Below, in pieces: positions 1 through 64,000 of a DNA stretch of 64,000 nt (its first letter is position 1; every line of letters begins with the position of its first letter). The DNA is taken from the NCBI RefSeq assembly GCF_000226095.1, contig NC_016472.1:9486001-9550000 (forward strand), in the 5' to 3' direction. The notes under the pieces are model-generated. The model did not search any database. It was given only the letters and a program-made list of their open reading frames with translations, and was not told where the DNA came from. The DNA is from Thermothelomyces thermophilus ATCC 42464 (taxonomy: Eukaryota; Ascomycota; Sordariomycetes; Sordariales; Chaetomiaceae). Position numbers and translations under genes: made by a program.

Positions 1-2565
1 TGTCACAGCCCACAGCCCAATTTCTCTCCTCTGGCCGCCACCTCGCCGATCCGGCTGGCCCCAAGCCACCACTACGCGCCGCCGCCGGCCGTCGCCGCCC
101 TAGCCCAGCCACAAGGCTCGCGTGACCTCCTCGTCGCACGCCGCGCCCTCCGCCGACGGCGTCAGCACACGCTCATCTCGAGCGGCGACTTCCTCGGCGT
201 CACTGGCGCGAACCCTTACACGGGCGAGCCCGACGTCATCACGCCACCCACGCCCTCCGACGACGCCATCGTCACGACCTCGTCGTCGTCCTTATTACCG
301 CCTCCTCCACCACCTTCTCATGTTGTTGCCGGGACGAATACTGCTACACCTGGCAGCGGCGGCGGTGATGGGAGGAGTAATAGGAGCAATAGTAGTGGGC
401 CCGCGGGCTTGATGCTGTCGACGACACGAGCTCGGCAGGCGGAGCCGGAACGCGGACACGACGCGGAAGTCGGTCTTGAGTACGGCGACAGGGACAGGGC
501 GGACCGGCGCTTGCGGCGGGAGGAGGAGCGGCTGTACCGGGCCGAACAGAGGAAGGCGGCGCTGCGGGAGGCGCTCGCGCAGAGCGGTATCAGGTGGCGG
601 CGGGAGGAGTGCGGGTGGAGCTCGGTGGCAGAGCCCAGGCGGCTAAGCCCGATCTTGCAGTCGCCGTCGGGGAGCGGGAAGTCGGCGGTGGCGGCGTCGG
701 GGACGTGTGCAGGTGGTGTTGCTGGATGCGCGCCGACGAGGGAAGAGCATTTTTTAGGGATGCCGGCGGCGGTCCCCAGACCGGCCAGCAGCAGTCGCTG
801 CCACAGCCGCCGCCGCCGCCATCTCGGTGGAAACACGGGAATCATGAAGATCATGGAAAGGTGTGCGGGAACGACGTCCCTGAAGCAACAGTATGGACAG
901 GCGAGCCTCGGAACAGTGAGCGTGAATGGGGGGGACGTAACAGGAGGGCTGTGTCGGCTGAGAGAAGTGATGGCACGGTTAAGTGTACCACCTCTCGTCC
1001 TTCACCGGAAAATATCTCTTCAGCAGCTTGGAAGCGGCCACTTGGACCACCAACAGGTGCGGGACTTGGACAGCCTCGTGGTCGTTCCCGTGGATCTCCG
1101 CCAGCTTTCCGAGGGCTGCAGAGCTCAACGAATGTCCAGCGACCGGATCCCGAAGTTGCACGAGTTGGGTTTGATAGACTTGTCGAAAGGGAGTCAACCC
1201 TGCGTCGCGGACAGCCCCCGCGGCGGGAACGGCCTCAAGATCAAGGGGCGTCCAAGAGAGATCGTTCATGGCCTGGGCCGGGCACTCCAATCTGCTTGCA
1301 CACGCACCACCACCACTACTGGCTTCGGACAGCGACACGATCAGCCTCGCCACCGCACCACCGCCCATCCTTGCGGCGCGATGCGAGACAGGTGGCACGA
1401 AGCTCCTCCGGATCTGGGAGCCTCGATGCCCAAAGCGCACTCACAGTCAACATCGCCCCCGTTCCCGACCACGACGCTCAACGACGTCTGTTTCACTCGG
1501 CCGGTTTCCCCCGGCAGCGTGCGACTGAGCGTCTGGCCGAATCTCGACGGCCGGGATCCGCGGAGAGCGACGGCAGCGGCAATACCAAAGGAGGCGGAAC
1601 GATGCCGGGGACTGGGAAGTCCTTCCCTCCTTCCGCATCTCGTACTCGAAGCAGGCAGCGATACTACGTCGTCGTTGACCGACCAAGAGACGACAGTCCC
1701 CGTCCAGGGGCATCAGTACTCCGCGACCGTCGGCCAGCCCGCAACAAGGGACGAGAATCGCTCACCCCGACAACGATATTGGAGAATGAGGGAAACGATG
1801 CGCAAGCCGGCCGCTCCAGGGGAGACGAATCTCGACGACGAAGTCGATACCGGCGCGTCATCACCCACGTACACACGCACGTCCATATGCTGTATCACGG
1901 AGCAGCCTCGAACGTCGCGGTCAGCGATACCACCACGGAAACACGGGAACCAGACGTTTGCGCGCGGCGCAGCGCGGACAGCCTTTGTCCATTACGTAGA
2001 GACAACGACCACGAACACGACAATAGTGCCGAAGCCGATTTCGGCCCCGGGCATCAGCTGTTGTCGTCGCCAGGGACGTGCAGCGGAAATGACAGCAAAA
2101 AAACCCGACCACATCGGAGAGGCGGCAGAGAGGGAGGGAAGGCTGGGGAGGTACAAGGGGGAACAGGGGCGGGGGATTGTGAAAGGGAAGGAAAGAGGGA
2201 ATCGGGAAGCAAAGAGCAAAGAAGAGCAAATGGAAAAGGGGGCAGACATGACGAACAGAAAGAAAGGCACGAGCTCCCCTGAGGTCAAGTACTGGGCTCG
2301 ACACGCGATGGTGGTGTTGGCGAGAGTGTTGAGCGCGTACTGGCAGGTGGTGAGCCCCGTGTTTAACGGAGATTCGGACCTCAGAAAACGGCTCGACAAA
2401 TCTCGGGCGACCCGTGGGGACGTGGTTGTATGCGTGTTGGCTGTGCTGTTCCTGCTTCTGCTGTTGTCTGTCGGGATGTGGTCCTTCAGGGGCATTATTT
2501 GGACTGGGAGACTGCTGGTCAAGGTCGGGGCGGTGCTGGGGTGTGTGATAGGGCTGCGTGGCTGA
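1..2565 (+). CDS. 5'-partial fungal protein with C-terminal membrane segments (unknown function)
   Basis: One frame is open from the first base to a TGA at 2563-2565, giving 854 visible residues; the start lies off the left edge. Near residues 61-79 it reads SGDFLGVTGANPYTGEPDV, followed by a PPTPSDD stretch, which I recall as a conserved block in uncharacterised filamentous-fungal proteins. A charged R/E-rich helix follows (about 150-200), then a long low-complexity middle. Near the C-terminus come a VKYWARHAMVVLARVL stretch and a strong hydrophobic segment (about 808-829), with a second weaker one (about 837-851), suggesting membrane anchoring. In the middle another frame is also open (594-2282), so an intron or sequence error between the two recognisable ends cannot be excluded. 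Function unknown. I am confident of both ends and less so of the middle. Confidence 0.7.
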   Translation, partial: CHSPQPNFSPLAATSPIRLAPSHHYAPPPAVAALAQPQGSRDLLVARRALRRRRQHTLISSGDFLGVTGANPYTGEPDVITPPTPSDDAIVTTSSSSLLPPPPPPSHVVAGTNTATPGSGGGDGRSNRSNSSGPAGLMLSTTRARQAEPERGHDAEVGLEYGDRDRADRRLRREEERLYRAEQRKAALREALAQSGIRWRREECGWSSVAEPRRLSPILQSPSGSGKSAVAASGTCAGGVAGCAPTREEHFLGMPAAVPRPASSSRCHSRRRRHLGGNTGIMKIMERCAGTTSLKQQYGQASLGTVSVNGGDVTGGLCRLREVMARLSVPPLVLHRKISLQQLGSGHLDHQQVRDLDSLVVVPVDLRQLSEGCRAQRMSSDRIPKLHELGLIDLSKGSQPCVADSPRGGNGLKIKGRPREIVHGLGRALQSACTRTTTTTGFGQRHDQPRHRTTAHPCGAMRDRWHEAPPDLGASMPKAHSQSTSPPFPTTTLNDVCFTRPVSPGSVRLSVWPNLDGRDPRRATAAAIPKEAERCRGLGSPSLLPHLVLEAGSDTTSSLTDQETTVPVQGHQYSATVGQPATRDENRSPRQRYWRMRETMRKPAAPGETNLDDEVDTGASSPTYTRTSICCITEQPRTSRSAIPPRKHGNQTFARGAARTAFVHYVETTTTNTTIVPKPISAPGISCCRRQGRAAEMTAKKPDHIGEAAEREGRLGRYKGEQGRGIVKGKERGNREAKSKEEQMEKGADMTNRKKGTSSPEVKYWARHAMVVLARVLSAYWQVVSPVFNGDSDLRKRLDKSRATRGDVVVCVLAVLFLLLLLSVGMWSFRGIIWTGRLLVKVGAVLGCVIGLRG

Positions 2566-4310
2566 GATTCCCGCCTTGTTGAATTGTGACGTTAGCCTGG
2601 GGGAGTGGATATAGCATAGCTTACCTAGCTGAGATCGTCCTCCAACAAATGACTACCACAGTACTGTGTTAGAGCAGACAATGCATCCTTACAAGCCGAA
2701 GGCTACGTCCTGCTTACGGCTAGCAACCATCGGCATCTGCCCTGTAAGCGCAGCTGCCGCCGTGACATCCCCGGCCGGCGAAATTTGGGTCTCCTGCAGG
2801 ACACTGGGGAACGGCGAATCCGAGAAAGGTCTCAACTGGGGTTTTAATTGATAATGCTGCATGCTTAGCTGCCTCTTTAGGGAGTCGAAAGCCGTCCAGT
2901 GCCAGGATTGCCGTCCTCGTCGGCATCGTGACCCCCCTAAGGTTGTTCCGCGACATTACACAGGCTCTGATCCATGGCGCGCCACAAAGATCGGCGGAGT
3001 GGGCCCGGGAGGTGGATAGCAAACAAAGGCAGCGAAAGCCGGAGAGCATTGAGCGCCGGGGGCGGGCAGGTGATACGGGTTCATGCATAGCGCCGAAACC
3101 ATTGACAGCCCGGCCTGCAGACAGACACGGCGCTGCTTCCGTGCTCTCCCAATGGTATCTTGATCGGGAAGCTCTGGAGCTGGCTGGTCCTGCAGCTTGT
3201 CGAAAACGGTTCCTGCCCAGGTCCTGTGCCGAATCCATCGGCGATACGCAGACACGCACCAGCAGAGATAACTTCCTATGTATGTACATGTACATACTAT
3301 GATACAGTACGTACATACATACTTATTGAGAACTAACTGTGCGGAGTGATAGAACCATCAGCGAGCAGCTGCTGACCACTCTTCGCTCCGCTGGCTCTTG
3401 AAAGGCTGATCGGATCGGCGCTTGATGCGCTTGGGGTCAGTCAGCATGAAAGGAAGGAGGGGGGTTGTGACCCAAAAGAAGATATCTGTTGGTTGTTTGT
3501 TGGTTGGTGGTATCAATCGGCGGCTAGATGTCGCCGTGTCAACCGGACCATTTTTTTTAGTATCCCAGGATCGAGGGCTGAGCATACTACAGTATGCTCT
3601 TTGCAGGGATAACTCCAATTTCAGGTCAGAGAATGGAAGCATGATCAAACTTGCAAACCTGTGGGAATCTCGGGGAACAATGGCAACGTGGTAACCACCG
3701 CGTATTCACCGCCGTATTCAACAGATCCCGGATCAGGGGGATGCTTGTGGATTTTGCTCGACTTTTGAGCGCGCACGCGTGTTTGCAGAAATCAAGTTGC
3801 TTCTTCGGGTTCTGGCGGCGATGAGTTTGGCCCAACAAGCCCACAGCGGGGCAGATCTTGGCTACGGCCCCACCTAGCCCTGCCCAGCCGGCCTCCCGCA
3901 GGGCCAATTGGCGGCCGTTCTTTAACAATCCCAGTGGCCACCCCGCATTCCGTGAACCGGAGGCTATCATATTGCTCCGAACTCGGCGGTCTCCAACATC
4001 GCCGAGTTGGAGGCGCCGCAATCACTTGGAGCCTCTTATAAGCGGGAAGAACAGATCTCATCATCGGCCCAGAGTGGACTTGCATCCTCGTTCCGTATTT
4101 TCGACATTGGGGGCTCTTTGCCACAGCCTCAACTACGTGGAAGAACCATACAAGTCCCTTCGAAAAGAGAAGACACCATCGGCCTATAACACCTAGATTA
4201 ATTCTGCTTTTAAAGAACGTCCTTATCATTGTCGTCCCCCATCCGTCTCCCACTGCAGGCCTTTGCTCCGATTTCAGTGAGGTGTTTGTGTGTTGCGCAA
4301 CCAAAAAAAA
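2566..4310. other. Intergenic region / LEU1 promoter
   Basis: No gene is recognised. Around 3277-3325 lies a cluster of GTAC/ACATAC words of a kind that recurs in other intergenic stretches of the window. The 600 nt before LEU1 hold a perfect 9-bp inverted repeat (3980-3988 / 4000-4008), a TATAAG at 4037-4042 and an A-rich run immediately before the LEU1 start codon. Confidence 0.6.
3980..4008. promoter_or_regulatory. Inverted repeat in LEU1 promoter
   Basis: AACTCGGCG at 3980-3988 is repeated inverted as CGCCGAGTT at 4000-4008, with an 11-nt spacer, about 300 nt upstream of the LEU1 ATG. Inverted CGG/CCG half-sites are what dimeric Zn2Cys6 regulators bind. The spacing does not match the Leu3 palindrome, so the binder is unknown. 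Confidence 0.35.
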
Positions 4311-6805
4311 ATGCCGGCCGCCGAGAGAACACCGCAGACGCTCTACGACAAGGTCTTCCAGGCCCACATTGTCGACGAGAAGCTCGATGGCACGATCCTC
4401 CTCTACATCGACCGCCACCTAGTCCATGAGGTCACATCACCAGTGCGTTCCCCAGAATCCCCATTTTTTTCACGCTTGGTATGGTGTTCGGCGACTGACC
4501 TCAGCAGCAAGCATTTGAGGGCCTTGAAGTCGCCGGCCGCAAGGTCAGGAGACCGGACTGCACCCTCGCCACGACCGACCACGTACGCTACGCCTTCCCC
4601 GTCGAGCCTAGACCAGATCTCCGACTGACAATCCTTCTCTAGAATGTTCCCACAACCTCCAGGAAATCTCTCAAGGACATTGCGAGCTTCATCCAGGAAG
4701 AGGATTCCCGGACACAATGCGTAACCCTCGAGGAGAACGTCAAGAAGTTTGGCATCACATATTTTGGACTCAGCGACAAGCGGCAGGGCATTGTGCACGT
4801 TATCGGCCCTGAGCAGGGCTTCACCCTCCCCGGCACCACCGTCGTGTGCGGCGACAGCCACACGTCGACCCATGGCGCCTTCGGCGCGCTCGCCTTCGGC
4901 ATCGGCACCAGCGAGGTCGAGCACGTCCTCGCCACACAATGCTTGATCACCAAGCGCAGCAAGAACATGAGGATACAGATTGACGGCGAGCTGGCCCCGG
5001 GTGTCAGCTCCAAGGACGTGATCCTCCATGCTATCGGCAAGATCGGCACCGCTGGCGGCACCGGCGCCGTCATCGAGTACTGCGGTTCCGTCATTCGCTC
5101 CCTCAGCATGGAGGCCCGCATGTCCATCTGCAACATGTCGATCGAGGGCGGTGCGAGGGCTGGCATGGTTGCCCCGGACGAGACCACCTTCGAGTACCTC
5201 AAGGGGAAGCCGCTGGCTCCCAAGTACGGGTCCGAAGAGTGGAACAAGGCGGTCGCCTATTGGAAGTCGTTGCGGTCCGACCCCGATGCCAAGTACGACA
5301 TCGACGTCTTCATCGACGCCAAGGACATCGTCCCAACCGTCACCTGGGGTACCAGCCCCGAAGACGTCGTCCCCATCACCGGCGTCGTTCCCGACCCGGA
5401 GACCTTCCCTACCGAGGCTAAGAAGGCTGCCGGTCGCCGGATGCTTGAATACATGGGTCTCGTTCCCGGGACTCCGATGGAGGAGATCGTGGTCGACAAG
5501 GTCTTTATCGGCTCTTGCACCAACTCGAGAATCGAGGATCTCCGCGCCGCCGCCATGGTCGTCAAGGGCAAGAAGGTCGCCTCCAACATCAAGCGCGCCA
5601 TGATCGTTCCGGGATCCGGCCTGGTCAAGGAGCAAGCCGAGCGGGAGGGCCTCGACAAGATCTTCCTCGATGCCGGGTTTGAGTGGCGCGAGGCCGGCTG
5701 CAGCATGTGCCTGGGCATGAACCCCGACATCCTCTCCCCCAAGGAGCGGTGCGCCAGCACCAGCAACCGCAACTTTGAGGGCCGCCAGGGCGCCCAGGGC
5801 CGAACGCACCTCATGTCCCCCGTCATGGCTGCCGCCGCCGCCATCGTGGGCAAGCTCGCCGACGTCCGGAAGATCTCGCAGTTCAACGGCAGCCCGCACA
5901 TCGAGGCGGCCATCGCCCCCGAACCCGCCACGTCCTCCGGCGCCTCGGCCTCCGCCGAGAAGGCCCACCCCGACGAGCGCATCGAGACCGACGACGCCGA
6001 GAAGGAAGCCCTGGCCGACCAGCCCCAGGACTCGTCTCCGCAGGTCAACACCACCGTCGCCCACGCCGGGGGCGCTTCGGCCGCCGGTGGTCTCCCCAAG
6101 TTCACCGTCCTCAAGGGCATCGCGGCGCCCATGGAGAAGCCCAACATCGATACGGATGCCATCATCCCCAAGCAGTTCCTCAAGACCATCAAGCGGACCG
6201 GCCTCGGCAAAGCCCTCTTTTACGAGATGCGCTACCTCGAGCCGGGCGTGGAGAACCCGGACTTTGTCCTCAACCGCGAGCCGTACCGCCGAACCAAGAT
6301 CATCGTCTGCACGGGTGCCAACTTCGGCTGCGGCTCGTCGCGCGAGCACGCCCCCTGGGCGCTCAACGACTTTGGCGTCAAGTGCGTCATCGCCCCGTCC
6401 TTTGCCGACATCTTCTTCAACAACTCGTTCAAGAACGGCATGCTGCCCATCCCCATCAAGAACCAGGACGACCTCGAAAAGGTGCACGCCGAGGCCGTGG
6501 CCGGCCGCGAGCTGGAGGTCGACCTCCCCAACCAGCTCATCAAGGATGCCCAAGGGAACACGCTGTGCTCGTTCGAGATCGAGGAGTTCAGGAAGCACTG
6601 CCTGGTGAACGGCCTGGACGACATCGGCCTCACGATGCAGCTGGAGGATAAGATTGCCGAGTTCGAGAAGAAGATGTCGCGCGAGACGCCGTGGCTGGAT
6701 GGGTCCGGGTACCTGAAGCGCAAGGGCGGGAAGCTGGCTGTCAAGGCGGCGCCTGTGCCCAAGACCAATCGGGGGGATGTCAAGACCGAGCCGCTGGAGT
6801 GGTGA
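4311..6805 (+). CDS. LEU1: 3-isopropylmalate dehydratase (leucine biosynthesis)
   Basis: Isomerises 2-isopropylmalate to 3-isopropylmalate in leucine synthesis, using a 4Fe-4S cluster. Three exons: 4311-4442, 4508-4582 and 4643-6805 (introns of 65 and 60 nt, each with a CTGAC branch point), giving 789 residues, the usual length of the fused fungal enzyme. The large aconitase-type domain has the cluster cysteines at about C361 (GSCTNSR) and C422/C425 (CSMCLGMNP). A Ser/Ala/Glu-rich linker (about 485-550) leads to the small swivel domain, which carries the [13 protein letters not shown] and [11 protein letters not shown] substrate-loop motifs. The start ATG follows an A-rich Kozak-like context, and the first exon begins with the family's usual N-terminus. 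The frame is intact throughout. Confidence 0.97.
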
Positions 6806-7214
6806 GAAGGGGTCGTACAAACGAGCCGAGCGGTGGATGTGTTATGATACCTGGGATAATGACGCTTGGTGTGTTGTGGTTTTGTGCGTCGAGTTTCCGT
6901 CTTGCTAAAAATACATTAGTCTTCTCACTCATGCTTGGAGGGGGTGGTATTTCTCGATTGTATTTTGTCTTGGCTTCATCTTCGAAGCAGAAAATGCTCT
7001 GTGCATGACGGAGGATCAACAGGCAGAATGAAGAAAATGAAAAGCGCATGCCTTTCATCACCGTTTTACCGCCATATACTTCGTACCGGTGCTTCCATTA
7101 TCCTGTTTTTGTTTGCCAGCCCTGTTCTTTCCTTCTTTCAAAACCTCCCCGCTCTCACACCGCTGTCCTGCTTCCTGTGTGCCTTGACCCTTCCGTTGTT
7201 GTTGTCGTTGTTGC
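6806..7214. other. Convergent intergenic region (LEU1 / JmjC 3' ends)
   Basis: About 400 nt between two facing 3' ends. It contains only UTR-like sequence, with an AATACA-type poly(A) signal candidate near 6909 for LEU1. Confidence 0.5.
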
Positions 7215-8969
7215 TCACCTCCACCAGAAGCTCACGCTGAAACTCACACTCAGTCCTCTCACATAATGCCACCACCCGACGGGGATATACAACACCTCGC
7301 CTTCGCCGAGCACACAGTCCAAGTACTCGAGCTTCCGGAACTCGTCCTCCCATCCCGCTTCCAGCCCTTCTTCTTCCTTCTCCCCCTCCTCACCGGACCC
7401 CTCCTCGGGCCGGGGAGCGGGAGCGGGACGGTCCCAGCCCTCGAGCACGCCGACGTCGACCCGGCTCGTGTTCCCCATCTCGACGCCGCCCTCGCGGCCC
7501 CTCGCGCGCATCTTGCGCGGCCCGATCCAGGGCGGGTACAGCCGCACGTATTTGCGCCCGACGACCTGGGCGAGCAGGTTGTGGTAGGGGTCCGTGTGGA
7601 GGGGCGTGATGGTCGTTGGGGGGCCGAACCAGGCGTTGAGGTGCGGGCAGTCTTCTTCTTCTTCTTCTCCTCCTCCTCCTCCTCCTCCTCCTTCGTCGTC
7701 GTCGTAGTTGCCCTCGTCGTCATCGCCGACGACGAGTTCATCTCGGGCTGGTGCTTCCCCCCGTGTGGTGGACTTGTCTCCAGAGGAGGGAGGGGTGCTA
7801 TCGGGGTATGGAGGCGGAACGGTGAAGCAGAGGTCCGGGATGAGGATGTCGTTGCGGAGGAGGGGCAGGTGGGTCAGGAGCGGGTGTTGGGCCAGGTAGC
7901 CCGTCTTTTTACTTCCTTCTTGTCCTTCTTCTTCTTCGTTTTGTTGTTGCCGATGTTGTTGTTCGCCGCCGGTGGGAAACGGTGGGGACGAGGGCGGGTC
8001 CGTGATGTGCTCTCTCAGGAACTTGCCAAACGGCAGGATCTGCTGCCCCCACCCGGGGTCGACATAGCTGCGGCCGAGCTCAACGGGGACCAGGCGGCGG
8101 CCGCCAAAGGTGCGCGAGAGGAGGTAGTCGGGCTTGCGCCAGGGGCGGGTGGTCAGCGCCGGCCAGTCGGAGATGAGGCCGGTGATGACGAGCGGGAGCG
8201 GGCCGGGGGCATTGTTCTCGCGCTTGGTGAGGTAGGTCTGGAATTCCTCGAGGGAGAGGTCGTGGACCCGGCGGACGGGGCGGGTGACGGGCGGCGTGAA
8301 GGGTTCGTAAGAGGAGAAGGAGGGAGCGTCTTGCCAGGGGTTCGGGGGAGGAGACTGGGCTGAGGTCTTTGGCCGCTTCTGCGGTCTCTCGTCGAGGGGT
8401 GGCGATGGAGGAGGGCGAGCGGCGCTCTCTGGCGATGCCGCCTGCCAGACCTCCTCGAGCAGAGCAAATGCCCTGTTGATCCACTGCCTGCCTCTTCTGT
8501 CGCCGGCTGCGCCAGCAAGGATGATGGCGAGGTCCAGGGCCTTGATCATGTCGTCCAGCTCCTTCTCGGCCGCGGCCACATCGTACTGCCCTCGCAGCGC
8601 GGCGTCGGTGACCGGCCACGACATGTACAGGAGGGCAAACTTGAGGATGCTCGCGTCGGTGTACAGCTGGCGCCAGCAGGTGGGCAGTTCCTTGAACAGG
8701 TAGGCGTAGAACTTGGAGTAGGCCACGGATATGAGATCGTCTATGCGCCGCAGCAATAAGGCCCTCCCATCCTCGCCCTCGCCCTTGCTCAGGCTGAGCA
8801 GCTGCGAGGCCTGTCGCCCCAAAAGCTGCACCAGAGGCTCGCCGCAGGCTGCTAGGCCCCGGCTTGAGTGGTGGATGCTATCATCCTCCAGTATCTGAGC
8901 GCACTCTGAGGCGATCTGCTCGGCAGCAGCAAGGCATTGCGCCCTCAGCTGCTCGTGCGCGTCTGCCAT
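7215..8969 (-). CDS. KDM8/JMJD5-like JmjC (cupin-8) oxygenase
   Basis: Single-exon gene of 584 residues starting at the ATG at 8967-8969. The N-terminal half is helical, as in JMJD5/KDM8. The C-terminal half is a JmjC/cupin-8 fold starting near a [13 protein letters not shown] stretch, with the family's [18 protein letters not shown] and [17 protein letters not shown] blocks. The Fe(II) ligands are visible: H458 and D460 (HTDPYH) and H568 (GWWHYVRG). It is therefore predicted to be an active 2-oxoglutarate/Fe(II) dioxygenase acting on protein substrates. Between LCFTVPPP and the iron-binding HTD lies a low-complexity insert with Gly8 and Glu5 runs, encoded by CTC/CTT repeats around 7640-7700. 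The substrate (histone, arginine or other) cannot be told from sequence. It ends at a WWR terminus directly after the last strand. Confidence 0.85.
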
Positions 8970-10701
8970 GCCCGCGCCCTGGCGTGTGGGCCAGAGTCGC
9001 CTGGTGTTCTTTTCTTTTCTTTGTTTTCTTTCCTCTTTAGCTTATTTTTTTTTGACCAAATTTTGATAGTTGGATATTTTGCATGGTATAAACCTCCGTG
9101 TTCTGCCCAGGATGCGTGCTGCCGGATAACTCTCACCTCAGCAGTCGAGGGCACAATTTGTCAAAAATGTTCAGAAGGCATGAGCAACGGCAGTCCCATC
9201 TTGCGAGTGGGTTGGTTGCGGTGAACTCTGGCGGGGCTATTTCCACGGCAGCTTCTACCTTCCCATGGTATACGGACGATTGTCTGAAGAAGGTACGGTC
9301 GGTATAGTGGTTAGAGGGGTATTTATTGGGGCCTGTGGGCCATCTTTTGTAGGGGAGAACTATCGACCTTTCAACCAACAAAAATATACCACATACCACC
9401 ACAGTTTCTTCAAGTCTAAAGTACTAAATACACATCCGCACGTATGTATGTACACTACAGTACATATGTACTGCAGTACAGTACTGTACATACATACACT
9501 ACGTACAGTACGACACCCAACACTTCGGTAGCGATTCTCAGCGGGCCGTTCCAGCGCCACACTTTCTGTCGCTTCCTCTTATCTCGGGTCTTCGGGAGCC
9601 TCCTTGCCTAAAGTACTCAAACGGTCTACATACATATAAGTGGGATGGCACCTGCCCGATATTTGCTATCTCCCATTGTATCCCGCACTTCCGATCGAAT
9701 AATCCACAACTCTCACCGGTTCTCTTTCGGCACGACTCGCCGCCATAGGCACCCTTGGTACCGATGCAACCAACCTGCAAGCCGCATATTCCCCCCCCAA
9801 AAAATGGGGCCAGAACCGCAGAGAACCCTGCTCACCCTGCCGGAACCCACAGAGAAACGCTCAACATTGAGGGAACGCAGCGGGAAAGCCGACTCGCAAG
9901 ATCCCAAGCACGGAACCTGTAATAAAAGGCAAAAAGTCTGTGGATATCATAGTCTGCAATACTCAGCGGTGCAAAATGCGGTGTGAGCAACCTTCGTTTC
10001 TTAAGGGTCCTAGTCCTGGCGACCTGCTGATTCCCGATTCCAAAAGCCTGGATCACTCGACAGGCTTTCGCTCTGCACACAAGCCGCGGAGGACCGGGGA
10101 GAGACTAGGAGGCTAGAGACGTGACGACTCAGATGAACGGCTTTCCTGTCAACGCCGGCGCAACGCCCAACCAGCATTTGCGGCCCCCTTCCTCCTTAAG
10201 GGGTGCTTCTCGGCAACGGCAAAGGGAGCGCACATGTGTCGCTGAATGATGAACCACCTCAACTGACTGGGTAATGACTGCACGAAGCGTGAGAGGGATC
10301 GGAAATTCGTCATGAAAACGAACAACGATCTGCCTGCACGCCAGTCTTCCCACCATCCCTTGACGGTGGCTGGTCACCTGGGAGGGACAGGCGGGGTCGT
10401 GTCCGCAAATGCGTAATCTGCGCGGCGACTGGACCTGTGACGCTCTCGCTTGCGCCTAGAAAAGAGGCTGGTCGAAGGATGACTCGTCCCCCCCCCTCGC
10501 CGGGAAGGGAACTTCAGTTCGGAACCTCTTGCCGCGGCCAGCGGCCGACTGTTGTGTCGATAAGGGGTTATGCCAGGCTCAAGGCGGAATTTGTGCTTGG
10601 CCGTTCTGGTCTTGGTCTGAAGTGTGATCTCGGCCCCGGATTTGGTATCTCTCGCCCTCAAAGGGGCGAAACTCGGGTTCGTTTGGACAGCGCCCACCAC
10701 T
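8970..10701. other. Intergenic region
   Basis: No gene is recognised in 1.7 kb. It contains a T/C-rich tract at 9002-9052 (the A/G-rich leader of the JmjC gene on its own strand) and a dense cluster of ATGTATGTAC/TACAGTAC words at 9440-9500. Open frames here are short and show no family resemblance. Confidence 0.5.
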
Positions 10702-11944
10702 TCAAGTGGGCGGTTTCTGGGCCCAGACAAAGTGGATGGGCAGATAGCCATGGAGGCGCCTGTTTCCGACGGCCTCGGTGACGGCCCTGACCACATCGCT
10801 GATCTCGTCCTTCTCGTAGCCGGCCTCGACGAGGGGCCGCACGGCCATGGCGCCCACGAAGCCGATCATGATCTCGCGAAAGTAACCGCCGAGGAGCCGC
10901 AAGTGCGGGTCTCGCGCCCACTCGCCCAGGGGCATGTGGAAGATCTTGCGGTGCACGTTGACGAAGCCCAAGTTCTGCAAGAGGATAGGCAGCGTGTCGA
11001 GTACCCGGATCTCGAATCCGTACTTCTCCCTCAGCACAGGCTTGACCATCGAGAAGAACTTGATCAGGGGGTGGTCCGGCGTGACAGTGTTATCGTCGCA
11101 CGACAGACGGGGGACTATGTCCTGGACTTCGACCCAGCCGCCTGGTTTCAGGTTTCTTTTGGGCGACGGGGTCAGCAATCCGTACATACCCATGGAGAGA
11201 GGCGGCGCCTCGAACGCGGAGGAGCTCACTGGAAAACTTTGCGCAGTACTGCCGTGTTGTCTCTTAGCATGGTGTTGACGAAGCGGAAGTGAGCAAAGTC
11301 GTAGTCGTTGGCATGCGCCCATTCGTCCTCGATGTCGTCGACGATGAACTCGACGTTTGGCGGGATCCAGTGTGGTTGAATGGGTGAGAGATCCACCCCC
11401 GTCACCCTGGCGCTGGGGAACGCCTCACCGACTGGGACACGTCAGGTCGTGCTCCCCGCTGTTGCTGGTGCTGGCCCCCTGGCCAAGCAAAACACGTACC
11501 TTCAATGGCCCAGTCCCCGAACCCCGTACCAAGGTCGATGATCTTCTGCGGATTGTTCCCGATCGGAGCCAAATATAGCCTGCCGCCGAGGAGATCCTTG
11601 AGCATCAGGTGCCGCAGCGACTCTCGCTTGTACTCCTCCTCGTCGTTCGGAATGGGATATCTCCTGCAACGGTAGGCGTGGTACCTCCTGGACCCGGAAT
11701 AAGCACCCGCACGCAATTTTTCTCAAGAGAAAGACGAAAGAGTCCCGGCGACATACCTACCGTACTCCCACACGTGTTCGTTGATGCTCGAAGTAACAGA
11801 ACCGAACGTAGCAGTGTCCTCCTCGCTCGGCTCATAGTCGGAGGTGACCCCGCTTGCTTCCTCGCGCCGGGTATCGTCGCCGTGGGTTTCGGCCATCTCG
11901 CTCTGCTCCATCCCCGGAGGAGAGCCGTCCGCCTCGGCCTGCAT
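10702..11944 (-). CDS. LaeA-like SAM-dependent methyltransferase
   Basis: Four exons on the minus strand: 11944-11757, 11687-11500, 11431-11230 and 11155-10702. The introns are 69, 68 and 74 nt, with GTATGT, GTACGT and GTGAGC donors. Splicing keeps one frame of 343 residues. The N-terminal part is acidic and disordered, then comes the typical INEHVWEYGRRYHAYR...YPIPNDEEE block of LaeA-like proteins. The class I methyltransferase core has motif I IIDLGTGFGDWAIE (about 108-125), VTGVDLSPIQP, VEFIVDDIEDEW and LKPGGWVEVQD. LaeA relatives include regulators of secondary metabolism and many orphans of unknown substrate; nothing nearby looks like a biosynthetic cluster, so a global-regulator role is not supported here. 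The start is the first ATG after an in-frame stop. A further upstream exon is possible. Confidence 0.88.
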
Positions 11945-14463
11945 TCGCGGCCGAGCCACCACCGAGGAGCTTCCTCAGGCCAGCGTCTCTTTGGACTTGA
12001 ACAGTCGGATGGCAGCCAAACTATGGGCCGAAGGCATCTCCTCGACGGAAACAAATAATTTCAAATAAAGCAAAATAAAACCACGCAGGCTGCCGGCCGG
12101 TGGAGACAACGTCCCACAGATCCCGAAGAAGACGAGCTCACAGGCGGCCACCTACCGCTGGCGAGAGGGAGAAACGGGGGAGAAATAGGGTCTGCGGGTG
12201 GTGTCGGGGACTTGGATTAACCCCCAGCCAGGGCGTAGCATTCGTTCTTATAGATGTGCGTATACATACGTGGGCCGACCGGGGACGCACTAGACCCGGT
12301 GAGGTGGACGAGCTTCCGTCGAGCCCGGGGAGCAGGTGGCCGCCATGGCAGCGGGAGCGGAATATAGTGCATGTATGTACTGTATGTGCATCCATGCATA
12401 CCACCACACGAGACGACGCCATTCAGAAAAAGAAAAAAAAAAAAAGACCCAGAGACAAGCCCGAATAAATTGCCCTGCTCCTTGACTGACAAGGGCAAAA
12501 GAAAGACGGGGAACTGCGAAATCAACGAGACTCGCTAGAATGCACCTTGCGGGCTCCATGGAGCTCTCTGGAGCCAGGGAGGGGTGGAGCAATGGTCATC
12601 TAGCTCGGCCGTCCAAGGTCGCGATGGCCAATCATGGCGGGCCACCTGCTGTTCATGGTGGGAGAAGGTGGCACCTGGGGCAGAATGGCTGCAGCGGCGA
12701 ACACTCGTCGATGCTGTATCCAGGTTCCAGTCCATAGGACCGGGCGACCCTGCCGCACGGTACAGTGCAGTACCTACCTCCGGATGTAGTCCGTAGGGTG
12801 CATACATCCACGCCCCTGACGACCCAGCGTAACGGATGAGCGCAGGTCAACGGCCGACGAATCCGGCGTTCAACATCGCTTTCTTCCTTCTTTCCCCACC
12901 CCACACCCTGCTAGGCCGTTTCGAGAGGGTGAACTCAACCACAGTGCCGGGACGCCAGCTTACTGCGAATAAGCACACGACCCACTGCTCGGAGCGGGCG
13001 TTACCTGTTACCAAACCATCGGGACGTGCCCTCATGAGGGCAGGGCAAAAACTCTCGTGGGCGCGATCGGCATCGTGGCCCGCTCGCAGAGACCAAAGCC
13101 GACCAAGCCGGGAAGACTGGGAGACAAAATCAGAATCAACCGGCCCAAAAGCCAGCATTACCTCTCCCCGAACTTGGAGGCCCCAGATGCAACACTGCCG
13201 TGCGTGAGCGTATATGATGTACTGCACAGTCGTTTATGTATGTTCCTCTGGCGCAAGACGGGCAGAGAATGAGCCCGACCGAGATCGGAAATGGATCCCC
13301 GCCACTGCCGCAGTTGGATGATACCATCTCGGGTCGGGAGTGAGCGTTTCAAGTTTGTTCCCGAAGCGTGGTGTTCGGCGGGATGGCCTTCCGCGACCCT
13401 GCAGAGTTTTGCTCGTGGGTGTCAGTCAGATCAGGCAGGTAAACGAAACGGGAACTTATGCGGCAGTGTATGCACATACACACACAGTACAGTACCAGTC
13501 GTAACCGGGCCGCTAGCGAGGATGCGAACTGAATCAGTCGACCGGCAGGCGGACGAAAGAAGCGGTCAGGCAGCGGGGCAGCTAGCTACCTAGGTTAGTG
13601 TGAAGAGACTTGACCACCTAGCAAGCAAACGGGACGACTGGCAGGCACAGCCCACTTCCAAAATTTAGTAGGCTCTCTGGATACCTACCTACCTCAGATA
13701 ATCCGTGCGAAGGTACGCTACATACATGGGTAGTCGTCCACCACCTATTTGTAAAGTATGTACCAAAGTTACTACGGATTACTGCGTGCTCATTGTAACG
13801 TTAGTAGTATGTGCGTTCAAGGAAGGTTGCGGCGCGGCGCACGGCTGACGGGCAGCTGGCGCACTTCCCGCGGGCATTGTTGTTCGCTGGGAGGAATGCA
13901 CCTGCATCCGGCCATTAGAAAAGCTACCTTTACAGTACCAATACACAGTAAATTCCAAGCTCGAGACGGTGCGACCCTCCCCACGTCGCGTCTCGAAGCG
14001 CGTCTTGCGATGCGTGTCTTGGGTGTAACGTTCAGCGTGTAAGCCCGTAAACACTCGCACTCCACTGTTTTGCTCGACGCCGACCATCCAGGCACAACGA
14101 ATTCGCCTGCGCCGAGCACACGCCAATGTCTTAACACTCGACTCACCAAGGGACTTCCTCTCCCCTGAGCCAGCCGCTGTTGGAGATCCTCAAAATTGGA
14201 CACAATCACAAAACCATCAAAACCACGTCGCGTCACTGCTCAGCAGCACCCACGCACCTCACAACCGAAACCCAGAGCCAATCTCCCAGGTCGACTCCTC
14301 GCCCCGAAAAAAAAAGCCGCCTCCATGCGTGCCCGTAACCGACCTCACGACTCGATTCTAACCTAGTCCACGAGAAGTAGAAGAAAAAGCCAAAGAACAA
14401 AGAACAAAATAAAGAAAGGGAGAGGAACAGACAAAAACAGAGAATAGTCGACCAGCGTGCGCC
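11945..14463. other. Divergent intergenic region (LaeA-like / CDC45)
   Basis: About 2.5 kb without a recognisable gene. It holds an A-rich run (12427-12445), scattered GTAC/ATGTAC words (12360-12400, 13470-13500, 13720-13760), one TACGGATTA site (13773-13781) and the A/G-rich CDC45 leader (14380-14455). Confidence 0.5.
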
Positions 14464-17241
14464 ATGTACCTCCCCCGCGCCCTCCTGTCCAAACTGTACC
14501 TCAACCTCCTCAACACGCGCCACCCGCTCTCGCCGCCCGTGCTCATCCTCGTGGCCCTCGAGCCCGACGCGCTCTGCGCCTGCCGCATCCTCACGCGCCT
14601 CTTCAAGCATGACTACATCCCGCACAAGATCCAGCCCGTGGCGGGCTATGCCGACCTCGAGCGCGTCGGCCGCGAGCTGGTGGCGCCCATGATGGACTCG
14701 CGCGGCGGCGCCGGCGGCGTCGTCGTCTGCCTCGGCGTCGGCGGCATGGCGGACCTGGGCACCGTCCTGGGGCTGGAGAGCGAGGAGGAGGACGACGGGA
14801 CCCCCGCGTTCGGCGGGGTCGAGGTGTGGGTTGTCGACTCGCACCGGCCCTGGAACCTGAACAACGTCTTTGGCGGCTTCCCGCTCGAGCCGGAGACGGA
14901 GGAGGCCACCAGCTACGCGGCGAGAACGCCGGCCGGTGTGAGGGCGGGCTGCATCGAGCGGGCATACCGGCCCGGGAAGGGGGGCATCGTGGTGTTCGAC
15001 GACGGGGATATCGAGGACGAACTGGGCAAGGAGAGAGAGGCGTACCTGGCGCTCGTGGATATGCCCGAGGTGGAGGACGACGGGGAGGACCTTGGGGATA
15101 GCGACGAAGACGAAGATGACGATAATAATGACGAGAGCGACGTTGAGGAGCCACCAGTCCTTGCCGAGAAGGTGTCACGAGCTGGCAAGAAGCGAAAGTC
15201 GTGGGATTTCCTGGAGGAGGATAGCGAGGAGGATGACGACAGGCCTAGGCAAAGGCGACGGAGTAACTCGGTGCGTTCGCTCTCTCATTGCCGACTAACC
15301 AATTCCTTCCCCCCCGGCCACGCTGCTCTCTGCTGACTACTTCTCCAGTCCACTCCCATCCCAGACTCGCCCCGGCGTCCGGCGCAGCGCGGGCTCATGT
15401 CCCTGCGAGACGAAGCCGTGTTCTCGAGCGATGCCCTGGAGCCCCCACCTGCCGCTCAGCCATCGCAAGCGCCGTCGGCGCGCACGCTGAGGCGAAGGCT
15501 TCTCCGTCTGCGGCGCAAGAACGAAGCCATCCTGCGAGAATACTATCAACTTGGCACCTCCTACTCGGAACCGGTGTCTTCCATGATGTATTCTCTCGCC
15601 TCGGAGCTCGGCCGCGAAGACAACGACCTGCTCTGGATGGCCATCGTCGGCGTGACCTCCATGGAGCTGTACGGGCGCTCCTCCGCCGGCATCGCCGTGC
15701 CCGTACGCGGTTCCGAGGCCCGCCCCGCCTCGGGCTGGATGGGACTGCGGGGCGCGAGGATACGACAGCTTCTGCGGGATGAAGTACGACGGCTGAATCC
15801 TCCAGAGGTCGGCAACGGGCGGGTCCTACCCGAAAACACGGGCATCATACCAACCACAGCTCGCAGCCCCGAAGACACGAGCATCCGTCTGTCGCCCGAG
15901 CCCAAGTTCCTGCTCATCCGGCACTGGAGCCTCTACGACAGCATGCTGCACTCCCCCTACCTCTTCTCTCGCCTCAAGACGTGGAGCGAAACAGGTCTCA
16001 AGCGGCTGCACAAGCTCCTGGCCAAGATGGGCGTCAGTCTGGTCCAGTGCAAGCAGAGCTACGCGCACATGGATATGATGCTCAAGCGCGAGCTCCGCAC
16101 CAAGCTCCTCAAGTACGCCTCCCTCTACAACCTCGACGAGTTGGTCCCCACCATCGATACGGACGGCAAAGACCGGGGCGGCGCCAAAGACGGTTGGGGG
16201 TTCGTCCGCAGCTGGGGCTGGCGCGCCACCCTCAGCGCGCAAGACGTGGGCGTCGTCATCGGCGCGCTCCTCGAGGTCGGCAAGAACACCACCGCCTCGC
16301 TCTCATCATCATCATCGTCGTCATCATCCTCCTCCTCCTCCGACCCCAACTCCAGCGCCGCGCCGTCCCAGGACCTCTCGGCAGCGGCATCCGAGCCCGC
16401 CAGCGCGGAATGGATCCCCCGCTTCTGGGATGCCTACGACGCGCTGGAGGACATCGAGGCGCTCAAGGCGGGCCTGCCGACGGCGCAGTTCCTGCACAAG
16501 GCCATCTTCACCACGGGCACGACGGTGCTCAAAAAGAAGCAAATCTCGCACCTGCGGGCGTTCCGCATGTGCGTCGTCAAGGACTCGCCCGACGCGGCGC
16601 TGTTCAACCACCCGGGCGCGCTGACCAAGCTGGCGCTGTGGATCGGCGAGGCGCTAGCCGAGCAGGAGCGGGAGGCGTCGGGCGGCCGGCTGGCGCACGG
16701 CGGGCGCGGCACCCCCCTGGTGGTGGCCAGCCTGGACGAGAAGCGGGGCGTCTACGTCGTGGTCGGCACCGGCGGCGGCGGCGGGCCGGACACGGCGTTT
16801 CGGGACCGAGAGGCGGCGCGGAGGAGGGCGGCCGCGAGGGAGGAGAAGGCCAGGGCCAGGGAGGAGGCGAGGAAGGTCAAGGAGAAGCTGAGGGAAGAGA
16901 AGAGGGCCGCCAGGAGGAGGTTGAGAGACGAGGCCGGGAAGCGGGGGGGAGGCGAGGGCGAGGGCGAAGATGCGGAGGAGGAGGACGAGGACGAGGACGA
17001 GACGGAAAGCGAGGAGAGCGAGGAGGATGACGACGATGACGAGAGTGACTTAGAGGAAGAGAACGCTACGCGCGGGCGGGGATACGGCTTGAATCGGTTC
17101 GGGACGGCCTTCCAGGAAGTGGTTGCGGAGACGAACGCACGGGTCAGGATCGACAGCTTTGAGCACTGCGTGGTCGAGGTCAAGAAGGAGGACCTGGGGG
17201 GGTTCTTGGAAAGCCTGAGCATGAAAGCTGTTGTTGGGTGA
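14464..17241 (+). CDS. CDC45: DNA replication initiation factor CDC45
   Basis: Component of the CMG (Cdc45-MCM-GINS) helicase needed for origin firing and fork progression in the nucleus. Two exons, 14464-15270 and 15349-17241 (78-nt intron with GTGCGT donor and GCTGAC branch point), encode 899 residues. The N-terminus (MYLPRALLSKLYLNLL...) is the typical CDC45 start, followed by a degenerate DHH-type fold (VALEPDALCACRILTRLF). A long acidic stretch with a basic KKRK patch follows (about 200-265). Exon 2 carries the conserved REYYQLGTSYSEPVS, DNDLLWMAIVG and LLIRHWSLYDSMLHSPYL blocks and the LAKMGVSLVQCKQSY block. Fungus-specific insertions are a Ser run from TCA/TCC repeats (about 16300-16340) and a basic-acidic coiled segment near the C-terminus (16805-17060). 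Intact. Confidence 0.97.
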
Positions 17242-17260
17242 TGGTTGTCTTGTTTGCGGT

Positions 17261-17293
17261 AGGCAGGCAGGGAGGCAGGCAGGCAGGCAGGCG
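17261..17293. repeat. GGCA microsatellite
   Basis: About eight near-perfect GGCA units just downstream of the CDC45 stop codon, within its likely 3' UTR. Confidence 0.8.
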
Positions 17294-17586
17294 GCGCGTG
17301 TGAATTGCATTGGGGGGGGGTTTCTGAGGGATTAAGGGCGATGGTAAAACTGGGCTTGGTGCTGTTTCCGTTATGTTTTGGCGTTTTCGGAATATGTCAT
17401 TTGATCTCGTTCAACGCCTTCTGAGACCCCCTTTTTTTCTCTTGACTTGTTTAGAGCTGCGATGATGTCTGTTTGCATGTATATACTTAAGGGTGCATAT
17501 CTCCAGCTTACTTCTTTTTCTTGCCACTGGTAGATTTGTATAGCAAGTGTCGTCTTTCTGTCCACTTCCCATGTAAACTGTGTCAC

Positions 17587-17622
17587 TGTCGTCATCGTCA
17601 TCATCGTCGTCATCGTCGTCGA
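17587..17622. repeat. CGT/CAT trinucleotide repeat
   Basis: Run of interspersed GTC/ATC triplets (CGTCATCGTCATCATCGTCG pattern) in non-coding DNA. Confidence 0.75.
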
Positions 17623-19211
17623 TTCCATTCTGTACATCTTTCCATCCGGTTGCTTCTTAACAGCGGAACAATACCACGAATTGTCCCGTGCCACCTCGCC
17701 TCCCGCCCTGCCCTTGCGGCCCAGTGCGGTTTCGCCGCTTCCGCCTCGGTTTCCGCGAAGCGTCTGGCACAAGCTCAGATTCAGAACATACTGTGTAGTG
17801 TAGTCCATTTGGAGGGCCCGCACCAACGGTCGTCTTCTTGGCGCGTGTGCACAGCCACAATGGGAAGTGGGGAGATGTGATGCAAGCGGTGCCCCGCTGT
17901 GCCCTTGTGCCTCGTTCCTGCCTTGTTGGTTGTTGGTGTTGACTCTGGAGCTCTCGACAAGAGGTTCGGGAGGGCGGAAGCACAGTGATTGGCGATGATG
18001 ACATTGCCCCTCTGTAGTTTCCACTGCTCTCTGAACTAATACTTGTGCTCTCAGCTTCTTCCGTCGAAACCGGTTCCTTCAACAATGGAGAGAGTGGAAG
18101 GCGCGCTAGCTGGCATGGCGGAAGTACACTCTAAACCTCGAGGAACACAACTGGTTTCCTGGCTTCGAAGCTAAATGTCAGAAAAAGAAAAAAAAAAGAA
18201 GAGGAGGAGGAGGAGGAAGGGGGGGGAAGGAACAAAAAGCTGAAAATGAGTCCCTATCGGTGTTGCGATGACGAGATGTGCTCAGTTTAGAGGCGTATTC
18301 GCGGCCAAGGAGCCCATGGCTCTTCCCTGTGCATATGTATCCTACTGCGAAAACAGAGAGAAGCACCTGACGGGGGATCCAGAAGAGGAACTATTGTCGT
18401 CACAGGCAACACTGAAGGACCCTCTGAGTTGCAGTTCGGTGTGTTTCGCTCCAGAACCCCTCGCTACTTAGGTTTGGCCGGCACCGTGCGCATAAGAACT
18501 TGGTAAGAACTTACCAGGGTAGTAGGTACTTGTAGTTAGGTAACGGGTGTTAGGTCACGACTTCAGTGAGAACCTTGCGAGGCAATAATTGAGATGGCTC
18601 TCGTTTTCTAGTCAACTCCATATCGGTGAATCTTCTTCGCCGCCGAGAAGTATTCTCTCTTTCCATCCCATATTAATGCCAAACTGAATGGTTGAATTGT
18701 GCTCCTTGATGGGGCGGCAGGCTCCATTGTAATGTCACTGTGCTACACGAATACTGCCTGTACAGTGCTCTCGGACAGTGCGAGCCGCTGAGTGCATTGG
18801 AGGGACTCCCGCAATCGTCACTCTCAAACTTCCCGCAGGTCCCGCCTAGCCTCTCGCCTGCCCTGCCTCACCTTTGCTGCATCTTCCGACAATACGCTCC
18901 CCAACACTCTAACACCACGCTAGTACTTTCTTGCGACTTCACACCCGACGACGAATCTTGATGACCATCCGGCGCCACCGCTTTACCATTCTGTTCTACA
19001 AAGAGTCGTTTCCATCTGCGAAGACGCCACTAACTAAGTAAATAAAAACCGGCGACTTCGCACGATCAACAGGAACCGCCCAATCAAGCATTCCATTGAG
19101 CGCCAAACCCCCCTTGTCGCCGCCACCCTCCGGAACCTCAACCCCTCTCGGTGCTGCCCGCCTCAGAATAACCTTCCACGGCAGCGACGATTACACACCT
19201 GGCTTTCAGAC

Positions 19212-20210
19212 ATGGGCAATCTGTGAGTGCGCAGTCCAGTTGTCGAGGTCGCTTGGTGCCGACTATCTCGGGACCATGCCGAGGTTCGGCAGGTTTGCGC
19301 TTGCGGGGGACCGGGGGGAGGCATGAAAACGCTCTCCGCCGCTAAGCGCCTGGGAGCAAGGCCGGGACCAGCACCCTCCTCGAACTGTTGCTCGGCAGCA
19401 ATCCCGCTGACACGCTCTGCCTCTTAGACAGTCGAAGAAGCTCGCGGACGACCAGCTGAAGGAGCTGCAGAAGTTGACCAACTTTGACAAGAAAGAGTTG
19501 CAGCAATGGTATAGGGGTGCGTAGCTCTCGCCCTGTTTTTGCTTCCTGGAACTTTTCGCGCGGCACAGCCTCTGAAAGGAAAAGGATGAGGAAAAGAAGA
19601 AATACACGAGCGAGACGGAACTGACGAGGAAGTCGTGTGGCAGGATTTCTGAAGGACTGCCCGTCAGGCATGCTCACCAAGACGGAATTCCAAAAGATAT
19701 ACGCGCAGTTCTTCCCCTTTGGCGACCCGTCCACCTTTGCCGACTACGTCTTCAACGTGTTCGACACGGACAAGTCGGGCACCATCGACTTCAAGGAGTT
19801 CATCTGCGCGCTGAGCGTGACGAGCCGCGGCAAGATGGAGGACAAGCTCGACTGGGCATTCCAGCTGTACGACATTGACGGCGACGGCAAGATCAGCTAC
19901 GACGAGATGCTCAAGATCGTCGAGGCCATCTACAAGATGGTATTATTTCCCCCTTCCCCTCCCTTCCTCCTTCTCTTCCCATTTCACCCCTTGTGCAGGG
20001 TGCTGATTAGGCGCTGCGAAACGCAAACAGGTCGGCTCGATGGTCAAGCTGCCCGAGGACGAGGACACGCCCGAGAAGCGGGTGCGCAAGATCTTCCGCA
20101 TGATGGACAAGGACGAGAATGGCAGCCTGGACATGAAGGAGTTCAAGGAGGGGAGCCAGCGCGACGCCACCATCGTCTCGGCCCTCTCGCTTTACGATGG
20201 GCTGGTGTGA
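19212..20210 (+). CDS. NCS1: Neuronal calcium sensor 1 (frequenin) homologue
   Basis: EF-hand calcium sensor that in fungi activates phosphatidylinositol 4-kinase and feeds calcium signalling. Four exons: 19212-19222, 19428-19516, 19644-19939 and 20031-20210, giving 191 residues against 190 in yeast and animals. The first exon has only 11 coding nucleotides (MGN plus part of Leu4), supplying the Gly2 myristoylation site; the following 205-nt intron is the longest of the gene. EF1 is degenerate (CPSG at 39-42). EF2 (D74-E85), EF3 (D110-E121) and EF4 (D158-E169) have intact calcium loops. The conserved [24 protein letters not shown] and [18 protein letters not shown] stretches and the C-terminal ALSLYDGLV are present. 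It converges on the acyl-CoA synthetase gene. Start and splice sites rest on family alignment from memory and consensus splice signals. Confidence 0.95.
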
Positions 20211-21134
20211 CCGCCGGCGGTTCTCGTTTGTGTGAGCTGCTGGTGATTCTTGAAGGAAACTCTGCGCCCTGTTTGGGAAGCGGAGGGGAGGAAGGGACAA
20301 GAGGAGCAAGGGAGAACTCTGGGGTCGTGGTTGCCAAGGATATTGGAGGGGACCCCTTTCGCGTCAACTGTTCGAGTTGTCCAGCAGATTCGGGTGGTTC
20401 CGCGTAAAGAGAGCATGGGCCTGGAGTGCCCGGCTATCGATCCGGCTGACCCAGCAAGGGTTGCAGTGATGCTGGTGCCGACAGAGGTATTGGGTGGTTT
20501 TGTGAGGCAGTGAAGGCGCAATGAGTCGGCGCTAATGGTCTTCATGTTGTTTGATTTTGGTTGAGAGGAAGGTTCCCTGTAACTTTGTGCGTTTTAGCAA
20601 CTAAATCGTTGATACTGGTCTGTCCCAACTCGGGGCCCCAAACCGAACGTTTGTCGCACGTTCCCAGTCGAAACGGCCGCCGTGTCTCAGGGGGCAACGA
20701 GTTACCGTCATACTAACCCCGGGCGTGTTTGGGTCAGAGAACCTTGGTAGCCTGCTCGAATTCAGGCTGTCGCACGAAAGAACTTTTTGGGGTTCCTGCC
20801 GTTTTTTTTTTAAGTCTCCCGAGAATAACCTTAGAAGGACACATGAACGATGCTAACGAGGGATATCGGCAACGAGACGCGCTGATAGACAAGACACTAA
20901 CCTAGCTAAGAACCAGACCCAACCAAAGCACCCTGAGGCAGCCAGTCAGTGATATCGAACGGACAACGGCAACAGACCGACAACCCCATACAAACCATAC
21001 CGAGGGGAATAGTATATCACAAGTAATAGTCACAAAATCACGCTGCCCACTTCCAACCAACACCGCCACTCCTCCTCCTCCTTCTTCTTCTTCTTCATCT
21101 GGGTCACCGGCAGTCATTCCTTTTCCACGAGTAC
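20211..21134. other. Convergent intergenic region (NCS1 / acyl-CoA synthetase)
   Basis: About 920 nt of 3'-UTR-like sequence between facing genes. A T-run (20802-20811) and a CTC/CTT repeat (21070-21098) are visible, and no gene. Confidence 0.5.
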
Positions 21135-23384
21135 CTAGCTCGAGGCGCCATATGCCTCGGTGACCTCCTTCCTGTACTTGTCGAGAATGCCCCTGCGGTT
21201 GAGCTTCTGGGCAGCTGTGACGAGGCCCTGCGGTAACTGTTAGTCGGGAGCACGCAAGAGGGGTTTTGCAGAGGGAAAAAACAGGGATGCTTACGTTTTG
21301 CGGAGTCCACTCGTCCTCCACAAGAACGACGCCCTCGATGATCTCGATGCCCGAGAGGCCACCAGCGCGGCCCGCGTTCTGGAGCTCCCTCAGGACGGCG
21401 CCTTGCAGCTTCTTATCATGGACCAGCGCTTCGAGGGTCTCGCCCTGGACGCCGATTGACGCGGCCAACTTCTTGAGCGCGGGCTCGGCCGGGACGATGA
21501 TGGCGATGGGCTTGGCCTTGGAGATGTCGGCATAGATGCAAATGTTGGCCACGACGGGGGCCGAGCGGTAGATGGACTCGAGCTTCTCGAGCGCAATGTA
21601 CTCGCCGTTGAGCGTCTTGACCAGGTTCTTCTTGCGGTCAATGATCTTGAGGTGGCCATTCTTGTCCCACTCGCCGATGTCGCCCGTCTTGAACCAGCCG
21701 TCCTCGGTAAGGGCCTCGGCCGTCTCCTTGTCGTTGTCGTAGTAGCCGGAGAGCACCGTGGGGCCGCGCAGCCAGATCTCGCCCTGGGGGTTCGGCTTGT
21801 TGGTGGCGAAGTATCCGGCGTCCGCGAAGTCGACCAGCTTAGCCTCGACAGAGGCCGTCATGGCGCCGATGGATTCCGGAGTCCACTCGAGCGGGTTCTG
21901 CAGCGTGCCCATGGCCGTCGTCTCGGTGAGGCCGTAGCCGATGATCATGGGGCAGATGGCCATGCTGATGAACTTCTGCGTCTCCTTGGAGACGGGACCG
22001 CCGGCGCTCAGGCACAGCTTCATGCGGCCGCCTGTCGCCTCCTTGATCTTCTTAAAGACGACGGCGTCCAGGACGCCGCTACCCGGAAGCCCCAAGGCCA
22101 TCAGCCTCTCCTTGAGTGCCAATGCGCCCCAGAAGAGTCCTCGGACAACGGGGCTGCCGGCATTGACCTTGGCAATGATGCCCTTCTTGACCGTCTCCCA
22201 GACGGCCGGGACGCCGATCAGGACAGTAGGCTTGAACTCGCGAATGTCGCCATTGCAGTTGCGTACCGATGCGTCGGAGAGCGTCTTGGGGTTGCCGTAG
22301 CCTAGGGTAGCGCCCCAGTAGATGGCGGCGTGCTCGAAGACGAACTCGAGAATATGCGCCAGCGGCAGATACGTCAAAAGACCGTCTCCGGGTCCAATAA
22401 AATCCTCGACGATCGGGCTGGCGCCGGCAACTGCACGTCAAAGTTAGCTAGCTGCATCCGTGGGACGTCCGACAGCTTTCTGCCCATTTTGAAAGGGAAA
22501 AAAAAAAAAAAAAAACACCTACCAGCCGCAACCACGGCCGCGTGCGTCACCGGCACACCCTTGGGCGTACCAGTGGAACCGGAGGTGTACATGATGCAGC
22601 AGAGGTCGTCGGGCTTGGGCGGAACCACGTCGACGGGGTTCTCCTCGCCCAACTTCCGCAGGTCGCCGAAGCTGAGGATGTTGATGTGAGGGTACGACTC
22701 CTTGAGCTTGTCGGCGTGATCGGGATTGAGCTGGTGCTGGTCGTTCCAGATGACGTGTTGAATCTCGGTGGCTACAGCGAGGACGCTGGTCAGGGTGGGC
22801 AGGAGATGGGGATCCAGGAAGATGGCCTTGGCCTTGGTGGCGACCATCGAGTACCGCAGGCCCTCCTCGCCCAGCGTGTCGTAGGCCGTGACGATGGGCA
22901 TGCTCTGCGAGCCGGCGCCGTGGGCCATGGCCAGCCAGTTCTGGCTCGTGGCGGCGTAGATGTGAAGGCGGTCGTCCTTGACGAGGCCCAGCTTGCGCAA
23001 ACCGGCACCGAGCTGGTGGGTCAAGCGCTCGTAGTCGGTGTAGCTAATGTACTCGTACGGGCTCATCTCGAAAAAGGTCCACGACTTCTCGACCTCGCGC
23101 TCCTCGCCGTTGATCACCTTCTTGACCATCTTCTTGTCCTGATGGGTCCGCAGCAGCTTGCGCGAGCCCATGCACTTGGCATTACCAAACTTGGCGACGC
23201 TCACGCGGACGAGCTCGTGGACGGTCGTGATCTCATCGTTGGGCTTGGTGTACAAGCCATTGACGGCGAGGGGGTGCCTGCGAACGGGAGTTTCGCCTTC
23301 GACGGGTTGCTGGCCGGGCACCTCGACCGAGAAGGGAGGCGTCGCGCTCATGCGCGGAACCAAGTGCACCTGCTTTGCTGCCAT
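21135..23384 (-). CDS. Long-chain acyl-CoA synthetase (FAA-type)
   Basis: Activates long-chain fatty acids to acyl-CoA using ATP, via an acyl-adenylate. Three exons on the minus strand, 23384-22523, 22430-21295 and 21227-21135 (introns of 92 and 67 nt), encode 696 residues, the usual FAA1/FAA4 length. Adenylation-family signatures: P-loop MYTSGSTGTPKG (about 265-276), YGLTETTAMG, GEIWLRGPTVLSGYY, GWFKTGDIGEW, then the fatty-acyl-CoA synthetase motif leading to IIDRKKNLVKTLNGEYIALE, which includes the hinge and the catalytic Lys region. The small last exon supplies the RGILDKYRKEV terminus. Intron 1 begins with GTAGGTG followed directly by a T-run of about 18 on the coding strand. It resembles LACS of peroxisome/ER/lipid droplet, but I see no clear terminal SKL, so the location is uncertain. 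Confidence 0.95.
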
Positions 23385-25497
23385 TGCGGACGGCGTGGGA
23401 GTCGTGGGAACGAGGACTCAAAGCTGTCGGTTGCGGAAAGGAAATAAAAGAAGATGCGTTTCGAAAGGCGAAGGAAAAAAAAAACGTGGTCGAGCTTGGG
23501 AACCGGCTTTATACCGCGGTTGCCTGGACCACTTACTTAGCAAGGGAAATAATATTGAACAACGAAGCAGATGCCTTCGGGTACCCTGCACTCGTCCGCT
23601 CTGTCGGGTATCCCGCGACTGAGCGAGCTAGTGTAAGCTGGCACGGATGACAGGGCGGGCGAAGAAGTGTCGAGATTGAGGAAAATGGTTCGGAAACCTG
23701 CAAGGTCGACTGGCTCGGGATGGGAGCGACGAAGAAGGCCAGGGGTTTTTGGCAAGAACTTTAACTAACCCCAACAACGCGCCAACAAGCTCCAGCAATG
23801 CTCCAATTTGGGCAAAGCTCGGTGGCCCTGCAGCAGTTGCTCCACCATAGCAGGCCGTGCCAAGAGACCAAGATCTTCTCACCGTGTGGATATGCGGCAA
23901 GCTCGTCCAAACATCGGAAACTGGCCTGATAGAGCCGAAGGCTGGCGCGGGGTCGTGTGAAAAGGGGCCAATGGCTCCGGGGTTGACACCGTGCGTTAGT
24001 TAGTGGTCCCGATTCCAGTCCGCCCCAACCTGTTTACGCAGTAGTTGCTGCACTAGGGTCTCGGCCTTTCTACGATACACTAATAGCAGCGGGCAGTGGT
24101 CGCAGTGGCGTTGCTTGGGGAAGCCCATCACGAGGAGTCTAGGACCGGAGATGGATAGATTACCTGCGGATGTACGGATACGACGGGCGCGGATCCCCAT
24201 GCTGCGGACACACAGAGAGCGTCACCGCCCGGGATAAGGTGGTCAGCACCCCTTCCGACCTCCGCAGGCCTTGTTTACAGTCGGAGAGTGCCGTCCTGCG
24301 GATGGGTAGCATGCTATATAGTAAAGGTCCGAGCCACAGGATCAGACTGAACAACGAGATTGCGATGCGATGCGATGCGATGCGTACGTATCGATGTTTA
24401 TCCGTACAGTACATACATGCATGCATGCACCATGGCAGGCCCGGGCAACGGAGTACGAATATAATGCAGTGTATGTGCCTCTGGAGTCCAGGCATGCATA
24501 CAAGACGAGGAAGCCAACTGGCAACTGGCTCCGAGGCGTCCGCGACACAGCCGCAGCCGAGCAGTCAGGAGATGATGCAACCGAGTTTCAGCTGGCCATT
24601 CGAATCGGCGTTCGATAGTGCTCGTTCGACACGCTCGTTGACGGGAAGGTTGCCAACCACGCAGTTGCCAACTCTGTCCGGCTGCAGGCGGTAGGTAGCA
24701 GTTACCCAGTGCAGCCACCGACACACACGTGCCACGGTAGCGTCTTGCGGCTGCTGTTGCTGCTTGCTGCAGGAGGCCCATCTATTATTTCCTTGGCACT
24801 TCACCTACGGAGTACGGACTACACTACACTAGGTATCTGCAGATTGCCCTGGGTGCCTGGGTCTTGCTTCCCCGCATTCCGTCCCATCCCGCACCGCTCT
24901 CCACCCGACTGCACGTCAGATCATGGATGGCACGGAGCAACGGAGGCTAGCTTGTATGTAGTTCTCTTCTTGAGATGACAAGACGGGAAGACTTTGAGTG
25001 AGCTGTTGGAGTGTCGGTCGGACAGGCATAAGGACCGTAAAGAAAACCTACAAGGACAGGCGCATGATGATAAAGCTCCCTATTATTCCGTGCATACGTT
25101 ACCCCTATTGCAGCGTAGTGCCGAGAGTGGGCTTCATTTGCAAACCGGAACCTCGCATATTGCTGTGTTGCGCGCGGTTGGGTTCGCTGAAATTACAAAC
25201 TGAGTAGTAGTTACTACTGTGTAAGTAACTCAGGTATGTATGTACGGAGTATGGAAATACGTACACTACGGATTAACTACAGACGACACTACTCCGTACC
25301 TACATAGCAGTTGGTGGGACCCGTGCCAACCGTTTTCCGCTTGAAACAAGTACACTACTCCGTAGCTACCCTCGTAAGGCCCAGACCAGCCAAAATTGCC
25401 GCCGACCTCGCTGAGAGCTTCACCGCCCGCTCTGCCCATGATTGTCGGCCCGCCGTCATTGGGCAGCGATGAACGGAAAACGACGAGAACTACGAGT
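23385..25497. other. Divergent intergenic region (acyl-CoA synthetase / RKM5)
   Basis: About 2.1 kb without a gene. It carries a GATGC pentanucleotide repeat (24358-24384), a CATGCATGCATG patch (24415-24432) and four copies of the TACGGAGTA/TACTCCGTA word (24806, 25253, 25290, 25356), plus a TACGGATTA at 25267. Confidence 0.55.
24358..24384. repeat. GATGC pentanucleotide repeat
   Basis: Five tandem GATGC units in intergenic DNA. Confidence 0.8.
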
Positions 25498-26946
25498 ATG
25501 AAACTGCACGGGTTCTTGGATGCGCTGGGCGCACCGGTGCAGGATGCAGAGGAAGGTGGGAGAATCAAAATGCAAACGCACTTCCTTTCCTTGTCCGATT
25601 AGGTAGTGAGTGCATCGAACCATGCGCGAACCCGGGTTCGCGTCCCGAAACCCAAGGGGGGGAAGGGGGAAGGTACTATTCGCAGCAGAGGATATCCCGT
25701 TTAACACCTTCCATCTTAGAGACGTTCGAGCTGTTTGCGCAGGACCTGCCGTCGCAGAACCTCGGCTTCATCGATTCGAGAGCTACGACCCTCGAGCTCA
25801 CCGTGGCAGGGCGAGATTTCAGCATCCACCAGTCCCCGGGCATTCTGTCCTCCAACCGTGCTGGCGGTACTACGGGAGCGGGTTCGTCATTTTCACTTGC
25901 ATTGGGAACTTCCCTTTTTTCCTTCTTCTTCTTTTCCTTCTTTTCCTATTTTCTTATCTTTCTTTCTTTTTTCGTTCTTTTTTTCCTCCTTTATTTCTCT
26001 TGCCCCTTTTCATCCCCGCCTATGACCGTAAACAGTAAAAAAAAGAAAAAGAAAAAAGAAAAAGAAAAAAAGAAGAAAAAGGTGATCCAAGTCCCACACT
26101 AACAATCGACTCCCGCCCGCCCCCCGCTCCCTACGCCCAGTCATCTGGAAGATCACGCCCCTCTTCGCAGAATGGCTGGCCTCGCCCGCCAACCCTTTCT
26201 TCGCCCACGGCGTCCTCTCGCCGTCGTCCCTGGCCGTCGAGCTCGGCTGCGGCGTCGCTGGCCTCGTCGCCCTGCTCCTGGCCCCGCGCATCTCCCGCTA
26301 CGTCCTGACCGACCAGCCCTACGTCGCCAAGCTGGTCGAGCAGAACGTCAGCGACAACTGGCCGGCCGCCTGCTCCGCCTCCGCCTCCGCCTCCGCCTCC
26401 GCCTCCGTCTCCGGCAAGGCGGCGAGGCTGGCAGCTTCGACCCCGGCCGGCCGGGGCCGGGCCAAGGAGACCACCACCGGATCGTCGGGCCCCGCCCGGG
26501 GGGAGAGGAGGAGGATCCACTTTGCCCCGCTCGACTGGGAGACGGACCGGGTCACGGCGGCGCTGACCGGGTCGGAGAAGGCCAGGAGCTTCGACGTGGT
26601 CCTGGCCTGCGACTGCATCTACAACGAGGCCCTCGTCGACCCGTTCGTCTCGACGTGCGTCGACCTGTGCAGGCTCCGGGCGGCCGAGGAGGAGGAGGAG
26701 GAGGAGGAGGAGGAGGAGGAGGAGGAAGAAGGGCAAGGCCCGGGCCCAAACCCGGGCAAGGAGCCTTGCGTGTGCGTGGTTGCGCAGCAGCTGCGGGACC
26801 CGCTCGTCTTCGAGGCCTGGATTACCCGGTTCGCCAGGTCCTTTCACACCTGGCGGGTGCCCGATCGGTTGCTGTCGGAAGGTCTGAGGTCGAATTCCGG
26901 GTTCGTGGTCCATGTCGGGGTGTTGAAGGATGATATTAGTCTCTAG
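25498..26946 (+). CDS. RKM5: RKM5-like protein-lysine methyltransferase (family 16)
   Basis: Three exons, 25498-25555, 25720-25881 and 26141-26946, encode 341 residues. Yeast Rkm5, the nearest family I recognise, methylates a lysine of ribosomal protein L1. The first exon (MKLHGFLDALGAPVQDAEE) joins in frame to TFELFAQDLPSQNLGFID and then to TLELTVAGRDFSIHQSPGIL. SAM-binding motif I is VELGCGVAGL (about 106-115), and the family-16 signature DVVLACDCIYNEAL lies at 225-238. Two lineage-specific insertions are visible: an SASASA run (26367-26410) and a run of about 15 Glu from GAG repeats (26689-26730). Intron 2 (259 nt) is built of a long pyrimidine tract followed by a purine tract. The 3' end lies 190 nt from the convergent transglutaminase gene. 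Confidence 0.88.
25882..26140 (+). other. RKM5 intron 2 with complementary pyrimidine and purine tracts
   Basis: GTTCGT donor and CGCCCAG acceptor. Bases 25910-26010 are almost all C/T (TTC and TTT runs) and 26037-26083 almost all A/G (AAAAG units), so the two tracts can pair imperfectly in the RNA. Confidence 0.7.
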
Positions 26947-27137
26947 ATGCGATATGAGTTTGGTCATCACTATTATTATATTCCCGTATCCCTACTCAGA
27001 CTGCCTACAAAAAAAACGAAAAAGAAAAAGAAAAAGAAAAAAAACGAAAGAATTGAAAAAAAAGCAGAGGGGGAAACCACCACCGTCTACCGCACACAGC
27101 GCTTCTATCTGTCTTGTATACTTTGGTATTCACGCCA

Positions 27138-29174
27138 TTATACCAAGTCCCACCGTACCAGAAACGCGATGCTGTAGCCGCACCGCCCCTTCTTCCTCAG
27201 CCACTCCTCCTTGGTCAACCCCCTCGCGCTCTGCCCGTCTATCGTGTCGAACGCGACCAGGATGACCTGCTGGCCCGGTATCCCGAGGTGTCTGGCGTCC
27301 ACGTCCACGTAGTACCAGAACCCGTCGCTCTCCAGCGGTATGATGTCGTCCCTGCTCCCGCCCGGCCCGTTGATCTTCAGCCCGAACAGCATCTGCTTGC
27401 CCGGCCCGTTCTTCTCGGGCAGCCAGTGCTCGCACACCTTGGCAAACCGGAACCGCACCGTCCCGGCGCCGTTCGCGCTGATGCGCCGCTGCATGGGTGC
27501 GAAGTTGCCCTGGTCCAGCCCCTCGCGGGTGGCGTCGCCCATCCACTCGGCCGGCTCGTCGCCCGCGGGACCCATCATGTACTCCTCCCACGTGGGACGG
27601 CGGCCGTCCCTGCGGTACCAGTGCCTGTCGTCGGCGGGGAAGTGGCGGTCGCCGAAGCGCTCGTTGCTCATGGTGAAGCACTCGGGGGCGAATCGCTGGT
27701 GGTACTGGCCGTTGCAGACCGCGCCGGCGCCCCAGCAGGCGTCGACCAGCTTCCACCGGCCGCCGTCGATGCGGACCGCGTTCCACGCGTGGCCCGTCGG
27801 GTCGCGCGGGGGCGGCGGCTGGCCGGCCCGGAGGGGGCGGAACCCGAACCCCTTGCCGTGGCCCGTCACCACGACGCACTCGAGGCCCGCGCGCGTCGCG
27901 ATCGCCTCGTACACGCGCGCGTACCCCTCGCACACGGCCTTGCCCGAGTATATGGTGTCGGCGGGCGTCTGCCCGCGCGGGATGCAGTTGTTGAAGAAGC
28001 CGTGCACGTCGTAGACGACGTTGTGGTGCAGCCAGGTGAAGATGGCCCGCGCCTTGTCCGTGGGCGAGGGGAGCGGCGCGCAGAGGACGTGGGCCAGGTG
28101 GCCGATCGGGTCGGCGTGGCGTGGGATGGACGAAGTCGGGTGTTGGGCTGCGAGCGCGTCCGGCACGGAGAAGTCGCGGCAGGGAAGGCAGTCCTGGCTC
28201 GGGGGCCGGGCCAGGGGGGCTGCCGCCGCAGCGACGCGGTTTGCTACGGCATCGATCTCGGCGATGCTGGGCCGGGAGCTTAGGGGTATGGGAGGCGGTG
28301 CTAGAGGCGGGGATGGCTTGGACGCGCGGCCGCCGCCGCCGCTGCTGCTGCTGCTGAAACCACATTCTAACGCGGATTTTGCCTGGAAGCCGGCCGGCCG
28401 GGAAGGCGGCAGGCGCCGGGCTGGCAGGACTGGTGATGGCTCCTCCGGGGCCGCGACTGCCGGCGAATTGCCCGGCCTCGATGGGAGCCGGGGAGGCAAA
28501 GAGGGCTTGGGCGGCTCGGTTATGCGGCGGGGTGGGAGGGTCGGCGTCTCGCTCGCGGCCGCCTCCTTTGCCTTCGCCTCGAGCTCGCGCCGAGTTGGGG
28601 GCAGCGGCGGGAGCTTGGCTTGCTCAAGCGGCGGTGGGAGTCTCCTTGGGGTCTGCGTCTCCGACCCTCCGTTGGGGGCAGACCTGGTCTGGTTCAACGA
28701 CAGGCTAGACACGGTAGACAACTGCGACACATCGGAAGCGTTCGAGTTTCTCCTAACAGAAAGGGTCTGGGCAGAAGGTCGGCGAGCGGGCAGATTTGGC
28801 GGGGTCGCCTGTGGCGTTGCTAGTTGTGAGTTGCGCGATGGCAGCGGAGGGGCCCCGGGGTGACCGGGGGAGAGATCGGGCGTCTGGTCGCCATTCTCCT
28901 GCCCCGTGGTACGCGGTGGAAGCGGCGGCGGCGGCAGCTTCTCCGAGACAGTGCGGACCGGCCGCGGTGGAATTGACGGGCTGGCCCCGACAGAAGCGGG
29001 CCGGGAGCCTGATGCGGCCTTGCTCACATCTTCGGTCAACGAGCGGACCGGCGGCGGCGGAGGCGGAGGTCGTTTGCCAGCAGTCAATGGCGGAGCCTGG
29101 AAGTTCTTCTGCTGGTTGAGAGCAGCAATGCGCTCCGCGAGCGTTGTGAACCGTGGCTCTTCCGCGTCTGCCAT
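27138..29174 (-). CDS. Proline-rich protein with transglutaminase-like core
   Basis: Single-exon gene of 678 residues; the ATG at 29172-29174 begins a MADAEEPRFTTLAERIAALN stretch that fits a true N-terminus. The first 350 residues are disordered and rich in Pro-Pro-x-x-Pro motifs (PPPPPPPVRSL, LPPLPPTRREL), suited to SH3 binding. The C-terminal half has a transglutaminase-like fold with the full triad in order: Cys415 (GKAVCEGYARVYE), His462 (GHAWNAV) and Asp478 (LVDACWG). This resembles the cytokinesis/kyphoscoliosis-type family of fungi, but I see no SH3 domain of its own, so it is not called Cyk3. On the coding strand a donor-like AGGTAGGTGAGC lies just upstream (about 29265-29275) and may mark a 5'-UTR intron. 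Substrate unknown. Confidence 0.85.
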   Translation of the reverse strand: MADAEEPRFTTLAERIAALNQQKNFQAPPLTAGKRPPPPPPPVRSLTEDVSKAASGSRPASVGASPSIPPRPVRTVSEKLPPPPLPPRTTGQENGDQTPDLSPGHPGAPPLPSRNSQLATPQATPPNLPARRPSAQTLSVRRNSNASDVSQLSTVSSLSLNQTRSAPNGGSETQTPRRLPPPLEQAKLPPLPPTRRELEAKAKEAAASETPTLPPRRITEPPKPSLPPRLPSRPGNSPAVAAPEEPSPVLPARRLPPSRPAGFQAKSALECGFSSSSSGGGGRASKPSPPLAPPPIPLSSRPSIAEIDAVANRVAAAAAPLARPPSQDCLPCRDFSVPDALAAQHPTSSIPRHADPIGHLAHVLCAPLPSPTDKARAIFTWLHHNVVYDVHGFFNNCIPRGQTPADTIYSGKAVCEGYARVYEAIATRAGLECVVVTGHGKGFGFRPLRAGQPPPPRDPTGHAWNAVRIDGGRWKLVDACWGAGAVCNGQYHQRFAPECFTMSNERFGDRHFPADDRHWYRRDGRRPTWEEYMMGPAGDEPAEWMGDATREGLDQGNFAPMQRRISANGAGTVRFRFAKVCEHWLPEKNGPGKQMLFGLKINGPGGSRDDIIPLESDGFWYYVDVDARHLGIPGQQVILVAFDTIDGQSARGLTKEEWLRKKGRCGYSIAFLVRWDLV

Positions 29175-31204
29175 TTCCCGGCGCTTGTTGAGGAATAGCT
29201 TGCAGCTCTCGGTGAGGTCTGCCGGGGGGGGCTTAAAAGCAAGAAACGTCTTGGCTGTGCCGCTCACCTACCTTTCTTTGCCTGATGCAAGCGCAGGTCT
29301 GGTCTCGGCTGGCTTTCAGATTCCGGCCGGAGTTTAGATCTCCAATCGAGATCACCGGGGCGCGGCATCAACTCGCAACACTCAAACGCACTGGAGGATG
29401 TTGTGGGAAGGCTCAAACGGGGCGCAGTGATGGAAATGCAAGCAGTAGCAAGTGCAGGTGTCTGCCTGCAGCTGAACCTCGAATGCTGGCCCGCATGTGG
29501 AGAAATCGAGCCGTTCTGGTAGCCACGAACGACATATCAAGCCAATTTGGCGATAAAAGGAAGGGAAAAAAAAAGAAAATCGCAAGCACAAAAACAATAC
29601 GCCAAAGGGTCGACTGCCACAATCTGCCTCCTGGCGGAACCTTGCGTTTCAACCTCTTGGTCGTTCCAGACGTGCCTGATAGTACTGTGGGGGGGTCGGT
29701 GGTTCGCCACTTTACCCCACAAAGAAGCTTGGGCCGCCAAGTTGTCATGCAGTACGGATTCTCTGTTCCTGACAATTACTGTGTACTAGTAGTTACAGCC
29801 CGCCAGCCTGGGCGCACAGATGCATTCCAGACCACCTGCTACGTATGTACTACCAACTGGTACCTGTGCACTAGGGGTGGGGGGAAAACCACGACAGGAG
29901 ACGAGTTGGCAGGTCTTTGGCCAGGAAACCTCACCAGCTCATGTGACAAATTGGCCACCAAAAACCGCTTTTTCGCGACCTACGAATTACGTCGAGGACG
30001 GAGCGGTCCGCTTTGGCGAGAGCAACTCGAAAAAGACGGGGATCAGCGCGCAAGGCGCCCTTCAAGGCGGCCGTCTCCCTCGTGCCCCACCGGCCACGGC
30101 GGTTCGCAGCTGAAGTTGTGAGCGAAAGATCAGACGAGTTCTCAGGATGGAAACTTTGCTTGAACCAGTGGGGGGGGGGCACAGCCAGTCGGCATCGCAG
30201 CATCGGAGCCTCGTCATTGGGTAACACCTGCCGGCTCGGGCAGCTGCCTGATCTGCCTTGCGTGCGGAGTACTTCTGCTGCCCTGCGTGTGTAGATCTAC
30301 TACAATTTGACGATTTTTCCGGGTTTTACAGAGTCGAGATGGTAGGCCTAGGTAGTACGTCCCGTCAGGATTGTGAACGAGGCGCGATATCAGCATGGTC
30401 AAGCCCCAGAACCGGGCATCAGTTGGAGAACATGCTACCGAAATAAACGTTAAAGCGGGTCCTCTTCCGCGCCAGATCGCCATCCGGGGCAGGTGGGGGG
30501 TGGGCGCTAAACTACCTATCTAGGACGCACTAAATACTGCAGGAGGTTGGGACGCACATACTCGTACGTACTGTGTGTGTATCTGTAGGTATGAACCAAC
30601 AACGTGCTGTACTCTGTGTATACATAGTTATGTACAGTACAGTACATACATACATACACACATGCATACATACATCAGCTAGTGTAGGTTCTGTGCCTTA
30701 CCCTGGCATCCCACTCATGCACACCCGAACATCGACCGGCAGGCTGCCCGCCGAGGGCGGATTATATCCAATGCACCACCCTCGACTTACTTCCTCCGCA
30801 CTTGCAGCTGCATCTTTCGGCGACTTGACAGCCTGCCGGTGCTGCTTTCATTCCACCCTTCTTCTTCTTTGTTTTTTTTTATTTTTCCAATGTATTTTAT
30901 TCTTTTGCTTCTCTTGCTTCTCCCACAGTATTTATCTGCGGCGATTCAAGCGACTCTCTGCCTCGATTTCAGAGCCCCAACCCCAAATCCACGGTTGATG
31001 AGACGTTGAGCCAGCCTGCTTATAGTTACTTGCTAGAGGAAACAGACCCCGCCGTGTTGAATTGAGCTGGTTCCCCGACAAAAGACCGTCTCTCGTCGGT
31101 ATCGGCTCGCAGCAATCCAGACGAACGACGGGTCTCAACTTCCGGACTTACGCCTTTGTCTTACCGGAACCTCCCTTCTCGCCCTGGCCAGCACACCTCT
31201 TGTG
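29175..31204. other. Divergent intergenic region (transglutaminase-like / F-box)
   Basis: About 2 kb without a gene. It holds a TACAGTACAGTACATACATAC cluster (30628-30674), a C/T-rich tract (30856-30925) ahead of the F-box gene and one GCGGAGTACT variant of the dispersed word (about 30264). Confidence 0.5.
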
Positions 31205-34200
31205 ATGGCCTCCATAACTTCTTCCTCGACTCCCTCTATGGCGCCCTCTGCGGCCCAAGAAGCGGCCGCAACCCTACCAACCGGCCCGGCCCGCAACTTC
31301 ATGGATCTGCCGCAAGAGGTGCAGAGAGAGATCTTCAGACAGTGCTCGAATAAGGACCTGATCTGCCTCGCCACGGTGTCGAGGCACTTCCGCGACCTTG
31401 CTGCTGCCGAACTGTACCGAGACTTTAAGATTGTCTTCCCGGAAGGCAACAGGCGCCCAGAGGACACGTCTTTCGACCCTCTCGCCCTCGGTCTTGACAC
31501 CTTTGCGACGAGCGACTACAACTATGCCCGCTACCTCAGGCGCATGACTTTCGACACGGTCACCTTGGATTTCACTGCAGCCGTCTCGTACCGCCCCTAT
31601 CATTCCACCCTCAGCTGCGGCAAGTTTATGAACACGCTTCTTCTCTTGGCGCTGCGCAAGGCACAGTCTCTCGAGTCCTTTAAGTGAGTCTTCCCACAAG
31701 TACGGCATTTGGCTCGGCTGCGCCATACGAGTCGCATTTGCCGTGCCCATAGATACGCGCCGGATCTTGGTTCCCGCAACAACGGGTTGGCCCGCTGACG
31801 CTCTTTTTTTTTTTTTTTTTTTTATTATTTTTTTAGGTGGAACATCGGAGTCGAGCTCAGCCGTCCAGTGTACAAGGAGTTGCATCAGATTCCGGCACTC
31901 TCGCATGTCCACATAAGGCTCCAGACCTTACCATCGCGATACCAGAGTGCCTCGTCCCCCACATTCGGCGCCTCGAATTCCACATCCTCGCCAGCATCGG
32001 TCCATGTTGCGCCTATACCTTCAGTTCCCCCTCCCCTTCCTCCGCCGGTCTTTGCGTTTGGCGCCCAAGGTCCTTCAGATGGTGTGTTCGAGTCCTCCTC
32101 GGTACCGCCGGGCCCGTCGTCTGGGCTCAAGCAGGCCCGTTCCAGATCTCCGAGGAAAGGGTTTCTGAACAGAGAGCATCCGACCTTGTCTGGCTTCAAG
32201 GGGCTCAAGAGCCTCGCCGTTCTAGACATTGACAACCTCGACATTGTGCCAGAACTCCAGTCGGCCGTTCGAAACTCCGCCGGGACCCTCTCGGAACTCA
32301 AGCTGTCTTTCTCGGAGAAGCTTGCCTCTGCAGCCCGCAATCACCAGGCCAACGTCTCTGATTCTGAAGAGTCAGACCAGGAAGATGGCATAATGCCCGT
32401 CCCGTTAGAAGACGTCGGAATGAGTGAACAGGCCAGAGACTTCCGGGCACAGCAGGCAAGGAAGGTTCAGGAGACGGTTTTGGCCAGGATTCTCGATGCC
32501 GAGCCGACGCCGGCAGAGGAGCTGGAGGCAGCCGTGGTGGAGACTGAAAAGAAGAAGAATAAGAATAAGAATAAGAAGGGCAAGGCGAGGACCGAGCAAG
32601 AGTTGGTTGATATGATCAAGACGATCACGCCCAAACTCATGGGTGAGCTAAACGGCACCAAGGAGTTCGCCGCATCGCAAGACATTACCGATATGATTGG
32701 CCTCGCTGCCCGGAAGTACGTCGAGGAGGCCAAGTCACGCGGAGAGAAGGCAGACCAGGACCAGAACGGAGCCGACGGTGCTCCGTCGAGTATCAGCGAG
32801 CCATCTGACAAGGCCGCGGAAGGTGTGTCCTCTGAAGCAAGTGCTCCCGAGGTGAGCCTCTTTGGAGAGTCGGCAGCCTCCAAGAAACCCAAGGATCACA
32901 GGCGGGTCGCGGATCCCGACGACATAGATATCGAAGAGCCACTAGAACAGCTCGCTATCGATGCCGGAGAGCCACCAGCCGGTGAAGCGCCAGGGGATGA
33001 AACAGCAACGTCAGCGGACAACCCGGCGCTTGCCGACACGAGGACGAGATATGGAGAGGCTCTAGCCACTCTCAAGTTGCAGAAAGCCGACTTCAAGGCT
33101 CTGGCTGAAGAACTACAAACGTTCGAATCTCAGGCCAGCGCTTTGGGCGACGAGATCCGGCGGTGGCGGGCGGCCAACTCTCCCGCCAACCTTGATTCCC
33201 TTGGCGATGCCGAGTCGCAGTTACTGAGGCTCACGCGGAGCATCCGAGATATGCAGGAGCAGATCAGCGCGTGCCAGTCTGCGATCGAATGTGCCGATAA
33301 GTCTTCGGCAGGCGAGGTCTGGTCGTGCAAGGAGCATGCTCGCCAGGTGCGCGACTACATCCGGGACACCAGAGGACTCGCCCTCGAGTCTCTTAGCATC
33401 TTTCTCATTCCGACAAAGGCGTCGGTTCTGTCCAAGGCCGTCGATCTCCGCGTCCTTCGCCGCTTGACGCTGCTCAACGTGGGTATCCAGGCGCCAATCT
33501 GGGCACTGCTTCACAGGGAGAATAAGGAAGCCCCGCTGCCGCTGCGCGAGGTCTTTACCGACAATGTCTCGCTCAGCTTTCTGAACTGTATCGCCTCGCT
33601 TGAGGAGGTGCGCGAGCTCCTGATGCTCGAACGGGACCCTAGCGAGAAACCCGAGAGCTTCGCGCCCCGGACGCAAACGACCATGGACCAGATCCGCCGC
33701 ATCGTTCTTAGGAAGCATGCTCCAACAATACGAAACCTCATGATAAAGAACCTGGCCGATGCGGCCTGGGATGTAGACGAGAAGACGGTCCTGCTGCTAA
33801 GTAGGCGTGGAAAGAGGCTCGAGGAGCTGGCTTGCAACATGAACGTCCGAACAATGGTTTGTCGTCTTGCCTTTTATGCATTCTTTTTCATGACTTTTGC
33901 TGACCTTCTCGAAACAGCATTGCTTCGCGCAGCATGTCAATGCCTTCAAGACTCTCCGCGCCCTGCACGTTCACCATCTGCATAACAGCGATACCTGTGT
34001 CTGGGTTGTGCGCGAGACTAAGCGTTTCCTTGTTGACAGCATCTCGCATAACCCGGACCTCAAGCTCGACTGGATTGCCATTGACGAGGATGAGCGCGCC
34101 GACAGGATTATGCGGCTGTCCGAGTGGGTGAAGCTCGATACGGGTGAATGGTGCCACAAGGATGATCTCGAGCACGGGCTCAAAGATGCTGCGGAGAAGA

Positions 34201-34535
34201 ATAAGAATAAGAAGGGCAAGAGCAAGCATCATAGCTCTTCTTCGTCATCATCATCATCTTCTTCTTCCTCCCCCCCTTCTTCCTCAGGCCCGCTTTCGGC
34301 GCAATTAGCGTCGGGCGTCGGCGTCGAGGATCTGGATGTCAGCGCTATCATTGCTGCCGAGCTGGGCGAGAACGGCGGAGACAGTAGTTCAAGCGAGAAT
34401 GGGATTGGCGACTCCAGTGACGAGGATGGGGATGAGTTCCTGGGACAGAAGACCAGTCTATACCAGGGTGTTATGTTCTACGAGGTGGACGACGTGAGAA
34501 TCTTTGAGAAGGAGGTCGTCGCTGGAAGGCTTTGA
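31205..34535 (+). CDS. Large F-box protein
   Basis: Three exons, 31205-31683, 31837-33856 and 33918-34535 (introns of 153 and 61 nt, the second with a GCTGAC branch point), encode 1,038 residues. Residues 32-75 form an F-box (FMDLPQEVQREIFRQCSNKD...VSRHFRDLAAAELYRDF), the Skp1-binding element of SCF ubiquitin ligases. The rest is a leucine-rich region broken by a long charged middle: a Lys run (KKKNKNKNKKGK, near 32548), acidic stretches and a likely coiled coil at 33050-33300. Exon 3 ends with another KNKNKKGK patch, a Ser run encoded by TCA/TCT repeats (34231-34290) and an acidic tail. Target substrate unknown. Intron 1 has a T-run of about 30 just before the acceptor. Confidence 0.88.
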
Positions 34536-35443
34536 GGTTGGAAAAAGAACTTCTTTGGCCGCGAGACGCTTACAAGTGAGGAAAAGGGAGCTTGGGTGAC
34601 GAGAGGGCTGGCGTTGGATCGGGCTTCTGGAATGGGGGTTGGCGAGAAGACGGATGGTAGCTGTTCGTGGTGTCTGGGTGGGAACGGTTTCTTTCTCAGG
34701 GCTCGGTAACCTTTTTTTTTTTTTTTGACTAACGCAAAGTATTGTTATTCGTCATAGGTCTCCTGATAGAAGTACAAGCGGAATCATACCCCCAAGTCTG
34801 AGCTGGATTCATGGATATGGTGACTCGCGTCGGCCTAAAGGAGGTGTGCCGGGGGGATTGGCGTCAAGGCCGGTTGATGCTCTGCCGCCATCTGACGAAG
34901 TCTGCCGAGAAACCGTCGAGAGGACTCGCCCAACTCAGGTACGAGCGCTTGGCCAAAGAAATCATTGTTGTCGCAGCATTAGAGGAACCAGCTCGGTCAG
35001 ATTCTCTCGATGCTCGACGCAATGTCTGATTGTCTCTCAACCCGCCAACATGCGTATATATGAAACCTAGGCAGGCGGATTTTGAGTTGTGTCAGCAAGA
35101 CCGGGGTCACTGACGGGTAACTACTCGCCATTTTCTAACAATCCGTTTGCACGCTTGACCAGTTCAGCCTCATCCATTACCATTGAAGAGATTCATCTAT
35201 TCTCATCTGATGACCACTCTCTGTCCAGTCCAGTCGGTAGGCCGCCCATGGGCCATCGTTAACCGATCTATCTATCCATCTATGTCATTCACTCATTCAT
35301 TTCATTCCGAAAACGCGTTACCCGGCTTCCCCAAACCATCCCATCTTAAGCCTGATGTCTGTTGACACCAAACTTACCGGGCCTCGGACTTCTTGGCCCC
35401 CCGACCCTCCGTACCAAGTTTCATTCTTGTACAGAAGTGGTTA

Positions 35444-35482
<39 letters not shown>

Positions 35483-35535
35483 TGTGTGTGTCTGTCTGTC
35501 TTACACTCTCGCTATCACCCATCGATTGAGAGAGA
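34536..35535. other. Convergent intergenic region with microsatellite
   Basis: 1 kb between facing 3' ends. It contains a T-run (34711-34725), ATCTATCTATC-like patches near 35270 and the CT/GT microsatellite at 35443-35501. Confidence 0.55.
35443..35501. repeat. Compound (CT)n(GT)n microsatellite
   Basis: About 11 CT units pass directly into about 13 GT units and a short TCTG tail, 35 nt from the stop codon of the Zn2Cys6 gene. Confidence 0.95.
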
Positions 35536-37575
35536 TCAGGATCGACGGACCAGAGCGTCCCATAGGAAAGGTAGACACCCGGGCCCCGTCAATGCCCTTG
35601 GCGGCTCTGCTCCTCCTCCTCCTCCTGCCCGACCCCTCATCTTCAGTTCGTTGTCGATTGCCCGCTCGATCAAGCTAGTGTCGACCGTCATCGTCGCCGT
35701 CATGTTTGGCACCCCCCGGCTCTCACCGTTGGGGGTCAGTATTTGGGCTAGGAGGTTGTCTGCCGCGGCTCGTGTGGGGTTATGGGGATCTGGGATGTGA
35801 GCTGCGACGAGATAGAGGGGGCCGAGAAGGTGGGTGTGAAGGTTTGTTGGGGTGCGAACAGGTTGTCGTTGTTGTTGTTGCTGTTGCTGCTGCTGTTGCT
35901 GTTGGGAGATGGAAGCGGCGAAAAGTCTGGAAGTAAAATGGAGGATTGGGTGAAGGAAGGACGTGGCTGGGGCGTCGAGTTGATCGTTTGCCAACGGAGG
36001 CGGTAGAGGAAGGGTTGGATGGTGGAGGTGGTGATTTAGGTGTTGAGAGGTGGCGGGGAAAGGGTTGGCGTTGGGAGTGAAGGTGGTGCCGCCTGCGGCG
36101 TTGGCGATGATAAACCGAGCACAGAGAAAGTAAATGAGGTCGAGGTAGAGGGCGAAGAGTTCCGGACTGGTTGGGTCGAGGGTGCCGAAACGGGATGGAG
36201 AGCAGAAGTCGGCTACGAGGAGGCCGAGACGGGCGCTTCGGGCGACGAGGCAGGCCTGTTGACGCTGCTGGACGGGGTCGGCCCAGAACACGACGGCGGA
36301 CGACGAGTCCCCGGCGGCGGCGGCGGCGGCGATCTCGTGCATACGGGCCATGACGTCGTGCTGGAAGCAGGACATGGCCATGCGAGCATGGGCTATGTCG
36401 GGGAAGAGCGAGTCGCTAGAGCCGTCGTCGAAGCGGCGAGCGCGGTAAGCACGCTCCGAGACGACGGGTTGGATGCCGTGTGTGAAGAAGCAGGCCGAGC
36501 GTTCGAACCGGGCGAATAGCCGGATGATGTCGGGAATCTGAAGGGAGGTCCCCTGCAGGTCGAAAGGCCAGACGAAGACGGAGCGGTCGGCGAGGAAGTC
36601 GAAGGCGGAGTCGGGGAGGGACTGGAGGATACGCAGACCGTTGGTCAGGTGAGTGACGGCCACTTCGTGATTCCCGCGAAGGGACTCGAGCGAGACGAAA
36701 GCCAGACAGCAGACAAGGGTGAGACGGACGCTCTCGATGGCCGAAGAGCCGGCGTGGGTCTGTAGCCGCTCGATGGATCGGTTGTAATGCTGGATCGTGA
36801 GGACTTCGAGGTCGGCCCGGCTGAGGCCGTCGATCGCGGGCTCGTGCGGATACTGGAAAATCTGGTAGGCGGCTGCCAGAGCCACCACAGCGTGCTTGAC
36901 GGCCTCGTCCTGAGAACCGGTCAAGGGGTTCAATCTCGACCAGAAGGCGGCGAAGTTGCAGAACTGGGCGGAGACGCGGCCGGCCGTGGCCGCGCGGAAG
37001 CGGGCAAACAAGCGCCTCTCAGTCTCGGTGCCGTCGATGTCGGCCTCGATTCGGCGCATAGACCTGAGGGACTCGTTCCACTCGCAGGCCCGGACAAACT
37101 CGGCTCGCGCCTTCTCGGCCATTTGGCTGGCGCCCGGCGAGTTGTATCGGGCGAGAGCGAACTTGTCATAGCCATCGCAGGTCCGGCCGGTGGATGTGCA
37201 CCGGAGACAAGCAGGTTTCCCCTCGTCACACTTCACGCGACGGATTCTGGGGCCGGTCAGCCTGGTCACCGCCCACGAAGGGCGGACATCGACGATCAAC
37301 TTACTTGCTGCGGAAGAAGGGGGGGGATGCAGGGTTAGCGGGTGGTGCATACATCACATACATTTCTTGTACGAATCAGGGGAATAGCACGGAGGGTTAG
37401 TGTCGTAAACAGGGACTCACCATGTAATACAGCCCGTGCGGACCTTTGGCTTGCTTGCCCTCGTGCGCTTTGGCTTGGGCGGATCCGGCGGAGCCGCAGC
37501 CGGGGAGGGCGACGGGCTGGTCGGGTTGCTGCTTAAGTCGATGCTCGAACGGTTCGAGTGCGACGGCTGGGACAT
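35536..37575 (-). CDS. Zn2Cys6 transcription factor (fungal-specific TF domain type 2)
   Basis: Nuclear regulator with an N-terminal zinc cluster. Proposed exons: 37575-37421, a 3-nt micro-exon 37307-37305, and 37246-35536, giving 622 residues. The cluster is complete only with the micro-exon: C49, C52, C59, C66, C69 and C76 in CX2CX6CX6CX2CX6C spacing (GCITCKIRRVKCDEGKPACL). Intron 1 (113 nt) has GTGAGT, GCTAAC and CCGCAG; intron 2 (58 nt) has GTAAGT, GCTGAC and CCCAG. The large C-terminal part (YNRSIERLQTHAGSSAIESVRLTLVC and onward) matches the Fungal_trans_2 regulatory domain, with a Gln run from CAA/CAG repeats (35870-35910). The start ATG at 37573-37575 precedes a Ser/Pro-rich and basic arm (KPKRTRASKPKVR). 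Targets cannot be deduced. Confidence 0.87.
37305..37307 (-). other. Predicted 3-nt micro-exon (CAA) of the Zn2Cys6 gene
   Basis: CAA on the minus strand, flanked by ...CCGCAG and GTAAGT. It supplies the third base of Cys52 and the first two bases of Lys53. Skipping it gives TGA at that codon. Retaining intron 1 gives ACA TGG TGA, and retaining intron 2 gives TGC AAG TAA. Only its inclusion preserves the zinc cluster. Confidence 0.7.
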
Positions 37576-40500
37576 GGTGTCGTCGAGGGAGGGAGGGGAA
37601 GGCCGGAGTGAAAACAGCAACGCGGAAGCCAGGGCCGGGTGTTCGTATAAGCTGCACGGTTGGTTGGCGAGGGCGAGGGCGAGGGCGAGGGAGAGGGGGG
37701 ACACTCGGGTCCAAGTCTTTATTGTTCGCCCACATACTCATCCCATACCCATACCCATAACCATCGTATCCCTACTCGGCTCTGCAACCGCGGGATGAGC
37801 AGCGCCATCTCCCCACCTGCATCGGAGGGGGAGGGGGAGAACCAGAATTCGAACGGCAGCTTGGCCGCCCGCCGAAAGCAAATGCCTAGACAGACTACTT
37901 CATCCACGACCCCGTCAGCTCGTATGTACAGCACACAATGTCCCACGTGCCTCGCGCAGCAATGTAAGTGTTCAGCGCCCGAGCCGCACACCCTTCCTTG
38001 CAGATTCTTCAGCTGGCCATCATATGCCGAGTCGTATACCGATTACAGATGACAGATATGTCCCGAAACATGATCTTCCTTCCCCCTTTTCGCCGCCAAC
38101 CCTGGTCCAGAGACATCGGCAGCTCCGTCGCCGCCATGGCGTCGACGCTCGTCTCTCGGGTCTGACGTAGCAGAGTGAGCAGTGTGCTAAAATGGGGTCG
38201 TTCGACGTCTCGCTGTCATCACAGAGGCCTCTTGACGCACAACACCAAGGTAAAATTCCACAACGGGAAGGACAAGTTCCCTGCACGCCGCCGTGGGCCG
38301 CGGTGCTCGAAATGGCCGAACTGCCCAACCGAGAGCTGTAGAACTCTAGTCTCGACCGCGCCGTGTATCCACGGAGTCGGAGAATTGGCGAATCGGCAGT
38401 GGCTGCCGGGCCCAAGAAAGTTGCGCCCCGCCCTTCCAATGCAGTGACTAAGCGTACTGTCGCCCTGTGAAATGGGCAACCCCGCTAGTCAGCGTTGTCG
38501 AAATGTCGCTGCCTGGCCTGGGTCGAGCGTTTCTGCAGGGCCAAGCGGTGTTCAACTTTAGTTTGTCAAGGCTCGGCCCTTGCAAAAGTCGGGATGTCAT
38601 GGGATGTTGCTGAATAACGAACTTCTCGCCCTGGGTTTTGCCTGCGTTTGACCCCGGCGGCGCTGCTTGCAGAGTTTTACTCTGGGAGCTCTCGAGAGGT
38701 TGACTTACAGGAGAAATTGGCCAATGGGACACGGGAAGGAAGGAACTTCCATCCCAGGAACTTCCATCCCAGGAACTTCCATCCCAGGAACTTCCATCCC
38801 AGGAACTCGGGCAACCACGTCTTTGGGTAACCCCCTCCAGAACAACTCATTACTTGTATTCACCGAATCACACTTTGCACCGATGCACCTCACTCCGGAC
38901 AACTTAGCCCGGCCCGCGAGGCAGGTGGTGGAGGGGGCCCCCCTCTTCTTTGGGCACAGCAGCTTCTCAAAATGGCCATCCTTGGCCCTCGTGGCCCAGA
39001 GCATGCAGATTCGAAGCTTATCCAACCGAGTCCACAAATTCCCATCCAAAAAAGTTCCCCATCGGGGGGCACCCCTCCTTCTAGAATCACACCTGCCCAC
39101 AGTTCCCGCAAGCGAATTAGGTTCTCACCAAGCCTCCTCTGGCGTCACAGGGTGCAGCCCCCATTGGACCGGGTCCTCTCAAGTCGATCTCAGATGAGAT
39201 CAGACCAAGCTAGGCAGCACAATAAAAAAAACCTCGTCAACGAGCACCCACTACCCATTCTCGGTCCAAGTTGGCGAGGTAGCGACATGTCGGTAACCTC
39301 CGCACTACGCCGCTCTGCCCCATACAGGGCCGAGTTTGGGTGATCACAGGCTTTCCTCGTATACTGAAACACATCTTACACATTTTATGTCTGGATCAGG
39401 ACCTTGGTATGGCTTGCCCTGGGGGAAGATAGGCAGCTTTTTTTTTTTCATGTGCGGAATCCACCATCAACCATTCAGACTATTCTGGGAGGGCCCTTCC
39501 CTCTTGGTCGAACGCCGCACACAACCTCCAGTAAAACCTTGGGGGTTAACGGAGCACGACTATCCCCTTAGAGGGTTGAGAAATGCGGCTCCGAGGCCAC
39601 AAGCGATGGCTCTGAGAAGCAGGACGCATATCAAAAGGGCAGATGAAAGGATGGAGTCGAGTGCCCGGTACATCAGAACGCATCCTGCACGGCTCGTCAA
39701 CAAGGACGGATGCGGAGGTGAGCTTATTACTCTTCGTCCATTTCTTTCAATCACTGATACAGAACGCGGAGGGCCAAACTCAGAAACATAGCATATCAGT
39801 AGGTTGTGCCAAGTCCGTAACTGCGCTCCATCACATCCGCAATGGATCTCCGGCGTTCAAGCCGGCGAGGTTCCTGACACACGAGATAAGATTTGCGGGG
39901 CGACGGCTCTACGACGTAGCAGTGTGCACGAAGAAACAGGAGAGCCAGGACAGCCATGTTTACAGAATCAGGTGACGATATAGCAGGATGTTCTGCGTCC
40001 CGATTCAGCAGATTGTGCAAGTATGTACAGTACACACAAGCCGAGGTGGCTGGTTAGGAGATCAGTAATCAAGGAAGTAAGGATGTCAGGAGGCGGCGGC
40101 CTCAATTGTGCAAAGAGAGAAAGGGGGCTCAATGTCGCCAAATTACCGTGGCAAAGATCTAACAGCGTGCGGGATGCCATGCTGAGGCTGGCATTGTATG
40201 CCTCAGAAAATTATGATTGCTCTATCAGAAACATCGCAGGAAGGCCACTTACTATCTTACTTATACATAGCCCTTACTTTTCTGGTTTTAGTATGACGTA
40301 TTTGCTTGTCATTGGGCACATTGAAAAGAGACATGAGAGAAGGATTGTTCGCTGACTCGTTCAAACTTGTATTTGAAAAGCATTCCTTGAAGCAATAACC
40401 CAGGAAGTCACACTGTTCTATCTATTGTGGGAGTTGGCCTGGCGTGCTAAACTTGGCATGTCAAGTTTCGCCTAACATGGTCTCCAACCTCTTTTGAGTT

Positions 40501-41187
40501 CCTGCTACGCTACGGTACTCGGGGACGGCCGACAAACACGTGCTCACTTCCACGCTTACTCGGTAGGTTGTCACTGCTGCGGAAGAACAGCTTGATGAAG
40601 GCGCAGTAGCCCGAACGTGATCGTGGTAGATTTTACCATCTCGGGCTCTTCACACTGTATCAGCGTACTGTACAATACGGGCTACCTAAAGGTTAGAGTA
40701 GCAGCTGGTCTATGCCGAAACAAAGGACCAGGAAACATTGGGATCTGATTATCAGAGCGTGGGAAATGTATAAATGTACGAGACAGGCACGAATTAGTTC
40801 ATAATCCGTGGTGGACGTAGTGTCGATGGTAGGTTGTTAATAAGAATGGGGACTCTTTGAACCCCTGGTTACGCCATCCAATCGGGCAATTCCGAGCCGT
40901 AGTACTCCGTACTAGTAGCCAAGCCGGCGTGGCAGTGGGCCGGCCAGGACCCTGCCGCGCGCCTTCCGCGTCTCGCCATTTCGTCATCCGGAAATGTGTC
41001 TTTAACTTCCGAGCCGATCAATGAATTCTAAAGAAGCGCCCTCGAGGCTCCTGCACTTCTTCCTTCACAACAGCCCGGGCAGCGCGAAGTCGCGCACCCC
41101 GTGCCAAAATATCTCGATCCGGCTCAGCGGACTCGAGGACAGGACCCCAGGGATGCCGGCCCGGCCGACAATGACCGTCGACCGACC
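37576..41187. other. Long gene-poor, relatively AT-richer intergenic region
   Basis: 3.6 kb without a recognisable gene. It holds a GGGCGA repeat (37676-37693), a 15-bp tandem repeat (38742-38807) and one TACTCCGTA (40903). From about 39,700 to 40,850 the sequence is visibly richer in A and T than the flanking genes. Short open frames exist, but none matches a family I know, and I see no terminal repeats or transposase-like motifs. Confidence 0.5.
38742..38807. repeat. 15-bp tandem repeat, four copies plus a partial
   Basis: GGAACTTCCATCCCA starts at 38742, 38757, 38772 and 38787 with no mismatch, then a partial unit. No coding context is recognised. Confidence 0.95.
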
Positions 41188-41191
41188 ATGA
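41171..41191 (+). promoter_or_regulatory. uORF overlapping the ALG7 start codon
   Basis: ATG ACC GTC GAC CGA CCA TGA encodes MTVDRP. Its TGA (41189-41191) overlaps the ALG7 ATG (41188-41190) as ATGA. Such overlap suits termination-reinitiation control, or it may simply lie upstream of the transcription start. Confidence 0.45.
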
Positions 41192-42692
41192 ATTCGTCAC
41201 TGTCCCGCGCCGAGACTCTCGGTCTCGTGTCCCTCACGGCCGCCTGCGTCGCCATCCTCGCCAACGCTTTCCAGGGCGATGACAAGCCGCTCATGGTGTC
41301 GCTGGCCCTGAGCGGGCTGGCCTTCAGCGCCACCTTTGCCCTGATCCGCCGGCTCGGCCCGACCTTCATCAAGGCCGGTTTCAAGGGCGTCGACATGAGC
41401 AAGCACAACCGCAAGGAGCTGCCCGAGTGCATGGGTGCCGTGTGCGCCGCCGTCTACCTCTTTGCCATGATTGTGTTTGTTCCCTTTGCCTTCTACAAGG
41501 ACGTCGTCGCGGCTACGAGTGGAGGCGGCAATCGGGACGTTGTGCTGCAGGTCGAACATGTGCAGCAGGGCCGCTTCCTGCATCGGTTCCCGCACAGCAA
41601 GGTAAGCTTTTACTATTATTATTATTATTATTATCGCCAAACGCTATCTACCTTTATCTATCGGGGTTTTTAACTTGGCTATGGTGCGTTCCCCCCGTTG
41701 ACACTGGAAAACCCCAGCTCTCGTCCTACCTATCAGCCATCGTCTCGCTGCACACCATCGCCTCCCTGGGGCTCGCCGACGACCTCTTCGACATCCGCTG
41801 GCGGCACAAGTTCTTCATCCCCGCCTTCGCCGCCATCCCCCTCCTCGTGGTCTACCGGGTCGACTTTGGCGTGACCTCCATCGTCGTCCCGATCCAGCTG
41901 CAGCCCTACCTCGGCCAGCTCGTCGACCTGGGCGCGCTCTACTACGTCTACATGGCCGCCGTGGCCATCTTCAGCCCCAACAGCATCAACATCCTCGCCG
42001 GCATCAACGGCATCGAGGTGGCCCAGTCCGTCGTCATCGGCGCCCTGATCGCCCTCAACGACGCCCTCTACCTGCTCACCCCTTACCCGCACCCGGCCAC
42101 CGACTCGCACCTCTTCTCGCTCTCCTTCCTCCTCCCCTTCCTCGCCGTCTCGCTGGCCCTGCTCTACCACAACTGGTACCCGGCCCGCGTCTTCGTCGGC
42201 GACACGTACTGCTACTTTGCCGGCATGGTGTTCGTCGTCGTCAGCATCCTGGGCCACTTCAGCAAGACGCTGGTGCTGCTGCTGCTCCCCCAGATCTTCA
42301 ACTTTGTCTACTCCACCCCGCAGCTCTTCGGCCTCGTCCCCTGCCCGCGCCACCGCCTGCCCCGCTTCAACGCCCGCACCGGCCTGCTCGAGCCGAGCGT
42401 CACGGCCTGGTCCGAGGCGCGCCAGCCGCGGTTCAAGCTTGTCGATTGGGGGCTGAGGCTGCTGGGGCGGTTGGGCCTCTTGAAGGTGGTGGTGGATGAG
42501 GAGGGAAGGCTGGTCGAGACGAGCAACTTCACCTTGTTGAACCTGTGGTTGGTGTGGAGGGGCCCGCTGCGGGAGGACCGGCTGGCGGCCGAGATCACGG
42601 CGGCCCAGGCGGCGCTAGGCTTGTTTGGGTTGTTTGTGAGGCATTCATTGGCGAGGCTGGTATTTAAAGAGGATAACTGGAGCATACACTAG
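41188..42692 (+). CDS. ALG7: UDP-GlcNAc:dolichyl-phosphate GlcNAc-1-phosphotransferase
   Basis: Catalyses the first committed step of N-glycan assembly at the ER membrane (the tunicamycin target). Two exons, 41188-41601 and 41718-42692 (116-nt intron with GTAAGC donor, containing a TAT repeat), give 462 residues. The protein is almost entirely hydrophobic with about ten membrane segments. Family motifs include MSKHNRKELPECMGAV, the acidic GLADDLFDIRWRHK loop, NSINILAGINGIEVAQ, and VFVGDTYCYFAGM. The gene starts at the ATG at 41188, which overlaps the stop of a short upstream reading frame (MTVDRP). It converges on SEH1. No missing catalytic residue is seen. Confidence 0.96.
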
Positions 42693-43367
42693 CCGACAGG
42701 CACGCGATATATCGAGTCTTTTTTTTCTTTTCTTTTTTTTGGATCTGCGAGGGCTATAGAAAGGCTTTAGACCATAGTAGTAAAAATTTTTTTCCCCCTT
42801 TCCCTGGGTAAGAGGTGCCAGGGATGATGATGCGCGTATTACAGTATGCGGTCTTAGCCCGTTCAGCTCAACCATGCATCCCGGAACATGAGGATACATG
42901 CCCACATAGGGCCCTCTCTGCCTTTGCCCTCCCCTCTCCCTTGGCCCGACATCACCTTCCGCCAAGTAAGGGCAGCCGGCCGGCTATGCGAAACACGGCC
43001 AAGTCGGCGGCTCTTTCGAAGGGTAGTTCCTGCCTCTCTCCAGCGGTTTGCCGTTTGACTGGCAGGTTGAACCGCGACGCGCGGTAGTGGATTTAAGTAG
43101 AACAGTTCCCAACCGCACACCGGGTGCACAAGGCAGCTATCCACCGAGGCCGTTGGCTCTGGTTTTTTTGGCAGTGCCTATTGATCGAGCCGAGAAACAA
43201 TGGCGGGACGAATCGCCTTCTAAATATGTTCTTCCCCGGCGATCGTTGGGTAATTATGTGTTGGGGGCGGGTTATGTCGCATGCATTTTTGCGGCTCATC
43301 AGCAGCCGCGATCTGCCAGGCGGAGAAGAATTTTAGGCCGGGAGTCCCCCCCCCCCCTTCTCTCACA
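42693..43367. other. Convergent intergenic region (ALG7 / SEH1)
   Basis: About 675 nt of UTR-like sequence with T-rich runs (42720-42741, 42787-42796) and a C-run (43348-43358) just outside the SEH1 stop. No gene seen. Confidence 0.5.
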
Positions 43368-45181
43368 TCATGGGGCGGCCATCCTCATCTTGATCATGGC
43401 CATCTCGGTGCTCTTGGCCCAGGTGCCGTCGGGCTTCTGGCGGTAGCACAGGAGCTTGCCCTCGTCGCCCACGCTGCCGAGGATCTGGCCGTCGTCGTCG
43501 AAGCCGACGCGCCAGACGGGGGTCCGGTGGCAGTCCAGCCGCGAGATCTCCGTCATGACGTGCCGGATGTGGCCCGGCAGCCCCGTCGCCCGCCGGTCCG
43601 GGTTGCCCCGGCTCTGGTCCAGCCCGGCGCGGATCCCGGAGGAGGCCGACGACATGAGCGAGGCCCGCGACGCGTGGCTGCCGCCGCCGTCCTCCCCGTC
43701 TCCGCGACGTCGCACGCCACTGCCGTGCTTCTTGACCTTATCCGCAGACCATTTCCCACCACCACCACCACCACCACCGCTGCCGCCGCCTGGTTCTTCC
43801 TCGTCCCCGCCGTCCTCCTCCCCCCCTTCCCCGGAGGAGGAGGGGGGTGAAGGAGGAGGCAAGGCATCGAGGCGGAAGACCCTGACGAAGCCGTCCTGAC
43901 AGGCGGTCGCGATGATGTCGTAGCCGCGGATGTTGCCCGGGGCCCAGGCGAGGTCGCGGACGAGGCCGCGGTGGACGCCGGCGACGACCTCGGCGGCGAG
44001 GTAGAAAGCCTTGGAGGCGGCGGCGACGCCGAGCGAGGCGCGGACCGTGTCGCGCGTGCGGTACACGCGCACGCGGTCCATGACGGCCACCGCCAGCCCC
44101 AGCGCGTCCGACGGCACGCCCGCCCGCAGCGCCGTGTAGCACACCTCCGGGTTCGGGTCGAACCGGACCCGGAACGACGTCTCCTCGCCCCGGGTGATGC
44201 GTCGCGGCGCGGTGCCGCTTGCGCCGCTCCCGCCCTCGGTGGTGGCAGAGGCAGCGGTGGTCGTGGGGTGGGCGCCGGTAGTGGTGGTGGTGGCGGTGGC
44301 GACGGCGGTGGCAGTGATGTTGGTGGTGGTGTTGGTGGTGGTGGTGGTGGTGGTGGTGGTGGGGATGGTGGAGAGCTCGTCGAGGAGGGTGAAGGCGGCG
44401 AGGTTCTCGATGCGGTCGTTCTCGTAGACGGTCAGGCCACCGTCGGCGGAGAGCAAGGCCAAGTAGGTGGTGCGCGAGTCGTCGAGATGTTTGAGGGAGA
44501 AGGAGCGGTAGGGGGAGCGGGAGTTGCGGGTCTCGAAAGCCGGCTTGGCTGTGGCAGCTGCGCCGCTGGCGGCGGTGCTGCCGTCGAAGCTGGACGAGGC
44601 CGGGGCGGGCATGGGGCTGCCGATGCCCGTCGCCGGTGCGACATTGCCGGTGCCGTTGGGGCCGAGGTACGGCGAGCGAGAGGGAATGGTGACGAGGGGC
44701 CCGTTACGGGTGGACTCGGCGAAGCGGCGGCCCGAGGCGGCCGAAGGGTCTTCGGCCCAGAGCTTGAAGCGGCCCTCGATGCCGAGCGAGGCCAGGAGGT
44801 TGGGATAGATGGTGGTCGGGAGCCATTGGAGCTGGGACAGGGATGGAATGGTTTAGCTTGGTGTTTAGCTTGGTACTGTTCATACGTCCTGTTCATACGT
44901 CCTGTTCATACATGGTTGGGGGTGCAACAAACAGGGGAACGTACTTCTAGGATCTCGCTGGCATGGGCCCCCCAGGTATCGCACAAACGCCAAACGCCGT
45001 CCTTGTGGCGGTTGAAGACGCGGATCTTGCCGTCGACAGAGCCCGTCGCGCAGCGGTCGCCGTGGCCATTGAAGGCGACGGCCTGCACCAGATCCTGGTG
45101 GCCGTGCTTATGGATGGTCTCGAAGCTGGGGCGGTCGTCGGTCGCCGGCGGGTCTGCCAGAAATGCGGCCGCTTTGGACAT
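43368..45181 (-). CDS. SEH1: SEH1 WD40 nucleoporin / SEA-complex subunit
   Basis: Beta-propeller shared by the Y-shaped nuclear pore subcomplex and the SEA/GATOR complex that regulates TORC1. Exons 45181-44945 and 44831-43368 (113-nt intron) encode 566 residues. Exon 1 carries the first blade (HKHGHQDLVQAVAFNGHGDR, ATGSVDGKIRVF). The second exon holds LQWLPTTIYPNLLASLGIEGRFKLW, later blades (VRDLAWAPGNIRGYDIIATA, QDGFVRVF) and the closing PVWRVGFDDDGQILGSVGDEGKLLCY. It is longer than yeast Seh1 (349 aa) because of low-complexity insertions: a Thr run from GGT repeats (44330-44361) and Glu/Gly-rich loops (43747-43860). The start ATG was chosen at MSKAAAFL. The intron contains two adjacent tandem duplications. 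Confidence 0.92.
44851..44911. repeat. Tandem duplications inside the SEH1 intron
   Basis: GTTTAGCTTGGT occurs twice (44851-44862, 44863-44874), followed by two and a partial copies of GTTCATACGTCCT (44878-44890, 44891-44903, 44904-44911). Confidence 0.9.
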
Positions 45182-45279
45182 GGCGCGCAATTATGCGTCG
45201 TGGTGGTGGTTGCGGTTGCTGTTGTGGAGTGTGGATTGCAGTGTGGGTTGCCAACTTCCCGCTTCTGGATACGTTAGAA

Positions 45280-45312
45280 GTTGGTTGCGGGTTGGTTGCG
45301 GGTTGGTTGCGG
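45280..45312. repeat. 11-bp tandem repeat, three copies
   Basis: GTTGGTTGCGG repeated head to tail at 45280, 45291 and 45302 in the SEH1 upstream region. Confidence 0.9.
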
Positions 45313-45965
45313 GGTTTGGAGGGGCTCGGTCCCGCTGCGGGGCGGCCACTCACTGATGAGCGGGACCTGGGGGGTGCTTACAGTAGTGTAGACTTTCTCT
45401 CACTGGTGGAAACAGGCGATCCACAACCAGACTCTCCAAACAATTCGTTACCCACCGGCGCCGCCGCAATTGGCGCGCATCAACCGTAACCCCCCCGGCC
45501 ATTCCTTCGCGCGGGGACCCGGATCTGCTCGTGGATGATGTCGCTATTCCGCTAGCAAGGGCCCGGAGAGCAAACCGGGTTCGTGGATTACCTATCTGCC
45601 GTGCCGAGAAGCTGGGGAAAGAAGGTAGAGACGGAGGTTTGCCCCGTTCTGTCTTACGCGAGCCCACGAGGGAGGGACCCTTGGCAACTTGTCGGCCTGC
45701 GTCATCGAGCCCAAGCCCCTGGGGAGATGATGGGAAACAATGGCGAAGACGCAGGTGCAATGCGGAGTACGGAATAGTCCCGATTCATCCTCCCATCGTT
45801 GGTCCCAACCGCGCCAATCGTTGGTGTTGGGGATGATGTGCGGGCGACACGGTACCGAGGAAGGCCCAAGAATTTAGGGCAACGGACAACGGACGACAGG
45901 GAACCGGGAACGGGGAAAGTTCTGGATTCCGTTGACGATGACGCCCGGGCTCGCTGTCAAATGCC

Positions 45966-45972
45966 TTTATAA
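45966..45972 (+). promoter_or_regulatory. Putative TATA box of the GH93-like gene
   Basis: TTTATAA about 105 nt upstream of the ATG in otherwise GC-rich DNA, a plausible position for an inducible secreted-enzyme gene. Confidence 0.4.
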
Positions 45973-46076
45973 CAAAGCCCGACCCGAGCTCACGACAGCG
46001 ACGCCGTGACTCTTTCTCTGTTGGTTAGGCCAAGTCATTATTACCCGAACCAGAGAGAGACGTCTAGACGGTCAAT

Positions 46077-47301
46077 ATGAAGTGGTCCACGCTCATCCCC
46101 TCTGTCCTTGTTCCCCTTGTCTCGGCTGCTCCCAAGGAGCGGGAGGAGAAGCCCGAGACCTTCTCGCAGCGCGTTATCTTCACGCCGCCCGACAACTACA
46201 CCGACCCGCGCGTGCTGTACGCCCGCACCGCCCAGTTCCGGGACGGCACCCTGCTCGCGACCTGGGAGAATTACAGCCCGGAGCCCCCTCCGGTCTACTT
46301 CCCCATCTACCGCTCCACTGACGGCGGCTACAACTGGAAGGAAATCTCGCGTGTCGAGGACACGGCCAACGGATTGGGTAGGGGTTTTTTTTTTTTTAAC
46401 GTTTCGTGGATTCGGCGGTCCGAGGGCGATTACTAACAACACCGCCTCTCCCCCCCCCCCTCCAGGCCTCCGATACCAGCCGTTCCTCTACATCCTGGAT
46501 GAGTCCTTTGCCGGCTTCCCCAAGGACACGGTCCTGCTGGCCGGGAGCTCGATCCCCACGGACCTCTCAAGCACCCAGATCGACCTGTATGCCTCGACGG
46601 ACCGCGGCGTGACGTGGGAGTTTGTCTCGCACATCGCGGCCGGCGGCGTGGCCATCCCCAACAACGGCGAGACCCCTGTCTGGGAGCCGTTCCTGATGCG
46701 CAACGGAGACACGCTCATCTGCTACTACTCGGACCAGCGCGAGAACACGACGTACGGCCAGAAGATGGTGCACCAGACCACCTCGGACCTGCGCACCTGG
46801 GGCCCCGTCGTCAACGACGTCACGTCGCCCGTCTACGAGGAGCGCCCGGGCATGCCGATCGTCGCCAAGCTGCCCAACGGCAAGTACATCATGACGTACG
46901 AGCACGGCGGCAGCCCCGTGCTGAGCGGCTACCAGTTCCCCGTCCACTACAAGGTCGTGTCGGATCCCGAGCGGTTCGGCCCCGCCACCGGCGTGCCGCT
47001 CCGGACCACCGACGGCTACATCCCGACCGGCTCGCCCTACGTCGTCTGGAGCCCCGTCGGCGGGGAGAACGGCACGGTGATCGCCAGCGCCCACAGCTCG
47101 GCCGACATCTACATCAACACGGGCCTCGCCGAGCCCGGGAGCACCTGGAGGCGCGTCGCCACGCCCGAGAAGAACGCCTACACGCGCCATCTCCGCGTCC
47201 TCAACGACCCTACCAAGCTGCTCATCATGGGCGCCGGCCAGTTGCCGCCAAGCACCACCAACCAGGTGGAGCTGAGCGTGATTGACATCAGCAACCTGTA
47301 A
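46077..47301 (+). CDS. Secreted BNR/Asp-box propeller, probable GH93 exo-arabinanase
   Basis: Exons 46077-46377 and 46466-47301 (88-nt intron with long T and C runs) encode 378 residues. Residues 1-18 are a signal peptide (MKWSTLIPSVLVPLVSA). Two Asp-box (SxDxGxxW) repeats are clear: STDGGYNW (80-87) and STDRGVTW (144-151). Conserved blocks include NNGETPVWEPFL, CYYSDQR, GQKMVHQTTSDLRTW, GSPYVVWSPVGGENGT and YTRHLRVLNDP. Size, secretion and these blocks fit GH93 exo-1,5-alpha-L-arabinanases, which release arabinobiose from plant arabinan. A sialidase-like fold is certain, the exact specificity less so. Potential N-glycosylation sites (NYT, NYS, NTT, NGT) are present. It has its own TATA-like promoter and converges on the MFS gene. 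Confidence 0.82.
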
Positions 47302-47776
47302 AGGGGGGTGGGGGGGGGGGGGGACCGGCAAAGTTCTAGAGAACAGTGGGTGGGTGCTGGATAGGGTAGAGCGACTCCGTTTTGAGATTTTGTCAAAAAC
47401 AACACTCGTAAGAGCAATTTCCCTCGCGGTGTTGAGAAATCAGGTATTGACACAGCGAAGCATCTCTTCGTGATGGGGCCATGACATGCGGTGGAACCTT
47501 CTCGTGCGGTGATTGACGGATCTCTATGCATTATGAAGGAGTTCGCCGCGTGCTAGGTAGCATACAAGCGGCTTAGCTCAGAGCCACGCTCCAGATCCCC
47601 CAAGCGTAGCGGCGCATATCGTGTTGTTATATATAGTGCCCTTGACCCCTCTCCATATATTATACATACATATCTATAAAATAAACAAATAAAGAAATAT
47701 ATAAGTCAAAATGGAAAGAAGAAATAATAAAAGGAAATGAACAAAAAAGGGAGAGAGGACAGTGGGTGCATGCATG
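47302..47776. other. Convergent intergenic region (GH93-like / MFS)
   Basis: 475 nt with a G-run right after the first stop codon (47304-47323) and a strikingly AT-rich stretch (47620-47745, TATATA and ATAAATAAA patterns), probably the poly(A) region of both genes. Confidence 0.55.
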
Positions 47777-48659
47777 TCACAGCATATATCGGAACCCCTT
47801 ATCCCTCTTCTTCCCGCCGCGCCCTCCTACGAGCGCCTGCTCCTCCTCTTCCCCCCCCTCCTCATGCTCACGCTCATGCCCACGCCCACGCTCGCGCTCC
47901 TGCTCCTCCCGATCCCACCGGCGGTTCCACCGGCCGAGCCACCACCTCAGGCCGGCAGCCAGGAGGGCGACGGCGACCATGGCGGCGGCGCAGACGGCCA
48001 TGCCGCGGGCGTAGTAGGGCGCGTCGCGGTCCGGGTACAGGCGGGTGCCGAGGAGGGGCCCGCACTGGCCGACGGCCTGCAGCAGGGCGAAGCCGGCGCC
48101 CCGCCGGGCCGCGCCGCCGCCGCGCTGGTTGTTGTTGTTGACGCTCCACGCGACCGTCAGCACCGCCACGTTGAAGAAGCCGATCGCGGCCGGGTACACG
48201 GCCAGGTAGCGCACCGCCAGCATGGCCGGTCCCGCCAATGCCACCGCGCCCGCGCCTCCGACGCCGCCGCCCTCCGACGACGAGGAAGAGGAAGAGGAGG
48301 AGGAGGACGAGGACGAGGGAGAAGGAGGATGGGCGAGCGCCAGGACGGTGTACCCGGCGGCCGAGGCCAGGGCGTGGGCGATGAGGAACGGGGCGCGGGC
48401 GCGGGCGGTGTCGGAGGCGTGGGCGGTGGCGAGGACGGCGAGGAAGGCGAGCAGGTAAGGGGGCGCCGACAGGGCCTGGGCGGCGAGCGGAGAGTGGCCC
48501 ATGGCGCGCAGGATGGTCGGGAGGAAGACGGGCAGGGAGGAGTAGGCCATGTTGGTGAGGAAGAAGATGAGGGCGGTCAGCCAGGCGGCCGGGTCGGCCA
48601 GGACCGCGAGGGAGTCGCGGAGGGTCGAAGAAGAAGAAGGGGCGGCGGTAGTCGGGGCA

Positions 48660-48695
<36 letters not shown>

Positions 48696-49807
48696 GGCTG
48701 GAGGAGGCGCAGCCGCGCGACTCTCCTTTCTCGCGCCGTCAGGTAGCGGGCGGTCTGCGGCGAGTCGGGGATGAGGTGCCAAGCGAGCCCCGCGACGAGC
48801 AGCGAGGGGAAGCCCTCGACGAGGAAGAGGAGGCGCCAGGGGGCGATCGGGGTGCATTCACCGAACTTGACGATCAGCCAGGCGAGGGAAGAGGCGAAGG
48901 AGGTGGCCAGGGGGGCGGCTACATTTGCATGCGCGTTTTCGTTCATGTCAGAGGAAAAAAAAAAACGTATTCATGGTTTGTACGGGTCCATTGAACATAA
49001 ACCAGGCCAAGCAAACAAACGTACCCGACACGAAAATGGCTGTCCTGAAGGCTAGCTCGTGGCGCTTGAAGAAGAAGGACAGATAGTATGGCACGCCGGT
49101 GAAGCCGGCCTCCCCGATGCCCAGCAGGAAGCGCAGGAAGACGAGCATGGGATAGTTGACGGCCACGGCCTGCGAGGAAGCCGTGACGCCCCACGAGAAG
49201 ACGAGCGCGGCGACGTAGACGTGCGCGGGGATGACGCTCCAGAGCACCGCCATCCACTCGAAGGCGATGTAGGCGATGTAGAAGGCCCCGAGCGACCACT
49301 CATACCAGTCGTCGCGGGGAGGCACAGACTGCAGGTCGTCGTCCATGCCGGCAATACGCGCGTTGCCGATGTCTGCGGCCTCATCAGCTCCTCGTCAGCT
49401 CCCGGGGGGGGGGGGGGGGGGAGGGGTCCGGGAGGGTTGAACCTACTCGACCGGTCCAGGAAACTCAGCAGATACAGCAGGGCCAAGAAGATCACCAACC
49501 GCCGGTCGAGCTTACGTACGACAGCCTGTTCCTCCTCGGGGGTGAACAGCGGCCATGGTGGTTGCCGCCGCCGCCGCTGCTGCTGCCGTCGCGATGTCCC
49601 GGGCACTTGCTCAGCATCCGACGACCTTGCTTCGTCCGCGTCTTCATCCTTCTCGTCCTCGCCGTCCGATCCGGTGTCGGGTGTCGGCAACCCCTCTCGC
49701 TGCTTCCCCTTCCCTGTCGCTGGGCCCGCGCATGCCGACGAGGATGAGCTTGACGAGGATGGGATCGATGATGTTGCTTGCACCAACTCTGCTTGGCTCA
49801 CAGACAT
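47777..49807 (-). CDS. MFS transporter, anion:cation symporter (allantoate/nicotinate permease-like) family
   Basis: Plasma-membrane carrier. Exons 49807-49447, 49372-49025 and 48918-47777 (introns of 74 and 106 nt) encode 616 residues. A disordered acidic and Gln/Arg-rich N-terminal tail precedes KLDRRLVIFLALLYLLSFLD and NIGNARIAGM, the typical first helix of this family. WSVIPAHVYVAALVFSWGV, FLRFLLGIGEAGFTGVPYYLSFFFKRHE and WRLLFLVEGFPSLLVAGLAW follow. The central cytoplasmic loop holds an Asp12 run (GTC repeat, 48661-48694), a later loop has a Ser14 run (48284-48326), and the tail is Arg/Glu-rich. The substrate cannot be fixed; carboxylates or ureides are usual. The ATG at 49805-49807 was chosen because no earlier in-frame ATG exists. 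Confidence 0.88.
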
Positions 49808-50158
49808 TGCGATCAAAATTCGCCAGGCACCTCCCCGTCTTTTTTTTTTTTCGGCCGTTTCCTCCGAGGCAGTTAGCCCGATGCTGGCGGTCGACAATAA
49901 CGGCAACGAGGGTGCGGCACCCGAAGCCCGACTTGAAATTTGTCGGGGCCGCAGTGCTTGGTTGTTGTACTGCCCGCTACTTACTGATCAGCAATCGGCG
50001 CGTCGCTTCACGGGCCACAAATCATCATTGTTCTTTCTGTATAGCTATTCTTAGCGTAATGATTGCGAGGCCGCACGCGAGTCCATCTGAGTTGTACAGA
50101 GTTGTGCCTTACACATTTGTGGACTGGACCCAGGATTTGGTGCGCAATGCCGGAAAGT

Positions 50159-50200
<42 letters not shown>

Positions 50201-51777
50201 CCTCAGCGAGGCATATCAGCCCACGAAGCTTCCCGGTTGGGCAATCAGCACGCTAGTTTGTGCCAAGTAACTTAATTTATTATCCTGGGCAGCGCTCTGA
50301 TGGATAGAATATGATGGATAGAATATGATCAACCCGCCTCCCCTTCCCCCATGTCGGGGCAACCTCCAGGCACGAGCTGTGCGGAATTCCGTCCCTTCTT
50401 CTCCCTCCAGTTCATCCGATCAACCACTTGCTTTTCATCCCATCCTCGCACCCTGACACGGTTTTACAGGGTCCCCCGACCCAGATGATGCGAGTTCACA
50501 CTCTGGTATCATGTCGACCACAACTTCCGACAAACAGGCAAACACACGCACACGCCAGTTTCGAGCAAGCAGCACTTGGTATCGGCTTCATCTATTGTTC
50601 TTGTCCGGATCTGCCCACCTTGATACACGACGCAGTAGCAACAGCAAGCCGTCCTCGGGGCGTAGAATCATCGATCGCAGGGCCACCAACAACCAGTCCT
50701 CGAGCCCGCCTTCCCCTTGGTAAATACGAGTATCATACATCACCACGCCGACGGACAGATCCTCCTGAAAGCGATGCCGACCTTTTTCCTTCCCTGCCCT
50801 GACGTCCATCGAGCACCCACCCCCTCCCTCCCACTTAAGCCACTCCATCAGAAAGCCATCCCCCGTCCTACCTCCCTGCATTATCCGCCTCGACCTACCC
50901 CAGCTCATCCAAGAAACGCTCGCAGCCGCCCTCCCTCGACTATCCATGCTGCGTATCGCGTCGCGTATCAGTAGCCGACAAAATAGACGAAAAAAAAAGG
51001 ACGAGTAAAATTAGATAACACCAAGAAAGAAACCTTTCCTTGCCCCCATGGCATGGGACGAGGGGTTTCTCGCCGGTAACCATAAAGTATTGTCAAGAAA
51101 GGTAATAATAGAAATGATTCTCTGACCAGGTAGTAATCACGTAATCACCTGACAGCATCCATCTCATTTTTTTTTCAGATAAAAGATCTGTATACAAAAA
51201 AGAAACGGAGAACGCCGGAGCAGGATCTATGACCCGGTCAGGGTATCATCGTCCAAGAAGGATATAAAAAAAAGGAAAACTGAGTAGAGTGAAAAAAAAG
51301 CACAATAAACAAGAAAATGGGAATTCAGTGTGCGAGACTGCGAATTTCAGGCGCCGTTCGCTTCTTCGTACGTCTATATGTGGGGAAAAGAGTCTTCCTG
51401 GTGAGGTCGGTGATAGGCAAAAAATATAGCAGAAAAAAGCGGTCGGCTCGGAGGTTGCGGAAAGTGCACGACTAGGTGCGCTGCGCGGTTTTGTTATGAA
51501 ACGCGAAGGCAACGCAATAGCTCGAAATCGCTTGCTTAAAATCAGACAGCCCGCAACCGCCGACCGATGGGTATCGAAGCATAAAGAAAAACGTGACGAC
51601 GGTTCGCGCCCTTAAACAACGTTCAGAAGGCGAGAGGGTGAATCTTGCAGCGTTTGGGCGTGAGTTGCGGTCGGAGGAGCAAGTCAAAAGATAAGGTGAA
51701 AGGCACGGTCATGGCGGATCGGAGCTAAGTTCGGGTCCTGAGGCGCGACCAAGAGATGGACCACGATCCGGGGCAGA
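49808..51777. other. Intergenic region with long poly(A) tract
   Basis: About 2 kb. It has a run of 35 A (50160-50194), a 14-bp direct duplication TGATGGATAGAATA (50298-50325) and, next to MSB2, about 500 nt of probable MSB2 3' UTR. No gene is recognised in the C-rich stretch 50330-50990. Confidence 0.5.
50160..50194. repeat. Poly(A) run of 35
   Basis: Uninterrupted A homopolymer on the plus strand in non-coding DNA. No adjacent element or target-site duplication was found that would mark a retroposed copy. Confidence 0.9.
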
Positions 51778-54114
51778 TCAATTCCAGCCAAGCGAGTTCT
51801 CAGCCGCGACGGGCGCCGAGATGAACTGAGTGCGGCCCGAGTTGCCCATGCCGCTCCTTCCACTGCCATGGCTATCGCGCCCTCCAGATGGTACCGCACC
51901 GTAGCTGCTGGTGAAGTCGCGGCTCAGCAAGGCGCCGCCCATGAGAGCAGGGCTGCCGCGGCCGGCATCGCTCATCTCGGACGGGTTGCTGATGGAGCTC
52001 GCCCGCCGGTGGGCCTGCTTCTTGCGCTTGTATCGCCGCGCCACGACGAACATGACCACGCCATACGCCGCAGCCACGGCGACCGCACCGCTGACGATGC
52101 CCGCCGTCGTACCCCGCTGCGCACTGCTCTGGCTATCCGCGTTGTTGCCGCCGTTGCCGCCAAAAGGGTCACTGCTAGAGCTGCCGCCGCCGGAAGAGTC
52201 GTCGCCAGAAGATCCGCTAGAGCCCCCGCCTAATCCATCGGGATATTGGCCGAGCCTGATGGGAATCGCCGGGTTGATCTGATGCGTAAGATTGTAGAGG
52301 AGTTCGTTAGGGCTGTTGTACAAGCGCGAGCTCGGCACCTTGATGTCGATCGCCAGAGCATCCACCATATTGACAGGATACGTCACGATCGCGCACGTCG
52401 TGATGTAGCCCAGCGAGTTCTGCGTATCCATCGGAACCAGTCGCTTGACCTGGGCCTTGCTAATATCAAAGTTGGCCGCCTCGCTCAAGGCCTGCGGCAG
52501 GAATTTGAAAATCTGAGCAGCAGCCTTGTCGTTTTGCACAACAAACGGATACTGGTAACCCTCGCGGAATCCGATTTGGATAAGCATGGTATCTTCAGGC
52601 TGCGTGGTTGGTGCGTTGTTGGGCGCAATGGCGGATGGGAACTTGGACGGAATGCCACTCGCCGTTGTGGTAGGCGAGCCCGTGGCCGACGAGGTACTGG
52701 GGGCAACAATGATGGTCGAAGGGATGAAAGGTGTCGAGGGCGTGCCCGTGAAGGTGGTGACAGGCGGGATGCTCGTGACGCCTCCAGCTTCCTCGGGGCC
52801 GGTGGTGGTGGAGCTTCTCGACGAACTCTCGGACGAGGAGGTGCTGGTTGGTCGCGGAAGAGTCGACGTTTCCGATGGCACCGTGCTGTTGCCAGTCGGG
52901 GCCGTGCTGTTGTCGGAGAAAAAACTCGAGGTCGACGACGAAAACCCCGTGCTTGGGGCGAAGGTTGCTGTGCCATTGGTAGAAGGATCAAGACCGGTCG
53001 CCGATGGAGTAAGAGAAGAGCTCGGGGTGATCGTTCCAGCGCTCCCAGTGTCGGTGGGAGTGGGAGTGCTCGTCGAATTCGTGATCGTCGATGGCTCCAG
53101 GTCGCTCGTCGATGGTTCAAAGTCACCAGTCGTGGATGTTGACTGCGGGGGCGGCTCAGTCACTGTCACCGGAGGAGTGGTAGACACACCAGTGCCCGGC
53201 CCAGTGATTCCATCCGAAAGGCTGATTTCGTCTGAAGGGCTGGGCAACAGCGTGGAGGTGGCGTTTTGAGTCGGGTTAAAGATGCTTGAAAGCCCCGAGT
53301 CGATCTCGCTGAACAAGGAGCTAATCGGGTTATCATTCTCGGTGGTGCTTGAGGTCGTTGTGACAATACCGGTTGGAGCCAGCAGAATCTCGGATGTGCT
53401 TGACGTGGTGGCCTGGGAGTTCACAGATGTTGATGTCTCCTCAGCTGTCGAGCTATTTCCCGATTCAGAAGGAGACGATTCAGTCGACGAGCTACTCTCT
53501 GATTTGGACGTCGACTCGATTGACGAGCTACTCTCTGGCCTGGACGTAGACGACTCGGTTGGTGAGCTGCTCTCTGGGTTGGACGTAGACGACTCGGTTG
53601 GTGAGCTGCTCTCTGGGTTGGACGTAGACTGCTCGGTTGGCGAGGTACTCTCTGGTGTGGACGTGGACGGCTCGGTTGACGAGCTATCAATGGAGGAGCT
53701 GGTCTCAGGAGCCGTCTCGGTAGACGAAGCGATGCCGGTCGAGCTCTCGTCGATGCTGCTCTTGGAAGAGCTCTCGCTAGTAGAAGCGCTCTCGGACACA
53801 GTGCTGGATGCGGTAGAATTCGTCGGAAACAACACGGGAGGAGTGAAGAACGGTGGTGAGACGTAGATCGTGCTCGAGATAACAATTGTTGTCACACTGG
53901 GGACACCCAGCTCGTCCGAACCCGACTCAACCTGCCTCTTGGTCGTTTCTGACGAGGTCGTTGATAGGCCCTCTTGCGGCGTTGTTATCGTGTCGTTGGT
54001 GAACTGGCGCTTGACATGGCGGGGGAAGTAATACTTCGGCTTTGGCGTCTCCTCAACGGCTACCACCGAAGACACCGCCACCAACGCGGCGGCCAACACT
54101 GAAGCTGTTCTCAT
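51778..54114 (-). CDS. MSB2: Signalling mucin MSB2
   Basis: Cell-surface sensor feeding the Cdc42/filamentous-growth (Fus3/Kss1-type) MAPK pathway; in plant pathogens it senses surface cues. Single exon of 778 residues. Signal peptide at 1-20 (MRTASVLAAALVAVSSVVAV), then a Ser/Thr-rich mucin domain of about 480 residues expected to be heavily O-glycosylated. It contains perfect 39-bp repeats (STSNPESSSPTES type). A conserved extracellular domain follows (MLIQIGFREGYQYPFVV, FDISKAQVKRLVPMDTQ, IDIKVPSSRLYNSPNELLYN). After a Gly/Ser linker comes one membrane helix (GIVSGAVAVAAAYGVVMFVV), a basic stop-transfer RRYKRKK, and a cytoplasmic tail ending SAPVAAENSLGWN, a terminus I recall from fungal Msb2. 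The leader is long, with at least one spliced intron and a reading frame that ends 9 nt before this ATG. Confidence 0.93.
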   Translation of the reverse strand: MRTASVLAAALVAVSSVVAVEETPKPKYYFPRHVKRQFTNDTITTPQEGLSTTSSETTKRQVESGSDELGVPSVTTIVISSTIYVSPPFFTPPVLFPTNSTASSTVSESASTSESSSKSSIDESSTGIASSTETAPETSSSIDSSSTEPSTSTPESTSPTEQSTSNPESSSPTESSTSNPESSSPTESSTSRPESSSSIESTSKSESSSSTESSPSESGNSSTAEETSTSVNSQATTSSTSEILLAPTGIVTTTSSTTENDNPISSLFSEIDSGLSSIFNPTQNATSTLLPSPSDEISLSDGITGPGTGVSTTPPVTVTEPPPQSTSTTGDFEPSTSDLEPSTITNSTSTPTPTDTGSAGTITPSSSLTPSATGLDPSTNGTATFAPSTGFSSSTSSFFSDNSTAPTGNSTVPSETSTLPRPTSTSSSESSSRSSTTTGPEEAGGVTSIPPVTTFTGTPSTPFIPSTIIVAPSTSSATGSPTTTASGIPSKFPSAIAPNNAPTTQPEDTMLIQIGFREGYQYPFVVQNDKAAAQIFKFLPQALSEAANFDISKAQVKRLVPMDTQNSLGYITTCAIVTYPVNMVDALAIDIKVPSSRLYNSPNELLYNLTHQINPAIPIRLGQYPDGLGGGSSGSSGDDSSGGGSSSSDPFGGNGGNNADSQSSAQRGTTAGIVSGAVAVAAAYGVVMFVVARRYKRKKQAHRRASSISNPSEMSDAGRGSPALMGGALLSRDFTSSYGAVPSGGRDSHGSGRSGMGNSGRTQFISAPVAAENSLGWN
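53542..53619. repeat. 39-bp tandem repeat in the MSB2 mucin domain
   Basis: Two identical 39-bp units (53542-53580, 53581-53619) with diverged copies on both sides, encoding 13-residue Ser/Thr/Pro/Glu repeats. Copy number is likely variable between strains. Confidence 0.9.
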
Positions 54115-54123
54115 CTTATCCCT

Positions 54124-54309
54124 TTACGGCGTCTCGGTCATGCGATCGGAGCTTTCGTGTTTGACGGAGCGAGCGAGGTCCCTCGCGTAAGGAGTGTAGT
54201 CTCTACCAAAAGTCATGTCAGCGCCGCCAAGGGAATCGGCGAGGCAGCACTCACTCGTCAGAAGAATCGTAATGAATGTACTTGACAAAGTGTTTCAACG
54301 AGTGTGGCT
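54124..54309 (-). other. Spliced open frame in the MSB2 leader (possible small protein or uORF)
   Basis: Two exon-like blocks on the minus strand, 54309-54255 and 54202-54124, are joined by a 52-nt intron with GTGAGT donor, GCTGAC branch and GGTAG acceptor. The first block is preceded by a perfect TACTAAC branch and CTAG acceptor. One frame reads HFVKYIHYDSSDE then DYTPYARDLARSVKHESSD and stops at TAA 9 nt before the MSB2 ATG. An N-terminal ATG exon could not be placed: the obvious upstream donor (GTGAGT at about 54520) joins to a stop. It could be the end of a separate small gene, a conserved uORF or chance. The last codons contain an ATG giving a 5-codon uORF (MTETP). Confidence 0.4.
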
Positions 54310-57300
54310 CTAGACCAAGATGTTAGTATACGTGGACCGACACGCCATTCCGCAACTTTGAAAGCCATGGGTTGGGCGATGCTGAAGGCTCGGGAGGGAC
54401 AACATGACAACATGGCATGCGCTTTCTCTGGTCGCAGCAACACCGGTTGATGCCCTTGAAGGTCCCGTTGCCCATCCTGTTGCTGCATCCCACAGTTCCC
54501 TCGCCAGGTATATGCGCAACTCACAATTGACGATTGGGAGGAGAGCCCCTCCGAAAGATGCAAAAGCGACTGAGTGCGTTTAAAAGAGCGACTTGACGAA
54601 AATCGTCGAAAATGATTTTTTTTTTTGAATTAACGGCGCTTCACCTTCGTGGTGTCGAGAGCTCGCGTTCAGCGGTCATGACAGAGCGGGCCTTGGGGTC
54701 TCGAGTCACGGTCGGTCTTCCGGGATGGTCGCTCTTCCCGGTCGCAAGAAAGGTCGGACGACGACGACGACGGGTATTCGCTTGGTCGGTCGGTTGGCGG
54801 CGAGTCGCAAGACTGGTCCCGAATGGAGCGACGTCGTCGAGGGAAGATCGCCGGATGGGAAATGTAGAGAGTGAAGCGGGAAGAAAAAAAAGAAAGGATT
54901 GGCTTGGAGAGAACGGAAGGAACGAAACAGCGGAGGAAGCCCCAAAGCAAGCGGGAGAAACAACAAGGGGCTGGAACCGAAGGGGGAATTGGAAGGACTT
55001 GGGGGCGGAGCGCTGCAGGGGTCGCAAAGATTACTGTGTACACTAGCCAGGGCACCCAGGCGCTGAGCGCTTGGCTGGGGGCGTTGGTCCGCCGAAATTC
55101 AGGTACCGGTGGGTCAAGGACCCGTGGACGGATCACCTCCAAGCTAACGAGGGCCGAGCAGAAACGGACCAAGGGTGGGTGCTTCACGACTCGTACAGTA
55201 CATAGTACTTATAATCCGTACAGTACAAGGAACGGAAGGAATATGACAAGTGCGAGAAAATTGGAAAGAACAGCAGCCCAATTGAGCACACCGATACCCA
55301 CGCGATCCATTTGAGAAACCAGCCTGCCTTTTGTGGGGGCGGTTGGTCGCAACAGCGCACCCAAGCAGGAAAAGCGGTAACTACCATAGTGTAAGTTCAC
55401 TTGCGCAGCAATGTCTGCACTTGGTAGGAAGGAATGCGGCAAGGATTCTGTTCCGTTGCAGGCTGGCAGCTCACCGTCCGCTTGTACGGAGTACGTACGG
55501 ACGTAATCCGTACAGTATCAGTACACAGTACGCTAGGGTAGCACATAACTGCGGACACTCCGCATCCCGACCGGAAGCTACCAGACTAGTCCGTAGTCTG
55601 GATCCAAAGAGGCAGCTGCTGGAAGGGTGTGGCGGTACATGGGGCAGATCAGGCACTAGTGCGGATAAGTACTCGAGACTTCGACGAGAACTCCCTTGCA
55701 GTGGGGTCCAAAGCATAAATTGAAGATTGCGCATGTACATTAACACCAAGTGCGTTTGTGACCGATATTAAAGTGACCCACTCCAACGATGCCAAGGAGC
55801 ACCACGCCATGCGGTTGGCTAGCGAACAGATAGCGCCTCCACTTGAAGCGATATTGCTCAAGTTATGGATGACATGATGCATTGCAGCCTGGATCAGGGC
55901 AAACTGCTCATCTCAAGTTTTGCGTGCAGGTCAGTTGCCCGTCCCTGACCTCCATGAATTCGGCCTTTGCTTCCCGACGGGCGGCAAGCTTGAAGAATTG
56001 GACCCTGCAGACAACGGTAACACGTGTTTGTAAACTCGTTACGCAGTACGGAGTACGTTTGTTAGTGTTCCCGAATCAGGGTTTTTTTCCCTTGAAGAAC
56101 TGCGCTGATCGCCATTTTCCTGCACTGCCGATGCGACCCTGGGTCGGTGGGCAAAAAAGGCTCGTGTTCTCATCCTCCTCCTACTTCAGTAGTGTACGGA
56201 GTAGTGTGGCTAGCCAACCGCCAAGAAACACCGGGCGGGAAAGCGTCCGATTTTGCCTTTATTACTTGGTAGATAATTCACCGTGTACGGAGTACCGTAG
56301 GGACCACGCGCAAGCTGCGCCTGTGCGTTGTAACTACTATGTACGGACCGTACATACACACATCAAAACTGGAACGGAGGTTGCACGGCTTCTTGACCGG
56401 ATGCCCGGTGAGCACGATTCGCACCGCCGGCGATTGAGTCCAACCCACTAGGAAGTTCCACAGCGGCGATACTCAGCTGTCATTGTAGCTACTGCGCTGA
56501 GCGGGCACAGCTGCTCGTGCGGGTGGTGCTGCATGGCGTTGGCGACAAGGGGATCAAGTCCGAGTCCTCCGTACTGTACCTTCCGGGGCCACGTACTGAT
56601 TTCACAGTAAGGCCCGACAGGTATGGACTGTCCACCTCCGAAGAGCCAACAGCAAGCGCGTGTTCTAAACAGGAATAGGACAAGCAACATATCGTCCGAG
56701 ATTGCAAACATCTAACAACTAACCACGCTAGGTTATGGTACCTTGGATCAGCCGAAATGCAGGTTAATAATCGCTGATTATCAATTGTCATGCAAACCAA
56801 CTTACTTTTATTGCCCCAATAGCGATCTATGCCATCCACAAACTCGGCCGCAAGGCCAGGGAGGCTCGCATCTCAGCTCGAGCCCCGCTTCAGTCGACCT
56901 CCCGTCGTCTGGAACAGCATCGAGTTACCAACGTGGACGCGGCGCACACCTTAGTTGACCTGCACCGTATTCCGTACACAACTTCGCACGTGCGGAAAGT
57001 TGCAAACAACCGAAATATGCGGCGCAGCATCCGCCAGCGTTGCTGACTGCCCACCTGAATCCAGCGTACGGCGGAGTTCAGAGTTCCGTACGGAGAGCCG
57101 CCGCTCACCTGTTCCCCCTGCTGCCGCCTTTGGGGGTTCGTTTAGCACCAAGTGGACGATGGTAGAGACGAATCAGCTTTGGACCAACCTCCTTCAAGCC
57201 AACAGCTGCGCCGCGGGAGTCGAATGAGGCACTCGCGTTGTTCCTGTTCCGCAGCTCAGCCTCCGCCAACACCGAGTGCCTGTCGAGGATCGACGATCGC

Positions 57301-58776
57301 CGAATTTCGTCATTCCAGATCCGCGGATCGTCGACCCAAGCGACCCCACTCGTCGAGCCTCACACCTCAGCCCTACAAGGCAGGCGGATGGACGGATGGA
57401 GAGAAGAAGATCCTTACACTACGGATAACAACAACGTGGGCTCAAGAGAGGGAGACCCACGACCAAGAGGTGGCGGCCCCCACATCCCGCGGCTCATGTC
57501 CTCGCCGCAAGCCAACGTCTGACAGCGTTGTTTCAGGTCCTTGTTTAAGAATCGGATTCAACACGAGGAAAAGCCCTCAATGCCCCTCTCGCCGACCCAG
57601 CGCGGCTCTGCTCTCATTCGAGCAGCTTGCCTCTAATCGGGACAGGCGCGTGCTGCTGAACAACAGAACATATGGTTGATCGTCGAAACGGAGCGAGCGT
57701 GAGCGTCTACCACCAGCTATAGCTCTCTTCTTCGTGGGTCTCTGTGCCGTGAGGCACGACGACATCGGCACATTCACTCTCCGGCTTTCCCAAGTGAGCA
57801 ACAAGGCGAATGACGCGTCATCGTCGCAAAGGTAGAGAGGTTGGTTTGATCTAGCATCCACATCTCCACGCCTTTCCCATTCAGACCCTACTTCCAATCG
57901 TAAGGTTCAACACACCATATCTGTAACTAGCCTCGCTGGTTAGCTGAGCATCCCAAGCCAAACACGGTCTGTACGGAGTAGAATGGGGAGAAGAACGCAT
58001 CTCCAAAATCTTGGTCTCGCACGACAGTAATAGAGCGAATAGCACTCACATCACCATCCCTTTTCGCCTTGCAACCAACGGATAGCCATTTGCAAGGCAC
58101 CCCCTTAAACCAGCTCGAGACCCCGAACAACCGTGTACCAAAACGCCAAAAACCGCACCTCCAACGCCTGGGATGCCAGTCTAGACGACACTAACCCTAC
58201 TCTGCGTAACATTAGCTTCACGCTACCATGGTAGCCAAGGTAGTTAGAAGGTCTGCCACATCAGAACTACTTTCCCAAAACCGACCCACTGTTCTCTTAC
58301 GACTCGGACAACGGACGTTTCAGGTCGGTTGAAACCCTCCTCTGCACGGTAGTGTGTTAGACTTTCGTAGTGTGAAATACATCCATGGGTAATCATGTAA
58401 ACCGATAGGTTTACTCGCCTATGCAAGACTTGATACCTAGCTGTTTTCACGGTTCTTCTCACCCACTCTGGGTAAGTGAGTAACCCACACCCCACACCCC
58501 TTCCCCCCCCCCCCCAAAAAAAAAAAGTGCGATCATTTTACCCGCTTCAACGGTCTCGTCTCGTCGTCTGTTTCGATATCACCTACAAGATCGGATGGTC
58601 GTTAGCGGGAGAGTGGTAAGCAGGCGGTGCTATGGGGATGAACGAGGGAACGGGAGGTCGATGATGGCGGATGGAGACAGTGCCAGGATGTAGATGCGCA
58701 GCCATATCACGCGTAGCTCTGAGAGACGGGAACTGGGGAGAAAAGGGCTGAGGGATGTGGCTTCAAAGAAAAAAAT

Positions 58777-58807
<31 letters not shown>

Positions 58808-61800
58808 GGGGGGAAGGATGGCACTGTTTTTAAGGCTCTCCGTTCGAGGCTCTCATGCTTGAGGTATTAACCTCTTTGCCATATTTTTCCATGGTGATAT
58901 CTTCCTCACATGTGTTATTGGTCCTCCAGAAGGGTCACTTCCCGCCCTTTCGTTTGGTTTATCATAACTGTAATTTTCACCCATTCCCCCCCCTCCCCCC
59001 AAAAAAAAAGTCGTCCCCCCAGCATTGACTCAAATCTATTGTATAGTTCCCTTGTCCTCGTCTCAAAATGGAGGACTCCTTATTTTGGCCACCAACAGAG
59101 GAAGAACGCAGCACATGGAAAGGGGAGAGGAGAGGAAAAAAAAGATCAAGGTAAAAAAGTAAAGGAGAGAAAAAGGGGTTGAAAAGAGGAAGTCAGAGGA
59201 AGTGCCTTTGGGTGTTATGTACATGTATGCACATATATATGTACAAGACAACGAGCGATATGCGCGCCGCCTTAAAGCGGCTGGCTTCCCAGCATAATCG
59301 CGGCAACGGCGGCTACCTCGTGAACTACATAGTGCACTACTCCAGCTTCCTAGAGCTCTCGATTTGATTTTCGGTCCCGGCCCAGAGCGCCACACTTGTG
59401 TAACTTGCTGGCTTTTAGAGTTTGCTTTCCCCGAGCATCACACCATCCATCATCCGTCAATCTCGTCCGAAAGCTGCAGACTGACGTACGGCGAGTCTCA
59501 GTTTTTTGTTTCATTTTTGATCTCCTCCCCACTCGGTCTTCAGAGTTTTTACACCAGCAATTCACGACCCAGATGAGAGACACAGTCCAAAGAGTGGGTA
59601 TAGCGACCCCCATCGTGAAAGAACACAGTGTTAAGGGACAAGATGACAACCGCGAGACACCGCTAGTCTCTCGGATTGGCCGAAAGTCTTCGGGCAGCTC
59701 CTTCGGGCGCTACTGTGACGGCAGATGCATGTCAGGCTGGGCTGCCTTTTTCTCCTGCCTCCACTTTGGGATGCGGGATCAGTAAGTTTTTTGGGCTCCT
59801 GTTGCGTCCAGAGTGGAGGACCGAAGCCAACCACACCCGTCCGGTTCCGTCCCGGCCACCGGCATTCACTTACACTCGATCACGCCGGCAGGATCTTGGT
59901 CTGAAGCAGCGGGTTGCCGACTCCGCGGTACACAAGATTTGCCCATTGGGGCCGCTCCACGTGTCTCACGGTCAGGTCTTCCTCCGATCTCGATGCCGCG
60001 TCCGCCCGAGACGCTGTCCCGGCTTCCAGTTGCTTAGCGTCACACTAGGCATACCGTGCTCGGCGACCCTAACTCGCGCCTTGTGTTGGGGAAGAGTGGG
60101 TGGACACGTTTTCGTATGTCTCCGCGGGCGTATGCATCGATCATGATTGACGAAGAGCCCGGCGAGCTGCGGGACCGAATGGCCGACCAGTGACTCATTG
60201 CCAGTAAACAGAAATCCTCCGACTCCAAAGTTCAGCTGTTGCGTTCTTCATGCCACGCAAAAGAGCCGATGGATAAAACAGGATAAAACAGATGCTCTAT
60301 TCTGCACCAGTTCGAAGCCATTCACAGTCGACGTATCCTCGGGCATGAGATTCCGTGCTCTCTGGGGAATTGCGTAAGACAATGTCACGGGGGGAAATTG
60401 GGTTTCGCAGATCGAGACATTGGACTGCCATCGCCCGCGGCGAACCGTTGTCCATACACGTATGTACATACATACATACGTGACATGCATGTATGTATGC
60501 ACATACATCTGATATGCACCAACATCCACGGCAAATAACTAGCCTGGCCCTCCTTCGGCCGCCGCTACTGCCCCTTTCTCGGGAATCTGAGCTAGGGGCA
60601 ACCGTGAGGGGTGACCAAGCCACCGAAAGCCCTGCGATTTGGATTAGGGCAGGAGAAACGGGTCATGGTGAGTTGGGACATAATGGCCAACGAGGGACGC
60701 CTGGGAATCCGCGTCCGCCTTGACGGCCGCTGGCCAGTAGCTCTACGATTCTATACGTCGGTTAACAGGCTAGGTCTGTCGGTTGTACGGGAGAGTCAGC
60801 TGGGTTGGAAAACCATGGCGTCCGCTTCTTGTCTGCGCCTAACCAACATTTGTCTTTCGCCGCCCAACCAGAACCAGATGCAGCTTGTTAGTGTTCAGGT
60901 TGATGGAGGCCCAAAAGCAATTAGCTGGCGGGTGCACCTCCTTCGTGTACTGTGTAGTGTGTAGCTCTGCGGCAGGTCGGCGACTCGACTGGAACTATCA
61001 TCGACCGCCAGGGTGGACTTCTCCGCCCAAGGAACAGTGTCTCAACTCGACGACGGGGGGTGAAGCTGCGATATGGCATGCGCCAGCGCACGAGAGCGCA
61101 TGCAACCTTCTCGGCGACAGCTGCGATCTGCGCTAGATCATTGGTGCCTGGAACGATGATCGCGTTGGCAAGCTGCAAGATGGGATAACCGATATGCATG
61201 TGAGGGGAGCAGAAATGGGGTGAGGTGGAGAGGAAAGGGAAAGAGCCAGGGCGCTGGGGTCCTGCAAAGTGCGAACCCTATCAGTTTCAACCTCCCCCCA
61301 TCGAACGGGGGGAGCTTTCAATCAATGGAGCACCCCGCGCTAAGATCTCGCTACTGTGATGCGGAACCTGCTGCCTTTTGTCTTTGTCAGTTCCTGATTC
61401 TGCAGCACCTTACTTCCCACACAGGTAAGGAAGGTATTGTATGTACATACTCCGTACATACCTTACATCCATACATACAGTATCGAAGGTACCGTACGTA
61501 CCTTACTGCGTGCTACTACTACATGCGGGTAAGGCAATTTGTATGTACGCGCACTCAACCGGGACCAGCGGTCTCCGTGCATCAGGTCACCGACCACCTA
61601 GCTCTAAACATGGGACTCGTCCCCAACCACCAACGGTCGCAGTGCAGACCATTAGCAAAAGCCAGAGCGCGCCAGGTACTATGTAGTACCTTCCAAGTCA
61701 CCTGCACCAACGCCCCGGACACATCTCGCACGCCGAATCGGCTCCGGGGCCAGGCATTTCTGACATGTCATCGGGGAGGACGGTGATCTGCAGACGCGCA

Positions 61801-62349
61801 CCTCGTCCTATCTTCCTCCTCTGCCCTCTGTCTCAACTGTCTCCTCCCGCCGGGGTAAGAAGCGTGGGCCAAGAACAAGTACATGTACCTCTTCAGACCC
61901 CGACGGCGCGGCCGGTGGGATCGTGATCAGGCGGCGGAAGAACCGAGCCTGGCACTCATCTACCAGAACCCGGTAGCCGGTGTCCGCGGAAATCCCTTAA
62001 ATAGGACCGCTGAACTCGGGTCTCCTCTTGTCTTCTACCGCGTACATACCTTAACACATGTGCCTCGTCAGATCGCTCTACGGCTACGTACCATCTCCCT
62101 CTACGGCTTCCCATCTGCCTTGCAAGATCAGCAATTATTGACCAGCTTGTCATCTCTTCTCGGCACTCGCTAGCTCGTCTTGCCCCAATCCCACAGTGTG
62201 GGCGTTGCCACATTCTGCTGAGGGGGGAGGAGGCAACAACCCTTATTCTGTCACTAAACTCGAAACCCATCGTCACAGACACGGGGTCATTCACAAACGC
62301 TGCCACACAGCCATCACCGGCCACTCGAGCCTCGAAAACATCAGGTGCG
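54310..62349. other. 8-kb gene-poor region
   Basis: No gene is recognised with confidence. 54310-55190 is probable MSB2 leader/promoter (pyrimidine-rich on the minus strand). TACGGAGTA-type words cluster at 55485, 56047, 56195, 56286 and 57972, with one more at 61448. ATGTAC/ACATAC clusters lie at 60455-60510 and 61438-61505. C-runs followed by A-runs occur at 58505-58526 and 58986-59009, and an A/T-rich AAATAAAAT tract at 58768-58806. Small open frames at 56745-57050 (hydrophobic start, basic helix) and 60040-60228 (minus) look mildly protein-like but cannot be assigned. Confidence 0.5.
55485..56295. repeat. Cluster of dispersed TACGGAGTA words
   Basis: Four exact copies (55485, 56047, 56195, 56286) plus a TAATCCGTA at 55504 within 0.8 kb. 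They belong to a window-wide set of 12 exact copies, all outside genes. Confidence 0.8.
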
Positions 62350-63016
62350 ATGGGTGTGACAAGAACAGTCTGTGTTGCTGGGAGCGGGCCGCAACCCGTC
62401 AAGGGCCAGAAAGTCACAATCGCATACACCGGCTGGTTGAAAGACACGGCCCAGCCAGATAATAAGGGTCGAGAGTGTGTAACCCTCCCAGAGGCCATGC
62501 CTGCCCATCAGCCCCAGTGTTCTGTTCCTCTCTGACAGATGTCGCAGATTCGACTCATCCATCGGCAGGGACGACTTTGTGACCGAGATCGGTGTTGGGA
62601 GACTTATCAAGGGTAGGATAGACCACACCGTCTCCGCCTTCTTTTTCCTTTGGAAACTATGTCCGCTCACAAAGCATCCGCAGGCTGGGATGAAGCAGTC
62701 CTTGAGATGAGGGTTGGCGAGCAGGCTACACTTGACATCACTAGGTGAGCAGGCTGGCCCTAGTTAAACCATAACGGTCCACTAATTTTTTATTCGCCGA
62801 CAGTGACTACGGCTACGGGGAAAAGTAAGCTTGAGGATATGCAGCACTTACTAACCTGTGTGGAGGGAGGCCCCAGCTGACCAGATCCTTAGGGGATTTC
62901 GTGGCCATATCCCACCGAACGCCGACCTTATCTTGTAAGTGGACTTTCACAGCCTCCAAAGGACTTGATCTAACTGTAATGCAAACAGCGACGTACATCT
63001 CAAGGCGGTCCAATGA
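62350..63016 (+). CDS. FPR1: FKBP12-type peptidyl-prolyl cis-trans isomerase, six exons
   Basis: Cytosolic prolyl isomerase and FK506/rapamycin-binding protein. Six exons: 62350-62474, 62548-62612, 62686-62746, 62804-62824, 62893-62934 and 62989-63016; introns are 73, 73, 57, 68 and 54 nt. All junctions keep one frame of 113 residues, the usual FKBP12 length. Key blocks: KVTIAYTGWLKD, NKGREFDSSIGRDDF, IGVGRLIKGWDEAV, ITSDYGYGEKGFRGHIPPNADLIFDV. The pocket residues Tyr, Phe/Asp (FDSS), Trp (GWDEA) and the DYGYG tyrosine are all present, so it should be active. For intron 1 the acceptor CGCAG (62543-62547) restores the family sequence, whereas the CAG 9 nt earlier would insert three residues. 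Exon 4 is only 21 nt. No single exon exceeds 42 codons, so open-frame scans miss this gene. It may be the FKBP12 orthologue or a paralogue. Confidence 0.9.
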
Positions 63017-64000
63017 CCTGTCCCTGGAACTTTCGTCTGGGATATTGACATGATGATTTCTAGTTCACTTTCTTTTTGTTGTCTGGTTAGAAACTGCCGC
63101 GTACACGGTTATGCCTTTCTCGAGATGTTTCAGAAAATGTCAGGTTCAATGCTTAAAAGGGCTTTCAATACACGAGAAGGTATATTCATCAAAAGTCAAC
63201 GTCATCAAATCATTCACCGTTTCACCTATGAGCCAAGGTGTTACAGGCTCATCTTCGTCAAGAAAGCTACGTTCTCAACCTCTATATGGCTCTCGACCGC
63301 CTAAGTTCTGTGCAACTGTGCAACTCAACAGCTTCAACTTGCGAGCAACGCGCCACAGGTAATGCCTCGCAAATCGTAGCTCCCGAGATGGAGGGGGGGG
63401 AAAAGAACAGTCTCTAAAACAATCAGGAAAATATGGAACCGTAGAGGAGCGAGAAAAGGGGCGTCTTTATGGGTTATAAAAGTTGGAAGAGTATGATAGA
63501 GAGCTTGAAGGAAGGGGTGCATTTCTAATAGAGGCGAGGAGTTGGAAACGAAGCGAAAAAATAGAACTAAGATGCGTAACGTATTACCTAACCCAATACG
63601 ACGTCGTACACTAGCGCTTAGTACGGATTACTTACACAGTATCCGTACTCCGTAAACTTAGCTCCCTCAGCTGGTGTGCCACTCTCAGCATGGAATTACC
63701 CCACCCTGCCGTCATTGCCGCGGGCGACCTGTTGGCCTGATGGCGGGGCCTGAGCGGCTGCCTTGCACTTCAGATCCAAAAGAGCGAACGACCTTCTCGC
63801 GTGTTCCAACATCTGGATTACCAAGAACTCGAAAACTTCCTGCATTTCCCATCCGCTATATCAACAAACTCGCCAAACTGGGGAAACGCAAGGTGTCCGA
63901 AGGGGATTTGCCAATTTCCCTCAAACGAACCATGACTGTGAGTTCCAGCTGCATCTCCTGTTCATTCATGCACCCCCCTTCCCGACCGCCCAAACGCCCG
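63017..64000. other. Right-edge non-coding region
   Basis: About 1 kb without a supported gene. It holds TACGGATTA (63622), TACTCCGTA (63646) and, at 63932, an ATGACT followed by GTGAGT that could be the first tiny exon of a gene continuing beyond the window; this cannot be tested here. Confidence 0.4.

Follow-up and report, generated by a model that had tools for sequence, protein, structure and literature searches.

How can a regulator acquire an intact zinc cluster when two introns, separated by no more than three nucleotides, interrupt the coding of its second cysteine and of the lysine that follows? This question is raised by a gene on the minus strand of the 64,000-nucleotide stretch of Thermothelomyces thermophilus DNA that we analysed (hereafter, the window). 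A sequence-only reading had proposed that the trinucleotide CAA is a micro-exon completing the zinc cluster of a Zn2Cys6 regulator, that mis-splicing would truncate the factor, and that inclusion of CAA might serve as an on/off switch.

Gene structure and predicted product

Upon checking the coordinates on the sequence, we found the exon and intron boundaries of that reading to be correct to the base (Table 1). Joining exon 1, CAA and exon 3 yields a 622-aa protein with VRTGCITCKIRRVKCDEGKPACLRC, in which CAA restores the zinc cluster, CITCKIRRVKC, and supplies part of a zinc-ligand codon, just as had been claimed. Exon 1 carries Cys49 and ends with the first two bases of the codon for Cys52, CAA contributes the third base of Cys52 (TG/C, a zinc ligand) together with the first two bases of Lys53 (AA/A), and the same three bases also occupy -3 to -1 in the donor of intron 2. 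Exon 3 begins with AATCCGTCGC and stays open over its whole length up to the stop codon, so that no more introns are needed. From the joined sequence, the expected mature junction is ...TTACATG-CAA-AATCCGTC..., and the predicted transcript strings are TGTATTACATGCAAAATCCGTCGC with the micro-exon included, TGTATTACATGAATCCGTCGC with CAA skipped, TGTATTACATGGCTGACCGG with a single 159-nt intron used, TTACATGCAAGTAAGTTGATC with intron 1 removed and intron 2 kept, and CCGCAGCAAAATCCG with intron 2 removed and intron 1 kept.

The product is a predicted DNA binder of the Zn2Cys6 transcription factor class. Its six cysteines, in CITCKIRRVKC...CLRCTSTGRTC, follow the CX2CX6C...CX2CX6C pattern of the family, and the spliced protein matches PF00172 from profile position 1 (35.6 bits, E 1e-08, cut-off 21), while the unspliced reading frame that lacks exon 1 scores 27.7 bits and begins only at position 7. 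Six PDB sequence matches at E up to 0.01 are HAP1/CYP1, PPR1 and GAL4. Residues 164-309 show a weak similarity to Fungal_trans_2 (PF11951; 18.0 bits, E 0.0014), below the cut-off of 21. Among known genes of T. thermophilus, the leads considered were res1 (PMC11708020) and MtTRC-1, described as a Cys2His2 protein (PMC9552611). A dinucleotide repeat lies directly 3' of the stop codon, and a glutamine-repeat tract lies within the coding region. By Pfam the neighbouring genes are unremarkable, with a match for 5 of the 10 large open reading frames of the window that were scanned.

Table 1. Positions of the gene parts, alternative readings and neighbouring genes in the window, and of the other predicted zinc-cluster micro-exons in the genome (positions without a contig label are window positions)
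Feature	Position	Strand	Description
Exon 1	37421..37575	-	155 nt; ATG at 37575, end ...TGT ATT ACA TG
Intron 1	37308..37420	-	113 nt; GTGAGT...GCTAAC...CCGCAG; without counterpart in paralogue L034
Branch-point-like hexamer, intron 1	37334..37339	-	GCTAAC
Micro-exon	37305..37307	-	3 nt; CAA
Intron 2	37247..37304	-	58 nt; GTAAGT...GCTGAC...CCCCAG; position of the single intron of L034
Branch-point-like hexamer, intron 2	37256..37261	-	GCTGAC
Exon 3	35536..37246	-	remaining zinc cluster (IRRVKCDEGKPACLRCTSTGRTCDGY) and C-terminal region; stop codon included
Best-donor single-intron alternative	37262..37420	-	159 nt; GTGAGT to ACCAG; in frame
Unspliced 604-codon ORF	35536..37350	-	starts at an ATG within intron 1 and reads on across CAA and intron 2 to the stop codon of exon 3
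CA/GA dinucleotide repeat	35441-35500	-	
Glutamine-repeat tract	about 35861-35903	-	
Aconitase	4796-6802	+	Pfam match
Cupin/JmjC protein	7218-8969	-	Pfam match
CDC45	15397-17238	+	Pfam match
AMP-binding enzyme	20905-22377	-	Pfam match
Glycosyl transferase family 4	41427-42689	+	Pfam match
L041	C7:3042292-3042375	-	two consecutive predicted micro-exons, 13 nt (GGTGCACTTTCTG) and 10 nt (TAAGGAAAAG)
L048	C1:8430487-8430588	-	predicted 18-nt micro-exon (ACATGCCATGCCCGCAAA), needed for RACETCHARKVRCDAASLGVPCTNC
L039	C4:3131456-3131539	+	TACATCTCAATTGCATG, a likely micro-exon of 17 nt whose end falls within the codon of the first zinc Cys; product KRNRYISIACNECKRRKIKC
L045	C4:4117123-4117203	-	likely 25-nt micro-exon that codes for zinc cysteines 1 and 2; product GKRKRPLSVSCELCKQRKVKC

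Alternative joinings

We found the micro-exon to be required for the zinc cluster. Skipping it creates TG/A and ends translation after 51 aa, and the early stops that had been claimed for retention of either intron are likewise present, after 52 aa with intron 1 retained and after 53 aa with intron 2 retained. Upon enumerating single introns (GT-AG, GC-AG or AT-AC, at least 42 nt long, with the frame of exon 3 kept, donors starting 90 nt upstream of the exon 1 end and acceptors reaching as far as 40 nt inside exon 3), none of the 40 frame-keeping models restored CX2CX6C. The alternative with the best donor is a canonical, frame-keeping GT-AG intron of 159 nt, whose product reads CITWLTGPRIRRVKC. 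We regard it as very improbable, as it loses Cys52 and destroys CX2CX6C where the paralogue L034 retains TGCVTCK, and it leaves the strong intron 2 donor and the CCGCAG acceptor unexplained. A separate solver agreed in offering no one-intron solution for the window gene, and its best two-intron score was 47.9, as compared to a best of 28.5 across the 15 other clusters interrupted on the N-terminal side that do have a one-intron solution. The lengths of the two introns, 113 and 58 nt, lie inside the span of 48 to 223 nt of the solver's best one-intron models. We also considered, by eye, a second intron nested within intron 1, which holds a further branch-like CACTAAC and an internal GTATGT; this was rejected, since the leftover 4-nt exon AAAT gives TGA.

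A weaker micro-exon, TAA, lies 4 nt further on (AAG/TAA/GTTGAT) and would leave introns of 117 and 54 nt. It restores the frame, has no stop across the junction and yields an identical protein, the junction strings being TGCAAAATC for the CAA reading and TGTAAAATC for the TAA reading. With an acceptor-plus-donor score of 9.4 versus 24.9 for CAA, TAA as the exon in use is barely plausible.

Splice signals compared with chance

The existence of a frame-restoring exon is by itself uninformative. Some frame-restoring AG/micro-exon/GT arrangement of up to 30 nt occurred in 10,141 of 20,000 dinucleotide shuffles and in 30,876 of 60,000 genomic segments; as about half of random sequences thus contain one, the claim depends on signal quality. 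Here the site stands out: its score of 24.9 was attained in 0 of 20,000 shuffles and, with the real site excluded, in 0 of 60,000 segments of the same genome, sampled with overlaps from a total of 695,772 bases (the window minus the site plus fetched loci, both strands). When the real site was retained, the score was attained by 11 window segments in 20,000, every one of them with a 3-nt exon. The scoring matrices behind these values were set by hand to the fungal consensus, as opposed to being fitted to the T. thermophilus genome. The signals, the frame, the lack of a single-intron alternative and the intron position in a paralogue can all be read from the DNA, and CAA is very probably a real micro-exon.

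Probable order of splicing and the proposed switch

We suggest that two ordinary GT-AG introns lie side by side within the coding of the zinc cluster, with the exon CAA between them, that their splicing is sequential, required and unregulated, and that intron 1 was inserted later, a reading that we hold with good confidence. Introns 1 and 2 would be recognized by intron definition and excised in turn, with an exon of extreme size between them. Given the footprints of the spliceosome, U1 on the intron 2 donor would clash with a complex assembled at the acceptor of intron 1, and the two introns are therefore probably processed sequentially. Removal of intron 1 first would recreate the donor ATGCAA/GTAAGT, the same context as in the paralogue L034. 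Failure to include CAA, or retention of an intron, would bring a stop at codons 52-54 and would yield no DNA-binding protein. The order of splicing, the constitutive use of CAA and the gain of intron 1 are, in our view, the most likely course of events.

Splicing at this site is a gate in a trivial sense, and constitutive, consecutive splicing is more likely than the on/off switch that had been proposed. Under such a switch, conditions would alter the inclusion of CAA and thereby turn DNA binding on or off, or a protein free of the zinc cluster would be made from a downstream start. There is a precedent in Xlr2 of Trichoderma virens, where inclusion of a 20-nt micro-exon encoding PCRRCE is reported to depend on glucose (PMC11121469), and a 604-codon open reading frame begins inside intron 1 and stays open through intron 2; its product would be without Cys49 and Cys52. 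The openness of intron 2, over 58 nt, is easily chance, however, the matching frame in L034 is closed by a stop shortly before the cluster, and both introns score high at donor and acceptor, which does not favour regulated skipping. We consider the switch quite unlikely. As an observation on annotation, a gene finder could choose the 604-codon frame and lose the first half of the zinc cluster.

Origin of the first intron

The T. thermophilus genome (38,744,216 bp in 7 contigs) was the one fungal genome searched. The nearest paralogue within it, L034 (C3:2445330), shares 42% identity over 126 aa. It reads KKVRTGCVTCKIRKVKCDE, and its single intron, of 143 nt, lies at ACATGCAA/GTAAGT, which is the position of intron 2; across the stretch that corresponds to the end of exon 1 it shows VRTGCVTCK. 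In a second paralogue, L038, the TGCAA/ position is likewise occupied by an intron, whose donor, GTTGCG, is weak. The statement in the sequence-only reading that related genes have a single intron at TGCAA/GTAAGT is thus borne out, exactly in L034 and in position in L038. As L034 has its one intron at the intron 2 position, the 113-nt intron 1 is the extra one, and intron 2 appears to occupy the older, shared position. The simplest reading is that intron 1 was gained in the lineage of the window gene, three bases upstream of the intron 2 donor, with one clear paralogue (L034) and one with a weak donor (L038) as its basis. In L041, another Zn2Cys6 gene, an intron likewise follows the TG of the second Cys, which makes a loss in L034 a conceivable alternative.

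We looked for a source of intron 1 and rejected two candidates. An introner or other propagating intron found no support, as a search for a second genomic copy of intron 1 plus CAA (116 nt; E up to 10, passing over simple repeats and very common words) returned the self-match only. Likewise, a copy of intron 2 or of the L034 intron was rejected because the local alignments were no better than those of shuffles, with the alignment score reached by 398 of 1000 shuffles for introns 1 and 2, by 121 of 1000 for intron 1 and the L034 intron, and by 103 of 1000 for intron 2 and the L034 intron. Outside this genome, relatives were sought with the exon 3 protein stretch, and none of the matches from pattern scans of viral (18) and prokaryotic (28) contigs encodes one, a result that is silent on fungi.

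The inserted stretch might instead have broken the original donor region and left a pseudogene, as the divergence from the paralogue starts exactly at the donor. This is scarcely credible, given that the insertion opens with GTGAGT, closes with CCGCAG and contains GCTAAC, that exon 3 is open in full length to its stop, and that the spliced zinc cluster is intact. Under the favoured reading, a later intron gain, the gene clearly illustrates the insertion of an intron three bases away from an older donor, in which both sites are probably not bound simultaneously and the order of removal would have to matter.

Predicted micro-exons in other Zn2Cys6 genes

The genome holds at least 88 matches to PF00172, a lower bound since clusters split into small pieces can escape detection; 64 of these clusters are uninterrupted and 24 are interrupted. 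We ran the solver on the 19 clusters with an interruption on the N-terminal side, allowing introns of 42-420 nt and micro-exons of up to 30 nt. It gave at least one one-intron solution in 15, none for L052, L041 and L048 (the window gene being among these), and left L050 unsolved, which by eye has one intron. All five interruptions on the C-terminal side have one-intron solutions, and for one of them, L108, the top-ranked solution is implausible and a lower-ranked one looks better. Predicted micro-exons in the zinc cluster were obtained in 5 of the 24 interrupted clusters: 3 nt in the window gene, 13 and 10 nt in L041, 17 nt in L039, 18 nt in L048, which we take to resemble the cutinase factor ctf1/FarA-type regulators, and 25 nt in L045. 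Visual inspection gave the 17-nt exon of L039, the 25-nt exon of L045 and the 13-nt exon of L041. The solver missed the first two and offered one-intron solutions instead, which use a weak donor in L039 and, in L045, read back through an intron that lies upstream.

Random segments again served to gauge these predictions. The score of the 18-nt exon of L048 was reached in 0 of 20,000 segments, as was that of the 17-nt exon of L039, of the 25-nt exon of L045 and of the 13-nt exon of L041, each in its own set of 20,000; for L039, 8,047 of 20,000 segments contain some weaker solution. The 10-nt exon of L041 is moderately beyond chance, its score being reached by 30 of 20,000 segments.

Failed inclusion of such exons would remove or break the DNA-binding domain, and a shared checkpoint is thus conceivable. 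On this proposal, the zinc-cluster segment would be a recurrent site of micro-exons whose splicing sets the amount of active factor, for example with temperature or carbon source in a thermophile such as this one, and Xlr2 would be one case of it; we find it doubtful. The apparent recurrence, predicted across several genes, is the most interesting lead from this work. Very small exons are reported to escape gene finders and read aligners often (PMC12940212, PMC11121469), and a transcription factor of this kind may hence lack a functional DNA-binding domain in its annotation. For the window gene, misannotation might take the form of the false 159-nt intron or of a downstream start. Five clusters with predicted micro-exons, among at least 88 PF00172 matches, suggest an annotation gap in a large family of fungal regulators.

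Comparison with known systems

The earlier statement that three-nucleotide exons are very rare is fair and needs tempering, in that an exon of 1 nt is described in Fusarium (PMC12940212) and P450 exons of Phanerochaete, the shortest of them 6 bp, are reported too (PMC1184071). Among the open-licence papers listed by our searches, most of them judged by that listing, we found neither a 3-nt exon in a fungal gene nor a survey of zinc-cluster micro-exons. A 3-bp, alternatively spliced micro-exon is reported for Drosophila homothorax, which resembles the window gene as a transcription-factor gene with a three-base exon and, by its description, is set apart as an animal gene of another fold (PMC7392893).

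The pair of introns also recalls stwintrons, described as arrangements in which the donor, the branch point or the acceptor of an external intron is interrupted by an internal one, with no exon between (PMC5639578). As in stwintrons, the introns here are closely coupled, would be removed consecutively, and include one that would have arisen where an older intron already lay (PMC5639578). We rejected this class for the window gene, as both introns have a complete GT donor, a CTRAC branch-like site and a CAG acceptor, and CAA is exonic. A further stwintron paper, searched by passage for micro-exons and for the genus, returned no match (PMC12403724).

The closest counterpart is Xlr2, likewise from a filamentous ascomycete and with a micro-exon inside a Zn2Cys6 cluster that is needed for the DNA-binding domain (PMC11121469). 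As reported there, its inclusion was followed by RNA-seq, and the JGI gene model had missed the exon (PMC11121469). It differs from the window gene in that its exon encodes PCRRCE later in the cluster, is conserved in the genus and is accompanied by a shorter isoform that is made (PMC11121469), whereas the exon in the window has 3 nt, sits at the second cysteine and the lysine, and is predicted from sequence. Fusarium CYP621A provides a parallel in the reasoning: an ultra-short exon between two ordinary introns, again in filamentous ascomycetes, was recognized since other joinings break a conserved motif, and its 1-nt exon is reported in 20 orthologues and confirmed by SRA reads (PMC12940212). 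It differs in its size of 1 nt and in belonging to the P450 family, while the window case is one gene. Micro-exons are also said to be frequent in the P450 genes of Phanerochaete chrysosporium, although these concern basidiomycete P450 proteins, with exons of 2-10 residues and no DNA-binding domain (PMC1184071). Micro-exons are thus already known in fungi, and the window gene adds an extremely small example.
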